This document shows, piece after piece, positions 1 to 64,000 of a stretch of 64,000 nt of DNA. The stretch covers positions 1 through 64,000 of the forward strand of contig JADIIX010000105.1 of NCBI GenBank assembly GCA_027604505.1, in the 5' to 3' direction. The stretch is from Gonapodya sp. JEL0774. Lineage: Eukaryota; Monoblepharomycota; Monoblepharidomycetes; Monoblepharidales; Gonapodyaceae. The translations under genes were made by a program, and so were the position numbers. Under the pieces are notes generated by a model. It was given only the letters and a program-made list of their open reading frames with translations, searched no databases and had not been told where the DNA came from. The stretch's first letter is position 1. Each line of letters opens with the position of its first letter.

Positions 1-2575
1 TTTCAAATCGAGCCTGCAACTTATTCCAACCCACCTGAACCCCGGTTTTCTTCCTCTCTTCTCCGTCCCACCTCTCCGGTACCACCCCAAACAGCCCGTC
101 CTCATCCTCTCCCTTCTTCCCCACAATTCTTCCGGTCGTGTATAAATGGTGCGCGACAAAATCACCAGGTAGGACACCGGCACGGGTGTGTGGAAGGATC
201 AGCGGGGTGGATTGAAGGACTTCTCGGTGGACAGTAGGGTGAGGGGGAAAGAGGCGCAGTGATTCGAGGATTCTGACATCGGAACGCCACGCCGCGTGAG
301 GTGCGACCATTCGCACAGCATTCGTGATGTTTGAAACAACAGAATGATTAGAGGTCACGTGCCTCCCCCGCTTTCTTTTCCCGAGCGCACAACTCACATA
401 TTCCTAGCCGTCTTGCTCTCTTTGGCAAATTTCTTCCCTTTGCCCTTTTCAGCATCCAGCTCTTTGTGTAACGCCACGGCCTGCTCTGGAGTCTTTGCGA
501 CACACCAGACGGACCACAGGGACGCATTGAGGAGTGGGGGATAGGCTGGCAAGTGCCAGTAGAAGGACGGGGTAGGCGGGAAGAATGTGTGGGGGATGGT
601 CGGGATCAGCAGCATCGAGCTGAGAAAGCAATAGATGTAGGGTGGTATTCCCAATCTTTTTGACTCCCGTGTTGGTCATGTACCTTCAAAGATAAAATTG
701 AATATGGCGTCCCGAGTATCGGCTTTCGTTGGAGGTGAACCGATCGCCAAGGTGTGGGCCTGGTGTGAGATAGACAACGGAGTGATGCAATGAGAAATAT
801 GAGTTACAATAATGTGGAGATAAGCGAAGCTGGGGATCGGAGAATGGAAAATGACAGAGAAGACAATCAAGGGTTCAAACGAACCCAAGTCTTTTCCAAC
901 ACACCTTGTACCACTCCCCTATCCACCCCACGCTCCCATCTTGAACCTTGTCATACTCCGCACCCAACGCCTCCTCTAACCACGCCTCCACCACTTTACA
1001 CTCCCTCTCTATGCGTCCACCTCGTCCGAAGCCCTTCCACCATGGTAGAATCTCCGCAGAGGGCCAGACACTCCAAAAGAGCGTGCGATGGTCTAGTTCA
1101 GCGCACAGGTTGGCAAGAGAGGTGAGTACAGGGTGGGACTCGGTGGTAAGGGGGTATCCCATTGCAGGGGACGGCTCAATAGGGGAGGTGCCGAGAGCAG
1201 CGCGGAGGGTGAGATCGAGAGTGACGCGGGTGAGGAGCGGGGCGAGGTCGAGAGTGTGGGGGTCCGGTGCGAGGTCTCCCGCTGCGGGGGCTGGGGTTGA
1301 CAGGAGTTGGGAGAAGGTGAGAGGTAAGTAGGGGACGAGGGTCGTTAGCGTGGTAGTGTAGTGAGATTTAAATTTCGGAGATGAAAGCGAGGCTGTCATT
1401 TTGGGGCATGTGGAAGGCGAGGTGGAGTTGATAAGTGAAAAGTATGTAGGATTAATGAATCACAATAGCCCAATTCCAGGTTTGCTCGCTGATGCTGCAG
1501 GTCCCACGCTGAAACAACCCCACCCTCATCCACGCTGCATATCCGACCCCGTGTCTCTATCTCGTCAGCAAAGCTCACCGTCCCATATCGCTCTCTTCCC
1601 TTCCCATTCCTTCCCATTCACGTTGGCCAGACCGCGTCCGTACACCCTCTCGCATGCCCGTATGTACCAATTTGGTTTCCCGAGCGCGGTAGCATCTTCG
1701 AGAACGCGAGATAAGTCAGTTTGAGAAGTAGTGAAGAAGAGTTGGTGGAAGGGGAGGGTCAGCCTAAAGGTGGGAACGTGAGAAGCTGGGAAAGGTCGTG
1801 GATGCAATAAAGGGAGATTTAAATAACAAGTCACGGGTGTGGGAATATGTACATTATAGAATTGCGTCGCTTAATGTCGTTTCTTACCGAGTTTTAGAGT
1901 GGAGAAGAGGAGATAGTCATGGACGCTGCGGTGCACGAGTTAGAGGACGGGAGAGCGTCCACCACAAAAGTGAGTACGCCAGATACGAAAAGCGCAATAC
2001 GGAAGAAAGTCATAAACATGTGGGGCCACGGGGGATGGGAAGAAGAGATAAGGCGACACGAGTTCCCATGGTTCATGACCTCGTCAGCGCGCACTCGCTG
2101 AGCCCAATTAATTTCGGAGACTTGGTTTGCCAATTGCTCACTTATAATTGAGGGGCTTTCAAGCATTCCATTTTCCACATTACTTGCAAGGACACCGACG
2201 TTCAAAACACTGTCAGAAGTGGATTTGTGCATCCCAGTCAGACGCAACGCTCCACATCCTGGAATCCATTCGATAGTTCACGTATTCATGCCATCGTGGG
2301 CTTTATCCCATCTCAAATTCTTGTCGCTACTCTCGCAAAACTCACTCGTCTTCACCCAACCTCCAGGCATTCCCCCAGACACCGGACCCTTCTGCCGTTC
2401 GGATTTTCCCACCACGGCCACCTTCTTCAGTGCCAGCCGAGGTAAATAAACCTCTGTCTGGATACGCGAGCACGAGTAGTCCGATTGTCCAGCCTAAAAT
2501 GATGAGAACCACGAGCGGAAGCGGTGTGGTGGTGACAAAATCGACAAGAGTGTCAGGAATGACGAAAAAATCCAT
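1..2575 (-). CDS. Cytochrome P450, 3' end cut off by the window edge
   Basis: Haem-thiolate monooxygenase, probably anchored in the ER by an N-terminal membrane helix (start at 2575, hydrophobic stretch TPLPLVVLIILGWTIGLLVL). Phase-consistent exons are 2575-2347 (anchor), ~1785-1579 (beta-1/B-helix region, LPFHQLFFTTSQTDLSRVLE), 1392-905 (helices C to F/G), 760-684, 545-397 (I-helix) and 268-1. The last exon shows the K-helix E-x-x-R in ILESLRLFPP and the PERW motif. The Cys-containing haem loop lies beyond base 1. The joint between the first two exons (2346-1786) is unresolved and may hide a small exon. The I-helix reads FEAYPPLLNASLW, without the usual A/G-G-x-D/E-T-T. That pattern recalls CYP7/CYP8-type enzymes, so the chemistry may not be a standard hydroxylation. 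Substrate unknown. Confidence 0.9.
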
Positions 2576-2949
2576 CGTGACTGGTGGGGGACGGGCTCGC
2601 TTAGAGAGAAAACTATAATTGGGTTTCACATGAACGTCGGGAACATGAATCACCATAAGTACAAACCAACAGCAATGATAAAATTCTTTTTGCATTATGC
2701 TTCATCAGATCGACCAACATGTTCGTATCTTGAGGTTGCAATCACCGTTCAAGGGCTTTCTGCACATATTCATGAATGTAAACTCATTCACTTTCTATTA
2801 CATAATCTCGCTTCCTTGTGGTTTTTGGCAGTGGAGTTGAGCTGTTGTTTTATTTATGTACTGTGACGATGAAGGATGAGGGAGGTTGAGGGTGTGCACG
2901 TGCTTCTGCAGCCAACCAACAAAGGCCTTATTGTTGCCCGGTCACCCAA

Positions 2950-3852
2950 ATGTCAGTTCCAGTCGCCTCCCCACCCAACATCGAACTGGCAGCGCGAGCT
3001 GTGTCTGGGCCCGCCACATCCAATAAAGACAGGCTCGGTTGGTTTGCAGCGGCATTTGGGGGTAAGGTAGAGCGACCGGGCAAGCCGGGCAAAAAGACTG
3101 GTAGAATCGAGCCGAAAGTCTTTTTTGCAAATGAGAGAACTTTTCTGACTTGGCTGCGGTTTGTGAGTATGCGAACCCATTTCAAGCTGGGCTGGTCTTT
3201 CAATTGATGAGGATACATTGTTGCATTGCGAGGGGACGATTCACCAGAGCCTGATTGCATGGGGAGGCAGTTGTTGGCATCATTGATCCCCCTGGCATTG
3301 TGTCTTTTTGGTGCTCCTGTCCATTTTGGACAATGAAGTTCTTTCAAGTAGCGAGACAAGGACGCATTCCCTCCTAGGGAACCAGCGGCGGCATTGAACT
3401 TGGACATTTTTCTCTGCGTGACGAGAGTATTGAAAAAGCTCGGAAAGCACTCGTCACGAAATTCCCGTTAACCGTGTTCGGCCACCTGGCAACCGTTCAC
3501 AGGGCATCCTCATTGGCGCGTTCTCGCTCGCCCTCCTCAACTTCGCTGACGATCGCATAGGGCAAATTGGAGGTAAATGTCCCCCTCCGAACCTTCCTAT
3601 CCCTCCCTCCCCTCCTTATCACATTCGCTAATGAATTCAATCATCGACTTATTGCACAAAAAAGGCACCATCCTCACTTTCGCCTCCATCTCGATCCTGA
3701 TCTACTCCCTTTACCTTTTTCGCACCCGCAACTCCATGCTCCGCCAAAAAATTGCAGGGCCGTACGAGGCGGAATATGGACCCATCATCATGGTCGCCGT
3801 TTTGTCGACTGCAGTCATGGTCAATTTCGGAATGAGATGGAAGCAAGTGTGA
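2950..3852 (+). CDS. VTC1: VTC1-like vacuolar transporter chaperone subunit (DUF202)
   Basis: Small three-helix membrane subunit of the VTC complex, which makes polyphosphate and moves it into the vacuole or acidocalcisome. Three exons join in phase: 2950-3162, 3503-3572 and 3665-3852 (about 156 residues). The family signature [17 protein letters not shown] ends exon 1. Helix 1 continues as [14 protein letters not shown], helix 2 is [19 protein letters not shown], and helix 3 is [17 protein letters not shown] just before the stop. There is no SPX or catalytic domain, as expected for VTC1 as opposed to VTC2-4. The N-terminal extension before the signature (about 55 residues, with a Gly/Lys-rich patch) is longer than in yeast VTC1. 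Identification rests on the signature plus topology. Confidence 0.88.
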
Positions 3853-4817
3853 GCATTAGAGTCGGGAGAACTGAATTTGTCCCCAGGAAATGCAAGGTGC
3901 ACAATCTCGGTATGGGTTGGTTTTCGCATTTGGAGGTGCGCAGTTGGTGGTGAATCCACTGCCTACAATTTGTCTGAATTTGGGTGTGAACTTTTGTGGC
4001 CACTTTCACGTTGATTATACCCATCGCATATTCTCTTAGAGCATATTATATATTTTCGCCTAGACTTTGACAAAAGCACAACTATAATAGTCTCATGTAA
4101 TAGGGAGAGGGAGAGAAATGGAAAATATGATGTTCGGTGTTTGCAGAACATCAGACCTACGTATGCTGTTCTGCGACGAATCAGATCAAATTTGCTGGCT
4201 TGTGGTGAAGATTATTTGTTGCCATATTGTTATCAATGCTACCAATTTTCAACCAATTGAACTGATTACAATGTACGGTGTTCGACCAAAGACTGAATGC
4301 ATAGCTAGCGACATAAAACAACTATGTACGAACCATGCGATAACACGTGTAAGATGCATGCTGGACTCACGGGATCAATGCAAGGGGTCGAACTTCTCGT
4401 TCTTCGTGTCTCACACAGCGATTCGCGTCACCTCGTGCGTCCCCTAGCCTGGTGACTGCCATGAATGGTTCGTCTTTATTGCCTCTCTTCTCCTCGCTTT
4501 TGCTCTTTTCCAGGATCTTGTTTGCTTTGAGCTTTGTCCCTCAGCCGTGTGGCGAATTCAGAGCTGTCACCTTTCTCGAAGTATGATCGTGAGCTATAAG
4601 AGGGGACATTTGACTAGTTCACTTGAGTAAAAGTAAACAGAACTGGTGGAACATTAGTCGCGAGATGCATTACCAGGGACGCAATTTGAGTAGAACTGTA
4701 CAGCCACTCCGTTTGGCTTCCGATCAGAGCCACAGAACTTTGTGATGAGGCAGAGTTTGGCTGCCTCCCCCAAGGCATCGCAAATCTTCCCCCAACTATT
4801 CAAGAGGAATCAGAGCA
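3853..4817. other. Intergenic stretch without a recognised gene
   Basis: AT-richer sequence between VTC1 and Cache sensor A. Short open frames are present, but none resembles a known family or has convincing splice signals. It presumably holds the VTC1 3' UTR and the promoter of the downstream sensor gene. No clear TATA box or repeat stands out. Confidence 0.5.
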
Positions 4818-7310
4818 ATGACATCCTCAACTACACAAGTCCGCCTCACCGGTACGGATCCTGTCTCCTCCAACCCCTCGAGCAAAATGTTGGGTACCCC
4901 ACCGTTCGGCAGAGATACTGCTCCAAGAGATGTGTCTCGCGAGAGTACTCAAGCCGCACCGAAAGTGATACCAAAAGGAAAAGGAAGCATCCACCTGAGG
5001 GCTGTTATCCTCTTGCTTGTGTTTGCTAAGTGGGTGCATCTTGAAAGATGTACCATTTGGAGACAGCCATCAAACCCAAAATACCAGTGTCATCGTTCTA
5101 GCTGTCATCACTGTTACTATCGGGAGTATCACAAACTCTAATTCCATATCTAGTGCTTTGGCTCAATGTGGGTGGTCGTTTCTCGAGTTGAGCGAGTGAT
5201 ACTATGCCTGATCGTCCCCGCAGCGTCGAACAGCATCGCAACTCTGGCAAAGGGAAGACAATCAGATTCGAGCAAGCTGATTGCTGACGCATTGGGTAAT
5301 TTACTTGACGATTTCAGTCCGAGTTCGATGCGCCCACCTGATCGACCCTGCCCTTCCCCGTGTTTGATGCCTCAAGACCAATTCTTAAATTCGGTATGTG
5401 TACCTTTGATCCTCCGCCCTTGCCAGTTTTACACTCTCACTTGCTTCTCACTTTCAGGCGACTGATTTCCTTTACGCGGTTTCCGGAGGATTCTCTACGG
5501 GAGCAGTAAGCCTACAGAATCTCGATGCTTTTGTTTTCTTTCTCAAGACCACTTTTGATACAGTTGGGCTTAAAGGTGAATGTGACAGTTTGCTCCGGAA
5601 ACTTGAAACACGGATCTCTCAACTATCTCCTTGCAGACCGCATCAAAGCCTGCAGTATTCAATCTTTCACCCCCAGTATTCTTGTGGGGCTTGGATTCGT
5701 CCATGAGTTTGGTCGGGCCGATTATGTCTGGCAATCTGGCGGGGTCAACGTCTCTTCCTGTCCCAAGACATGCCCGACAAACGTCAGCGCAGGGCTTGAC
5801 GTATACATGTGGAATGACACGCTAAGAGGAAACGGAAGTTTTGTGTATAGTGTAAGAGCTTTTATTGCTTTTCCGCAGTGAAGGTACATGATCTTGGCCA
5901 ACTAATATCGGTCCACCATCCACAGGTCCCGATCCCTCCGCCAACATCCATCACGGCACCCCCAGCATCTACTATGCCCCAAAATCAAGTAATTTTTGAG
6001 GCTCCGTCGGTGGCTATTGGTCAGATTCTCCAAGTTATGTCGATGGGCCTGTACAACCCTGCAGGAACACTCGTTGGTGCAGTTTATGAACGTTTTACGG
6101 TGCAAGATCTGTAAGATGGTCCATTTCTTCTCCAAGAAATGCATTTGACCCTTACTGGTTGATTTGGGGCCTTAGGTGCGCTGTGCTGGACAAGGTCAAG
6201 AACTCTTCCACACCCAATTCTCTCTTCTACATCCTTGGACCTGATGCCCGCGTAATCGCCATGTCTAATTTGGGAACTTGGGACCAGCAGCAGACAGCTC
6301 TGACCAAACTCGTCGACCCAGTGACTCAGAATTACGTGCTTAAGACAATATGGGAGTTCCCCAAGAGCAACTATACCCTTTTCAACATATCAGCCGATGC
6401 CATATACTCGTATGCTGGGAAGAACTTAAGCTCGCCCTTTGCGGACTCGGCGTTCTACGTTGATGATTATCTCTTCCAAGTGACCTCGTTCACTTTTATC
6501 GGCTTCAAGTGAGTCGAGCCATTCTGCAGGTGATGGTGCACCGCACCGCACTGCTCTCTGCTCGTTCTTAACCTCACCCTTTGGTGAATAGGTACATCAT
6601 TGTCTCTGGCGCACCTGCCGCAGACTACCTTGGCGACACCATTGCACTCGCCAGCAACCTTAGTGCGACTGGTCGGACGGCACAGATCATCATGATTGTG
6701 TCTGGTAAGTCCCAACACGGCAACAGTTCTTTGCGGGCATCTACTGACAAATCGCCGTATTTCTCGGATTCGTACCTTGTGTATATATGTTCTTATGTTC
6801 TTCCAGCTTGCGTAGTGGCCGTAGTGATGGGCCTCATTTCAATCACCATCACGACGCTGTACGTTGATCGACCTCTTGCAGCTATACTTGTCGCAATGGA
6901 GAAGGCGGTCAAGGTGGGTTCCGCGCAAACCTGAGTTTCAAGTTTCAATTGCATGCTGACGCGCGTTAACTCCCTTGACGACTCCGTGTTTGCGCCATGA
7001 AGTTCGACTTCTCCAGCATTCGCGACGGCAGCATGAAGCGTGCCTCTGCCATCAAGGAGATCAATTCAACACAATCAAGTTTCTTGAGCATGCTCCAAGT
7101 GTTCGCGGACGCGCTTAAGCGTGAGTAATTCAACCAACGACTTAAGGCCTCGAGATTCTCTTCACTTTTCTCTCAATTGAGATTTTGATCTGCTCGTTCA
7201 ACACCTTAGAAAACAAGAACCTCGTCCAGGGCAAGTCTGGATCAAAGAGCGTCAGCGAAAGTGGTGGTGCGGGCTTAGAGTCTTTTTCGATGAGCAAGAG
7301 CGGTTTTTGA
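4818..7310 (+). CDS. Cache-domain transmembrane sensor A (no output domain seen)
   Basis: Predicted plasma-membrane receptor that binds a small ligand outside the cell. Exons that join in phase: 4818-5029, 5088-5167, 5224-5393, 5458-5505, then 5926-6110, 6176-6508, 6592-6704, 6807-6913, 7003-7120 and 7210-7310. The splice pattern between 5506 and 5925 is unresolved, although Cache-like coding (ILVGLGFVHEFGRADYVW) is visible there. Order: Ser/Pro-rich cytosolic N-terminus, membrane helix 1 (VILLLVFANVIVLAVITV), extracellular Cache region with vyN-x-x-G-T-L-V-G strand, helix 2 (ACVVAVVMGLISITITTLY), HAMP-like start (DRPLAAILVAMEKA), then an amphipathic stretch with FLSMLQVFADALKQNKNL. The protein stops about 25 residues later, with no cyclase, kinase or phosphatase domain. 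Gene 39121-41577 is a paralogue with matching intron positions and the same truncated ending. Confidence 0.8.
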
Positions 7311-7583
7311 AAAAGGAGAAGGATAATTTGTTTGGTGGAAGAATGACTTTCAGAACACTGGTGTTCCTAAGTCGCTAAAAGGCGGGGTAATATTCTGCAA
7401 GACTTGAGTCTTCAATTCCATTCCTAACTATAATCAGTATCACTGTATTTTAACCAAAAAAATAATTGCGAGCCCGAAGCATTTAGTTTATGCGTGAGAG
7501 TTGAAAGTGGAACCCTTTAGTTTCTGTGGGTGAGCACCTCAGACTGGGAAGGCCACTGCCCAAATCGCACCTTGTACGCCCTG
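7311..7583. other. Intergenic, AT-rich; no gene seen
   Basis: Stop of Cache sensor A to the first ATG of the acidic protein. It includes an A-rich run near 7455 that may belong to the 3' end of the sensor transcript. Nothing else was recognised. Confidence 0.4.
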
Positions 7584-8393
7584 ATGGGAATGTCAAAGCC
7601 CAAACGACGAACGATCAGGTCTCACTGCTCTCTTGCCCTTTCCTCGTCTACCCCGGACGACACCAATACGACTGACCTCGAGACAATCCTTGCGCACGTC
7701 TCGTCATCATCCGACTTCTCCAGAGATGCCGATGGCAAGGATCCCCAAGATGAAATGAACCAACCGCAAGATGAGGACTTCGCGCAATTGCTGGAGCTTG
7801 AATACGGAATCACGGCACCGGGGAGAGGGAGCGGGAGCGGGACGGCGGGGCAACCGCGCGAGGAGTTTACCGCTCTTGAGGGCGAGATAGATTTGGAAGA
7901 ACGGCTTGCTTTGGAGATTAATAGTGCTTCTGAAAATGCGGTGGATCAAGACTCCGAAGACGGGCTCGATGACATTCCCCCTTGTCAGTGCCAAGAAGGG
8001 GATGAAGGACCACTCGAGGGAGATGACACGGATGCTTCTCAAGCTCGTCTTATTGATTTCAATACCCCATTCGACGATACGGTCGCGGCTCCCTTAACTC
8101 CCATGTCCTCAAAGAGCGATATTGAGTTCGAGACCGTTGAACCACCCTCCGCTCCGGAATGGCTGCTGTCTGACCGCGAGCTTATCCGTCACTTACAAAT
8201 GGAGTATGGGGCATACGTGCCTGAAGAGGGTACTCAGGGTGAGAACGGAGGCGGGGAAGATTTTCAAAGTCCAAGTGAAGATGGTTTGGAAGAACTGGTT
8301 TCTACAGGAAGAACTGGTAACGAAGAAAACCTGAATACCTGGACTGACTTTTCGCGAGAAAGTGGCCATCGCCGGTTGCGCAGCAGAATTTAG
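7584..8393 (+). CDS. Acidic, low-complexity protein of unknown function
   Basis: An open frame runs from a GTG at 7530 to 8393. The first ATGs in frame are at 7584 and 7590, giving about 270 residues with no intron needed. The protein is rich in Asp, Glu, Ser and Gly and has no membrane helix or signal peptide. It holds two similar short motifs, FAQLLELEYGITAP and LIRHLQMEYGAYVP (L-x-x-E/M-E-Y-G-x-x-x-P), about 145 residues apart, plus a related LEERLALE segment. These could be peptide-binding motifs in a disordered protein, but I recognise no family. It sits between the Cache sensor and the enoyl-CoA hydratase, all on the plus strand. Confidence 0.5.
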   Translation: MGMSKPKRRTIRSHCSLALSSSTPDDTNTTDLETILAHVSSSSDFSRDADGKDPQDEMNQPQDEDFAQLLELEYGITAPGRGSGSGTAGQPREEFTALEGEIDLEERLALEINSASENAVDQDSEDGLDDIPPCQCQEGDEGPLEGDDTDASQARLIDFNTPFDDTVAAPLTPMSSKSDIEFETVEPPSAPEWLLSDRELIRHLQMEYGAYVPEEGTQGENGGGEDFQSPSEDGLEELVSTGRTGNEENLNTWTDFSRESGHRRLRSRI

Positions 8394-8552
8394 TATCAAA
8401 CGCATTTTGAATACAACGTACGTTCGTGTGCCATTGAAAGCTCGCGTTCTCATCCACTGTGAATCTAACATCGGCAAAGAAAGAGGTTGTGCCGGAGAGC
8501 TCGAGTTTATGATTGTTTTTCATCTCGAGGATGCTGAAATGATCGGTCCCCA

Positions 8553-9936
8553 ATGGCTGACAAGCCCCTTGTCCTGGTTGAAAAGATCAACGGACACGTG
8601 ACAATTATCACCATCAATCGTCCCGGTAAGTCAAGTGCCTGCTGGCGCGGTGTTCCCCATCAATGTCCTGGCGATCGCGATCGGGCATCGGATGTCAAGC
8701 AAGCCGAAAGCATCAATCTGCCTACTCGCACTAATCGTATTGCTGGCATATATAATGTAGAGGTGAAGAATTGCGTCGATGGACCTACCGCAAAGGCATT
8801 AGCGGACGCTTTCAGGGCGTTCGACGCAGATAAGGATGTGAGCTCTTCGTTTGTCAGTTAGGGCCAGCTTTTTTTACAGGCACTGTTCTTTAACGTCATT
8901 TGTCTTTTGTTTCAATTCTATTTTCACCCCGATAAGGCTTATGTGGCGGTCTTGCAAGGAGCGGGAGGATGCTTTTGTGGTGAATATTACATTGACATCG
9001 TTCCCAATTAATAGACAATTAACTGGATTTCCTTTTCGCATACCGCCATTTTCGATACCACACCACGCTACTTCGCAAGCTGGCGCGGACCTACGTGCTC
9101 TCTCCACGCCCAACCGCAACCAAGTGTCTCTCGACCACTCTCACGACGGCCCCATGGGACCCACCCGCATGCACCTCTCCAAGCCTGTCATCGCCTCTGT
9201 GGAGGGCTACGCCGTCGCGGGCGGCCTGGAGTTGGCCGTGTGGTGTGATCTGAGAGTCGCCGCGGAGGATGCGGTGTTTGGCGTGTTTTGTAGGTCCAAG
9301 GGAGTGCCGCTGATTGATGGAGGTGAGGAGAGGTTTTGCAGGACGGTCAGAGAAGTTTTTGGTGTCGTTCAATTTCGAGCACGGACCTTCGTCCAGGTAC
9401 AATCCGTTTACCCCGGCTTGTGGGGCAAAGTTTCGCCCTCGACATGATCCTCACCGGGTACGTGTCCACCTCGCTGTTAATCGTGATACCGGGGCAGCTG
9501 TGCATCACAGACAGTCTGAGAACCTCGATCCCTCCTCTTGCCTTCCACCCCCGTATTTCCCAGACGCCCTGTCTCCGCTACTGAAGGCTTCCACCACGGA
9601 CTGGTCAACCGTCTCTCACCCGCGACCACGTCCACTCTGTCCACGTCGATCGAGCTCGCACGACAAATCGCCTCCCACCCGCAAGTCTGCCTCCGTAATG
9701 ACAGAACGAGTGTGTACAGTGGATTCGGGAACTCGGTGGAGGAAGCATTGAAGATTGAAGTGCAGTTGGGTATGGGAAGTCTTGCGAGCAGTGAACTGCA
9801 GGACGCAGTAAAAAGCTTTTTCGGAGAAAAGAAGAAGGGGGAGGTATGGGGAGTTGAGAATAGAACAGCTACCGGGTTGAAGGAGATGGGATCTGGGAAG
9901 GCACTTGGAGGAACAGGGAAAGGGATGAAGCTGTGA
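8553..9936 (+). CDS. Enoyl-CoA hydratase/isomerase (crotonase family)
   Basis: Acts on acyl-CoA thioesters, probably in fatty-acid or branched-chain breakdown. Six exons join in phase: 8553-8625, 8761-8837, 8937-8979, 9080-9322, 9397-9457 and 9564-9936, giving about 289 residues, the usual family length. Landmarks in order: [11 protein letters not shown], the oxyanion-hole loop GAGGCFCAGADL, the second oxyanion strand [17 protein letters not shown], then GVPLIDGG and [18 protein letters not shown]. The position that carries the catalytic Glu in classical hydratases reads Phe-Cys-Arg-Ser here, a form seen in a large crotonase subgroup of uncertain specificity, so hydratase activity should not be assumed. 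No peroxisomal SKL ending is visible (it ends in KGMKL). A mitochondrial presequence is not obvious either. Confidence 0.88.
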
Positions 9937-10089
9937 TCGTCACAAATTCATAATGTTTTAAATGAGAATCTGAGGTCACCTCCCAGAAGTTGAACACTTG
10001 AAAATGATTTTGTTCGCTAATGCTTTGCTTGGGGTTTACATGAATTATGCAATCGCAGGGCTGATCGTGTACACAAGCTCTCTCTCGTT

Positions 10090-11021
10090 TCACCACCGCC
10101 CATGCCTGGAACAGAAGCGACGATGGTTTTCACTGCAGCAGTGATAACACATTCCATTGACACACTCCACGGCTGCAGTATTCCCACACGGGCACTCCAG
10201 ATCATTCCAGTCGCTACTACTTTCGTTGCTCCAATCCCCTTCCTCACAGCCCCACCTATTTCCACCTCCTTGACGTCGCTTTGGTGGAGGCGGAGTTTTT
10301 GGTACGGGTGGCTTGCAAACTTTGCAAACTCGGACTATCTCCCCCGTTATCTTGATCTTAGCAGGGGTCATGGACCGGGAGAGGCAAAGGCTCTTGCAGT
10401 TCCAGCAAATGCGGCCGAGAAGTGGTAAGACGACTGACATCCAGGTTCTGCGCACATATGAACGAAGAGCAATGCTTTGATGCAAAGGATCGAACAGACA
10501 ATTGCGCTGAACCTACTTGTACTTTATTGCCCTGGGCTTCGGCGGTTTCACGAGGGCCTTTTCTCCAACTTTACGCCACGTTGGGTGGGAATCCAAGATC
10601 TCATACCTCATTTGCATATCGAAAGTCACCATGTCATCTGGTGTCGATGCAGATCGCAACGGGAGGCTCACCATTTTGTCGAGACCAGCATCAGTGAAAC
10701 CAGATGCTTCGGATTCACGAACAAGAACCTGAACAGGCATGCGTAAGGAAAGCATTGATGTAACATATAATGACAACAAGAGCTCAATCACCTTGCAATC
10801 CGGTGTCCAACTTCGGAAGGAAGTCGATCAAACTCTGGCGATGCCACGGCGAGAGCTTCCTGTAGAGGTTTCCCAGACTTGGCAGCACGCACCTTTTTTA
10901 GAGATGCGTGCTTTGGGCTTGACCCGATAAGAGAAGTGACCTGCTTGTCAGGTTCAGCCTGGTCCTTATCCACTTCAACTGGATTCTGAGGGCTTCCACG
11001 CTCCGTGACTGCTGTCAGCAT
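10090..11021 (-). CDS. F-box-like protein with C-terminal Cys-rich domain (copy 1)
   Basis: Four exons join in phase: 11021-10792, 10728-10672, 10606-10517 and 10447-10090, about 244 residues. After a basic, Ser/Lys-rich N-terminus comes an F-box-like helix set: FDRLPSEVGHRIA followed by FLFVNPKHLVSLMLVSTKW. The C-terminus is cysteine-rich, beginning ICWNC, with a later VCKVC, then a C-x-C...C-x-x-x-x-C-x-x-CC...C-x-x-H arrangement that looks metal-binding. The architecture suggests a substrate adaptor of an SCF ubiquitin ligase, inferred from the F-box only. It is a paralogue of the gene at 11305-12126, with the same intron positions and a second exon of identical length (57 nt). The two are transcribed divergently from a 283-bp interval. 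Confidence 0.72.
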
Positions 11022-11304
11022 GGTAAGGCGGGGCTTCAGCTTTGTGTGGAGCTTAGTGAAGCAGAGAAGCTGATGCGGTTTTGTGGCGAATTGGAGAGAG
11101 TGACAGTTTTCGCACGGGGACTAACAATATGACCAACCCGTGCCTGCATTCAAACAAAATTCGTAGGATACTGCAGAATTGGATTCAGATTTCTGAGCAC
11201 GGACACCCTTATCTCAAGTTCAAGTTTCACCGTCCTTCACGGGTTTCGTTCCACGCTCGATTGATCGAAATCGATAACATTATTCAGTCTTCTCGACCTG
11301 GGCC
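11022..11304. promoter_or_regulatory. Shared divergent promoter interval of the F-box pair
   Basis: This 283-bp segment separates the start codons of two head-to-head paralogues, so it must contain both promoters unless either gene has an upstream non-coding exon. No recognisable operator or TATA box could be assigned. The regulatory role is inferred from position alone. Confidence 0.4.
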
Positions 11305-12126
11305 ATGACCCCACGGAAGCGAATGCCAACGTTTAACACCATTCCATCGGAGCTTGCGTCCAGGATTATCAGGTGAGCGTGTTGGAATCGCCCAATGTGT
11401 GTGTCTCTCCTTCACGGAACGCTCTCGGCGCTACAGCTTCATGTTCTCTAATCCACATAACCTCAAGTCACTCTTACTTGTTAGCAAGCAATGGTGAGAT
11501 TTTTCGAGCTCTTTGCATCGCCTATCGGGAATCGAAGGTGTGAACGCAGTAGGAAAGTCAAACGCAACCTCGCTGACGACAACATGGATTTTCAAGGTTC
11601 ACTCTCGTGGAATCACACGTGACTTGGGAGTTAGTGGCGAAAAAGCTTGGATTGAGCAATGTCACCCGGAGTGGCCGAGTCCGGTGAGTTTTGGAACGAT
11701 ATGTTCTCCTCATATCCACACTCACCGGTAATTTGAAAACTTACCGATTGCAGCACCTGGATGTCAGCCGTTTTGCTGCGCCTTACACGACTCTGTTGGA
11801 ACTGCCTCACTCTGCAACTCCCCGGAGTCTTCCTTCTTGTGGACCGTCCTGTCCGTCTTTCCACCCACGAGATCCTGCCCGTTTGCAAGGCGTGCTTTGA
11901 AAAAGTTCGCTATTCTCATACAATTACTAGACCCTCTGCTGACTTGGCGACCCCGGGCTTGGCAGATGATTACTCGAATGACGGTGCGTGGTGTACGGAT
12001 GGGGTGCTTTGCAGTGGTTGCTCAAAGAGCCAGGCTGGCGCCGGATGCGCATACAGAATGTGTAAGAGGTGTTGTCCTGGAAAGAGAGGAGGCGGCAAGA
12101 GAACCTGTTGGAAGCACTTTAAATGA
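11305..12126 (+). CDS. F-box-like protein with C-terminal Cys-rich domain (copy 2)
   Basis: Four phase-consistent exons: 11305-11372, 11437-11493, 11597-11683 and 11754-12126, about 194 residues. The start MTPRKRM leads directly into the F-box-like segment IPSELASRII-SFMFSNPHNLKSLLLVSKQW. A middle helix (FTLVESHVTWELVAKKLG) aligns with YEILDSHPTWRKVGEKAL of the minus-strand copy. The Cys-rich tail starts RLCWNC, includes VCKAC, and ends with LCSGC, MCKRCC and a final C-x-x-H. It lacks the ~50-residue N-terminal extension of copy 1. The tail spacing resembles a small zinc-binding domain, but I cannot name the family. Likely a ubiquitin-ligase adaptor, by inference. Confidence 0.72.
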
Positions 12127-12451
12127 AGATCATTCGCCGAATCATTAAAAAGGTTGGCGTATGATATTTACATACTTGATTATGTAAGATCGTGTAGTAG
12201 GCAATCAGATAATACTCCCATAAAGTGGAGATCGGTGAGAACTGACTAGAAGAACGCATCGGTTCTCAATCCAACTTTGAAAACAAGCGGCGCACCCAGC
12301 TTCTTGCATGAACAGAATCAAATACTCTTATTCATGCTTTTGCCCTAATATTGTGGTGAGTGGACCGGATTCACTGGTGCGGAGGTTTATTCCGAAGTTG
12401 TTCCGATATAAAGCACAACCAACCTTGGATCACGCTTTTCAGAAATTTGAC

Positions 12452-13277
12452 TCAACTTTTCACTTCCCGATTTATTTCTACTGCACAAAAGTCATCCTCC
12501 TGAACTAGTTTTCGCTCTCCTGTTTGTTCCGAGACCAACCGAAAAACTCCCAACATCGCCATATCACAACCTCCTAACAACCAACACATTCCAGTGTTAG
12601 CCAAAAAGGATCCAGATTTGGCACCCACTATCCAGCACATCGCGTTGTCCACGAACAAACACGCCAATGCTGTCAGTGCGCCGAAGAATACGAGACGGCC
12701 GGCAAATGAGGAAGGGCAGTTCACCTCAGATCTTTATCATGGTAGGGATCACGGTGGGAATCATTAGAACGGCAGCACATCCAACAGTCCCAAGATTAGT
12801 CAGCTCCGAGGTCCAAGGTAAGGGACAGAGTCCGGCGCGGCGGTCGAATTGAAGGTTGAGGAAGAGAATTGCCAAGAAGAGAGTGGGTTGACGCAGACGT
12901 TGGTGACTAAGGAAACCGGTTACGTTGAAGGGCGAGGACTCGAAACAGAGAGCCATAAGATTCAACGCCGAGCACGCCGTGCAGACAATTTCCAGAATGC
13001 GAAATATCTCCCTAACGGGATTGTATTTTGATAATAGATTGTGACAAGCGATGCTTTTGACGTTCATGCAGGCGAAAAAGAGGAGCGCTGGACGTAGATG
13101 GGATGAGTCAGCACCGGTGGAGTGCAGCTTTGACATCCCGATTGCAATCCCTGTCACCTGGAATGGCAAAAGCCATGGATTTCGGATGCCGCGAAGGCCG
13201 ATCAAGGCACCCGCTGCACGTGGTACGGCTGTGGGAGGTGGCTCAGCATTCGGGCAGGACCACTCGTCGAGGGACAA
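12452..13277 (-). CDS. Probable multipass membrane protein, unknown family
   Basis: Two adjoining minus-strand frames code for strongly hydrophobic segments. In 13277-12726 these include LLPFQVTGIAIGM, LRPALLFFACMNV, IVCTACSALNLMALCF, TLFLAILFLNLQF and GTVGCAAVLMIPTVIPTM. In 12724-12452 they include LVFFGALTALACLFVD and MCWLLGGCDMAMLGVF. Together they suggest six or seven membrane helices with a charged C-terminal tail. The first frame opens with TTG and has no good ATG nearby, so an upstream exon is likely missing. The junction near 12725 must be an intron or a frameshift, and I could not fix its splice sites. No family signature was recognised. Confidence 0.42.
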
Positions 13278-14033
13278 GGTGGAGGAGGTGATGGTGAGTA
13301 GGAGTGAAGGGAGGGAAAGAAGTCACTAATGAATTCGAGGAGGAAGTGTCAATCGGTTGCCGACCATTTGATGAATATAAAAGCTTGTGTAAATTATTGA
13401 TCGATTCCTGGACCACTACATAACAGAACATCTGTGACGCAGTAACTCCACAAATCTTACATAATTTATATCAGGTATACACTGGAATTGCTAGGAGCAC
13501 GTGGATTGGCCACAATTTCCGCGATACATACTGCAAGGAGATGAGGAAGACTGATCACCTTCCAGTGTTTAGAGTGCGTTATTACTACCAATGCCAATGT
13601 GAGTAGAGTGAGTGCGTTCGTGTTTTGTTGATGGTTCATCTTCATCATCATTCTGCGAAGGACGCAATCGGCGGAGGTGCATGTATTCACGTTAATATGG
13701 AAACGTACCCATTGATGCCGCAATACATGATTGAAGTAGAGCTGATATGGCACTCGCACTCGTATTGCAACCTAATGAAAACACCACAGGACGATGTTTT
13801 GTTCCGGGAATGGAAATGAATGGACTTGTCCTTTTTTCAGGGACCCAACTGCATAAGCCCCATTGACGCACAAGAAATCCTCAGTGCCCAGGAATAGCGG
13901 GCTCAAGACCGTCAAGACCACATTCCATCCGCGACCGAAAAAAGAGTCCTGCATCTGCACTTCGTTTGGGCCGTTGGGTCGTGTCCGTTATTGTTCCTGC
14001 GAAAGTCATCGCCCACAAAGCACGGCTTCCACA
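13278..14033. other. Intergenic stretch, no supported gene
   Basis: Lies between the minus-strand membrane protein and the plus-strand type I membrane protein, both reading away from here, so it should hold two promoters. Short open frames are present, without splice signals or family resemblance. Confidence 0.45.
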
Positions 14034-15271
14034 ATGCCCGCACGCACTCGCACGAAACCATCAACTCTGCCCGCTTGGCTAGTTGCAGCGGCCATCTCCG
14101 TTTTGCTCTTGCTCCCTTCCCATACTCTCGCTTGGGCGAACGAGCCACCATCGCCCCCCGCAAATCCAGACCAATATCTCCCATACTGCCCGACCCCTCC
14201 AAACGTGGACTGGTACCAGTACTGGGGTCGAACCAAAACCGCAGCTGTTCCTTCTAAGCGCCACGAGGTAGCGCCGAGAAACGTTTGTGAACCTCCACCA
14301 CTACCCCCTTGCCCCAACCAGGATTCGTCGTCCGATCCCGGCCCAAACGCGGGGCCCCACGGAGACTCGTGGTACCATGCAAAACGGAGGCGGCACATAT
14401 GCTTGCTGTATTGCAAGCAGGGTGAGGTGTATGGGTGTCTTCCAAAGGTGAGTGACCGAGTTACTGTAGGATCAAACCTTTCGCCCAGAAAGAAGCACTT
14501 CGTTCGCAATGTCGTTAATCAAACCGAGAGGATGAAGGAGATTTTACAGGAGAGGTCAATGGAATTGAGGATTGGATTCCCTTTTTGCGTAGTCTTTTGC
14601 CACAAAATGTTCCTGGCATCGGGGTTTCTGAGCTTTCCCAGAGTAATATGGAACAATCACTGTTCTTGCTAAGCTTTGGCCATTGTACTGCCTTTCTCCA
14701 TCACTGCGACCGCTCCCTCTGACCCCTCGCTGGCCGATATCCAAAGTCCTGGAACGATCCTCCATTCAACTACCCCCCGGCCACCCCTCCTCCTCCACCA
14801 AAAGATGGAGGTGATGGCAAAACTACTGGAGGAGGCAGCGGGACTATTGTTGGAGGAGAGGGCCAGACACCTTCGGCCTCTGGGGGAGGAGGCACTGCGG
14901 GGTCCACCAAGACCGTGACTGGTGCGACAACGGAAGTTGTATCCGGGAAAACCTCTTCACCAACGGCACAGTCCACCTCAGTCTCTATTTCCTCTTCCTA
15001 TTCTTCCCTCTCAACCTCCACACCTGCTGCTTCGCCATCATCCTCTTCTCCATCCTTTCCCTCCGTGTCTCCCACTCCTTCATCAACCCCTCAAAACTCC
15101 ACGTCTGCACCGGCGGATAGACCATTCACCCAATCAACAGGCTTCATTGCCACGGTCTCGGGCATCGGAGCGCTCTTGCTGTTGGGCGGGGGAGTCTGGT
15201 GGGGGGGAGAGCGATGGAGCAGTGCGAGGGTCCGGGATTTGGGAGGAAGGGGTGTACCGGCAACCATCTGA
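14034..15271 (+). CDS. Secreted/type I membrane protein with Cys-containing ectodomain
   Basis: Start MPARTRT at 14034 is followed by a signal-peptide core (AWLVAAAISVLLLL, cleavage likely after HTLAWA). The ectodomain of exon 1 (14034-14447) is Pro-rich, with Trp/Tyr and six Cys (YCPTPP, VCEPPP, PCPNQD, ICLLYCKQG, GCLPK). Exon 2 (about 14747-15271) gives a Pro/Gly stretch, a long Ser/Thr/Pro stalk that should be O-glycosylated, and a C-terminal membrane helix (GFIATVSGIGALLLLGGGVWW) with a short basic tail. The intron of about 300 nt has a weak acceptor (AAAG), so that boundary is tentative. The layout resembles fungal wall-stress sensors, but there is no WSC signature. Family unknown. Confidence 0.6.
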
Positions 15272-15960
15272 TGGGATGAAAGGACGAAATCAGAGGATGA
15301 CATTTGGCAGTGATCGCAATCGCAGCAATGAGTGAGGGCGACGCGCCCCTTATTTATGGAATTATGGAATGGTCTGTGAATTGATTGATGCTGGTTGATT
15401 GAGTGGTGAAACAGACGGGGCCGCAAAATTGCGTGCGGCACTTGCTGGTCGCCAGTATCCATTCTCAATGAGTGGACGAGCTGATGGTTGGACATTGACT
15501 CGGTGATGATATGCTTTGAAAAGGAGACACAGTGGTGAGCCCGGAATCAGAATTATTTTACCCATTCGAACTTCCTGTGTCGGTGTTGTAGCATACTGTT
15601 TCTCGTCGTTTTCTTGTGTCTTTATTGGAGACGCCGTACTGTTGGGATTTACTTGGTGTTACTGTAATATTATCATGATGTTCGTATAGAAGTGTCACAT
15701 AATAGTAACATCACGGGCCGTACCGAAGTTGCAATGGGGTGTTGGAATAGGCCTGTGGATTTCGCACGGGGAACAACCGACTTCAGGGACTGGTGTCACC
15801 CATAACGTCAAACAACAGGAAATTATAGCACTCAATGATTGTAGTTGGATGCATTAACGTGTGTGTGGTTCATTACAGAATCCTAATCCGTATATAAAGG
15901 AAGAAATACGACATGATGGAAAAAACAAAACAACCTCGTTTTCTCGGTACCCAGGTAGGC
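15272..15960. other. Intergenic between convergent genes
   Basis: Contains the 3' ends of the plus-strand type I membrane protein and the minus-strand TPR gene. No coding or structured element was identified. Confidence 0.45.
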
Positions 15961-18053
15961 CTACTCTTTGAGATTCTCGTACTTCGCATTCAGACGCTGT
16001 GAAATCAGGGAAACCGGACCATGATTGGAAGATAGCAAGACAACTCACCGATAGGTTAAACGCACCTTTGAAATCTCTTCACAAAGAATCTCCCACAATC
16101 TTCCGTCGGCTTTGTTTTGTTGTCGATCGGGATAGTAGTGTATCACTGCCTGCCTCACCGTCTTTTTCAAAGTGCCGGATTCGGTCGGCCCCATCACCAG
16201 ACCCTCTCCTTTGGGCGGATGAGTGGCATACACGTGCGTCAGCAGATCCACTGTGCCCTTGTCTGAGGCAGCATCCAGTGCGGCAAGCTCGGATGTAAGC
16301 TGAGCAAGGAAGGGCTCCTTCTCCTTCTGGGCGGCTGTTTGTTCACGCTCAGCGAGATAGGCACGGTGAGCAATCATGGAGTTTGTGGCAAGCTGGTACC
16401 ATGGACGCGTTGTGAGGTCCCGAGGGTACAGGGTCTGGAGAATGATTTCGAGACGGAGATGAGTATACCACCAACCCACGGCACTCCATCCTGGAAAGGA
16501 CACATTTCAACTCACTTGAGCAAGCTCCACACACCTCAGAAAGCATGCATGTGCCCTTCCTGCGTCTTTTAGGACATCCTTCCAGACCCGTCCCATTCTA
16601 CTGAAAGCAATTGCCTCGTTTTCAACATCCAGCTCCCTCGTCAACAGTGCCGACTGTTTGTAGTGATCGTATGCTGCCCATACACCTTCAATAGTGAGCT
16701 CTTCGGAGCCCTTTGTTGCAATATTGAGTATCCTGTCACCGTTTTCCCTTTCGTGCACTGATTGAACGGTTTTTCTCAAGAGTTCCACGTCCTCATGAAG
16801 GGCAAGAATTTCTTCGGTAAGCTCGCTTTCATCGTGTGATCCCCTGGCAAATCGTTCTGCTTGCGACAACGGCTCGTTGATGTCAGCGAGGAGACTCAGA
16901 CACACATAGTGTTTCGGTCTCCCTCCTACAGTGGTTTCCTCACTCTCGCTGATCGAGACAGCCCGATGTAGAATCTTTTGCGCCGTATCCACATACAGTC
17001 TTGCAGCCGGTGCGAACGGAGGTGGGACCGCTGCGTTCCCGTGCGCATCAAAAACTCTGCACAACGACCTCAAGTGCGAGACATGAATCCGCTCGACGTG
17101 CGAGTCGGGAATAGCGTAAATGACAAGTTTGGCGTGATCAAGCACTTGAATTGCGTGCTCTTCGATGGAATCGATCCACTGCTGGGGTTTGGAAGCTCCA
17201 GAGGCAACAAGCCGGTTGCGACCAACAGCGAGAGACAGGTGCAGGAGAGATTCTTTGATGCTATACATGTACGCCGTAAGCTTGCTTCCAGTGAGTATAG
17301 TCTTTACTGGGCCTGGACCGACAAGAGTTACCGTCATGAACTTGGAAACAGCGCGCTTCGTGTCCCACCGTCGGGCTCATCCTCATCATCGGACTCACAG
17401 TCCTCCCACTCATCACTCGCAGAGCGCATTATAGCATCATTGATCGACCGTTCTTCGTCCAGTAAGATTAGTTCCGCAACTCGAAAGTGGGCAAGTGATA
17501 TGTTCTTTAATGTGGACAGGTACTCGTCGGCAGAGCTGGCAAGGTTCAGGGCTTCATAATACTTTTTTAGAGCCTCTTTGTATTTGTATTCACGGGAGGA
17601 AAACCCGAAGCTGGCGGTCTTCCGTTTGGGGAAGGTTTGTGAGTTGGAACAATATCAACAGTCCAGCACCACATGCACGAAGCATACCTTCCCCTGTGAG
17701 TATAAAAGATTGCCCTCCTTCCGAGCTGCGAGATGCGCTTGAGAATTACCGAGCCTGGGCGCCGTGGGTAGATTGATACCATTTTAGAGCGAACCCAGAC
17801 AGTTATCAAAGGGAACATTCGTTTTCAAACAAGATCGAGCACGGGCTTTGGAGGTCTCGTCTCACATTCTCGTAGATTCAACCAAATGTGGAGGGACGAA
17901 ATAGTTAGCGTGGTTCACCAAGCGTTTGCGGGTCAGCTGTGGGAAGGCATTTGCTGTGGCAAGGAACTCAGTTCGCGTGGACCATGCAAGGGCACGTCGC
18001 ATGCAAGTATTATGTATATTATTTTCGCTCCGCTTCGTTTCGACATTCACCAT
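15961..18053 (-). CDS. TPR protein with a degenerate J-like C-terminal domain
   Basis: Probable chaperone-linked scaffold. The start is ATG 18002 or 18053; the earlier one lies 8 nt from the upstream gene's stop, so 18002 is more likely. TPR-like coding is clear: HLAARKEGNLLYSQGK, then REYKYKEALKKYYEALNLA and EYLSTLKNISLAHFRVAEL. A long helical region follows, to about 16516. An exon 16434-16066 carries LLTHVYATHPPKG...VRQAVIHYYPDRQ...LWEILCEEISKV, and the last exon (15996-15961) adds RLNAKYENLKE. The latter segments match the layout of a J-domain-like module at the end of TPR proteins. The J-domain HPD triad appears as YPD, so Hsp70 ATPase stimulation is doubtful. One internal splice near 17350 is unresolved. 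Confidence 0.62.
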
Positions 18054-18060
18054 ACAGTTT

Positions 18061-19679
18061 TCAAATCTTGCCCTGCATGTCTAACACATGGTAACCAGAC
18101 CGTGGGAAATGGGTGACCACGTAGAGCCCACGTTCTGTTGCGAGTGGCAAACCAGTTGGATGATGAGAAAAGTCGGAGAGTAGTCACAAGATGCTTGATT
18201 GCTTACCGTTTTTCCAACGAACACTGATTGTGGTTGCATTGCTTCCGTCTGAGGAAAGACCAAAAAGAGTGTTTCGAGCACACATTTGGTAGTGCCAAAT
18301 AGAATGCGTGCACTCACACAACTCCCCCGTTACTACAGGGCCCCTCCCCAACATTGCTTGATCCTCAGGCACCACCCCCACAATATCCCCCACCTTCCTC
18401 CCGTTGGCATCCTTGGGGTCGGTGCCAAGAGACTGCGCAAATGCGCCGCTGCGACTAGCTAGCTCGGCGACGGCGTACGCAGTTTCACTGGAAACAAGTG
18501 GCACATTAGGAACTTCATACGGGTTAGGAGATGTAAAGCCCAGTGATGTGACTCGTTTGTACCAGCGGAATATGTTGGGGTACTTTGGTGGTTGCAAAGT
18601 CAATTCAAAGATGCACAAGCAACTAGCAGAGCACCATTCGGATCAACGCAACGTACATTTTGTTCGTTGAATGTGTTCGGCTCCATAGCAAACATCGCAG
18701 CGAACCGAATCGGAGTCCAGCATTGGACGTCCGCCAAGTGCACGTTCTCGGTGCTCAAAACCCAGCCAGTCTTGCTGGACGCGAGTTGGGTCTCAAGGAA
18801 ATCGAGATGCACACGAAATTGGTCACGAGCACGTGGTTGGTTGGCAACGATTGCCTCAGGGTTGATACCTTAGCAAACCGCGGATGTCTGATAGTTAATT
18901 ATCGGCGTTGTAAAATGCAGATCAAAACCACTCCCAACAGGAACACTCACGTCCGCCACTCAGCTGCTCACGATCTTTGATGAATGCCTGAGGAATCTGC
19001 ACGTCGCTCTTCCATGGCATTAGTCCAACCGCCGCTCCGAAGAACAGCTTGTCACTCCAGACGTGGAGTGCATAGCTCATTCCTTCGTGCTCACCAGAAC
19101 CACGAAGGGACGGTGTAGGGTACCTGGTATTGGAAACATGTGTTCCAAGATTCTCTCGTAGGTACGCAAAGAGCAGCGCTGCACTTTCTGTACCTTCTCT
19201 CTAGCTCACGGATAATGCAATTGGTGTCGCAATACACATCGGCACCAATCTGAAGAATTGGAATCCGACGATAGCCGCCAGAGAGGTCCGGAGTCAAGTT
19301 TCTATAAGAGGAATGACATAACTTTCCGTGAGATTTCTCAGCTAGTTCTCAGCTAACATGGTGTCTGAATTGCAATGAAGACTAATTTTCTCGGAACTTA
19401 CGGTCGGGGCATAATGTTGGACGTCCGATCGTACACCCAATTAATACCCTTGATTTGCAGATAGAGCATAATCTAGACTCAATTCATACAGGCGATTCCA
19501 GCAGATTGTAGCAAAAGACAAGTCATTGAGCAAGATTTCGGTCAAACGGGATCAGTTCAAGATTCCAATGAAAAAAATGGTGATTCCGACAGCACCTTTT
19601 GAGCATACGGACTGCCATCGTAGCCATGAAATATGGGAGTCGAGAGAAGCGTTGATGGATCCGTGATGGTTTCGGGCAT
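18061..19679 (-). CDS. Glutathione S-transferase-like protein
   Basis: Fungal GST-fold protein, possibly a glutathione-dependent detoxification enzyme. Exon 1 (19679-19596) has the N-terminal strand with FHGYDGSPYAQK. Exon 2 (19472-19402) carries MLYLQIKGINWVYD. Exon 3 (from 19301) has GGYRRIPILQIGADVYCDTNCIIRELE, the thioredoxin-like half with its cis-Pro (IPIL). The helical half follows: KLFFGAAVGLMPWK, QFRVHLDFLETQLASSKTGWV and VHLADVQCWTPIRF. After that comes a C-terminal extension of roughly 110 residues ending in THFPRSGYHVLD, as in a group of fungal GSTs with an extra C-terminal domain. Splicing in the 19130-19090 and 18300-18120 parts is not settled. It is the upstream neighbour of the TPR gene on the same strand. 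Confidence 0.75.
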
Positions 19680-20211
19680 TTCGTTTAAAATGTAAAGTTG
19701 TTGGAATCGGGAGGTGTGTTCCGATCCCCATCTCTATGGGGGATCGCGTAGCCACATTCCCCCTAATCCTCCACTCAACAAATATGTACCTGATTCGGTC
19801 ATAAGATTCATTGGGTACGCGAGAAACTCAAGTGTTTCGTTTTTACCTACTAAATGATTTCAAAATCGGAGACAATGAAATGGTCATCAGCTGTGTCTTT
19901 GATGGGACTTAGTATATTTGCGTCCCTCCAACACTCCCACTGACTGTCATCTCGATGTAACGAAGATGGCCCTTATGTGACATCAAAATGGCCAGCCTGA
20001 ATCGAAAATCCGCCATAACTTCTGCGGCAAAGAAGACGTGGCATCTTTCGGCTGAAGTCTCGGCAAAAACTTCGAAAGGAAAAACGGGAGAATCAAATGC
20101 TTGATAAATGCGATTCGAGGATGATTGCTCAGTTCTTCGACCGCAACATCAATCTACACGTGTTTCTGGTCATTCTACAACTGGGCTCCTGCTGGTAATA
20201 TCGTCCTCTCA

Positions 20212-21539
20212 ATGACCAAATCATCCGTCTTCTCCGCCATCCCTCTTTCATCTCTTCCTCCCGGATCGTCCCTTGATGATCTTACCACACCCGTCTCGGT
20301 GGTGCCCAAATTACCTCTCACACGGGCTGCCATTCTTCACCACCTACGGCACCTGATCGTTGCAGAGCGCAACTATGTCGATAATGACCCGGAGCAGGCG
20401 ATGGGTCCCTGGTCAGCCGAAGCAGCTCTGGAAATGGTTGGCCAGGGCACCGATGAGGGCGTTAGAGTAGACGTGGAAGTTGTGGTGGTAGAAGATCCCA
20501 CAAATGACGGTTGCGACGAAACCGCTTCTAGCGTTCTCGCTGGAGTTATCAAAACCACTACAGACTACGGCACTGGCAAGTGCATGCTTACTGTCATGGC
20601 AGATCCAGCACGTGACGTTCTCATGTACCAACAGCTCACGGAGTTTGCAGTGAGGTCAACCAAGAGTTCCTTGGAGGAATCTGTTACCGCGGGCAAATTC
20701 GATGCAAAACTTTCCGTGTGGCTTGATGTTAGTATGGATGCAAGAATTAAATGGTGGGAGGACATTGCGGAGATGAATGGTGCGTCGGCATGATGTGGCA
20801 CTGCTAATGGTGTGGAGCTGAAGCATATCAACTTCCCTCTCGCCACCTCGCTCCGGGTGTATCGCCGTGTCCAGGTCTCACCGCCGTCCGCACGTTCAAA
20901 GTCCTCCGCAAGGACCTCGATCCACTCACAGGTCCTTCACCATCTGGTGACGACTGCTCGGCTCTGGAAAGCACCGACTCCGAATTATCTCGATTGGGGC
21001 TCAAGCTTCGCCCATACGAGTCCTCGAGGGATGCCATTGCAGTGCATGCTTGCCAACAAGAAGCCTTCCGGGACCACTACGGCCACATTAAGGACGAGCC
21101 TTTTGACGCGTGGCTCAAAGATGTTGAAGGCCCGGGGCAAGGATATGACCCGTCTTTGTTCACCATTGCATGGGCAGATTCTGTTCCACCACCAGTGGAG
21201 GTTGACGCACTCCTCCATGCCTCCGCACGGGATCGCCAACCTATCGTTGCTGGTGGCGTACTTGCATACGATCGTGACTACACGGTCCCTGGTAAGGCCT
21301 TCCTCTACCTAGTGTTTGTTCGTCGGGCATTCCGCAACCGTGGAGTGGGTACTGCTCTCCTGCTTAGCACGTTTGCCAAGCTTCGAAGTCGGGGATACAC
21401 CCACGTGGTTCTTGCAGTCGACTCAAACAGCAAGACGAGGGCGGGAGAGATGTATGCGAAGGTGGGAATGTACACTGTGAGGGAGAGGAAGGTGTGGAGA
21501 GTGATTGTGAGGAAGGGCGAGTCTGGGCCTCCGGAGTGA
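20212..21539 (+). CDS. GNAT-family N-acetyltransferase with an extra N-terminal half
   Basis: Exons about 20212-20779 and 20824-21539 join in phase across a 44-nt intron that contains a CTAAT branch-like site. An in-frame ATG at 20125 is an alternative start. The C-terminal half is a clear GNAT domain: KLRPYESSRDAIAVHACQQ, AFRDHYGHIKDEPF, the acetyl-CoA loop RAFRNRGVGTALL (R-x-x-G-x-G/A), and a last strand THVVLAVDSNSKTRAGEMY with VGMYTVR. This half resembles the C-terminal domain of MshD-type acetyltransferases. The N-terminal half has no recognisable acetyl-CoA loop and may be a decayed second GNAT domain or a separate regulatory part. The substrate, whether amine or protein, cannot be read from the sequence. 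Confidence 0.72.
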
Positions 21540-22368
21540 ATGAGCAAGCTATTGAAGTCGGTCAGCTGGGTTGGCAAGATGAATAGACCCAGATTATGGC
21601 AAAATATTCAAAGGTTTGCTGCCAACAGTATCCCGAGGTGAACAAAGGCCAGGAAGCTGAAAGCCAATTTAAACAGTCGACCAACTGAACCCCTCGAGCC
21701 GGATGGGCGAGAAAGGTGGGGACGAAGAACTTGCACTGTCTTTTTGAATTTTGCAACGTACACAACTGCACCACTTGACCAGTGGATTCAACAGCACCGA
21801 TACCAAAGAAAGAAAGAAGTCGATGGCAGTACAAGGATTATATATATGCAGAAGCATATCGTACCGAAGATGCTCTCAAGATTCGAATTGCGTCCATCTC
21901 TGGCGGACCTGTGGATCACAATAGCTCCCATGTAATGTAATAAGCGGAAGGCGATGGCATTGCGTATGGTGACCAGAACCAAAAAATAGAAGTAGATCAA
22001 GGTGGTGACGTTGAGTGACATGCCTAGCAGTAGGTGGATCAGCGTGCAGAGTTTATGCTTCAAAACAAGTCGTGTTCCCACGCAAGAGTTGGTGAAGTCC
22101 GCTCACTACTATTCAAAGCTCAACAACCCAGCAAAAGCAAAATCAAACGTTGTAAAGCATTCTAGAATATTAAACGTCAAAGCTTGTTCGTGGGCAAAAA
22201 AAGCGGGAGACCCCAACCAATCCGAGAGTGTCCGCGACTGTGGCACATTACTGCCCCATTCACCCGTGGTCTCCACCAACTCTCAACGTATCTCAAAATG
22301 CAAGTTCAAGTCCCCACCGTTCGATTATGGCAACTCAAACCCCCGCTCGCCTTCTGAACCGGAAGCTC
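21540..22368. other. Mostly intergenic; possible small membrane-protein frame
   Basis: A minus-strand frame at 22081-21788 (97 residues) holds two hydrophobic stretches (NVTTLIYFYFLVLVTIRNAI and IFGTICFCIYIILVLP). It could be an exon of a small membrane protein, but there is no homologue I recognise and no firm splice signal. Otherwise nothing was identified. Base composition changes sharply at the right end, where the GC-rich island begins. Confidence 0.3.
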
Positions 22369-25300
22369 TCACACCTGCGTCCCTCCCACACCCACGCCGC
22401 CCACACCCACGCCGCCGCCCACTTCCTCCACGACCACGGCCGTGACATCCACTCCACCACCCACGATCCCGTTCCCGTTCCCGTTCCCGCTCCCGTTCAC
22501 CTCTCCCTCCTCCTTCTCTTCCTCCTCCCTCTTCCGCCGCTCGACCTCGCCCACACTCAGCATCATGGTCACCCCGAACGCGGCGAGGAGGACAAACGAC
22601 GCGGCGAACATGACGAGTCGTTCCCGGCGGAGGGTGACGAGGTGGCCGTAGAATATGGGGAATGTGAGTTGGGCGACTTTGGGGGGGGGCAGAGGGAGGG
22701 CGGTTGGTCGATTACACGCGTCGTGAAGGTGCGGGTGTCACACCACCGGCAGTGGGTGAAGACTGGAAAAGGCACTATCACAACTCACGGATACCCCCGA
22801 CTCCCTCCACGACCTGCAAAGCGGAAAACACTCTGGCCTGCTGGTCAGCTCCTGCGAGCGTGGACAACAAGCCCCGTGTGGCCGGTGTGCCCAGGGCGTG
22901 ACAGAGCGGGGCGAGGATGACCGAGGCTGTCCCAAGGGGTTGCGTAGTGCGGGTGGACGGTAAAAAAAAAAAAAAAAAAAAAAAGGCAAGGAAAAATGAA
23001 ATCAAGCTTGTGGGAGTGTCCCCCCCCAGATTTCCCAGAAACCTACCGACGACAATGTGCCAACCTTGTGTGGCCAGGGCGAACAGGATGTAAATCACCA
23101 CGTCGCCCAAGAACGCGATCCTGATGAACCACACTTCGTGGGCAGAACCGAGGACGCGCTGCGAAAAACCCAATGTATTTTGATTCACTTTCGGCCTTCA
23201 CGTCCTTCCCGCAAAACGAAAACACAAGCGACACGACACGTCCGGCACTCGCAACCCCCCGCGGACATCCCTCCGGCCACACATGTCGCACCACACCCCT
23301 ACACCTCCACAACCCCCAAACCCGGACCCACCTTCCCCCACCCGACCGCCCACGGCAAGAACCCCACCAAGGCGAACACCTCGCTGACGGCCAAGAGCGA
23401 GATGAACATGCCCAGCTCGAACGCGCCCCAGTCGAATTCGAGACGAGTGTAGAGGACCATGACGACGGTATGGTGTGNNNNNNNNNNCTCAGGGGGGGGG
23501 GGGTGGGGGGGTTGGGTGCGGAGGTGGGATGAACACCTTTAAGCTGCGCCACGACCGCACCGCTATCCACCCGTGCATCCCCGACCTACATACCGGCCCT
23601 CCCTCCCGCTGTCCCGATGGTATACAACAACATGGCCCCCACGAGCACGGTGCGGGCCCAGTTGTCCCCACCAAGGGTGTCCACGAGGTGTTTGACGGGG
23701 GTCCACACACCCACACCGACACCCACACCGCTGGTACCTTCACGAGCCACCACCGACAGCTCGGGAGGCGGGGCGGAGGGGGACGGGGACGGGAGCGTGG
23801 TGGGGCGTTTCGGAGGGTCCCGGACCACGAGCAGGACGTAGACGAGGACGGTGAGGTCGAGCGCGAGGGCGAAGAAGAAGGGGGTGACATTGGAGGAGGA
23901 GAGCTGGAGGGCGGGGGGAAGGGCGGGTGCGTCGGCACGGCACGGCCAGAGACGAAAAAAATGTTGGCGGAAACAAGGCCCGCACCTTGACGATGATCCC
24001 TCCTGCTGCGGGACCGACGAGCATCGAAATCATCTGACGGGTGGGAGGGTGGGAGGGGGTGGGGGGGGGGGGGGGGGGGACCGGGCAAGTGTGTGCGGGT
24101 GGGTGGGTGGGAGGTACGGTGGTGCAGTGAGTCTGGGCCAACCATGCACCACATCACGACCACCCCCGTCCCCATCCCCGTTCCCGGTCCCGTTCCCGTT
24201 CCACCACAACCACACTCCACACCCCGCTTGATCCCGCGCCGCCCCGGTATCCCACTCCCTCCGACGTGCAGTATTTGGGATGTGGAAACTGGAACGGTAC
24301 GGGGGTGATTGAGGATCACCGGTCCACCGGCCACCGGCCACCGTCTACATTGCCCCAGCACGCACTGTGCAGCATGCAGCGTGCCGTACACAAAAAACCG
24401 GCACCTACACAACCCCAAACCACGGGTGAGTCCGTCCGTCGGAGGGAGCACCTCGACGCGACGCGCCCTTCATTTCTTCCGTTCCGTGCCGGTCCCGTTG
24501 TCCCCGGTTTGGACCGGCCTGTTTGGACAGGCGTGAGCGTGAGGAGGGAAGTCGGCCACGTCACACCCACCGCGGCGGATGCATCGCATCCCCTTTCATC
24601 CCCCTCATGCGCCCGCCCCCCATGCCCACCCCACCTGGGGTCACCAACCAACTCACCACCACGGCCTGCACCCTGCCCAACACCACGGTCCTCTCACTCC
24701 CCCTACTCGTCACATCGGCCACGAACCCCAGTACCGCCACGCTCACTGCCCCGGCGCCTCCGAAACACGCAGACCCCGCTGCGGCGGCCACGATGCACCA
24801 GAGTGCCGTGGAGGGGGAAATCACACCCACCACCGGCACGCCACCGCCCCCCACCCCCACGCCCGCTGCGGTGTGCATGGCGACGTACGCGATGACGGTG
24901 TCTGCCACGGTTGCGCCGAAGATGGGGAGGTAGAGGAGCGGAGTGCGTCGGCGGGACCAGCGGGTGTCGGAGAGGTGGGCAAGGAGGGGGACAAGGAGGA
25001 GCGGGGGGAGGGAGGAGGAGATGGACAGGAGGGAGGTCCAGGAGGCGGAGGTGGCTGGGAGGGGCAGGGGGAGGGAGGGGGGGGGGTGAGATGAGCGGGT
25101 GGTGGTGGCCACGAGGCCACGAGCGCGCGCAGCACAGCGCGCCCAATCGCTTGCCACACGTGGACCCACCCTGCACAATCGGCGCGTTACATCTTTCAAA
25201 GTCCGTGTCCGGGGAGGTAGCGGAGTTTGTGGGCGGGAGGCTGGTGGGGGGGGGGGGTGTGGGGGGGGGACGTGAAGTTGGAAGTGGGAAGTGGGAAGGT

Positions 25301-26101
25301 GGAAGTGGGAAGTGGGAACTGTGAAGTGGGCGGGGGCCCGGCGCTCGGGGGCTTGGCGTGGGGGCGGGGGGGGCGGGGGGGGGGGCGCCCCCAACAAAGG
25401 GGAAAGGTGAGGAGTGAGGACGGGGCGAGGGATACTTGCGCTATCCGTCCCGCAATTCGCCCACCAACCTCCACCTTCCGGTTCCCCCCCCCCCCTTCCA
25501 AACTCACACATCGTCACAGACCCACTGTATGATGAGCTGTTGGAGAGGGATGAGGACCGCGAGTTGGCCGATCTGGGGGTGTGTGGGGGGGTTGGGATGG
25601 GGTAGGGAGGGATGGGTGAGAGAGGGGTCACGGGGAGAGAAAAAAAAACAAGGAGGAGGAAGAAGGGGGGCGGTGTCGGGAGAGGTTGATGGGGACGGGA
25701 GCGGTGGACGGGAGGTTGGAGGAGGTGCGGTGTGGAGTCTCACGCGTGGTGGTGTGACCAGACGTGCAGGCCGAGTGGGTTGGGGACACGACACGACCAC
25801 AAGAACTCCAAGAACCGCAAGAACCGCAAGCAGGGCGGGATTGGGAGTGCGGATTGGGCATTTGACTCACCAGGAAGAGGCAGAGAGGGAGTCCGACGAC
25901 GTAGAGGAGCTTTGACCAAGCAGCAGAAGCGGAGTGAGAGATGTGAGAGTTTGAGGGGAAGTCTGAAGGGGAGTCTGAGGAGGGGGCGGAGTCTGGATTG
26001 GGGGGGTGGGCCGAGTTTGGAGTGGGAGCATGAGGGAGCAGCGGAGCCCGGGGGTCGTCTGGGTCATGGGACTGGGACTGGGACTGAGACTGGGACGGCA
26101 T
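22369..26101 (-). CDS. Major facilitator superfamily transporter
   Basis: Twelve-helix-type secondary transporter, substrate unknown. Reading leftwards: start 26101 with a Ser/Gln/Pro-rich cytosolic N-terminus and helix 1 (KLLYVVGLPLCLFLV, donor near 25873). Exon ~25578-25513 carries QLAVLIPLQQLII. Exon ~25050-24650 has the loop HLSDTRWSRRRTPLLYL (MFS A-motif position) and four helices, including GSACFGGAGAVSVAVLGFVAD. Exon ~24036-23989 is MISMLVGPAAGGIIVK (motif-C-like). Further exons end with LDLTVLVYVLLVV, LGMFISLLAVSEVFALVGFL, IAFLGDVVIYILFALA and ARVFSALQVVEGVG. The last exon (to 22369) has FAASFVLLAAFGVTMML and a Gly/Val/Asn-rich tail. The introns are unusually G/C-homopolymeric, and one contains the assembly gap, so the exact gene model is incomplete. 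Confidence 0.7.
22963..22984. repeat. Homopolymer run of about 22 A
   Basis: An uninterrupted A run inside an intron of the MFS transporter gene. On the coding strand it reads as poly-T upstream of an acceptor. Its length may be inaccurate because of sequencing slippage. Confidence 0.8.
23478..23487. other. Assembly gap (10 N)
   Basis: Ten Ns sit inside an MFS intron, followed by a long G run. The gap is probably a placeholder of fixed size, so the intron length there is unknown. Confidence 0.98.
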
Positions 26102-26357
26102 AGCGGATGCCGGAGGGAAGGGGGGAAGGGGGGGCTGCTGAGTGGGCAGACTCCAGATGTCCCGATCGCCGATCCGGATTCCTATTTTCTGTCCCGGTAT
26201 AAAATACTGGGTTTATTTGATGTTGAATATTATTATTATGCCACTTGCGTTGTTGATATCTACATATATCTGTTTGGTGTCCCCCCCCGATTGCGTCGCT
26301 CTGTCCCTTGGTGTCGCAAGAGTCCCGGCACAGGGGTTGTGCCGACCCGCGAACTGA

Positions 26358-27030
26358 GAATATCGTGATGGTATAATACGAAGAAGCCCACCCCGAGGGC
26401 AAAAGTACCAAATTCGTATCACGATGGATTAGTCCTTATCGTATTGTTGAAGAGGTTTCTCCAGTGACGTATAAAGTACGACACTTGTATACTGGTGCTG
26501 AGACTACGGCGCATGTTCAGCGTCTTCGAAAATTTGAGGCCCACCCACGAATACTCAATGATGCATTGGGTACTTGTTGTGCACGATGATGCAGATCTCG
26601 CAAAACCGCCTTCAGAGATGCGAAAAGCTGAAATAGCAACACCAATTGGTGTAGATCAAGCTGGTGATATTGCTTATTACGAAATGGAAAAGCGTGATTC
26701 ATGAACAAGTAAATAGAACACTTGTTGAATATCTTGTTAAATTTCGGGGTTACGCTGTACCTGAATGGACCGTTGAGGACAACATCTATGGGCAAGATCT
26801 TATCAATGGTGCGAGAATGCACATCTGGCGGGGAATAATGGACGACCCATCAGCCGCCATTCTAGGCTGGCTGGAATGAAACATTGTCTTGAAGAGCGAT
26901 GCAATGCTCTATTGCAAGGTCCGTTGACAACAGATCAAACGAAACTAAAGCGCAAATGTGGCGGTGCAAATGCGCGAGCTAAAAAGAACGCAAGCAAAAA
27001 AATAACAATGACAGATCTTTTGCTGTGAAA
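26358..27030 (+). mobile_element. Ty3/gypsy chromovirus remnant (integrase tail plus chromodomain)
   Basis: From about 26409 one frame reads KSTKFVSRWISPYRIVEEV and YKVRHLYTGAETTAHVQRLR, the conserved C-terminal part of Ty3/gypsy integrases. A second frame at about 26723-26790 reads VEYLVKFRGYAVPEWTVEDN, a chromodomain core typical of chromoviruses. A basic tail (TKLKRKCGGANARAKK) follows near 26940 and ends in a stop at 27028. The pieces are in different frames and separated by stops, so the element is broken. No reverse transcriptase, protease or LTRs were found here. It lies between the MFS transporter start and the methyltransferase gene, inside otherwise GC-rich DNA. Confidence 0.75.
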
Positions 27031-27953
27031 AGGAGAAGAGTGTGAAGCAAGTGCCACATGAGAGATCTTGTGGGGAATGGTTTCATGAGAACGATCTCGC
27101 TTTGTCCAATGTTGTGCGTCCCCAGACGTGAAGACTCCACACACCAGCTATAGAAATGAAGATTTGGATGTAATTATCAACAACAATGAATTGTTGTGTG
27201 TAGTAAAAAATTCCAATGAGCTCTTAGCTCTCACGGCCTTGCAATGAGCGCAAAGCTTCACCCTGCACGTTCAATTCTCGGGCTTCACACAGGTTGTCTG
27301 CCAAGCAAACAGAGCATCAGTGCACCCCAGCTGACCATGTGATGGACTTCCATCATAAATAGGAAAGCTGAAATGTGACAGGATTTGGTGTGAAGAGCAC
27401 AAGAGAAACTCGACTGGGGACAGCAGCAGCAGAAAAACGCGATCTCGAATTCCGGATCGATTCCTCCTCCTCCCATCCCACACAGTGGAAGTAAAAGAGT
27501 TATAGTTGTATGTATATGTATATAGTAAGTAAGTGTTAGTTCGTTCCGCGCTGGACGTGTGCTGTGGTCCATATGTGCTGCGGTCGTCCCTGGTGTGCCA
27601 ACCCTCTGTGGCCACTCGGCTGCTTTCTTTCGTCACCGCACACGCACGCAGACAATTCGAGGGTTGATCGCATCGAGAGTGTCTCCCAGCGAGCGGACCG
27701 ATCAGAAGGGGTGACTCCTCCTCCTCTCCCTGGCATCGATCGATCGCAGGTCCCCCGTGTCTCCCACGTGCCACTCTCGTCCTGGCACGGCCAAAGGCTC
27801 CACTCCACCCACTCCAGCACCTACTCTCCCGTCCACCGCCTTCCCCCCCATTCCCTCATTCCCTATCACCCCCATCCACCTACCCCATCCCCCAATTCCC
27901 CCATCCCCACCTTTCCCCATCCACCTTCCCCCTTCTCCCCATCCCCACCACCC
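27031..27953. other. Intergenic, promoter side of the methyltransferase gene
   Basis: Runs from the retroelement tail to the methyltransferase ATG. The last 130 bases are almost pure C/T (pyrimidine-rich tract before the start), a common feature just upstream of fungal start codons. No gene was recognised, although open frames exist because stops are rare in this composition. Confidence 0.4.
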
Positions 27954-30472
27954 ATGCCGTCTCCCACCTCTCTCCCCCATCCCGCCCCTTACAACCCCCT
28001 CCTCCCCTTCCTCTCGTCCCTCCCGCACGCCCTCTTCCTCGACGGCGGCCTCGCCACGGAGCTCGAGGCAATGGGGAAAGACCTCGCCGACACCTTGTGG
28101 TCCGCAAAGGTCCTGTTTGAAGACCCCAACGCCATCAAGCGTGTTCACATGGACTATTTCAAAGCGGGGGCTCAGGTCGCCACGACGGCCAGTTATCAGG
28201 GAAGGTGAGTGGAGGTGAGCGAAGCGAACCGGAGACCGGCCCGGTGCGACCGTCGGGCCCGAGCGGAGTGAGCGAAGCGAACGGAGTCAGCATCTGCGGG
28301 CTTTGCCCCACTGAAAGAGAGTTCAGCGGTCCGTAAGGGCCAATGACCCATATCACCGGTCCATGTAAAATTTGGCCGCCCTGAGAGACTTCCCCCCCTT
28401 GTCTTCCGCACACCCCTTTGACCTCTTCGCACCTCTTCCAACCTTTCACACCGTTCCCCCCGTCCCCCATCCGAACCCGTCCCCACCGGTCGCAACCCCG
28501 TCGGTCTCGTCTCCAGCGTCACGGGATTCATGAACCGAGGATTCTCAAGGACAGAGGCCGTCGAGTTGATCAGGCTGTGAGTATGTTATGTTTTCTTCTC
28601 CCTGCCGGTGGCCGGTTTCGACAGGGTGAGGGAGGGCGTGTAGGGCGTGGAGGGGGTCATGTGACATTGTGGCGGGTGGGGTGGGATTTGTCCAACGCTG
28701 TAGTTTTCCACGTCGGACGAGGTTTTCAAGAGGTCTTTCGAGAGGGTGAAAGATGGGTCGGGGGGGAGAAGAGTGCGGAGCACGGAGCACGGAGCACGGA
28801 GCACGGAGCACGGAGCACGGGTTTTGTACTGTTGTGGTAGAAGTGGATGTGGACGCGTGGTAGCGTGGGATTTGGTTGGGGCATTGGACGGGGGGTTGAC
28901 GTGGCGAGACTCCCGGACCGTCCTCGTTCTGGATTCCCTTCCATCCTAAAACTCGCACCTCCCACCCCCTGTTGTGGTTGGGAGTGGATGCGGACGCCTG
29001 GTAGCGTAGGATTGGGGCATTGGAGGGGGGTTGACGTGGCGAGACCCGGACAGTACTCGTTCTGGATTCCCTTCCATCCTAAAACTCGCCCTTTCCCACC
29101 CCGTCACCCCTCACCCTCCCTCTTCTTCCCGCCCCAGCTCCGCCGACCTCGCCTTCTCCGCCCGCGCTGCTCACCTCACCTCCCTCCCGCACCCCCCGCC
29201 CCTCCTTCCTCTCATCGCCCTCTCCTCAGGCCCCTACGGCGCCACCCTTCACGACGGGTCCGAGTACACGGGCGCCTACGTGCCCACCACAACACCGGAG
29301 ACGTTGGCGCAGTTCCATAGGGAGCGGTGCGAGGTGTTGGTGGGGGAGGCGAGGAGGTGGGATGGGGAGGAGGAGGGAGGGGGCATGGCAGGCGGAAAGG
29401 GCGCCTGGTTCGTGGCGGTGGAAACCGTGCCCGCCGTGGCCGAGGCCCGCGCGGCCCTGTCGGTGTTTGCCCCCTCCCCTGCCTCCTCCACCTCCACCCC
29501 GCCCCCGCTCTCTTCCATCCCCGTCCTCCTCTCCTTCTCCTACGCCCCCTCAGGCGCCACCACGAGCTACGGGGACACACCCGCCGCCGTGGCCCGCGCC
29601 GTCCGCGACGCACTCGACGACGGAGTCAATTTGGTCGCGGTCGGGGTGAATTGCTCCCCGCCCGGGGTCGTACGCAGGGTCCTGGCGGAGTTGAGGAAAG
29701 AGTTGGACCTGGTCGGCGTGCAGGTGGACGCACGGGGTGGCGGTGTGCACGGCGCCGAACCCGCACCAGCACCAGCACCCCGCTTCTCCATCTCCCTCGT
29801 GGCGTACCCCAACCGCGGCGAAGTGTACGACGTGGTTCACAACGCGTGGCACCAGGCGGCCGAGTCCACCGGAGCCGGCGGGGTAGAGGCGGGCTCGGAA
29901 CAGGGATTCGCAAAGACGGCCGTCGGGTGGTGGGAAGAGGGGTGTAGGGTTGTCGGAGGGTGGTGAGTAGGCTCGTGTGTGGCGGGGGGGAGGGGGCAGG
30001 CGGGACGGCGGGACGGCGGGTTGTGTGTGGTGGGGGTTGGGGTTGGGGTTGGGGGGTTTTCTCGGCCAACAGTCGTGTCGTACAATGCGTGCACCGCGTC
30101 GCGGTTATGGCCATGTGTGACGCCCGTGCTGCTCCCACCTAACCGCCCCGTTTCCCGTTCCCCCTTTCCCTGCATCCCCTTCTCACCACCCCCGCCACCA
30201 GCTGCAGAACCACTCCTGGCCACATCAGAGCTGTCCGGGCCGCGTTGGAGGAGCGGGCGGCGAGGGGATACGGGGTGCAGAGGGTGGGGGCGGGGGCGGG
30301 GGAGGGGGAGGTGTCCAAGGACAAGGCCAAGGGAAGCGGCGGGAACGAGGTCGGTGTGACACACGAGGTCAAGGGAAACGCAACGAGCGGCACAAACGGG
30401 ACGAACGGGACGCACGGCACGGGTGGCACGGGTGGCAAGGGTGTCACGTCCCCCTCCCCCGCCCCATCCTAG
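27954..30472 (+). CDS. Homocysteine S-methyltransferase
   Basis: Transfers a methyl group from S-methylmethionine or S-adenosylmethionine to homocysteine, giving methionine (Mht1/Sam4 type). Four exons join exactly: 27954-28204, 28517-28576, 29138-29962 and 30202-30472, about 468 residues. Landmarks in order: LFLDGGLATELEAMGKDL, VATTASYQGS, GFMNRGFSRTEAVEL, SSGPYGATLHDGSEYTGAY and FVAVETVPAVAEARA. The zinc ligands are the Cys in VGVNCS and the Cys-Cys pair in GGCCRTTPGHIRAV, the pair being split by the last intron. About 65 low-complexity residues (Gly/Thr/Asn/Lys) extend the C-terminus beyond the normal end. Codons are very GC-rich, like the neighbouring transporter. Confidence 0.92.
28777..28820. 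repeat. 7-bp tandem repeat (gagcacg, about six copies)
   Basis: A simple tandem array inside intron 2 of the methyltransferase gene. Copy number can be read directly and is probably variable between isolates. Confidence 0.9.
28829..29100. repeat. Tandem duplication of a ~135-bp intron segment
   Basis: Two successive imperfect copies, 28829-28966 and about 28969-29100, both begin with tgttgtggt. They share the blocks ttgacgtggcgagac and ctcgttctggattccc and end in an actcgc-containing stretch. Both copies lie wholly within intron 2 of the methyltransferase gene and lengthen it to 561 nt. Confidence 0.85.
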
Positions 30473-31596
30473 CACCTGAGCACCGGTGGTGTGCGTGTGG
30501 GTGTGCGTGTGGAGTCCCCCCCCCTCGCACAATGTGTTGCAAGGGTCGTGGGTGGTGGTGCTTCGTTGTAGATCTGCCATCCGCCGTGCCTTGGGGACCA
30601 CACGATTCGATACGGTCTTGAATTTTTTTGGGGGGGTGAGCGGCTCGGGGCTAGGCGGGGTGGGTGGGCTGGGGGAGCTGGGGGAGCTGGGACTGTGGGA
30701 AGCACTGGACGGGGGACATGGTGGGAACCTGAGTGTACGGGTAGAGTAGAATTTGCGTCTAGAACTACCTTATTCCCCCCCGCCAACGCGCACACGCAGT
30801 TCGGTACTCGCTGCTATTAAGGGTTTGGTGTGTGTTCGCCCGCCCCCCCCCGCCCCCCCCCCCCCCGTCCACCACCACCTCCCCAGTCAATGGTGTGATT
30901 GAGATATGTGACTGAGTGAGGGGGGGGGCCAGAAAGGGGGAACGGCAAACGCGGACGAGGATGGAACAGGCACAGGAACTACGAATCGGGGGGAATTGCC
31001 AGGATGCAGTTTTTGGTTGGATGAGTGGGTAGACGACATAGAGCATTGAAGGTTGTACGAGGTTCGGCTTCTCGGGTGAAAAGAAAAGTGAATCAGCGCA
31101 GGCAGTGAGATGAACAGCCATCGCACGTCGGTGACCACCGAACTGATCACGGATCGCATTTACATTTTTGATGCACGTTCGTACGTTGTTTTTTTTGCGG
31201 CCGATTTTGTTTGCCCCTATTCCTGATCAACAGTGCGAGCAATCTTACGATGGTAGTGTTACAATTTCTCGGAACAAGCCCTGTGGACCACAAACAATGT
31301 GTTATGAAATAGAGTGAGTGTTCGTTTCCGTACTACCAGTGTAACTTTGCACGAACCACAAGTGGTCCACGTACCTTCACATCGACAAGTTCAGGACCCC
31401 GTGGGAGTACGGGCCAGGTCGACGAGCTGCCAAAATCGACGTGCCCTCCACCTTTTGGTAAGGGACAGGAGCTACGAGCTCCTATGTTGATGAGAAAGGG
31501 ACCTTTGTGAGAATGGCCAGGTCGGCGAGTTTGATCACTATGTGACCAGGATGTATGGGAAAAGAGCCAGAGCTGCGAGCTTAGACATGGACCTGC
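30473..31596. other. Intergenic; right border of the GC-rich island
   Basis: Up to about 30900 the sequence keeps the G/C homopolymer style (a C run at 30841-30867). To the right it returns to ordinary composition. No coding region was supported. Confidence 0.45.
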
Positions 31597-32688
31597 TCAG
31601 AACGACGCGGAACGAATGGCAAAACAGCTGTGATCACACACACGGAACAAAGCATAAAAGATCTGGCCAGTGTACCTTGAAAGTATGCCGATCCACGCAC
31701 CGAAAGCTGAGCCGTCCTCACATGGCACTTCAACGTTACCGGAATCATGTTGGCACGAGCCAGGATCTCGAGAGTTCAAGTCAATGTGATCCACAGCTCT
31801 GGTTGAAAGACTGGTGCCTCGCTCCAGTGGAATTCCTGCCGTGGGGATCGGATTGACGCAAAAATTTTGATTCAAAGCCCACGCTGGTGTCCCTCCGGGA
31901 CATGATCTGTCAGTGTACCTACCAAGCGAAGTGATCATCAAGAGTGCAAGAAGGAGAGTGAGAGCTAAAGTATGAACCGTGGCATTCATGCCCGGGCGAA
32001 CTCTACTACGGTTCTTACCTCTCGCGATTGATGCGGCTGATGTCTCCACGACCGCGTACCTCCGTACGAATAGAAAAGGAAGATAGTATTGGAGCGCAAA
32101 ATGGGGTGGAGTTTATGAAACGTCCAGTTCTTGATCTTTGAAGGAACCATCCGAATGCGATTCCGGAAAAGCCAAGTGCCCACGCTATCTGCAAACTCAG
32201 GACATGTGCACATTATGAAAGTTCTGATTTCGATATACAGAATCGATTTGAGCAAGCTCCGCGACACCGCCGTTGAAAGGATGACCGAATGACAACAGAC
32301 TCGTTGTCCAACACGTAATCATCTTACATCGCGGACGATAGATGGTACTCAAAATATAGTGGAACCCATTACGGACGTACGCGTTCGTGCAGTACCATTG
32401 TAGATGTTGTTCGCGAGGATATATCTCCACGATACCTTTGTGCATTTTGGAAAAGCCCGCCAGCATGCTCAAACCGTCAATGTAACACACCGGGATTTGG
32501 TCCAACGGAGCCAATGGTACTCCGCGAGAAAGAGGGAAGGTAAGACTTAATGATGTTTGTTTTACTTTATAGCTTGAGACGAGCGTGAAAGATCGGTGGC
32601 AACTATTATTTAGTGTTCTCATTGCAAAAAGAATTATTGGTGAGAGTCCGCTCCACCAATGCTCAAGGAGCATTAGTAAGGGTTGCAA
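31597..32688 (-). CDS. Possible glycosyltransferase-like gene (GT61/DUF563?), fragmentary
   Basis: A frame in 32688-32197 contains IDGLSMLAGFSKMHKGIVEI followed by YPREQHLQWYCTNAYVRNGF. This spacing resembles the GT61 (DUF563) stretch in which a glycine-rich loop precedes a V-x-E-I-x-P strand. Downstream coding seems to continue through spliced pieces: AELAQIDSVYRNQNFHN, then about 32187-31995 with IAWALGFSGIAFGWFLQ. A final Cys-containing piece reads CPGGTPAWALNQNFC. I could not build a complete gene: no start, no clear stop, and the histidine of the GT61 loop is not evident. It may be a decayed gene. Treat the family call as a guess. Confidence 0.3.
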
Positions 32689-33128
32689 GTTAGTTGCAAG
32701 CTATCACCTTCCAAGCGTTGAATGGGACGACAGACGACATTGAAACTGCCAGGGGGGGACCATCCCACATATGTCAGTATTCCTGTTTACTAGCATGCGC
32801 TGGAAGACGCTTACTGTAATTGAACGGAACGTGCCGGCGTGTACTTGCTGCCATGTGGTCAGCTCTGGAATGCCCATCTGAACCAGTGAAAGGCACCAGG
32901 AGAATCAAATAATTAAGCTGCTGGTTTCGATAAAGATCCACTGGGCGTGTATGCATTGGTATAATAATTGTGAATTTATGTTATGGTGATTTGCAAGGGT
33001 TCCCTTATGAACCTGACCAGGCTGAGGACAAGATGAGTCGTGCTTTCTCGACTCAAAAATTCTGCATCTGCCGCCAATCTACCTATTCCACTGTTCCTGC
33101 CCAGAAAAAACAAACGCGAATTCATTTA
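32689..33128. other. Intergenic between divergent transcription units
   Basis: No supported gene. The open frame of the F-box/LRR protein extends upstream to 32970, but its first ATG in good context is at 33129. Confidence 0.4.
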
Positions 33129-36100
33129 ATGCTTTCGGCAACGGGCCCAATTGCCCCATTTACCGCGCAGAGTCCCGACGGCGACGGGGACGTCGAGATG
33201 GCAGAAGCAGACTCGGACGCCCGCGAAGTGACGGGAGCAGGGGACGCGGCCGGCGCCAGTTTGGGTAGCGCCGCTGACATGAAACCGCGTGCTAGTGTTG
33301 ACGGAGAGGCAAAGGAGCCCCGGCGTCGGTTCCTTGGCGGAACGGCGGGGGGGTCGTCTTCGTCGTCGTCGTTTGCGGGTAAACAGAGCCGTCGGCGCGC
33401 ACGGCCTCCACCATTGTCTCTGCCTGCGCAGAGACCACATTCTGTAGCCGTGTCGCACTCGTCGGACCAGCCATGGTTTGCCTCGGCGCCCGCTTCCGCG
33501 CAAACCGGTGCATCTGCGACCGCTACTACTGCCTTGTCTTCATGCTCCGCCTCAGCTCTACCTCCTCTTCCTCCCTTCTCCTTTAATTCTGTGTCAGGAG
33601 GAGCTTCTGCCCCACCTTCCTCGTCCGCATCTTCGCCCTCGGCCTCATCCCCTGCTCAGCCACAACCTCGCCGTATACTCAACCCCTCCCTGCACCGGAA
33701 CTCATGGCACGGTCAAGGCTCCGCCAAGCAGCACGCGTCTTCTTCGTCTTCTTCCGTGGCGTCACCTTCCTCTGCTGACGCCCACGCTCAAGCTCGTCCG
33801 CCATCCCTCGCGTCCTCCCTCTCGTCGCTCTCATCGTTTTCCGCACTCTCCGCACTCGCATCATCTGCAGCCTCATCTTTACTCAATGCTTCCTTTTCTT
33901 TTCGCCGTAACTCCCACGCCCACCAGCCGCCGCTAGCTCCACCGGCACTCCCGTCTCCTGGCCCTCCAGACTCCCCTTCGTCCCTCTCTGCGCCTTCACC
34001 TTACCCTCAGTCCTCTTCCGCTGCTCCTGATCCGCGTCGTCTGTCCGTGGGCTCTTTTGACTCGATCCTATACTCTCCCGTACCCCGTCCTGTGACTCAT
34101 CAGCATACCATCGGGTGTCCGGCACCTCCTTCTCCCACTGGCTCGCCTTTCCCTCTAACACTACCACCCTCAGTACTCTCTTCTCCCACCAACAACTTGA
34201 CCAACTCCTCAGCCCGGCCACCCCGTTCCCAACACCCGTCTCCCGCCTCCTATCCACCGCACGAACTGTTACAGAAGATCATTTCCTATCTTCCCCCTCC
34301 GGATTCAACTCCACTCTCCCTGATCTCTACAAACCCACCGGCACCGGGTCATCTTTTCTCCCTGACCTTGGTCAACTCTGCGTGGTACTATGCTGCCGCG
34401 GAGGCTCTTTGGCGTGACCCTCATTGGAGGGACATTGGCGCGTTCGAGAAGTGGGTGAGCGGTGTGGAGTGGGCAAGAAGAGGGGTGAAGGAAGGAAGAG
34501 CCATGACAGCGAGGACAGGCAGGGTGGTAGGGATGGTGCCGGGACTGGGAGCGATGGTGGAAGTCAATGGTGGGAAAGGAGGCTCATTGGGTCTCGTGCA
34601 TTCTGGAGAAGCTTTGGCATCCGTGCCGGCTGTAAACAAAAATCTTCCCATCGCCAAAGGCAAGGGAAAGCCGAAATCGAATGGACAATTTGGACTCGTT
34701 TCGTCTGTCTCGTCAAGTTACGTCACCCACAGCTCCATTCTGAGTGCAGTTGTCGAAGGAGAGCCTACTTCGGCGCCAGTCAGGCCAAGGAGCAGAGCGA
34801 GTGGAAGTGGGAGGGAGAAGGGGAAGGAAAAGGTCCAGGTGAGTTTGGTTCACGACTGAAGGAAATGGAGCATAGAAGGTCCCCTTGGGGTGACTGGAAG
34901 GTTAAGAAAACGTCGACGTTCCGTGAACCCTGGAGCGAAGTTTGCTTCAATCGAAGAAATCATTGTAAAGCTTTGCGTCACATCAATATCTCTGAACCCC
35001 TCCCTGCAGGCACCCTCCCCATATGGACGATCCGGCCCTGCCCTCCTGCGCCGTGTGTGCTTCCGGCGCACACCGCATCTCGTCGAGTATATCCGGGACG
35101 ATCATATGGCCAGACTTTCGGGAGCGTTCGGGGGAGTGCGAGAAGTGGACATGAGTGGTGAGTTGAGTTTCGGGGTTGTGTGTTACAGATAAACTTGGAG
35201 CTTTGTGCGGTGTAATGGCATGCGACTCACTAGTTTGATTGGTCGCTGTATAGGATGTAAGAACTTAACAGATGCGGGTGTGACGGAATTTGTCTCAGCG
35301 TGAGTGGGTCACAACAGTCATGAAGTATGGAGCAGTACCACTCAGAATGAATCCCCGACACATCACAGCACCCCCACCTACATCACCTCGCTTCAACTTT
35401 CCCATATTCCACACCTTTCTGACCCACTCTGCCTCGCCTTGTCCCTGTTCCTGGCACCTCACCGCCGCTTGGAGCGCCTCAGCCTGCGCTCGTGCGGCCA
35501 TGTATCCGACGCCGGCGTCGCCTCTATTTCATCAAGTTTAGGTCCAACTCTGCGCTATTTGGACGTTTCTGGATGCCGGCGGGTGACGGACCATGGGCTC
35601 GCAGCAGTGGTGAGGGGCGTATGCGCTGCGGGAAGGTTGAGAGAGTTGAGGGCGAGTGGACTGGCCAGAGTCACGAGGGCGGCATTGAAGGGTGCCTGCG
35701 AGAGACTATCGATCGGGTGTCCGGAGCTGATGTCGCTTGAGTTTTCTATACCCGCTCCTCCCGCAACGCAGAGGGACCACACGTACTACTCGATGCCTGT
35801 GCGTGCCATGAGCAACATTGCAGAGATTAGTTTGAGGGAGTGCGGTGGAGGTGTGACGGATGCGGTTGTCAAAACGCTTGCGGATGCGTGTGGAGATGGG
35901 ATGAAGGGAATCGCACTCAGGGGTGCGACGGCCCTCACGACAGCAGGGGTGGAATCCCTTTTGTCAGCGTGCCCCGGGTTGTGCAAAATCGACTTCCGTG
36001 GCTGTCGTCGGGTGGACGATCTGACAATTCTGGCGCTCGCCCTGTCGAGTTGCGCCGAAAATCTTGTCAGCCTCGATCTGGGGTCCACGCTTATTACCGA

Positions 36101-36746
36101 CGGGTCTCTATACGCACTCGAAGTGGGCGTTGGCCCTCGTCCGGGCTCGGATCCAGTGCGGGTGGCCAAGGCCGCGAGCTGCGCGTTCCCGAAACTCCAG
36201 AAGCTCGGTCTGTCAGATTTGGACCGTGTGAGCTTTGAAGGTATTTTTGCTGTCGCCCGACATCTCGCGCCCGTGATATGGGCACCAGATTGGTCCGTCA
36301 GCCGCGGAGGCGTTCTTGAAGAGGTGGATGTGTCGGGTATCCCGGACTTGGATCCTCGCCGTGCTGCCGCAATCTACGCACAAGGTGTACCATTACCAGT
36401 ACAGCCACTTGCTGGGTGGCCGCCGAATCCGGCGCCTGTAAATGTGGGACAAGTGCCAGGTGGGCAGGTTGGAGCTGGTGGCGGGAACTGGGCAGTGGCG
36501 AATGCGATGTTGCCGATCGCCCAATTTGTACAGAACGCTGTCGGTGCCGGTACCGTGACCGCAAATGTTGCGGGATTGGTGCAAAGGCCCTCCAGGCCGA
36601 CCGAAGAGTGGATCGAGGGCTTGTTGGATGTCCCTGAGAGGGTTGGGTCGGCGAGGGGGGAGTACAGATGGTGGTGTGCATTAAAGGGAGAGAAATGGAA
36701 AAGGGTTGTACAAGAGGCGTGGGCCAGGAAGGTGCGACGGGTGTGA
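33129..36746 (+). CDS. F-box / leucine-rich-repeat protein
   Basis: Large substrate-recognition subunit of an SCF ubiquitin ligase, GRR1/AMN1-like in layout. Exons 33129-34838, 35010-35157, 35254-35299 and 35369-36746 join in phase to about 1,093 residues. The first ~370 residues are Ser/Pro/Ala-rich and probably disordered. The F-box (YPPHELLQKIISYLPP ... FSLTLVNSAWYYAAAEALW) starts near residue 375. LRRs of the cysteine-containing type follow: VDMSGCKNLTDAGV, LSLRSCGHVSDAGV, LDVSGCRRVTDHGL, ISLRECGGGVTDAV, IDFRGCRRVDDLTI and LDLGSTLITDGSL. After the repeats, a Pro/Gly/Val-rich stretch precedes a conserved-looking end with Trp (YRWWCALKGEKWKRVV). An open frame extends upstream to 32970; I prefer ATG 33129. 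Confidence 0.87.
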
Positions 36747-37263
36747 AAAGGAACACGCAACAACGATAATGACTGAACACGACAACAGCAGCCACCTCTC
36801 ACATTCTTTACCTCTGCACCACTCCGTACTGTGGAATAACTTCTTACGGGACGGACAGTCGTCGACCTGGGTCATTCATTACCCCTCACAATCCAAAATC
36901 GAAAATGCATGCCCTGTCCAACCTATTCAATCCATTCACGGAACACCTTTCAAGAAACACATTGGACAAGTGAATCGAGCCTTTAGTTGTGTGCCACTGT
37001 ACTGTGAGACGACGATGATACGTTGACTCTTGTTTTAATTTCTGACTGGGAAAACTTAATGCTTGTCTGATAATGTACATACAACCGTAGAGAGGAAAAT
37101 TGTAGATTCCGTGGTTTTTACAGTAAAAGCATTATTAGGTAGCAAAATCACATGCCTGGGCGAGGCCCGGCGCGGTGCGAATGAGTTTCGTCATCGAGTC
37201 CTGCGAGCGCACGCACAGAATCACGAGACGTCAATTCAATTCAATTCAACTCAAAAATTAGAA
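36747..37263. other. Intergenic, no gene seen
   Basis: 3' region of the F-box/LRR gene and promoter of the SPRY gene. A short ttcaa-type repeat (attcaattcaattcaac) lies near 37235. Confidence 0.4.
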
Positions 37264-38867
37264 CATGGGTGACCCAATTCCGTTTGATATCCCACCCTCT
37301 CGCACTGTCTCATCAGGCGCTCCAACCGCGACTTCCACCTCCAGGACGGAAATCCCCTTTTCGTCGCAATCTTGGGACTAAGCATCATTTTATTCTTCTC
37401 CGCAAGTCTTTGTCTGTATGCTGTGGTGCTCTCTTGCACTAGACGCAGACAGGGGTCCGGTGCAACAGCTCACGAAAACCAACAGCGGATAACACCTGAG
37501 GACAGGGGCTGGTTTTTACCCATCGATGAAGCATCAATCCCGTTAATACAATTTCAGAAACCGCATTCAAAGATTATCTCCTGGCTTTACTGGGCGGGAA
37601 GGGGTCAACCCACTTCAGGATCGACACCTGTTCTCAGCCCATCCATCCGTACCCTTCAAAATCGCCTGGAACGCTGGTGTCAATATCATCAACCTCAACC
37701 TCCGCATAGCTATTGTTTGGGAACGATTCCTGACTCCCCCGTAGATCGAGATCCACCAAAAACCCCTCTGACGCTTTGTTCGAGCTCATCAAGTTCGACT
37801 GTCGTCCACGAGACTCCAAGTGAGGTCTTTTTGACTCCAATACAATCCTCTGAAGGGAACCTTAAGTGTCTGGCAGATGGAGACTTCACCACGGGTGAGA
37901 GGGAGGAGGCCAGTAATGAACACCGCCACGAGAACAGTGGCTTGTTCCGGGGTCCCAATTATGGATTTGGAGGTGTATCCATTCACGGAGGGACTGCATT
38001 GACGTTTCTTATGCCGAGATCTGAAAGGAGTGTGTTCGCAGATCTAGCAGCGCCTTCGCAAGGAAATAGACTCGACCGGGACCCGTAGGAGAAGCATCAA
38101 TATTTTGAGGTTCAACTCTCCGAGATTGGCGCTGTTGGGGCCGAATACGTTTCTGGAGTTGAATCCGCGGTCAACAGATTCGCAACTCATCGCGCTCGCA
38201 GTGGACAAGGCACGAGAAATCTTGGGAACACACGAAGTCACAGCCAAGAGTCTGCTGAAGTGATTGAAATGTCGGCAGATAACGTGGCGGGACAAGGTTC
38301 TTTGAATCACTTCCGTGTTGCACAAAGGTCACTAGCTTCGATGGCAGCACGTGTTGCATCTGTGCGATCAACTCCGAGTCTATTCCTACCAAGGGCGGGA
38401 GATACAAACGTCATGATTGCTGTGGGGTTTGTGAGGTGAATACCACCACGATTCCCAATATGCGCCGGGCCGACAATTGATATTGTACTTCCAACACCTG
38501 CAGTCATCCATATCCTTACTTTCTCTTGCCAGGCCGCTACGCTTCTTCTGTGGCCGTAATTTCAACCGGTGCTTCTTGGTACCTGACCTCCCGGTCGTCA
38601 TCGACCTCGTTCCAGACGAAGTTGCCAGGCGAACCACCTCGTCAAGGTGACACAATTGGCGTTGGGATTGGCCCAGAAGGCTTTTGGGTCACCGCCAACG
38701 AAAATTTGATACAAACTTTAACAGGCAAGGACTTAGGGGACACAGACTGGAGATTCCGTATTGAGTGTGCTGTTGGAACGGTTTGGCATCCGTGTGTTGG
38801 AGCAAATGGAGCTTGTCAGATGCTCGCGTCGCTCGGCTCATGGAATGATATTCCTGGGGGTGGATGA
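37264..38867 (+). CDS. Ssh4/Ear1-like membrane protein with SPRY domain
   Basis: Probable adaptor that guides Rsp5/Nedd4-type ubiquitin ligases to membrane cargo in the endosome/vacuole route. The N-terminal anchor NPLFVAILGLSIILFFSASL is preceded by about 16 residues if ATG 37264 is spliced across a 35-nt intron (37281-37315). A 57-nt intron (38032-38088) removes an in-frame TAG and joins the linker to EKHQYFEVQLSEIG, the start of the SPRY fold. A third intron (38427-38503) follows NVMIAVG and resumes with HPYPYFLLPGRYASSVAV. Next come GDTIGVGIGPEGFWVTANEN and GANGACQMLASLG. This order (EV, AVG-HPYP-F-LPG, GD-IGVG, GANGA) is diagnostic of the Ssh4 group. Pro-rich PPxY-type motifs are not obvious. 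A ~90-residue insert splits the SPRY domain. Confidence 0.66.
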
Positions 38868-39120
38868 AGAGAAGGTGGGATGGGAGACATGTTGCAGTGA
38901 GATCGCCACCATATGTGTCCCTAGTTGAACAGCTTTGCATCAAACTGTTCGCTGTTGTATTACGGAGCGACTGTATCTTAATAAAACCGTGATGGGCTCC
39001 TGAACGCGGAACGTTGCGAAGACCAACTTCGCACACGGTTCTTCGCACATGCCGATCAAAGGCAGGGACTGTTTTAATATCTCCAATATTGAACGTTAAC
39101 GTCAAGCAGCTTGGATTTTA

Positions 39121-41577
39121 ATGATGGATGTTCCCTCTCAAGCTCCGTCCAGTAGATTGGCGACTCTCGACACCCCGACTCTGCAGTCCGGGAAGTCTTC
39201 GCAACCACCCTCCGATCCTCCACCTCACATGAAGAACAGTCTGCGCCTTAGAACAGTCATTGTATTACAGGTGTTCTTGAAGTGAGCTGGACTTCCGATA
39301 TGTAAGGGGTGGTACTGTGACTAATCAATCTGGCAGTGTCGCTCTGGTTGCAATTCTTCTGACAGTAGTAGCAGTCGTATTCATGCGGTACACGAACACC
39401 GAAGCGATTGATCAAGGTGATATCCGATAGAATCTGATCTCTTGAATGAGTCAGACAACTCAATACTTCAAATGGCACGATGACAGGGACTACTAGCATC
39501 CAAACACTCGCGACGACTATTCAGCGAGAAATGTCTCGCTCATTAATGAGCCAGCTTCAGAACTATCTCTCCAAAGTAGGGGAAGTTTTGCCAAATCGTG
39601 TGAAAGTCAGAAAATTATGAATAACCCATCACCCACAGTGCGAGGCATACGGAAACTCCACAGCAGCTATGTTAAGTGCAACAAAGGGAGCACTTGATCC
39701 TACTGATCCTGAGTGAGGCTTCCGCCAGGAAATTGTCGAAATATCGCGACTGCTAATCGGTTATGTTTCATCAGTACGATCATTCCGTGGATGAAGAAAA
39801 CCTTAGTCGCCCTTGACATAGAAATTTCTTTTGTACATTTCGGCAACAACCGGACACTTGATGATTTTGGTACAGGAATCATACCGTACAGCGTGGGAAA
39901 CATTGGTGAGAATGAAGATATTCCGATCCGGAAGATCATTATCATTTCCCAAACACCTGTGTTTGCCTTCAAGTTTTAACCCCTGGGAAACGGTCATACT
40001 GGCTTGTCTACGCGACTCAAACAGCTCGACAAGCATGTCAACTCTGTCCTGTTGCCACTACTGGCACAAATCAAACATTTTACGAGTTGAAAGACGACAT
40101 GACCCCCGGGGCGTTCGGATACCAGGTTGGACCAGGTTGGACCTTCAAAACTCGGCCTTGGTGGTGAGCCTCGCGATATTGAAACGCCAGTATTAGCTTC
40201 AGTTTCAAGAATCCCACCTCCAGGATTGCCGCGGACGGGAGGCCTGCTGGATCTCCCGTCATGACAGAGCCCTACCTATCAACTGCCGGAACAGCAGTCA
40301 AACTCATTTCTCAATCTCTTTCGTACCCCCTATACTATCCTAATAGCACTTATTTGGGCGTGCTAAGTATCGTGATTCCGGCTTCTGTTATGAGCAGGTT
40401 TCTCGACAAGTCACAACTGTCCGCGACACCCAATACGCTAATTTATTTGATCGGACAGAAGGGGGAGGTGCTGGGTCGTACGGGAGCGTTGGCCAATGGA
40501 TCGGTACGACGGGGTTTTCCGTACCGCCGTTGAGAACTTCACTAAAAACCGTAATTCAGGATCTAACCACAACCGTCGCAGGCACAACCGCGATTAAGAC
40601 CATCTGGGACTACGACCGAGCATCCTATCCACTTATTAATATCTCCTCTAGTGCCATTTTCCAGCAGTCCGGTGGAAACCTCGCAACACTGACTGGAGAA
40701 TACTCCTTCGCGACCTCGGGCAACCAGTACCTATTCCAATATTCCACATACAAGCAGTCGGGATATCAATGGATCTTAGTTTCTGGAGCAGTGAGTATCT
40801 GAATGATTCTTGCGTCGAATATTTGGATTACGACTGATCCAAATGTTGGTCCTGTCCTGATCAGCCAGCAACGGATTACCTCGCCAATACGTTGGAGTTG
40901 CAAAGTCATCTTGGGGATCGCTTATTTATCATGAGCGTCCTTTTAATTATTATCGGTACGCGGCGTGCTCATTGCTTGGTTGTGTGGAAGGACACTGAGC
41001 ACTGTCCATTGACCGTCAGCGGTTCTTCTGATACTTATCTTGAGTCCCGTTTCTCTGATTCTGACTGAGTTAACTATTTCTCGGCCTATCAACCGGATGA
41101 TTGGGGCAATGGAAAAAGGTTCCGTTCGTGTGCATTTTGTTACTTAAAGAAGATGTGTTGGAACACAGCAATACTCTCCAACAGCAACAAGGATGGACTT
41201 TTCTGATGTTCGCGGTGGTGTTCGTGAACCGCATTCTCTAGTCCAAGAAGTTTCAAATATTCAAGCCGTGTTTATCAATATGTTAAAGACGTTTGCGGAT
41301 GTTATAAAAGGTTTGTGCCGTCTAGCCTACTTCCGGCCATCCAGTGAAGTTGACTATTTTATTTTATGAGCCAGGCAGTAAACATACCCTCGGCAAGTCT
41401 CCTGTTACGATGCCTCCAACAATTGTAGCAAGAACATTCCAGTCTCGCCTCGATCCACAGCCGTCCCCATCGCGCTTTTTGAGTGCGGATATGGCGAGTG
41501 ACGCGGAAAGTGGATTTGCCATTTCCAGGAGCGTAAATCAAGCCGAGAGTGGGCTCGCAATGTCCAGGACTGAGTGA
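39121..41577 (+). CDS. Cache-domain transmembrane sensor B (paralogue of A)
   Basis: Exons in phase: 39121-39281, 39337-39416, 39487-39575, 39639-39712, 39775-39905, about 39980-40167, about 40205-40503, 40560-40790, 40865-40955, 41020-41118, 41185-41310 and 41375-41577. Layout: Ser/Pro-rich cytosolic start, helix 1 (VALVAILLTVVAVVFM), extracellular double-Cache region (YATQTARQACQLC, GPGWTFKTRPWW, MTEPYLSTAGTAVKLISQSL, SYPLYYPNSTYLGVLSIV). Then helix 2 (VLLIIIAVLLILILSPVSL), HAMP-like SRPINRMIGAMEK and FSDVRGGVREP...FINMLKTFADVIK. It ends about 65 residues later in a Ser/Pro-rich tail (GFAISRS, GLAMSRTE). No enzymatic output domain follows. The RPW and PVY-like positions suggest the ligand pocket typical of Cache sensors. 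Confidence 0.8.
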
Positions 41578-42694
41578 TGACTTGCCTGCCGTGAGGAGGA
41601 CTTTGTTGTGAAAAGTCAGAGATCCGTACCGAAGAATTACTTATCATTAGCATACACGTATTTATGGTTGTCTACACGCAGTTACATGTTTTAAGACGTG
41701 GATAGCTCACCTTTTTCACATTGGACTGTGCATCCACATGCTACCAATTTAGGGTCACTCGCCTTTTCTCCTTCTCTCATTCCGTGTATCCGATTCCCAA
41801 CCACGATTCATCCGCCTCCATCAGTGGTGGATTGCATATTTGTCGATTGGATTGCACAATCTCCGTGAGTCTCTTCTTCTTGCCCTCCAGTTCTCCCATG
41901 AGCAGGAACTTTCCATTCTGATTTTGATCGAGTGACGCGAAGCATCCTCATCTGTGGGCGTAAGCAGATCCCACGAGATTCAAAAGGGGAGAGCATACGG
42001 CGTATCTTCACCATACTTAGTCCGTCATGGGTGGATCCCTCGGTCCAAAGTTTCGTTTCACCTCCAGAGATTTTTAATCGGCGATTGCGGAATGCCTGAG
42101 ACGCCACCACCACCACAGTGCGGAAGAATGTGTATTTTCTCATCCTTCCGAACGAATCTCTCGCATACGCTTGCTCTTCATCCCGTGTCAGTTCTGACCA
42201 GTGGTCCCTTCTCTTTTTGCCTCTCCAAACCGTTCACCTTTAGCAGTTCACCATCATAATGTATCTCGCTCCCCTCTTCGGCTTCGAATCATAGAGTTTG
42301 TCTTTCAAGGTGAGCATGTACCGCCTCTTGGTTGCGCCATTCGGACTTCGCACATCGCACCTCTATGATGAACAAATTCACAACAACAAAGACAAGCATA
42401 TGTCCGACGCAACGGTTGAGGAGAAAGTAAAAGGTCTGAGAGATGTTGATGATGGAATGGACTTGCGGAGAACTCGAGCCGCCTGCCTCTCGTCTGCCTT
42501 CATTTTTTGTGTTTCCTTCGCCCAAAACTGACCTCCCAATCCCCCCGCAGTTGCCCGAATGAACAAACTGATCGCGGACTATCAACTACTCGAATGACTA
42601 TATCGAGTCGATTCTATTCAGCGGGTGAGTTCCATACCGGCGATCTTCCCCGTGGTTTGCGAATGCGAATCGCTCGCTTGTCGTGTGTTTCTGG

Positions 42695-42788
42695 TATGAT
42701 GATACTCCAAATCACGATGGTCTTCCGAACGCATTGACGAACACGCCCGAACTATCAGCTCACGAACAAACCCCGGGCATAATCTGAT
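42695..42788. repeat. Direct repeat, copy 1 (~94 bp)
   Basis: Shares with copy 2 nearly continuous identity, including ccaaatcacgatggtcttcc, gacgaacacgcccgaacta and gggcataatctgat. There are only a few substitutions and one indel in a C run. Confidence 0.9.
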
Positions 42789-43040
42789 TTGAGACACAGG
42801 GCAAGACGCGTTTGGCATTCTTGCAGAGCGTCTCGAATTTGTTGACCTGCAGAAAGAATATGATTTGCTGACCACTTCATTGTGCTCCTGCAGATCCAAA
42901 TCCACCTCCCAGAAGTCCAGAAGTCCAAAAAAGAAAACATGAAACCTTCAATGAACACTAGAGACATCTAGTTTAGAAGGTTGAAAAGTGAGTTCAAGTT
43001 GCGGTAACAGAAGGTCCATTGCCACAGGCGGTCCGCTCTG

Positions 43041-43133
43041 TGTGATGATACACCAAATCACGATGGTCTTCCGAACACCTTGACGAACACGCCCGAACTA
43101 TCAGCTCACAAACAAACCCGGGCATAATCTGAT
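43041..43133. repeat. Direct repeat, copy 2 (~93 bp)
   Basis: Second copy, 346 bp downstream and in the same orientation. The flanking sequences differ, so this is either a short segmental duplication or two copies of a dispersed element. Confidence 0.9.
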
Positions 43134-44171
43134 GGAGAACGGGCCTGCCTGACATCTTTGGACAGTGAAACAGAACACTTGCCAATTCAACGCGTTTGAC
43201 TATTTTGCATGCTCTCACCAAGTGTTTCTTCTCTCTCTCTCGTTTCCTTCAATCCCTTGGTCCACACAAGCACAGACAGTACTCCAATGAAGCAGAATCA
43301 GCACATCTACATCCAGTTGGAGTTATCGGTTTGGGCGAGTGTCAAAGCGTCGTTCACGGAATACCCGAATGATAAATTCAAGATGGATTCGACAGCCACA
43401 CGCAGTTCAAAGAACAAATGGCTTGCGGTTTTCCAGTGAAAGCGCATGAGCTGTCGTTAATGGAATTCTGCTCCGACCGTTTTTGTTTTGGCTTGAGAGA
43501 TGTACATACTCACGCATGAGTACATAATACACAGCGCTGATGTGTCTTTGAAAGTACCATCCACGTGGCGTCGCAGCCTTCCAAATAAAGCAAGTTTTCA
43601 AATGTCTAGTAAATCAGATGAAGATACATGGAGATGCTCCAATTTGAGATTGTTCTCGTGGATACTATTGCTATATGAAGATGAGAACGCCGGCAGCCGT
43701 CACGCCTATCAAACGGAAAGAATTATCTGACCGCTATGTATCAAATTTGTGTTACAGCGAGATGCTATTGGCTGTCACATTACTTTTATAATTTCTGACA
43801 CCGACGGCAGATGGTGTGCGGGCGAGTGCAAATTCACAGGCGACTTTTATTTGAGATATCACCTCATCCGGAGAGGGGAAAACAAGCGCATAATTTGGTG
43901 CAAGAATGGGCGTCGTGGGCTGTGTTTTCTTGGTCCGTGTTTTGAGGACCAAGGGTGGCTGTGTGGCACCGAGTGGATTCCGTCGAGGCGGGGACTCCAC
44001 CTAAGCAATACAGAAAAGCGGTGCATGAGCGTAAAGAAAGCAGCAGCAAACTTGTCAGTGAATTTGTCGCCGCGATATCTGCGGGATTGTTGTTGAAACT
44101 AATTCTGTTTTCCAAATTTGTTCATAGCGGTGTTTGGCTCCTCAGAACCGTTGATCCCTGATTATCGCTGT

Positions 44172-46186
44172 ATGCAGTCCTCCCACTTTTCTCCGACTTC
44201 GCAAACATCAAGTAACACTCCAAACCGGCGTGGAGCAAACAGGAGCGAGTTGTCTCTGGACTCCACGATGCCTTCTGTGACGCAACCGCTTCTCCAGGGC
44301 GCGGAAAATGCCGTGAGTTTGAAATGCTCACCATCCCAGGGGATCCACCCATCCTGGCCTTGTTCTGAGTCGAATTGTTTCGCGAAGCAGCCCCCAGCAG
44401 TTCCCCCACCACTACCATCGGCAGACTTTCTTTCCCGCCATTATTTTGGCCGCCCTTCCACCGCCTCTGATGCCCGCGCATCAACGTCAATTGACCTTGC
44501 CGAGCCATCTTACGATTCTTCGGATGACCTAGCGTCTAATGCATCCCTTCTACGTCCAGCAGCGCGCCTAGCAGCGGCTGACGGGATGATTGAGCTCCCA
44601 GTCCAGAGAGCGCTTCCTTCCCGTAGGTGGCTCTTGGTGGCGGGTGCCCTCAGCGCACTACTCCTTATCGGAGCTGGTGTAGCGGGAGTGGTAGTGTGGA
44701 AAAAGAAGGAAAACGTCGCACCATCCTCCGCGATGGTGCTCAACTCGGCATCTGGCGTAGGCAACGGGTTTGGGAGCAACAGTACTCTCAACGCGACACT
44801 CGCACCGGCGAACACTACCTCAACAGCGCTCCTCAAACCATCCACCACCGCATTGCGATCTACTGCTCAAATATCTACCACTGCCGTGACTACGACTGTC
44901 AACACCACCGTTCCTGCTACATCGACACCAACGACCACGACGATCATACAGACAACAACAGAGGTCGTGCGAACGACCACACGTGCCAGACCGAGCTCCA
45001 CCACGGCACCATCCCCTCCTCCCCCATCGTTTGCTCCCAACGCCCCTTTCGGTGAGTTTCGCACAACTGCGACAACGTCAATGCGACCAACTCAGAGCTT
45101 TCCAACCCCCGTCTGCAGGCGTGTTCAACTCATGCAACCAACCTGGTGTCGTCGCAATCACGTTTGATGGTAGGTCGTTTTGGCGATCCAAATTTTTCTC
45201 AAGGTGACAATCAGCTCAACAATAATTACATGCGACTTAGATGGTCCCTTTGCATACACACCCGCTTTGCTCGATTTGCTGGACAGGGAAGGCGTGAAAG
45301 CCACATTTTTTGTGGTACGTCTTCATTTCAAAGTGTTGTGCAGCCACCCCAATCCGGTGTTCGTCACTAACGCCCGTCTCCACGTCTCTCAGAACGGAAG
45401 AAATCAAGGCAATCTTAATGACCCTTACTACGCTGGCATGATGCAGCGGGCCGCGGGAGCGGGACACTGCATAGGATCTCAGTACGTACCCATCTTGGAC
45501 TTACACGGCACTTTGAGTTCTCCCTCACACTCTCCCACCGTCCACGCGTCTACCTACAGCACGTGGAGTCACCGCGACCTGACGACACTGAACGACGATG
45601 TCCTTCGTAGCGAAATCAGCCAAATCGAGGATTCTTTCGTCCAGCTCCTCGGAAAAAAACCTTCCTTCCTCAGACCACCATATGTGAGATCGACCGCTTT
45701 GAAGTAATCCGACTGGGCAGCTCTTTAGCAAACTCTTTTTCCTACAGGGCTCCTATAATCAGCATACACTCGACGTGATTGCAAGTTTTGGTTACTCGTC
45801 TGTAGTTATCTGGAATTACGACACAGATGGTGAGTGGAGAAGAGAGGCGTCACACATTGCGAACTCACTCCATGCATACACGTGACAATTAGATTGGGCC
45901 CATCCCCAAGATGTTGGGGCAAGCTTGGGTGTTTACCAGAACGCACTCAACAACCAGAGCCCCCAGAGGTATGTCGTCTCAAACATCCAATCATGTCCCT
46001 CGTCTCAACACGTGCATCCCCTCCACCCCGTACCTGCACCACAGTGGGAACATTTTGATACTCGACCACGATGTAGTTCCAACCGTGACCACCCTGATCC
46101 AGCAGGCCATTGACGCCGTTCAGAGCAGAGGTGGATGGCGGTTTGTCTCCATGGACGAGTGTCTCGGCCGACCGTGCTACCGATAG
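44172..46186 (+). CDS. Membrane-anchored CE4 polysaccharide deacetylase
   Basis: Likely chitin (or other N-acetyl-polysaccharide) deacetylase acting at the cell surface. Eight exons join in phase: 44172-45051, 45119-45169, 45241-45314, 45393-45481, 45560-45683, 45748-45829, 45893-45968 and 46045-46186 (about 505 residues). The cytosolic part (Ser/Pro-rich) precedes a type II anchor (WLLVAGALSALLLIGAGVAG). A Thr-rich, O-glycosylation-type stalk leads to the NodB fold: VVAITFDDGP (motif 1), GHCIGSHTWSHRDL (motif 2, both zinc His present), FLRPPYGSYN (motif 3), VVIWNYDTDDW (motif 4) and ILILDHD (motif 5). Several motifs are split by introns and only appear intact after splicing. The partial gene at the right edge is a close paralogue. 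Confidence 0.9.
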
Positions 46187-46665
46187 AACGGGCTCGCCGG
46201 AATGGAACCGCTCTGATTTGAATTTCGAGTGGCATTCCAGCTGCTGCAAACTGCTATATTATTTGGACCTAAGGACATATTGCATGCTCGTGGATGACTT
46301 CACCCCAATATGTAATTTGCATATCATAGATATTATTCGTATGGTGTTATCTTTACATACATACTATCAATTGTATTTAGACTCATTAAGATAACCCTTC
46401 GGGTTCAAACGCCATTCGATCATGTTGTAACACAACACGGAGACTCCTCTTGGACCGATTGCGGCTCAAAAATCAAGATGTATTTGAATTGCCACGCGTC
46501 CTTTTTCTGGTTAACGATTTGCTAAACTGTAAATAAATAGAGCAACTGCTTTTTTTTACATCGTTTCCCCAGTACGAGGCACGGACGTCTACCGAGATGT
46601 ATCTACTGAGGGGACCCAATGGAGTGAGGGTAGCACCGGCACCCAATGAACAAGGAGCTACATAC
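46187..46665. other. Intergenic between convergent genes
   Basis: AT-rich spacer between the 3' ends of the CE4 gene (+) and the pectinase gene (-). No coding was seen. Confidence 0.45.
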
Positions 46666-49600
46666 CTAAGTATTAGTAGTGTTTGACGTTGTGCTTGTCA
46701 AAACTGCAGTAGTGGGCTTGCTTGGCCTGTGGGAAAGGCAACATGTTCTCATCACAGTTGAGCACCAAAGGCATTTTTTGAAAACATACACCGTTGTTAC
46801 CACTGCACGAGTAGTCGTCACATCGGTATCAGTGGAAGTTACCACAGGAGTAACCTCAGTCGTTGCGATCGCGGTAGACGTGACAGCTCTGTAAACCGAC
46901 ACGATTCTTAAACGCACAGATCACGCAGATTTACAGCAAGCGCAAACACCTACTGTGTCGTAGAGAAAGACGTGGTGGCAGCAGGAGCCGGAATCACACT
47001 TTCCCCGGTGCAGCAGCGTTGGAAGTAGCCCGGACCTTTGTTCACACTGATGCCGTATTTCGTGACACTCTTGAGCCAGTCCGTATTATTAAAGAAAGTG
47101 TCGAGTGTGAACCCAGTGGTCGTCTGGTGCACCCACGATGGGCGCTGTGATACATCGGCCCCAGGGCCGCTGTTGGTGCCAACGACTTCCCAGTAGTTGG
47201 AGTCATTGAAAGCGGTGGAACTCATGGGAATGAATCCAATTGGTACGACTGAAGACGGCATGTACACGTTCTGGAATGTTGCAGCAGATAGAGTACCCCA
47301 AGAGCGCGCCAAATACACGTTTGTGTTGGGGTCCGCTGAATGTTGTCGACAATATTCCTTTGAATGAGTCCCCAAGCGAAGCAAGACTTCATTATTTACT
47401 TACCGGAAATCGAGCTGTCGTAAATCCAGAACCACGAGTTTGCTCGAGTCGCCGGGCTGGGTGTCGCTCCATTCGCAACAACATAGCCATTTTGGATCTT
47501 GTCTGTTCCATTCATGCGTTTTGCGCGGTTGCCGACATGAAACTGTGCGTTCTGGAAGATTGCACGACCATAACCCCACACGAAGTCCACTGGATGGAAA
47601 TTGAAAGATGACGTCTGTGAGTGAGTGCTGAACGTAGAACGATTCACATTTGATGAAACAGTCCTCACCATCTCCGAAAACGTAGATCTGGCGCAGAAAT
47701 TTTGTTCACATGATGATTGTCAAGATATGGATATCAAGAACAAGACAGTTCGGGTGGACTCACGTTGTTGAACCAATGATTCGTTCCGTAGTAGCTAAGC
47801 AACGTGTCTTGCCACGATATAAAATGGCAATTCTCGATGTAAGAATTGTCACCTCTGAAGTAGAAAGCAGGAGCTACAGTGAGGTGGGAATGGAAATATA
47901 TCAATCGGGCGAAGAATGACACAGCGACTCATTGCATCGATGCGTGCCTTGGACTGCAGATGCATTCAGAGGCGCAGTGTTCTCAAACCGGATATCGAAG
48001 GCCTTGAAGTAATTTCCTTTCACCCGGACAGTTGCGGATTCGAAACTTGCGCTGGATGCTCCTGGATTGAGAGCTTGCCAGAGGGGGTTGTTCAAGTAAT
48101 ACGAAATCGTGGTTTTGTCCCATCCATCCCCCACAAGAGTGACGTGATCTTTAAAAATGGTAATCTGAGAGTCGCTGTAGTTGCCCGCTCTAATATAAAC
48201 CACGACTTCCTGCGTGTTGGAAGCAGGGATACTGTCGATGGCCGGTTGAATGCTCCTAAAGTTGCCCGAGCCGTCCTGCGCAACAACAATAGCAGAAGAG
48301 GGAACGTTTTGAGGAAGTGTTACAGGGCCTGTCGCAGGAATAGACGTTGTTATCCCGGCAACAGTAGTTGGAAAAATTTCAGCTACTGTTGTAGTTGATG
48401 TGGTGCTGTATCGACGGGTTAATTAAACACTTCACTATGGGGACGCAAACTTGTGAAAGTAGTCACGTACATCACATTGGTGGTCGCTTCCGCAAAAGCC
48501 GTGGTGCTGTTTCGAAAGAGCACTTCACTGCACAACTCCGACGCCGCAACCTCGTGAAAGTCGAAACTCACATCCCATTCGCAATCAATGTTGTCGAGGA
48601 ACTTGTAGTCGCATCTGTTGTTGAAGAGTCAGCGCTTGAGGAAGCAGCAGTCGTACTAGGGTTTGCCGGCCTGAGGGAACGTGGAATCAGATTCGCTGAT
48701 GATTCTTTAGGGCACCAAGATTGTGAGCTCACTGTGTGGTTATTGTTGTTGTTGTGGGGGGCGCTGCTACCACCGGTTGGTTAGTGCAGCAGCGTTGGAA
48801 GTAACCGACACCCTGATTGACACTAATGCCGTACTTGGTCACGCTCTTCAGCCAAGCCGTGTTGTTGAAGAACGTATCAAGTGTAAAGCCGGTCATGGTT
48901 TGATGAACATAGGAAAGACGATGCGAGACGTCAGCTCCTGGGCCAGAGTTCGTACCGACTACCTCGAAGTAGTTTGTGTCATTCGGGGCACCAGAGCTCA
49001 TGGGAATGAACCCAGCAGGAACCACAGAAGCTGGCATATAGAGTCCTTGGAACGTTGCAGCTGATAGAGTACCCCACGGACGACCCAGGTACACATTAAC
49101 GTTGTCATCCGCTGCCAGCACGGCGTCATAAGCTCAACAAAAAGTCCAAACAAACACAAAATCTCTTCCGCACCTGAGATGGAGCTGTTATAGAGCCAGA
49201 ACCAAGAGTTTGCTTTGTCCGCCGACTTTGGATCTGCTCCGTTTGCCACCACGTAGCCGTTTCTTGTCTTGTCAGTTCCGTTCATACGTTTCGCCCGGTT
49301 GCCAACATGGAATTGAGAGTTCTGGAACATGGCCCGACCGTAGCCCCAAACGAAGTCAACTATGTTTGAAGTAGAGAGTCTTCTAATCAACGGAGAGGTC
49401 TGCTCATAAACGGAAGCGACACTCACCATCTCCGAAGACATAAACCTGCGAGACGTGGGACAAAGCAAACATGAGTAGCCAAAATAAAAGTTTGCAGGTT
49501 CTTGTCAAATAAACCTACGTTGTTAAACAATTGGTTGGTTCCGGTGTAACTGAGAAGGGTGTCCTGCCAAGAAACGAAGTAGCAATTTTCAATGTAGGAG

Positions 49601-52600
49601 TTGTCTCCTCTCATGTAGAATGCAGGAGCTGTCGAAGAAAAATTAGCGTGAGTTGTTTGCGCACCGGAAGATTACTTTGAGCAATCGGACGCCCCAAGAC
49701 TTGGATGATACCTTGGGCTGAGGACGTATTGACAGGTCCCGTGTTCTCGAACCGAATGTCAAAAGCCTTGAAATAATTGGCTTTCACCCTCACTGTAGCG
49801 GACTCGAAACTTGCTCCCCCCTGGCCAGGGTTCAGTGCAGACCAAAGCGCTAATGGCAGTATAGATATAGACGATTTACGACTTTGAAAGAAACAAGGGC
49901 CAACAACACAACTTACGGTTATTTAGAAAGTAGGATATGGTGGTTTTGTCCCATCCATCTCCGACAAGGGTAACGAAATCTTTCGTGATGAAGATCTGGG
50001 ATGTGCTATAGTTACCACTTTTAATGTAAACCACAACTTCTTGCGTGTTTGGACTTGGAATACTGTCGATCGCTGGTTGAATGCTCGTGAAGTCACCGGT
50101 ACCATCTTGAGAAACTACGATTGCATTAGCGGGAAGATTCAGAGGACGGGGTAACGATGGCGCGATAGTGATTGTGGCGGTAGTAGTAGCGGCGGCCCTG
50201 TCGAGGCAAAAGGCTTACTCAGCTATCTCGGACCACGGCATTTGTGGATACGGAGAATACGCACGTGGCGGTAGAGGTCACGATAGTCGTAACGAATGTG
50301 GTGACATCCACTGAAGTAGTGGGCGTGGGTAAACTGGTACAAACGCGGTGATACAGAGTGAGAAAGCAGTTGAACAATGTCGCATAATGACAACTCACTC
50401 TGAAGTTGACGACATCCCAGGGAGCAAGCAAACATCTGGAAGTGGGGCGTAGCCGGTGCAGTTAGGAGTTCCTTGGATGAAGACATTTGTGAAAGAGAAG
50501 CCACTGCATGCTCCGGGGTAGCACAGTATGTAGACCGAATTGTTCGCGCCCGGAGCCAAAGTACCCTGAACGTTGGTGTACGAGACATTCGAAATGGGAA
50601 TACCACCAGACGGGTTGCCTGTCGGGCCTCCATTCAAATAGTCTTGCTGGATGACGATACCGAATCCCGTAATGCCAATCAAGGTGATGTCCTTGTAAAT
50701 TACGTTCGACACGTAGCCTCCCGTAGCTCCGACCACGGTCTTGATCCGCAAGCCGTTGAGGTGGGCCTCAACCGTGCAATTGGCAATGTACACCTGAGTG
50801 AAGGAAACAGTAATGAAACGCCAAGCCCGAAGACAAGACCGCCACAGACCCCGGGGTGAATGAAGTTCCTCACATTAGTAACGACCTGACCATCCTTGAT
50901 GGATCCGATCGAGACACCGTGACCACCATAGCAGTAGTTGTTGATGAACGTGACGTTATTTCCCCTGTTGATGGCAAGGCAGTCATCTTGGTTTCGGACA
51001 AAGTTGTTTCGGATTGTGATGTTGTCCGCCGAAACATCTGGTTGCATAAATTTGGCGAGGTAAGTGAAACTCGCCAGTGCCAACGCGGACATAAGACGTG
51101 AAACATTGTGCTTACCAAAAGCGTCAGTGTTGTGACCAAGTTCCAATCCATCTGGTCCGAGAGCGAAGCCGTCTGAGTTGTCAACGGTGATTCCCTCAAA
51201 GGTCGTACCGGAGCCTCCAACGCTGAAAATGTGTACAGGCGAGTTGTGAATGGTGATTCCCCGGACAATCGAGTTCCCCGTGAGAGTCGAACGGAACATT
51301 TTTGGTTTTGGGACGCCACCGTTTGCGCCAATACCTGTTCCAAAGGTTTTAGATTGCAGACTTGCTGATGACACAGAGTAAGGAACGTCTCACCATCCCA
51401 GTAAAGCGGGCCATTTCCTTCAAATGTCCCTCCAGTACCGTCAAAGAGTACATCGGAGCCGGCGATGGTGAAGAGATAATTGGTGCTGTTGAGCGTCTCA
51501 GACTTTGCAAATGTCACTGTGCCACGGAGCTTGACAACAGTGCCAGGCCTCAGTGTGGCCATGCTTATCTTGGTCTCCGCAGGCACTGTGAAGGGGCCCT
51601 GGATCGTGATGTCAGTGTACGGCATGCACGCGGCAAATCCATTCCACGCAGTAACCGTGCACTGAAGAGAGCATTCCGCATAAGCCTTATCAAAAAATAA
51701 AGATATTGGGAGATTTCAAACCCGACTCACTGGTCCTGAAACCGTTGTAGTGGCCGTTTTGGTCGTTTTTGTTGTCGTGGGAGTGAAGGACTGGATGGTG
51801 GTGGTGGCGCTGATCGGTCAAGATATTGAGATCAAACAGCGACTCAGAGTTTGGGAGACCAAGCAAAAAGACGTGTCGCAATTTGTACTTTGCTATGAAT
51901 ACCACTCACTCAGTCGAAGTAGCTGTTGCACTCGTTGTAATGGCAGTCGTGCTACAAACAAAAGTCCGGGGTATAAGTGCCCACCCCAAGTACCAGACAG
52001 TCTCACAACACTCACGATTCCACAGTGGTTGTTGTTGCCACCGTGCTCGTTGTCGAGATCTCGGTGGTGGTCACTGGAAGTGCAGGCAGCAAGCAAACAT
52101 CGGGAAGTGGGGCGTAGCCGGTGCAGTTAGGAGTTCCTTGGATGAAGACATTTGTGAAAGAGAAGCCACTGCATGCTCCGGGGTAGCACAGTATGTAGAC
52201 CGAATTGTTCGCGCCCGGAGCCAAAGTACCCTGAACGTTGGTGTACGAGACATTCGAAATGGGAATACCACCAGACGGGTTGCCTGTCGGGCCTCCATTC
52301 AAATAGTCTTGCTGGATGACGATACCGAATCCCGTAATGCCAATCAAGGTGATGTCCTTGTAAATTACGTTCGACACGTAGCCTCCCGTAGCTCCGACCA
52401 CGGTCTTGATCCGCAAGCCGTTGAGGTGGGCCTCAACCGTACAGTTCCCAACGTAGACGTTGGAAACAATTTGATTGGTGTTCACCGAACCGATCGAAAT
52501 CCCGTGACCGCCGTAACAATAGTTGTTGACGAAGGTGATGTTGTTGCCGCTGTTGATGGCGATACAGTCATCTTGGTTTCGAATATAGCTGTTTCGAATA

Positions 52601-55539
52601 ACAATGTCATTAGCTCCTACGTCTACATGTGAAATTCAGTTTTGGTCGACGGGAAGGTCAGGAGCTTTGGAACCGAAACGCTATAAACCAGTCTCTTACC
52701 AAATGCGTCAGTGTTGTGACCTAATTCCAGTCCATTAGAGCCAATAATAAAACCATCAGAATTGTCAATTTTTATATCCTCGAAGACCGTTCCAGCACCA
52801 GCAACACTGAAAACGTGAACTGGCGAGTTGTGAATGGTGATGCCGCGAACGACTGAGTTGCCAGTGAGCTTTGCGCGGAAAAACTTGGGCTTTGGTACAC
52901 CGCCATTAGCACCCAGACCTATAAAAGGAGTGAGCTTGTGCTGATTGTGTTGTTGATTCCGAAATGCGAAATCTTACCGTCCCAGTACAGGGGACCATTT
53001 CCCTCAAAAGTTCCTTCTGATCCATCAAATACAATGTTTGAACCAGCAATCGTGAAGAGAAAGTTGCCGTTGCCAAGATTATTTGACTTATTGAAGGTTA
53101 TAGTCCCTTGGAGTTTGACTTTCGTATCCGGTTTCAGAGTGGCCATGCTGATCGTGGTTTCGGAGGGGACGGTGAATGGACCTTGAATTGTAATGTCAGT
53201 GTATGGCATGCAACCGGCAAAGCCATTATACGCGGTAACAGTGCACTGTTGGCACAAAGAATGTCTCTCCGATTATGGGCGGGAAAGGAGCAGAAAACAC
53301 TTTCAAAACTCACTGGTCCCGAAGCCGTTGTCGAAGTAACTTTTGTTTTTGTGGTTGTGGGAGTCAGGGTCGTCCTGTCAACCAAACGTTTGTCAACTTG
53401 CGCTGAATTTTAAGTGCTGAGATCGAACTCACGATTCCGGGGCCACTGTGGTGGTTGTGACGTCGGTCGTCGTCAGCGACAACGACCACGACGTGGTAGT
53501 TTCGCTGCAAATAAAGGCGGGAGAAACTTAAGTCTCGGAACCCAACAGTGTGACTAGGGAGAGGGAGCAAACTACGCTTACATTGCAGTGGTAGATGTTA
53601 CGCTGCTCGTCGAAGGCGTTTCTGTTGTCAAGCTGCTCGTTGACGGCGTTACTGTTGTCAAGGTGCTTGTCGATGGCGTCACTGTTGTTAAGCTGCTGGT
53701 CTTCGGTAGCGCGGTTGTCAAGCTACTTGTTGAGGGAGTTGTGGTCCGGCGGCTGGATGCGAAAATTGTTGCGGAAATACGTAAATGTCAGCATGATGGG
53801 AGCCATTGTAAAGCAGCATCCATCTACACAAGAACTCCTTGAGCTAAACGACGCTACTTACTTCACAACGTTTGTACTGGACTTAGTTACCGTCGCTGTT
53901 GCCGTTCTGAAAGATGACGAATCCAGACACAGGGCTTTGTAAAAGCACGCGGGCAGAACCTATACCAAATCCTCAGTTCTTACTTTGTCGTACTTTTCCT
54001 CGTTTTGGTCACAGTTCGGGTGGTCGTCGATGACCTGGTGGTCCCCAATTCGAAAATTCGAAATTAGGATGGAACATAGTACTCTGAGTCTCATACTCAC
54101 TTCAGAGTGCTAGTTCTGGTTTTGGTAGCAGAATGCGTTGACGTGACAGTCTTGGTGGTGGTGGACTTGGTGGAAGTGGTGCGAGTTGTCGAGGTGCCAC
54201 CAATCCCTGTACAACGGTGAAAGTGAGCCACTGTGATTTCACGAAAAACGCTGAGCATCATCCCACCATAAGGATACCAAGAAACGCAGCTCCAAGCCTG
54301 TATTCATCAACCAATACAGAGAGTTCAGTTCAGTTGGTAAGAGCAACTTTGGCGTGGTCAGTAGAGATCACCACTTACCCCCCAATCGGCGAAGTCCTGC
54401 TGCGTGAGCTTTTTACCAGCAACATATGCTGCATGAATCGAATCACAAGTGCGCACGGTGGTCGTGGTTGCTTTGGGTGGGAGCTTTGCTGTGGTCGCGC
54501 CAATACCTGGGGGACAGATGCAATTCAACGAGTTTGTTCACGGACACGAAAAATTTGTAAGAGGGGGGAAAACTTACCTTGCGGAAACCAAATAGAGCAA
54601 GACCAGGCCTTCAGAAAATCACAAGCCAAGCCACAAAGTTTGTACCAATCCCGACCAAATTTTTTTTTCCCCAACAGGTGAACTACTCACCGCCCAGTCA
54701 CTATAATCCTGAGCGGTCATCTTTTTGCCAGATTTGTATCCTGCGTATATACTGTCACATGTGCGTACAGTCGTACTGGTTATGCGGAAATTGTACAACA
54801 GTTGCAAATGGAGCAAGCAACCATCGAGAAGAGAAAATTTTCAGAGAACAACTCTCCAAAATTATTCTCAATATCCAAATGATTGACTCACGTAGATGTT
54901 TTGGAGGACGTTCTACTGGAGTGATAATGGAGAGTGTCAGAGTAACGGATCAGCGACAGATTTAGTGTAGCTTGACTCCCAAACCGGGTAGCTTGACTCC
55001 CAGAACTCACGTGGTAGATCGTCTGGTTCTCAGTGAAGATGAATCGTCGGGAAATTTGGGAGTATGTTTTGGACGCATAGGCGACAAGAATGAACAATAA
55101 GGGGTCACAATCACGCACGTGATAGCTTCTCATGGTATGCGGAATGTAGCGTTCACTCACGTGGTGGTGCTCGCGCGTTTACGGAGTTGCTCACTGAGCC
55201 ATGGCCACCAAGAGCTCGCGTCACTTTTTCATTACAATGGCAATGGTGATTGCGAAAAGACGCAAGTAGAAATTTGCCGATGTGAAATGTTCCGCCGGAT
55301 CAAGTCAGGCGGGGCGGAGGAGGAAGGATCGGCGGGTTTCATTGGGAGACGTTGTGGGTATCAGGCACAAGAACCGCTGAAAACATTAACCACTCAATGA
55401 TGATTCCTCACCCTTCTTGGCGTTTCTGCAAATCGGAAGCTGGGGGAGGTGCATCATCGTCTTGGGCATTAACCAAGGCCGTTGAGAGGACACAGAGGAG
55501 CGTGATGCAGAGGAAGAGCCGATTACTTCCCCTACGCAT
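46666..55539 (-). CDS. Multidomain secreted pectinase: 2 Cys-modules + 2 GH28 + 2 CE8
   Basis: One gene of about 8.9 kb, roughly 1,900 residues, degrading pectin outside the cell. Reading leftwards: signal peptide (start 55539, RLFLCITLLCVLSTALVNA); very short Thr/Ser/Arg exons; two copies of a two-Cys module (54759-54267); Ser/Thr linkers. GH28 domain 1 uses exons 53245-52978, 52918-52700 and 52622-52016; GH28 domain 2 spans 51661-50405; CE8 domain 1 about 50197-48760; CE8 domain 2 about 48408-46985; then a Thr-rich tail. Both GH28 domains keep NTDAF, NQDDC, GGHG and LRIK. Both CE8 domains keep WQDTLLSY and DFVWGYGRA; their last motif is LGRPWG in the first and LARSWG in the second. Every linker exon joins its neighbours in phase with consensus splice sites and no terminator-like break, which argues for one polypeptide. 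Confidence 0.82.
50438..50775. repeat. 338-bp identical block in GH28 domain 2
   Basis: Base-for-base identical to 52103-52440 in GH28 domain 1 (offset 1,665 bp), covering the C-terminal third of the catalytic domain. Sequence on either side differs between the two copies. Confidence 0.95.
52103..52440. repeat. 338-bp identical block in GH28 domain 1
   Basis: Partner of 50438-50775. The identity begins and ends inside coding sequence, with single-base differences at both borders. That is the pattern expected of a conversion tract, not of a duplicated whole exon. Confidence 0.95.
53611..53730 (-). repeat. 30-bp tandem repeat encoding a TPSTSxLTTV linker
   Basis: Four successive 30-bp units (starting 53611, 53641, 53671 and 53701), with partial units at both ends, code in frame for 10-residue Thr/Ser repeats. 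They form the stalk between the Cys-modules and GH28 domain 1. The units are diverged, so the array is not brand new. Confidence 0.85.
54267..54759 (-). repeat. Tandem two-Cys module (two copies, ~40 residues each)
   Basis: Copy 1 (54759-54691 plus 54608-54578) reads TCDSIYAGYKSGKKMTAQD-YSDWA then AWSCSIWFPQGIG. Copy 2 (54447 to 54267, also split by an intron) reads TCDSIHAAYVAGKKLTQQD-FADWG then AWSCVSWYPYGIG. Conserved are two Cys, four aromatics including three Trp, G-K-K and Q-D. An intron falls at the same point (after D-W-A/G) in both. The aromatic layout suggests a carbohydrate-binding or docking role, by inference only. I recognise no named family. Confidence 0.75.
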
Positions 55540-56375
55540 CGGATGGGATGAGGATGGGACGAGGGGGATTGATGATGGCTCGGTTTTGATACAAGTAACG
55601 TTGGTGTTTCTCGCAAGGTATGTGTTCAGGAGTTATGTTTTTATTGTGCCAAGCGGGGGCGGCTATTTTCAGGTAGTTTTATGCTTGGGACACAGTCGGC
55701 GCCCCCTGACTCCCCTCGGAAAAACCCCAGAACCAAACACCGCACATATTCCTTTTCTGCTTCTGTGGTTATCGGCATTTCACTCGTATTTCTCGGAGAG
55801 ACGCCTCGTGCTCTTTAACCGCTTTGTATCCTGATTTGAATATTCCCACGATCACTATCCGACAGAGGGTGCAGCTGGATCTGCAGTCAACGAAGCGTGT
55901 CACAATTGGAAGTAGCTTGACTCCAGCACTTTGGTGTAGCAGGCTGTCTGAGCGGGAGCCGTTGAGAGAAGACGATACTCCGTTTGACGTGTCACAAAGA
56001 GACGCGACATGCGAGGACGCAGAGAGAGTGAGAAGGTTCTGATCTATTTGAGAGTTTAAGTGATTTGACTCCCTCTGAACAGCCAAATTATCATGCAACG
56101 CCGGGACCAATGACCGCACTGTGCCTTAGTTTGAGGTGGACCTCGATTCCGTGTGAAATATATGGCAAAGACGATGGTAATTAATTCTTGAAACTGATTT
56201 TGACACGCTTCAACAGAGCGTCAATTCACGAAGACCATATCCTGTCCGAGGTGCGATGATATTCCCGACCTACTATTACTAACGTGAGCTTATATTTTGT
56301 TTCTCTCCATCACCGCGGTGGAGGGTTCCATTCTATAGTTTTCTGTTTGTTCATGCAGTATTTCAGTCCGTATGC
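55540..56375. other. Intergenic between divergent genes
   Basis: 836 bp between the starts of the pectinase gene (-) and the NT-C2 gene (+). It should hold both promoters. No gene or clear motif was recognised. Confidence 0.45.
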
Positions 56376-58857
56376 ATGAGTTTGGCCGGCAAGCGCATGG
56401 ATAAAGATGATCGATCACTTTACAACAACCACATGATGGCACCCTTGGGCCCACGACGCCGGCCTCAGTTTTTGGTGACATGTAATAACGTTGAGCTCAC
56501 GCAGCTGCCGTTTCTCACGGGGCTCTATTATCTCAAGTGGAAGATCAGGACAATCGGGGGTGGAAGCGGAAAGTCCCCAAAGTGAGAATCCAACAGCGAC
56601 AACGGGGTTTTATTTAGAGAAATATGGCGGCTGATTGTGTGCGCCTGTGGAGGATGCAGAACACACGCTGACATTTCTTGCTTGCCATTCCCCTTTTCGT
56701 CAACTTGAAAGAGTGTCCCCGATCGACCACACAGTGTCATGGACGGGATGGAGTCTCTCCTCCCACTTTAGCACTGCAGTCGGTCGTGAGTCGCTTTTGC
56801 TTCCAGCTGAGCTCTGCATCACTGTCAAGCAGGAACTCAGTGAGAGCAAAATCGTTCTGGGCGAGGTCCGTCTCAATCTCAGCTGCTTCGCAAGGAAGGG
56901 GCCCGAACCGATAAAGCGAAGTATGCTACTACAGAGCTCTAGGATTAATACGTTCATCAATGTAAGCAGTCGTGCGGAAGGGGGTTCATCACCGCTCAGT
57001 GCCTGATCAACAGAATGATACAACCAACGCGAAGTTCTCCATCCACGTCGACCTCGTCGGTAACAGTGACGTAATATTTATTGCACCACCGCTTTCGGCG
57101 CTTACAAATGCGTGGCAGGAGCACAATGGGTCGGATTACGAGGAAGAGATGGTTGGGGAGAACGTGAGTAGCATGGTAACGGACATGGCGTTAATGTTGG
57201 TGCGCAAGAGAAAACGAAATAGAGCCGACGACAAACGCGTTTGAGGGTGGGCTGTTGTTGGTTATCGTGCAGTTTCTCGGAATCGGACAGGAGTCACGGC
57301 TTTCTCCAGGTGATGCTGAAAGCACCGGACTTTTTCAAACGGTGTTGCCGACGTGACTGAAGATACTTACCTGTTCTGTATGGACAACGGTTATCATTTC
57401 ACTGGGTGATTGTACTTGCATCCAACACTATTTCCGCTAATGTTGTAAGGTCCCAGGCCCTCCCCTATCATTTGGCTTGTCCTCGACGCCGGTGCACCGC
57501 GATTCGTTATCTGGGCAGAGGTGAGTTGCTATTGACTTAACGGAGTGGCGCTATAGTGTGAATCAAATGTAACCTTACCACCGCACCTCCTGCACCTGAT
57601 GTTGCTATTTCTCAATCACTGAATGCTCCGTCAACTCACTCAATGTGTAGCTCCCCAAGCAGTGTCCCATCTCCCCTCCCCGGGCGCCCTCGCTCGGCCA
57701 CCACAAACTCGACTCACGGGAGCACGAAATCCAAAACCTTGAGTCCCTACAACGTGCCGAGCAATTCTCCGCTGTCGAGGTCCGCGCAAGCCGCTGCCAA
57801 TGCTGCCCTCGCTGCCATAGCCCATGCCAACGCTTCCATGGCCCTCTCCACAGGAGGTGGAATGGAGTCTAATGGACTTGCGTCTCCCCCGTCGGCGGTA
57901 TCGGCGAACAGTGCTGCGACGTGGTCTTCATCTACCACATCCCCGATTCCAATCACGCTAACGACGCCATCATCGAGTGTTCCCCCAGTGGCTCTCTCGG
58001 CGGGCTCCTCCTCGGAATCCATCGGTGCGGGAGGGTCTGCGCTCGTGGTCGGTTTGTCGTCGGGGGGTACTCCTGGGAGTCGGACACCAGGGGATGTACT
58101 GAGTGAGCTTACACCCTCAAAAGTGCAAGCGTCGGTTCCGTCTATGGCGTCGCCATCCTCCGTGGGATCGGGATCTCCAAGCATATCCAACTTGCATCAT
58201 CAGCAGGCTAGTTCACAGCAACAACAGCAGGCGAAGAAAATCCTTTCCTCAGCGTCGTCGGCAGCATCTTCGGCGGTATCGGCATTGTATGCCGCGGTGG
58301 GGGGTCTTGCGGGCGGGTCAGGTGTATCACCAGGGATGCCAATTGGAGGACATGGAGGCAATGTGGGCGGGGCAGGTGCCGGTGGAAGCACGGGTATGGT
58401 TGGGCATGGGGGTTCTGTGCGTCCAGAAGAAGTAGTGGAGGCAGTGTTTGCAGAGTTGGGAATGGAATGGCCCAAGGTTCGTGGTGCTGCCAGTAAAGAG
58501 AATGGAGTTAGCGCGGGTACGGTGGGGTCAACTGATGTGGCGAATTCGTCAACCTCGACGGCAACAACTCGTGGCAGCTCCGCGAATGTTGTGACTAAAT
58601 CCTTGCAATCCCTCGTTCCCACGAAGGACCAGGAAGCATCAGTGGACGAGAATGACCCTCCGGGAAAATTTGTTTGGAATGGGAACCCTGACGGTTTGCC
58701 GAGGTGGTCACGGCTAGATCGGAACGTGTGGAGAGAGGACCGAGAGCATTGGGCGTATGTGCCCCCTGTGGACAAGGAGGAAGACGAGGACTTACCGGCT
58801 TTGCTTAAATCAGGAAGCGGATTGAAAAGGTTTGGAGTGGTGATTAGCGGTCAGTGA
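56376..58857 (+). CDS. NT-C2 domain protein with long low-complexity tail
   Basis: Peripheral membrane or trafficking-associated protein of the EEIG1/EHBP1-type NT-C2 family. Five exons join in phase: 56376-56581, 56712-56961, 57035-57163, 57450-57520 and 57651-58857 (about 620 residues). The N-terminal C2-like domain shows FLVTCNNVELTQLPFLTGLY and LKWKIR, then VSPIDHTVSWTGWSLSS, ELCITVKQELSESKIVLGEV and INTFINFSIHVDLVG, the usual strand order. The rest is Ser/Ala/Gly-rich with a poly-Gln stretch (QQASSQQQQQAKK). Near the end come two ordered-looking patches: RPEEVVEAVFAELGMEWPKV, and FVWNGNPDGLPRWSRLDRNV with HWAYVPP. Start choice: the ATG at 56376 directly precedes the domain. Confidence 0.78.
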
Positions 58858-59034
58858 GACCAGCTGACTTTCTGATCTGAAGCAGAAAGCGCTCTTCTAT
58901 GCAATATTCTTTAGTCTTTCTCGTATTTACATTTTGTGAAAGTCCTTTCCACAAACGAAACTGTGTCCAGCCCCAGCAGCTTGCGAATATATTGAGTTCT
59001 GTCCACGAATCTGCCTCCCCCAACACCGCGAGTG

Positions 59035-61933
59035 ATGACTTCACAGAAAATAGCATGGGTTCGCAATGCGAGTGGCCGCTATGCATCGCGTGACAGGGTC
59101 GCAGCGGACTTGGAGGCCGCAATGAAAGCTTTCCCACACATGCAGCCGGCACTGGAGACTCCCTTGCGTGAGTATCGGCAGAACGCTGAAACACTCGGAA
59201 TACCCCTTTGAAAGGGTCGGAGAATTGAGGGTGAAAACGTGGACTTTTGGGCGACGTGGCCTCGTAATCCTGTTTCCAGGCTCGCGACAATCCACATATA
59301 AATCGTCCTTCTCCTTGGTTTGACCGACCTCTCTGTTTGGTGTTGCTGATAGCCCAACCTGATCCCCATGCTGGATTCGAAATGATCAAACTCGACGGCA
59401 CCATTCCCGTGTTCTGGAGAACGGATTCGTTCAACGTCCCCATCGTTCTTTACGTGCCGCCAACCTACCCGCAAGCTCCCCCTAGGATCAGAATCAAGCC
59501 CACGGCATCTATGCAAATTAGAACGGGCCCTGCAGTGCCCCACGAGTCGGGCGAGGTGGTCATGCCATACCTGGTTCAGTGGTCACAGCAGAGAGAAGTG
59601 AGTTTCGCGAAGAGACTCAGGGTGACGCTACACTGGGACGCTGGGGCATGAAGAACGAAAATTTTTCTTTGAGTTAGAGGGTGTCTCGGTGGTGATGATC
59701 TATCGAACAGCTGAGGAGATGGGCGACATCCACTCTACCCACAACACGTACCAACAGAAGTCCAACCCCGATGCCAGAATCTCAGCTTTTTCTCACATCA
59801 TGCGCATATTGCAATGTGCTTCTATCATTTTCGCGAGGTTATTTGCCGAATCCGAAACTGACTATTCGACACCGACCATCCAGCCCCCACCCGCTTATCC
59901 TGCCAGCCCACCCCGCCCACCTCCCGCTCCTGCACCCATGCCCCCTCAATCATCGCCTATTGTTGAAGCACTTCGCTTGGCCAAAGCCGCGTTCGAGCAG
60001 CAGATTCCCGTTTACACGAAGAGGAGCAATCCCCAAGTAAGTTTCTCGTGTGTTAGTAGGGATGAGCGTGCCAGTTGATGTGGCGGGAACGATGGGGGAT
60101 ACTTTACAGGAAGCATCAAACATGAGTTTTCCTCGGCTCCAACAAATCCATGAAATCTATTGAAGTAAATTCTCTTTTTCATGAATGATTGGAGCGGGAG
60201 AATTTCTTGGTGTCTTCCTGGGCGAAAATGCAGCCGTGCCTGCATACCGAGTCCATCGTTATGCTTGTGATGAATGATGGAATCGGGTACCAGAGTGACT
60301 GAAGCAGCTCCCACACGCCGTCGTGTTTTGAATGTTGGTTGTTCTAACACCCTCCTCTCAGCCTGCACAGCCCTCCCAACGCTCCAATCCGCCACCTCCT
60401 CAAGTAAACCAACCTTCTCAGCCTCCTCCGCCTGCGCAACCCGCACCCCTGTACCCCTCAAACCCTGCGAACCCCTCAAATCCCCCTCAAAATTGGGGCC
60501 AACAGCAACCTCCTCCACCTAACCAAGCACCTTCTCAACTAGGTGCGCGGCCAACCATGTTACCCCAGCCACAACCTACATACCCGCGGCCAGACATCCA
60601 GTACCCACAGCAGCCTTTCACGAGTGCCACTGGCCCCGCCCTACCATCAAATCGACCTGTGCTTGGATCCGCTTCAGGACCTTCCTTCCCAGCGTACCCT
60701 CCCCCGCCACCTCACCTCCAACAGTATGACATCAGGCCAATGTACCCTGCACCAAACGCAAATCCCCTACCAGAACGACGTCCGCCACCTCCGCCGCCAC
60801 GGGTCCCGACAAGTGGCTCGGGCGGTTCGACCCCAGAATTGAACGCGCTTCCCCAACCGCCACAGAGCCCCCCTCCCGGTCCTGCCGCCTACTCTCGGCC
60901 GAACGTTTCCAATTACGAACCCCTCTCAGCAACTGGATCCGCACCTGGTGTCCTCGGACGTCGCCCTGCACCCCCACCCCCTATGTCAGACCGCTCCCGA
61001 GAGCTGAGGGAAGTCGTTGCGGAAAGAGTGAAGAGGAGAGCGCTCCAGGTTGCAAAGCAGGCGGATATGATGGCTAGACAAGCCTGGATCGCGGAGGAGG
61101 AGTTGAAGAAGGTACGGGAGAAAGTGAAGGCGATGGAGGATGTCGAGGTGGGTTCTGTGCCGAATGGCTCTGTGGGAGATTTAATGCTGGAATTTTGAAA
61201 CGCCAATTACATTTGGAGATTGTTGACTCCAGAGAAACGATTTTGCGCGTTGTCTAACACCATCGCGGGAGAAACTTTGGGGACTGAAGCCCACATCTTG
61301 ACATCTTCTGAAACCGTCAGCCAAATGATTTACTCCTCCAACTCCCGAACCACAGAAACGCGCTCTCGCCAATAGTCAAGTTATTCGGAGCGCACTCCCA
61401 CCTCTCTCCCGACTTCTCGCCACCGTGGCCACCCTCCTTGTAGACCCAGATGATGTCGTTCTCGTACCTACGCCGTTGCATGCTCAGGCGGTCGATCTCG
61501 TGGCGGAAGATTGGGCGCTGGAGGATACCATGGTGCAGGCGCAAAGCTTAGTGGGTAAGGTAGATGGCGGAGTTGGCTTGGTATTGAAGGTGAGTTGAGT
61601 AGTGGGAAGGGGAAAAGTGTGGATAGCTCGCTATACATGCATGGTTGTGTTTTGTTCTTCTTCTGAGTTGGTTCTCCCCCTTTAATGCACACGTATTTGT
61701 GTGCATATTTTTTAGAAACTTCGAGAGCTCGCTAAGGAGCAATTTGAACTCCGAGGTGAGAACATTTAGTGGTGACGACGCCTTTTGAGAATCCGCTCAA
61801 TCCCTTCTCGACAATCTCTCCCTGTCTGAATGCCGATCGTTCACAACGACCAGTGCTCATGGAGAGGTGCAAGGAAGAGTTGGTGGCACACGCCGGACAG
61901 GCATCTGTTCCGAGCCAAATCGGTGTGCGGTGA
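59035..61933 (+). CDS. VPS23: ESCRT-I subunit Vps23/TSG101
   Basis: Recognises ubiquitinated cargo on endosomes as part of ESCRT-I. Seven exons join in phase: 59035-59167, 59353-59597, 59758-60036, 60362-61147, 61356-61589, 61716-61755 and 61854-61933, giving about 598 residues. The UEV domain shows LDGTIPVFWRTDSFNVPIVL, YPQAPPRIRIKPTASMQI and GEVVMPYLVQWSQQ. A very long Pro/Gln-rich linker follows (about residues 230-430). Next is a coiled-coil stretch (RELREVVAERVKRRALQVAK). The C-terminal steadiness box has PLHAQAVDLVAEDWALEDTM, then KLRELAKEQFELRVLMERC. All parts of a normal TSG101 are present; the Pro-rich linker is longer than in yeast. Confidence 0.93.
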
Positions 61934-62527
61934 TCTAAATCTGACACCCCGAGGAATCGGAGGCAGCCAACCGCCACACGCTGTCGAGATGTTGTTCGAC
62001 TCCAGGAGTTCTGGGATTATTATGTATCCAGGTAGCATACGAGAGAGTTCCACCGACAAAGATGCGAGACGAATTGTGAGAGTGCATGATTCTGTCGCTA
62101 CTGATATTGTGCGCAAAATGAGTCCGGAAACTACTATCGGTCGTACACATCTTGCAACTTAACTCTATTGACAAAATTTCCACTTGTGGATTGGAGTTGC
62201 AAAGGCGAGTACCGCGAGCGCCGAATACAATATTGTACCACGACACCGACTCAGTACCCAATCACTTCATCCAGAGATTACCAGGAGAATCGTAAGTATA
62301 TATATGATACTAAGTACAGTACGCAATGAGGTATTACTGTGAATCCATCAGCAGCTTATAATACGACTTCTAAAACAAGAATAAATAACAACAACGAATC
62401 AGGCTGAACACCGTAAAATTGGGGGTGGTTATACCCCTCAGGTCCTAATTGCTCGTCCATTCCGATAAGTAAACTTGCCGCCTCTCCCAGTTTCACCACA
62501 GTTCACGGAGCTCCCAACCGTCGCCGA
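61934..62527. other. Intergenic between convergent genes
   Basis: Spacer between the 3' ends of VPS23 (+) and the second CE4 gene (-). Nothing coding was recognised. Confidence 0.45.
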
Positions 62528-64000
62528 TCATCTGTAGCACGCTCGATGGAGACACCTATCCATTGTTACAAATCTCCACCCTCCTGCTGCACGAATCGCG
62601 GCTACGGCTTGCGTGATTATGTCATTAATAATTGGTACCTGGCAAAGTGGGACAGATTCTCAAACGACAGGGAAGCAGAGGCATCTCTCGTTGATCACTC
62701 ACAACATCATGATCGAGCGAGAGAATGTTGCCCCTACAAGTCATTAAGCCACACGGCATAACGGTGAGCGCAGATGTGACGACAATTTCTTTCATTCGCC
62801 GTACTCACGTTGCCGGATTTGTGTTCCGAAGAGCTGCTTGAAAAACGGCGACGCTCGCTTGAACATTCGTAGGATTATTCCAGTCTTGACAGTTTGAACG
62901 ATGAGTAACGTATGCTCTTCGCTGCTCCTTTGAAAGGCAATCCCCCACTCAGAACTCACCACCTGTGTCTTGGTTCCATATCACCATTGCCCCATACCCC
63001 ATGCCAGACACAATGCTCGTGATACGACTGTCGTATGCACCCTACTCGCCGTCGGCCCAAATGAGATGACGATGCCGCTATCTATTTACTTAGTCTCTAC
63101 TCACATAAGGTGGTCGGAAAAAGTTCGGCCTTCTCCCAATCAGTCGTTGAAGCGCCTCTTCCACTTGTGCTAATTGGGAACGCACTCCATCTTCAGTCAA
63201 TGTAAGGAGGTTAACATGGTTCCAAGTGCTAGCATTGACGAGTGGGGGATAAGGGTGGGGGGCAGGGGGGGTAAAGGATGGTGAGAAAGTCCGGAAACCG
63301 TGGAACTGTGGCTTTGAACAGTTCGAAATGTGTGGCGACCGTTGACTCACTGTGATGCAATGCAGTGTCCTGAATTGTGGGCGCGCTGTACCATGCCACC
63401 ATAAAAGGGGTCGTTTAGGTTTCCTTGATTGTTTCCATTCTGTGGAGGGGCGTGCGCATCAGTTCCGCTACAACAACATTCGATATGAGCTCCTCTCACC
63501 ACAAAGAACGTCGCTCGAACTCCCAAACGGTCCAAGAGATCGAGGAGGCCCGGTGTGAACCTCCCGGGACCATCTTGAGGGGGAAGGGAATTGATAGTTT
63601 GAGTTTGTAAGTAGGAGAATCAAAGTGATTCAAGTATTCAAGTCATGGCATGGCAAAGATTCTCATTCACTCACCATCAAATGTGAGAGCAACCATGCCC
63701 GGTTCGACACACGAATACGCAACGCCTATTGAAATGCCGTACTCAGATGGGTTACAATCATCCGGTAACTGGTGTTCATGTACTCACCAAATCCAAGAAA
63801 CGGTCCATTATATCCCACACCTTCACCTGACGAAGGGGGAGGGGGAGGAGGGGGGGGAGGAGGGAACCCAGGAGCCCTCGTCGTCGTTCGAGGAGCAACT
63901 GTGGATGTTGCGGTGGTCGTGGCCGTCGAGGTCACCCGAGTTGTGGTCGTTCGGGTTGTCGAAGAGGTCGTGCTTCAAGCGAATTTGGGTTTTCGGTTAA
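62528..64000 (-). CDS. CE4 polysaccharide deacetylase, 5' end beyond the window
   Basis: Paralogue of the CE4 gene at 44172-46186. Exons seen, reading leftwards: ~63977-63788 (Thr-rich then poly-Pro stalk), 63725-63675, 63573-63500, 63439-63351, 63228-63105, 63041-62960, 62884-62809, 62733-62703 and 62638-62528 (stop). All join in phase. Spliced motifs: MVALTFDDGP, GHCIASHTWNHVNL, FFRPPYGAYD, MVIWNQDTGDW and NILSLDHD. The zinc-binding Asp-His-His set is therefore intact. Motif 4 has Gln-Asp-Thr-Gly-Asp-Trp where the other copy has Tyr-Asp-Thr-Asp-Asp-Trp. The anchor or signal peptide, if any, lies right of base 64000. Both genes end with a matching W-R-F-V-x-M-D-x-C...CYR tail. Confidence 0.88.

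Follow-up and report, generated by a model that had tools for sequence, protein, structure and literature searches.

Predicted structure of the pectinase gene

The window analyzed here is a stretch of 64,000 nucleotides from the aquatic fungus Gonapodya sp. JEL0774 (Monoblepharidomycetes; positions 1 to 64,000 of contig JADIIX010000105.1, assembly GCA_027604505.1). Between 55539 and 46666 on its minus strand, 35 exons separated by 34 introns join into a single open frame of 1,921 amino acids that starts with an ATG at 55539 and finishes with a TAG ending at 46666, coordinates and a strand that coincide with those given in the initial annotation. The exons were picked by eye, and the predicted chain consists of a signal peptide, two 36-residue Cys/Trp modules, a Ser/Thr-rich linker, two GH28 (polygalacturonase) domains, two CE8 (pectin methylesterase) domains, and a tail, distributed as follows.

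55412..55539, minus strand: exon 1, with the start codon, the predicted signal peptide MRRGSNRLFLCITLLCVLSTALVNA, and a propeptide ending LQKR; its phase (2) matches the next exon
54578..54775, minus strand: first Cys/Trp module, two exons, TCDSIYAGYKSGKKMTAQDYSDWAAWSCSIWFPQG, without a Pfam or PDB match
54267..54506, minus strand: second Cys/Trp module, two exons, with intron places and phases as in the first module
53314..54206, minus strand: Ser/Thr-rich N-terminal linker, exons Ee and L1 to L5, 168 residues, S+T fraction 0.61
52016..53245, minus strand: GH28 domain 1, three exons, motifs NTD/NQDD/GGHG/RIK, plus the start of linker 1
51731..51951, minus strand: linker 1 exons L6 and L7, S+T fraction 0.58, with neither Met nor a dibasic site
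50399..51661, minus strand: GH28 domain 2, four exons, motifs as in domain 1, one extra intron (50794-50873)
50265..50333, minus strand: linker 2 exon L8
48733..50197, minus strand: CE8 domain 1, six exons, motifs Q/QD/D/GRPW
48572..48670, minus strand: linker 3 exon L9; the next intron (166 nt) holds a micro-exon in the public model
46954..48405, minus strand: CE8 domain 2, five exons, Q/QD/D kept, ARSW replacing GRPW, one GC-AG intron
46666..46888, minus strand: Ser/Thr-rich C-terminal tail, exons L10 and L11, stop codon TAG

Thirty-three of the 34 introns are of the GT-AG type and one, with its donor at 47947 within the second CE8 domain, is GC-AG; a GT-AG intron occupies the same position in the first CE8 domain. 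All except the first intron (636 nt) and the one of 166 nt measure 58 to 109 nt (32 of 34). Phase 2 is used by the introns of the linkers and phase 0 at the entry to each GH28 domain, which in both cases is directly preceded by the residues SGP/CTVTA, and the earlier claim that the linkers splice in consistent phase between good donors and acceptors stands. GTGAGT donors in phase 2 put a TGA at the donor, so that unspliced messages would end there. The intron at 50794-50873 has no counterpart in the first GH28 domain, and a block nearly identical between the two GH28 copies (see below) starts directly after it. Exon 1 has a hydrophobic core with a best 11-residue mean of 3.16; its joining to the first module across the 636-nt intron is a prediction, and it has no counterpart in the public gene model. 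Of 16 other genes predicted to carry the module, 6 (L031, L032, L043, L044, L046, and the gene on contig C79) also have an RQ motif, as in the KRQ found here, directly ahead of the first module.

Downstream, a convergent gene on the plus strand (∼44103 to 46186) contains a polysaccharide deacetylase (CE4) domain at 45174 to 45704; judged by its open frames, it finishes near 46.2 kb and leaves ∼480 nt to the pectinase stop, in agreement with the predicted 3′ end of the pectinase gene. A 431-amino-acid open frame with a high content of Ser, Gly, and Ala lies at 57562 to 58854 on the plus strand and has no Pfam match. The same assembly encodes PACRG and a chitin synthase, consistent with a flagellated fungus.

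Identity and history of the catalytic domains

A Pfam search of the spliced protein recovered two GH28 stretches (505.2 bits in all against a cut-off of 22.9; E = 9.1e-152) and two CE8 stretches (292.2 bits in all against a cut-off of 27; E = 4e-87), bearing out the domain assignments made from the sequence by the initial annotation. No polysaccharide lyase family, nor any other family besides GH28 and CE8, exceeded the Pfam cut-off anywhere in the 1,921-residue chain. We take NTD, DD, GHG, and RIK to be the catalytic motifs of GH28 and Q, Q-D, D, and R to be the catalytic residues of CE8. The first GH28 domain aligns over NTD/DD/GHG/RIK with the solved endo-polygalacturonases 6kve and 7e56, and the same motifs can be read from the gene model in the second; the first CE8 domain aligns over Q/QD/D/R with the solved pectinesterases 1xg2 and 1gq8. 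Both CE8 copies keep all five catalytic residues, with the second reading ARSW for GRPW.

The two GH28 domains share 82.6% amino acid identity, and over their first 220 codons dN is 0.168 and dS 2.99, their first two thirds being near saturation at silent sites; for the CE8 pair dN is 0.136 and dS is saturated. We read both pairs, from these rates, as old duplicates kept by purifying selection. The last third of the GH28 domains has a different character: BLAST aligns 52083-52458 with 50418-50793 over 376 nt at 97.9% identity, and codons 241 to 330 show no difference in 270 nucleotides. This block likely reflects a recent exchange, most simply gene conversion between copies within one gene. 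Chance splicing was rejected as the source of the open frame on the grounds that it contains four complete domains under purifying selection.

The gene in a public annotation

A hypothetical protein of Gonapodya sp. JEL0774 at NCBI, HDU93_000413 (1,814 amino acids), joins the same four domains and represents the same gene, with no mismatches to our model over 1,776 aligned residues. The two models differ at both ends and internally. In HDU93_000413 the signal peptide, one half of the first module, and the C-terminal tail are missing; the public model skips linker exons L1 and L2, retains an intron in the second GH28 domain, adds a micro-exon in linker 3, and stops early, after TTQ, by reading into the intron that follows the second CE8 domain. 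The annotation was made separately and sits on a 74,316-bp contig; since that contig probably belongs to the same assembly, it is not independent on the assembly order.

One chain or several products

CE8 enzymes strip methyl esters from homogalacturonan, and endo-acting GH28 enzymes cut the de-esterified stretches, two steps that are usually divided between separate enzymes. The coupling put forward in the initial annotation would follow from this chemistry. We consider it likely, with good confidence, that the gene at 55539-46666 encodes one secreted protein of 1,921 amino acids with two GH28 domains, two CE8 domains, and two N-terminal modules, in which the CE8 domains would demethylate pectin at the very place that the GH28 domains would then cut. 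The long Ser/Thr linkers may serve as glycosylated tethers holding the four domains, such that a pectin chain would first be demethylated locally and then cut internally, while the N-terminal modules may hold the fusion at a target common to other wall-degrading enzymes. We infer from the gene model both a single transcript spanning all exons and a chain that stays intact after secretion. Such a protein would give a free-living fungus a natural pectin-degrading machine on one chain, its demethylating and cutting domains fixed at 2:2, and would make it possible to test directly if the attack on highly methylated pectin is faster when CE8 is tethered to GH28.

We judge it unlikely that a single transcript yields a polyprotein that, once secreted, is processed into individual enzymes, the fusion ensuring only that they are made in equal amounts. 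The linkers between the catalytic domains are 56 to 89 residues long (S+T fraction 0.39 to 0.58) and may be protease-sensitive, a Kex2-like KR stands before the first Cys/Trp module, and proteases besides Kex2 could do the cutting. However, none of the three interdomain linkers contains a dibasic (K/R-R) site; those of the 1,921-residue chain are at residues 2, 39, 203 (in the N-terminal linker), and 1286 and 1703 (both within CE8 folds).

We regard as rather improbable a gene whose splice and poly(A) variants yield a series of products, the shortest an enzyme of modules plus GH28 and the longest the complete fusion, through read-through of phase-2 introns. Read-through after the first GH28 domain gives an immediate TGA, and the public model itself ends within the intron after the second CE8 domain, both of which would suit such variants. 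Short messages would nonetheless not produce the downstream domains, which have no start of their own and are yet under purifying selection.

That the region holds two GH28 and two CE8 genes head to tail, their fused look arising from easy intron signals, is very unlikely. Tandem duplicates are common, and the unspliced frames stop at the phase-2 donors, as separate genes would lead one to expect. On the other side, the linker exons keep frame and, in a scan of the unspliced ATGs, no linker ATG before the second GH28 domain or either CE8 domain opened onto a plausible signal peptide; the most hydrophobic of them (50385) begins a frame of 35 codons followed by a stop. The earlier statement that the only signal peptide lies at the 5′ end is borne out to that extent. 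A free-standing GH28 gene on contig C209 has its own predicted signal peptide. The model of a GH28-like gene that is more distant (contig C140) has none, perhaps because this model is incomplete, so that little weight attaches to a missing signal peptide in incomplete models.

Gene prediction likewise favors a single gene over tandem ones. A home-made spliced gene finder placed all four domains in one gene at 12 of 12 settings, a partly independent test only, because this toy program was trained on 15 genes of other contigs that had themselves first been predicted by a model trained on the window gene. Six of these settings returned the ATG at 55539 and the same stop, reproducing 25 to 30 of the 35 exons exactly; three started at 55133, and the laxest three overran one or both ends. 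With a cruder codon table, one gene was obtained at 12 of 15 settings (never from the ATG at 55539, and four times overrunning), and at the remaining three, which carried no start penalty, the region was broken, though inside domains and never in a linker. A boundary forced into any of the three linkers cost 13 to 23 log units, including a constant charge of 9 for the new start, versus 0 for a control tandem gene pair (L042). The sister gene with six CE8 domains (see below), which is likewise predicted as one gene, points the same way. We rejected separate tandem genes on the lack of internal signal peptides in the scan, this boundary test, and the fused public annotation. The proposal of the initial annotation that two GH28 and two CE8 domains lie in one gene, as predicted, is supported by the open frame, Pfam, the public annotation, and the boundary test.

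An assembly artefact in which the near-identical GH28 block (376 nt, 97.9% identity) joined two loci is scarcely credible, as direct repeats within one contig fix the order, a mis-join could hide units and not easily invent them, and the linkers beyond the repeat run on without interruption and keep the frame.

A Cys/Trp module carried by many predicted secreted enzymes

The N-terminal module of the pectinase fusion, 36 residues long and often in tandem, follows approximately the pattern RTCDTIYAAYxAGxxMTAQDYSDWxAWxCxTWFPxGIG. A search of the assembly returned at least 61 matches, at least 54 of them at E ≤ 0.001, on 16 contigs, and an alignment of 30 whole copies selected at 12 loci has eight columns without variation (C, D, I, D, W, C, W, and G). 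None of the 30 matched any Pfam family at E ≤ 1, and a PDB search with the module profile produced no convincing match (best E, 1.4). A protein search with the module alignment, confined to proteins of about the length of the module, gave 10 candidates, none at E ≤ 0.001. The initial annotation contained neither this genome-wide module nor the sister gene with six CE8 domains described below, nor the 270-nt identical GH28 block.

The predicted genes that carry modules include GH45, GH18, GH16, GH5 (two loci), GH7, CE4, CE8, and an M60 peptidase; these domains come from toy gene models, with Pfam matching 9 of ten typed segments (that of L033 did not match). Three further loci (L038, L040, and L042) combine modules with Ser/Thr-rich stretches and have no catalytic domain recognizable by inspection. 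At the last of these, on contig C162, two genes are predicted in tandem; both are very rich in Ser and Thr and carry their modules C-terminally.

Two known families of short modules were considered and rejected: none of the 30 copies matched CBM1 (PF00734), and none matched CBM10, the fungal dockerin (PF02013). CBM1 has 4 matches elsewhere in the same genome, and a CBM10 search of the genome found none, although it gave no match in any control genome either. At the GH16 locus L035 (contig C1, minus strand, ∼8.0 to 8.7 kb of the locus), a signal-peptide-like stretch, two CBM1-like stretches, modules, and a GH16 domain can be recognized by eye; the genome search placed a CBM1 match there, and Pfam, run on one reference, gave none, perhaps because of a wrong frame. 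Because the CBM1-like stretches precede the modules at this locus, the module is probably not simply the CBM1 of Gonapodya.

Since enzymes acting on unrelated substrates carry the module, a common anchor, such as the cell surface, a shared polysaccharide, or a docking partner, suits it better than a pectin-specific binder. We put forward only tentatively, and as a doubtful reading, that the modules form a new docking or targeting family that would gather cellulases, glucanases, a chitinase, deacetylases, a peptidase, and the pectinase fusion in a cellulosome-like manner, having arisen apart from the dockerins of gut fungi. If that were true, the fusion with two GH28 and two CE8 domains and the protein with six CE8 domains would be ready-made multienzyme cargo of the docking system. 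An unclassified module on so many predicted secreted enzymes would point to targeting or grouping of a kind not yet described in an early-diverging fungal lineage.

The gene with six CE8 domains is predicted as a single gene on the plus strand of contig C79 (L017/L018, ∼18.4 to 28.6 kb) with three N-terminal modules. It resembles the pectinase fusion in module type, Ser/Thr linkers, and tandem CE8 domains, but it has no GH28 domain. Its CE8 copies 4 to 6 are probably not esterases, because Ser replaces the nucleophile Asp in them.

Comparison with known systems

A protein search with the pectinase fusion gave 216 candidates, of which three reached E ≤ 0.001: HDU93_000413 and two plant GH28 proteins without CE8. 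It covered chains of ∼1,056 to 3,360 amino acids that share words with residues 440 to 560, and shorter or more distant fusions would be missed. Within these strict limits no second GH28-plus-CE8 protein of similar size was found. Judged from titles and the opening lines of abstracts, the literature yielded no report of a GH28-CE8 fusion. Gonapodya prolifera is described as pectinase rich, with 27 genes including 14 GH28 homologs, and the word "fusion" is absent from the main text of that paper (PMC4494064).

Bacteria do combine CE8 with other pectin-degrading domains. In one bacterial family, a CE8 match was present in 52 of 250 evenly drawn genomes. Of 23 long frames chosen for CE8, some of them truncated where the locus or contig stops, 20 retained the match in Pfam (E ≤ 0.001); GH28 occurred in none of these 20, and a pectate-lyase-type domain occurred in four. 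The Pfam scan omitted, for example, L071, L080, both frames of L095, L106, and the second frames of L091, L093, L099, and L102. A home-made, uncalibrated GH28 profile found nothing in 28 frames of L091 to L110, and the frame chosen for GH28 at L060 contained no CE8. A scan of prokaryotic contigs for CE8 gave three distant loci. One bacterial frame (L110, 1340-3646, plus strand) has CE8 together with a type I dockerin over the Pfam cut-off and a cohesin under it. The four fusions of CE8 with a lyase, each in one open frame, have PL3 (L069), PL1 (L103 and L104), or a Pel9A-like domain (L105) as partner, whereas the Gonapodya fusion pairs CE8 with a GH28 hydrolase and has no lyase domain.

The closest described counterparts are the large pectin methylesterases of Butyrivibrio fibrisolvens, secreted proteins of ∼2,000 to 2,200 amino acids that combine CE8 with pectin-backbone-cleaving and binding domains (PMC12109409). 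They differ from the Gonapodya fusion in being bacterial and in having a PL9 lyase instead of GH28 as partner, and the portion of that report at hand does not describe a 2+2 set (PMC12109409). The fungal dockerins of anaerobic gut fungi (CBM10, PF02013) are short modules on many enzyme classes (PMC6690862); they compare with the Gonapodya modules in how they may work only, no sequence kinship having been found for the 30 copies in Pfam. Joining pectin enzymes into a single chain is already known, and the 2+2 hydrolase-esterase arrangement of this free-living fungus is a new form of it; the module, shared with so many other predicted enzymes, may be the larger discovery.
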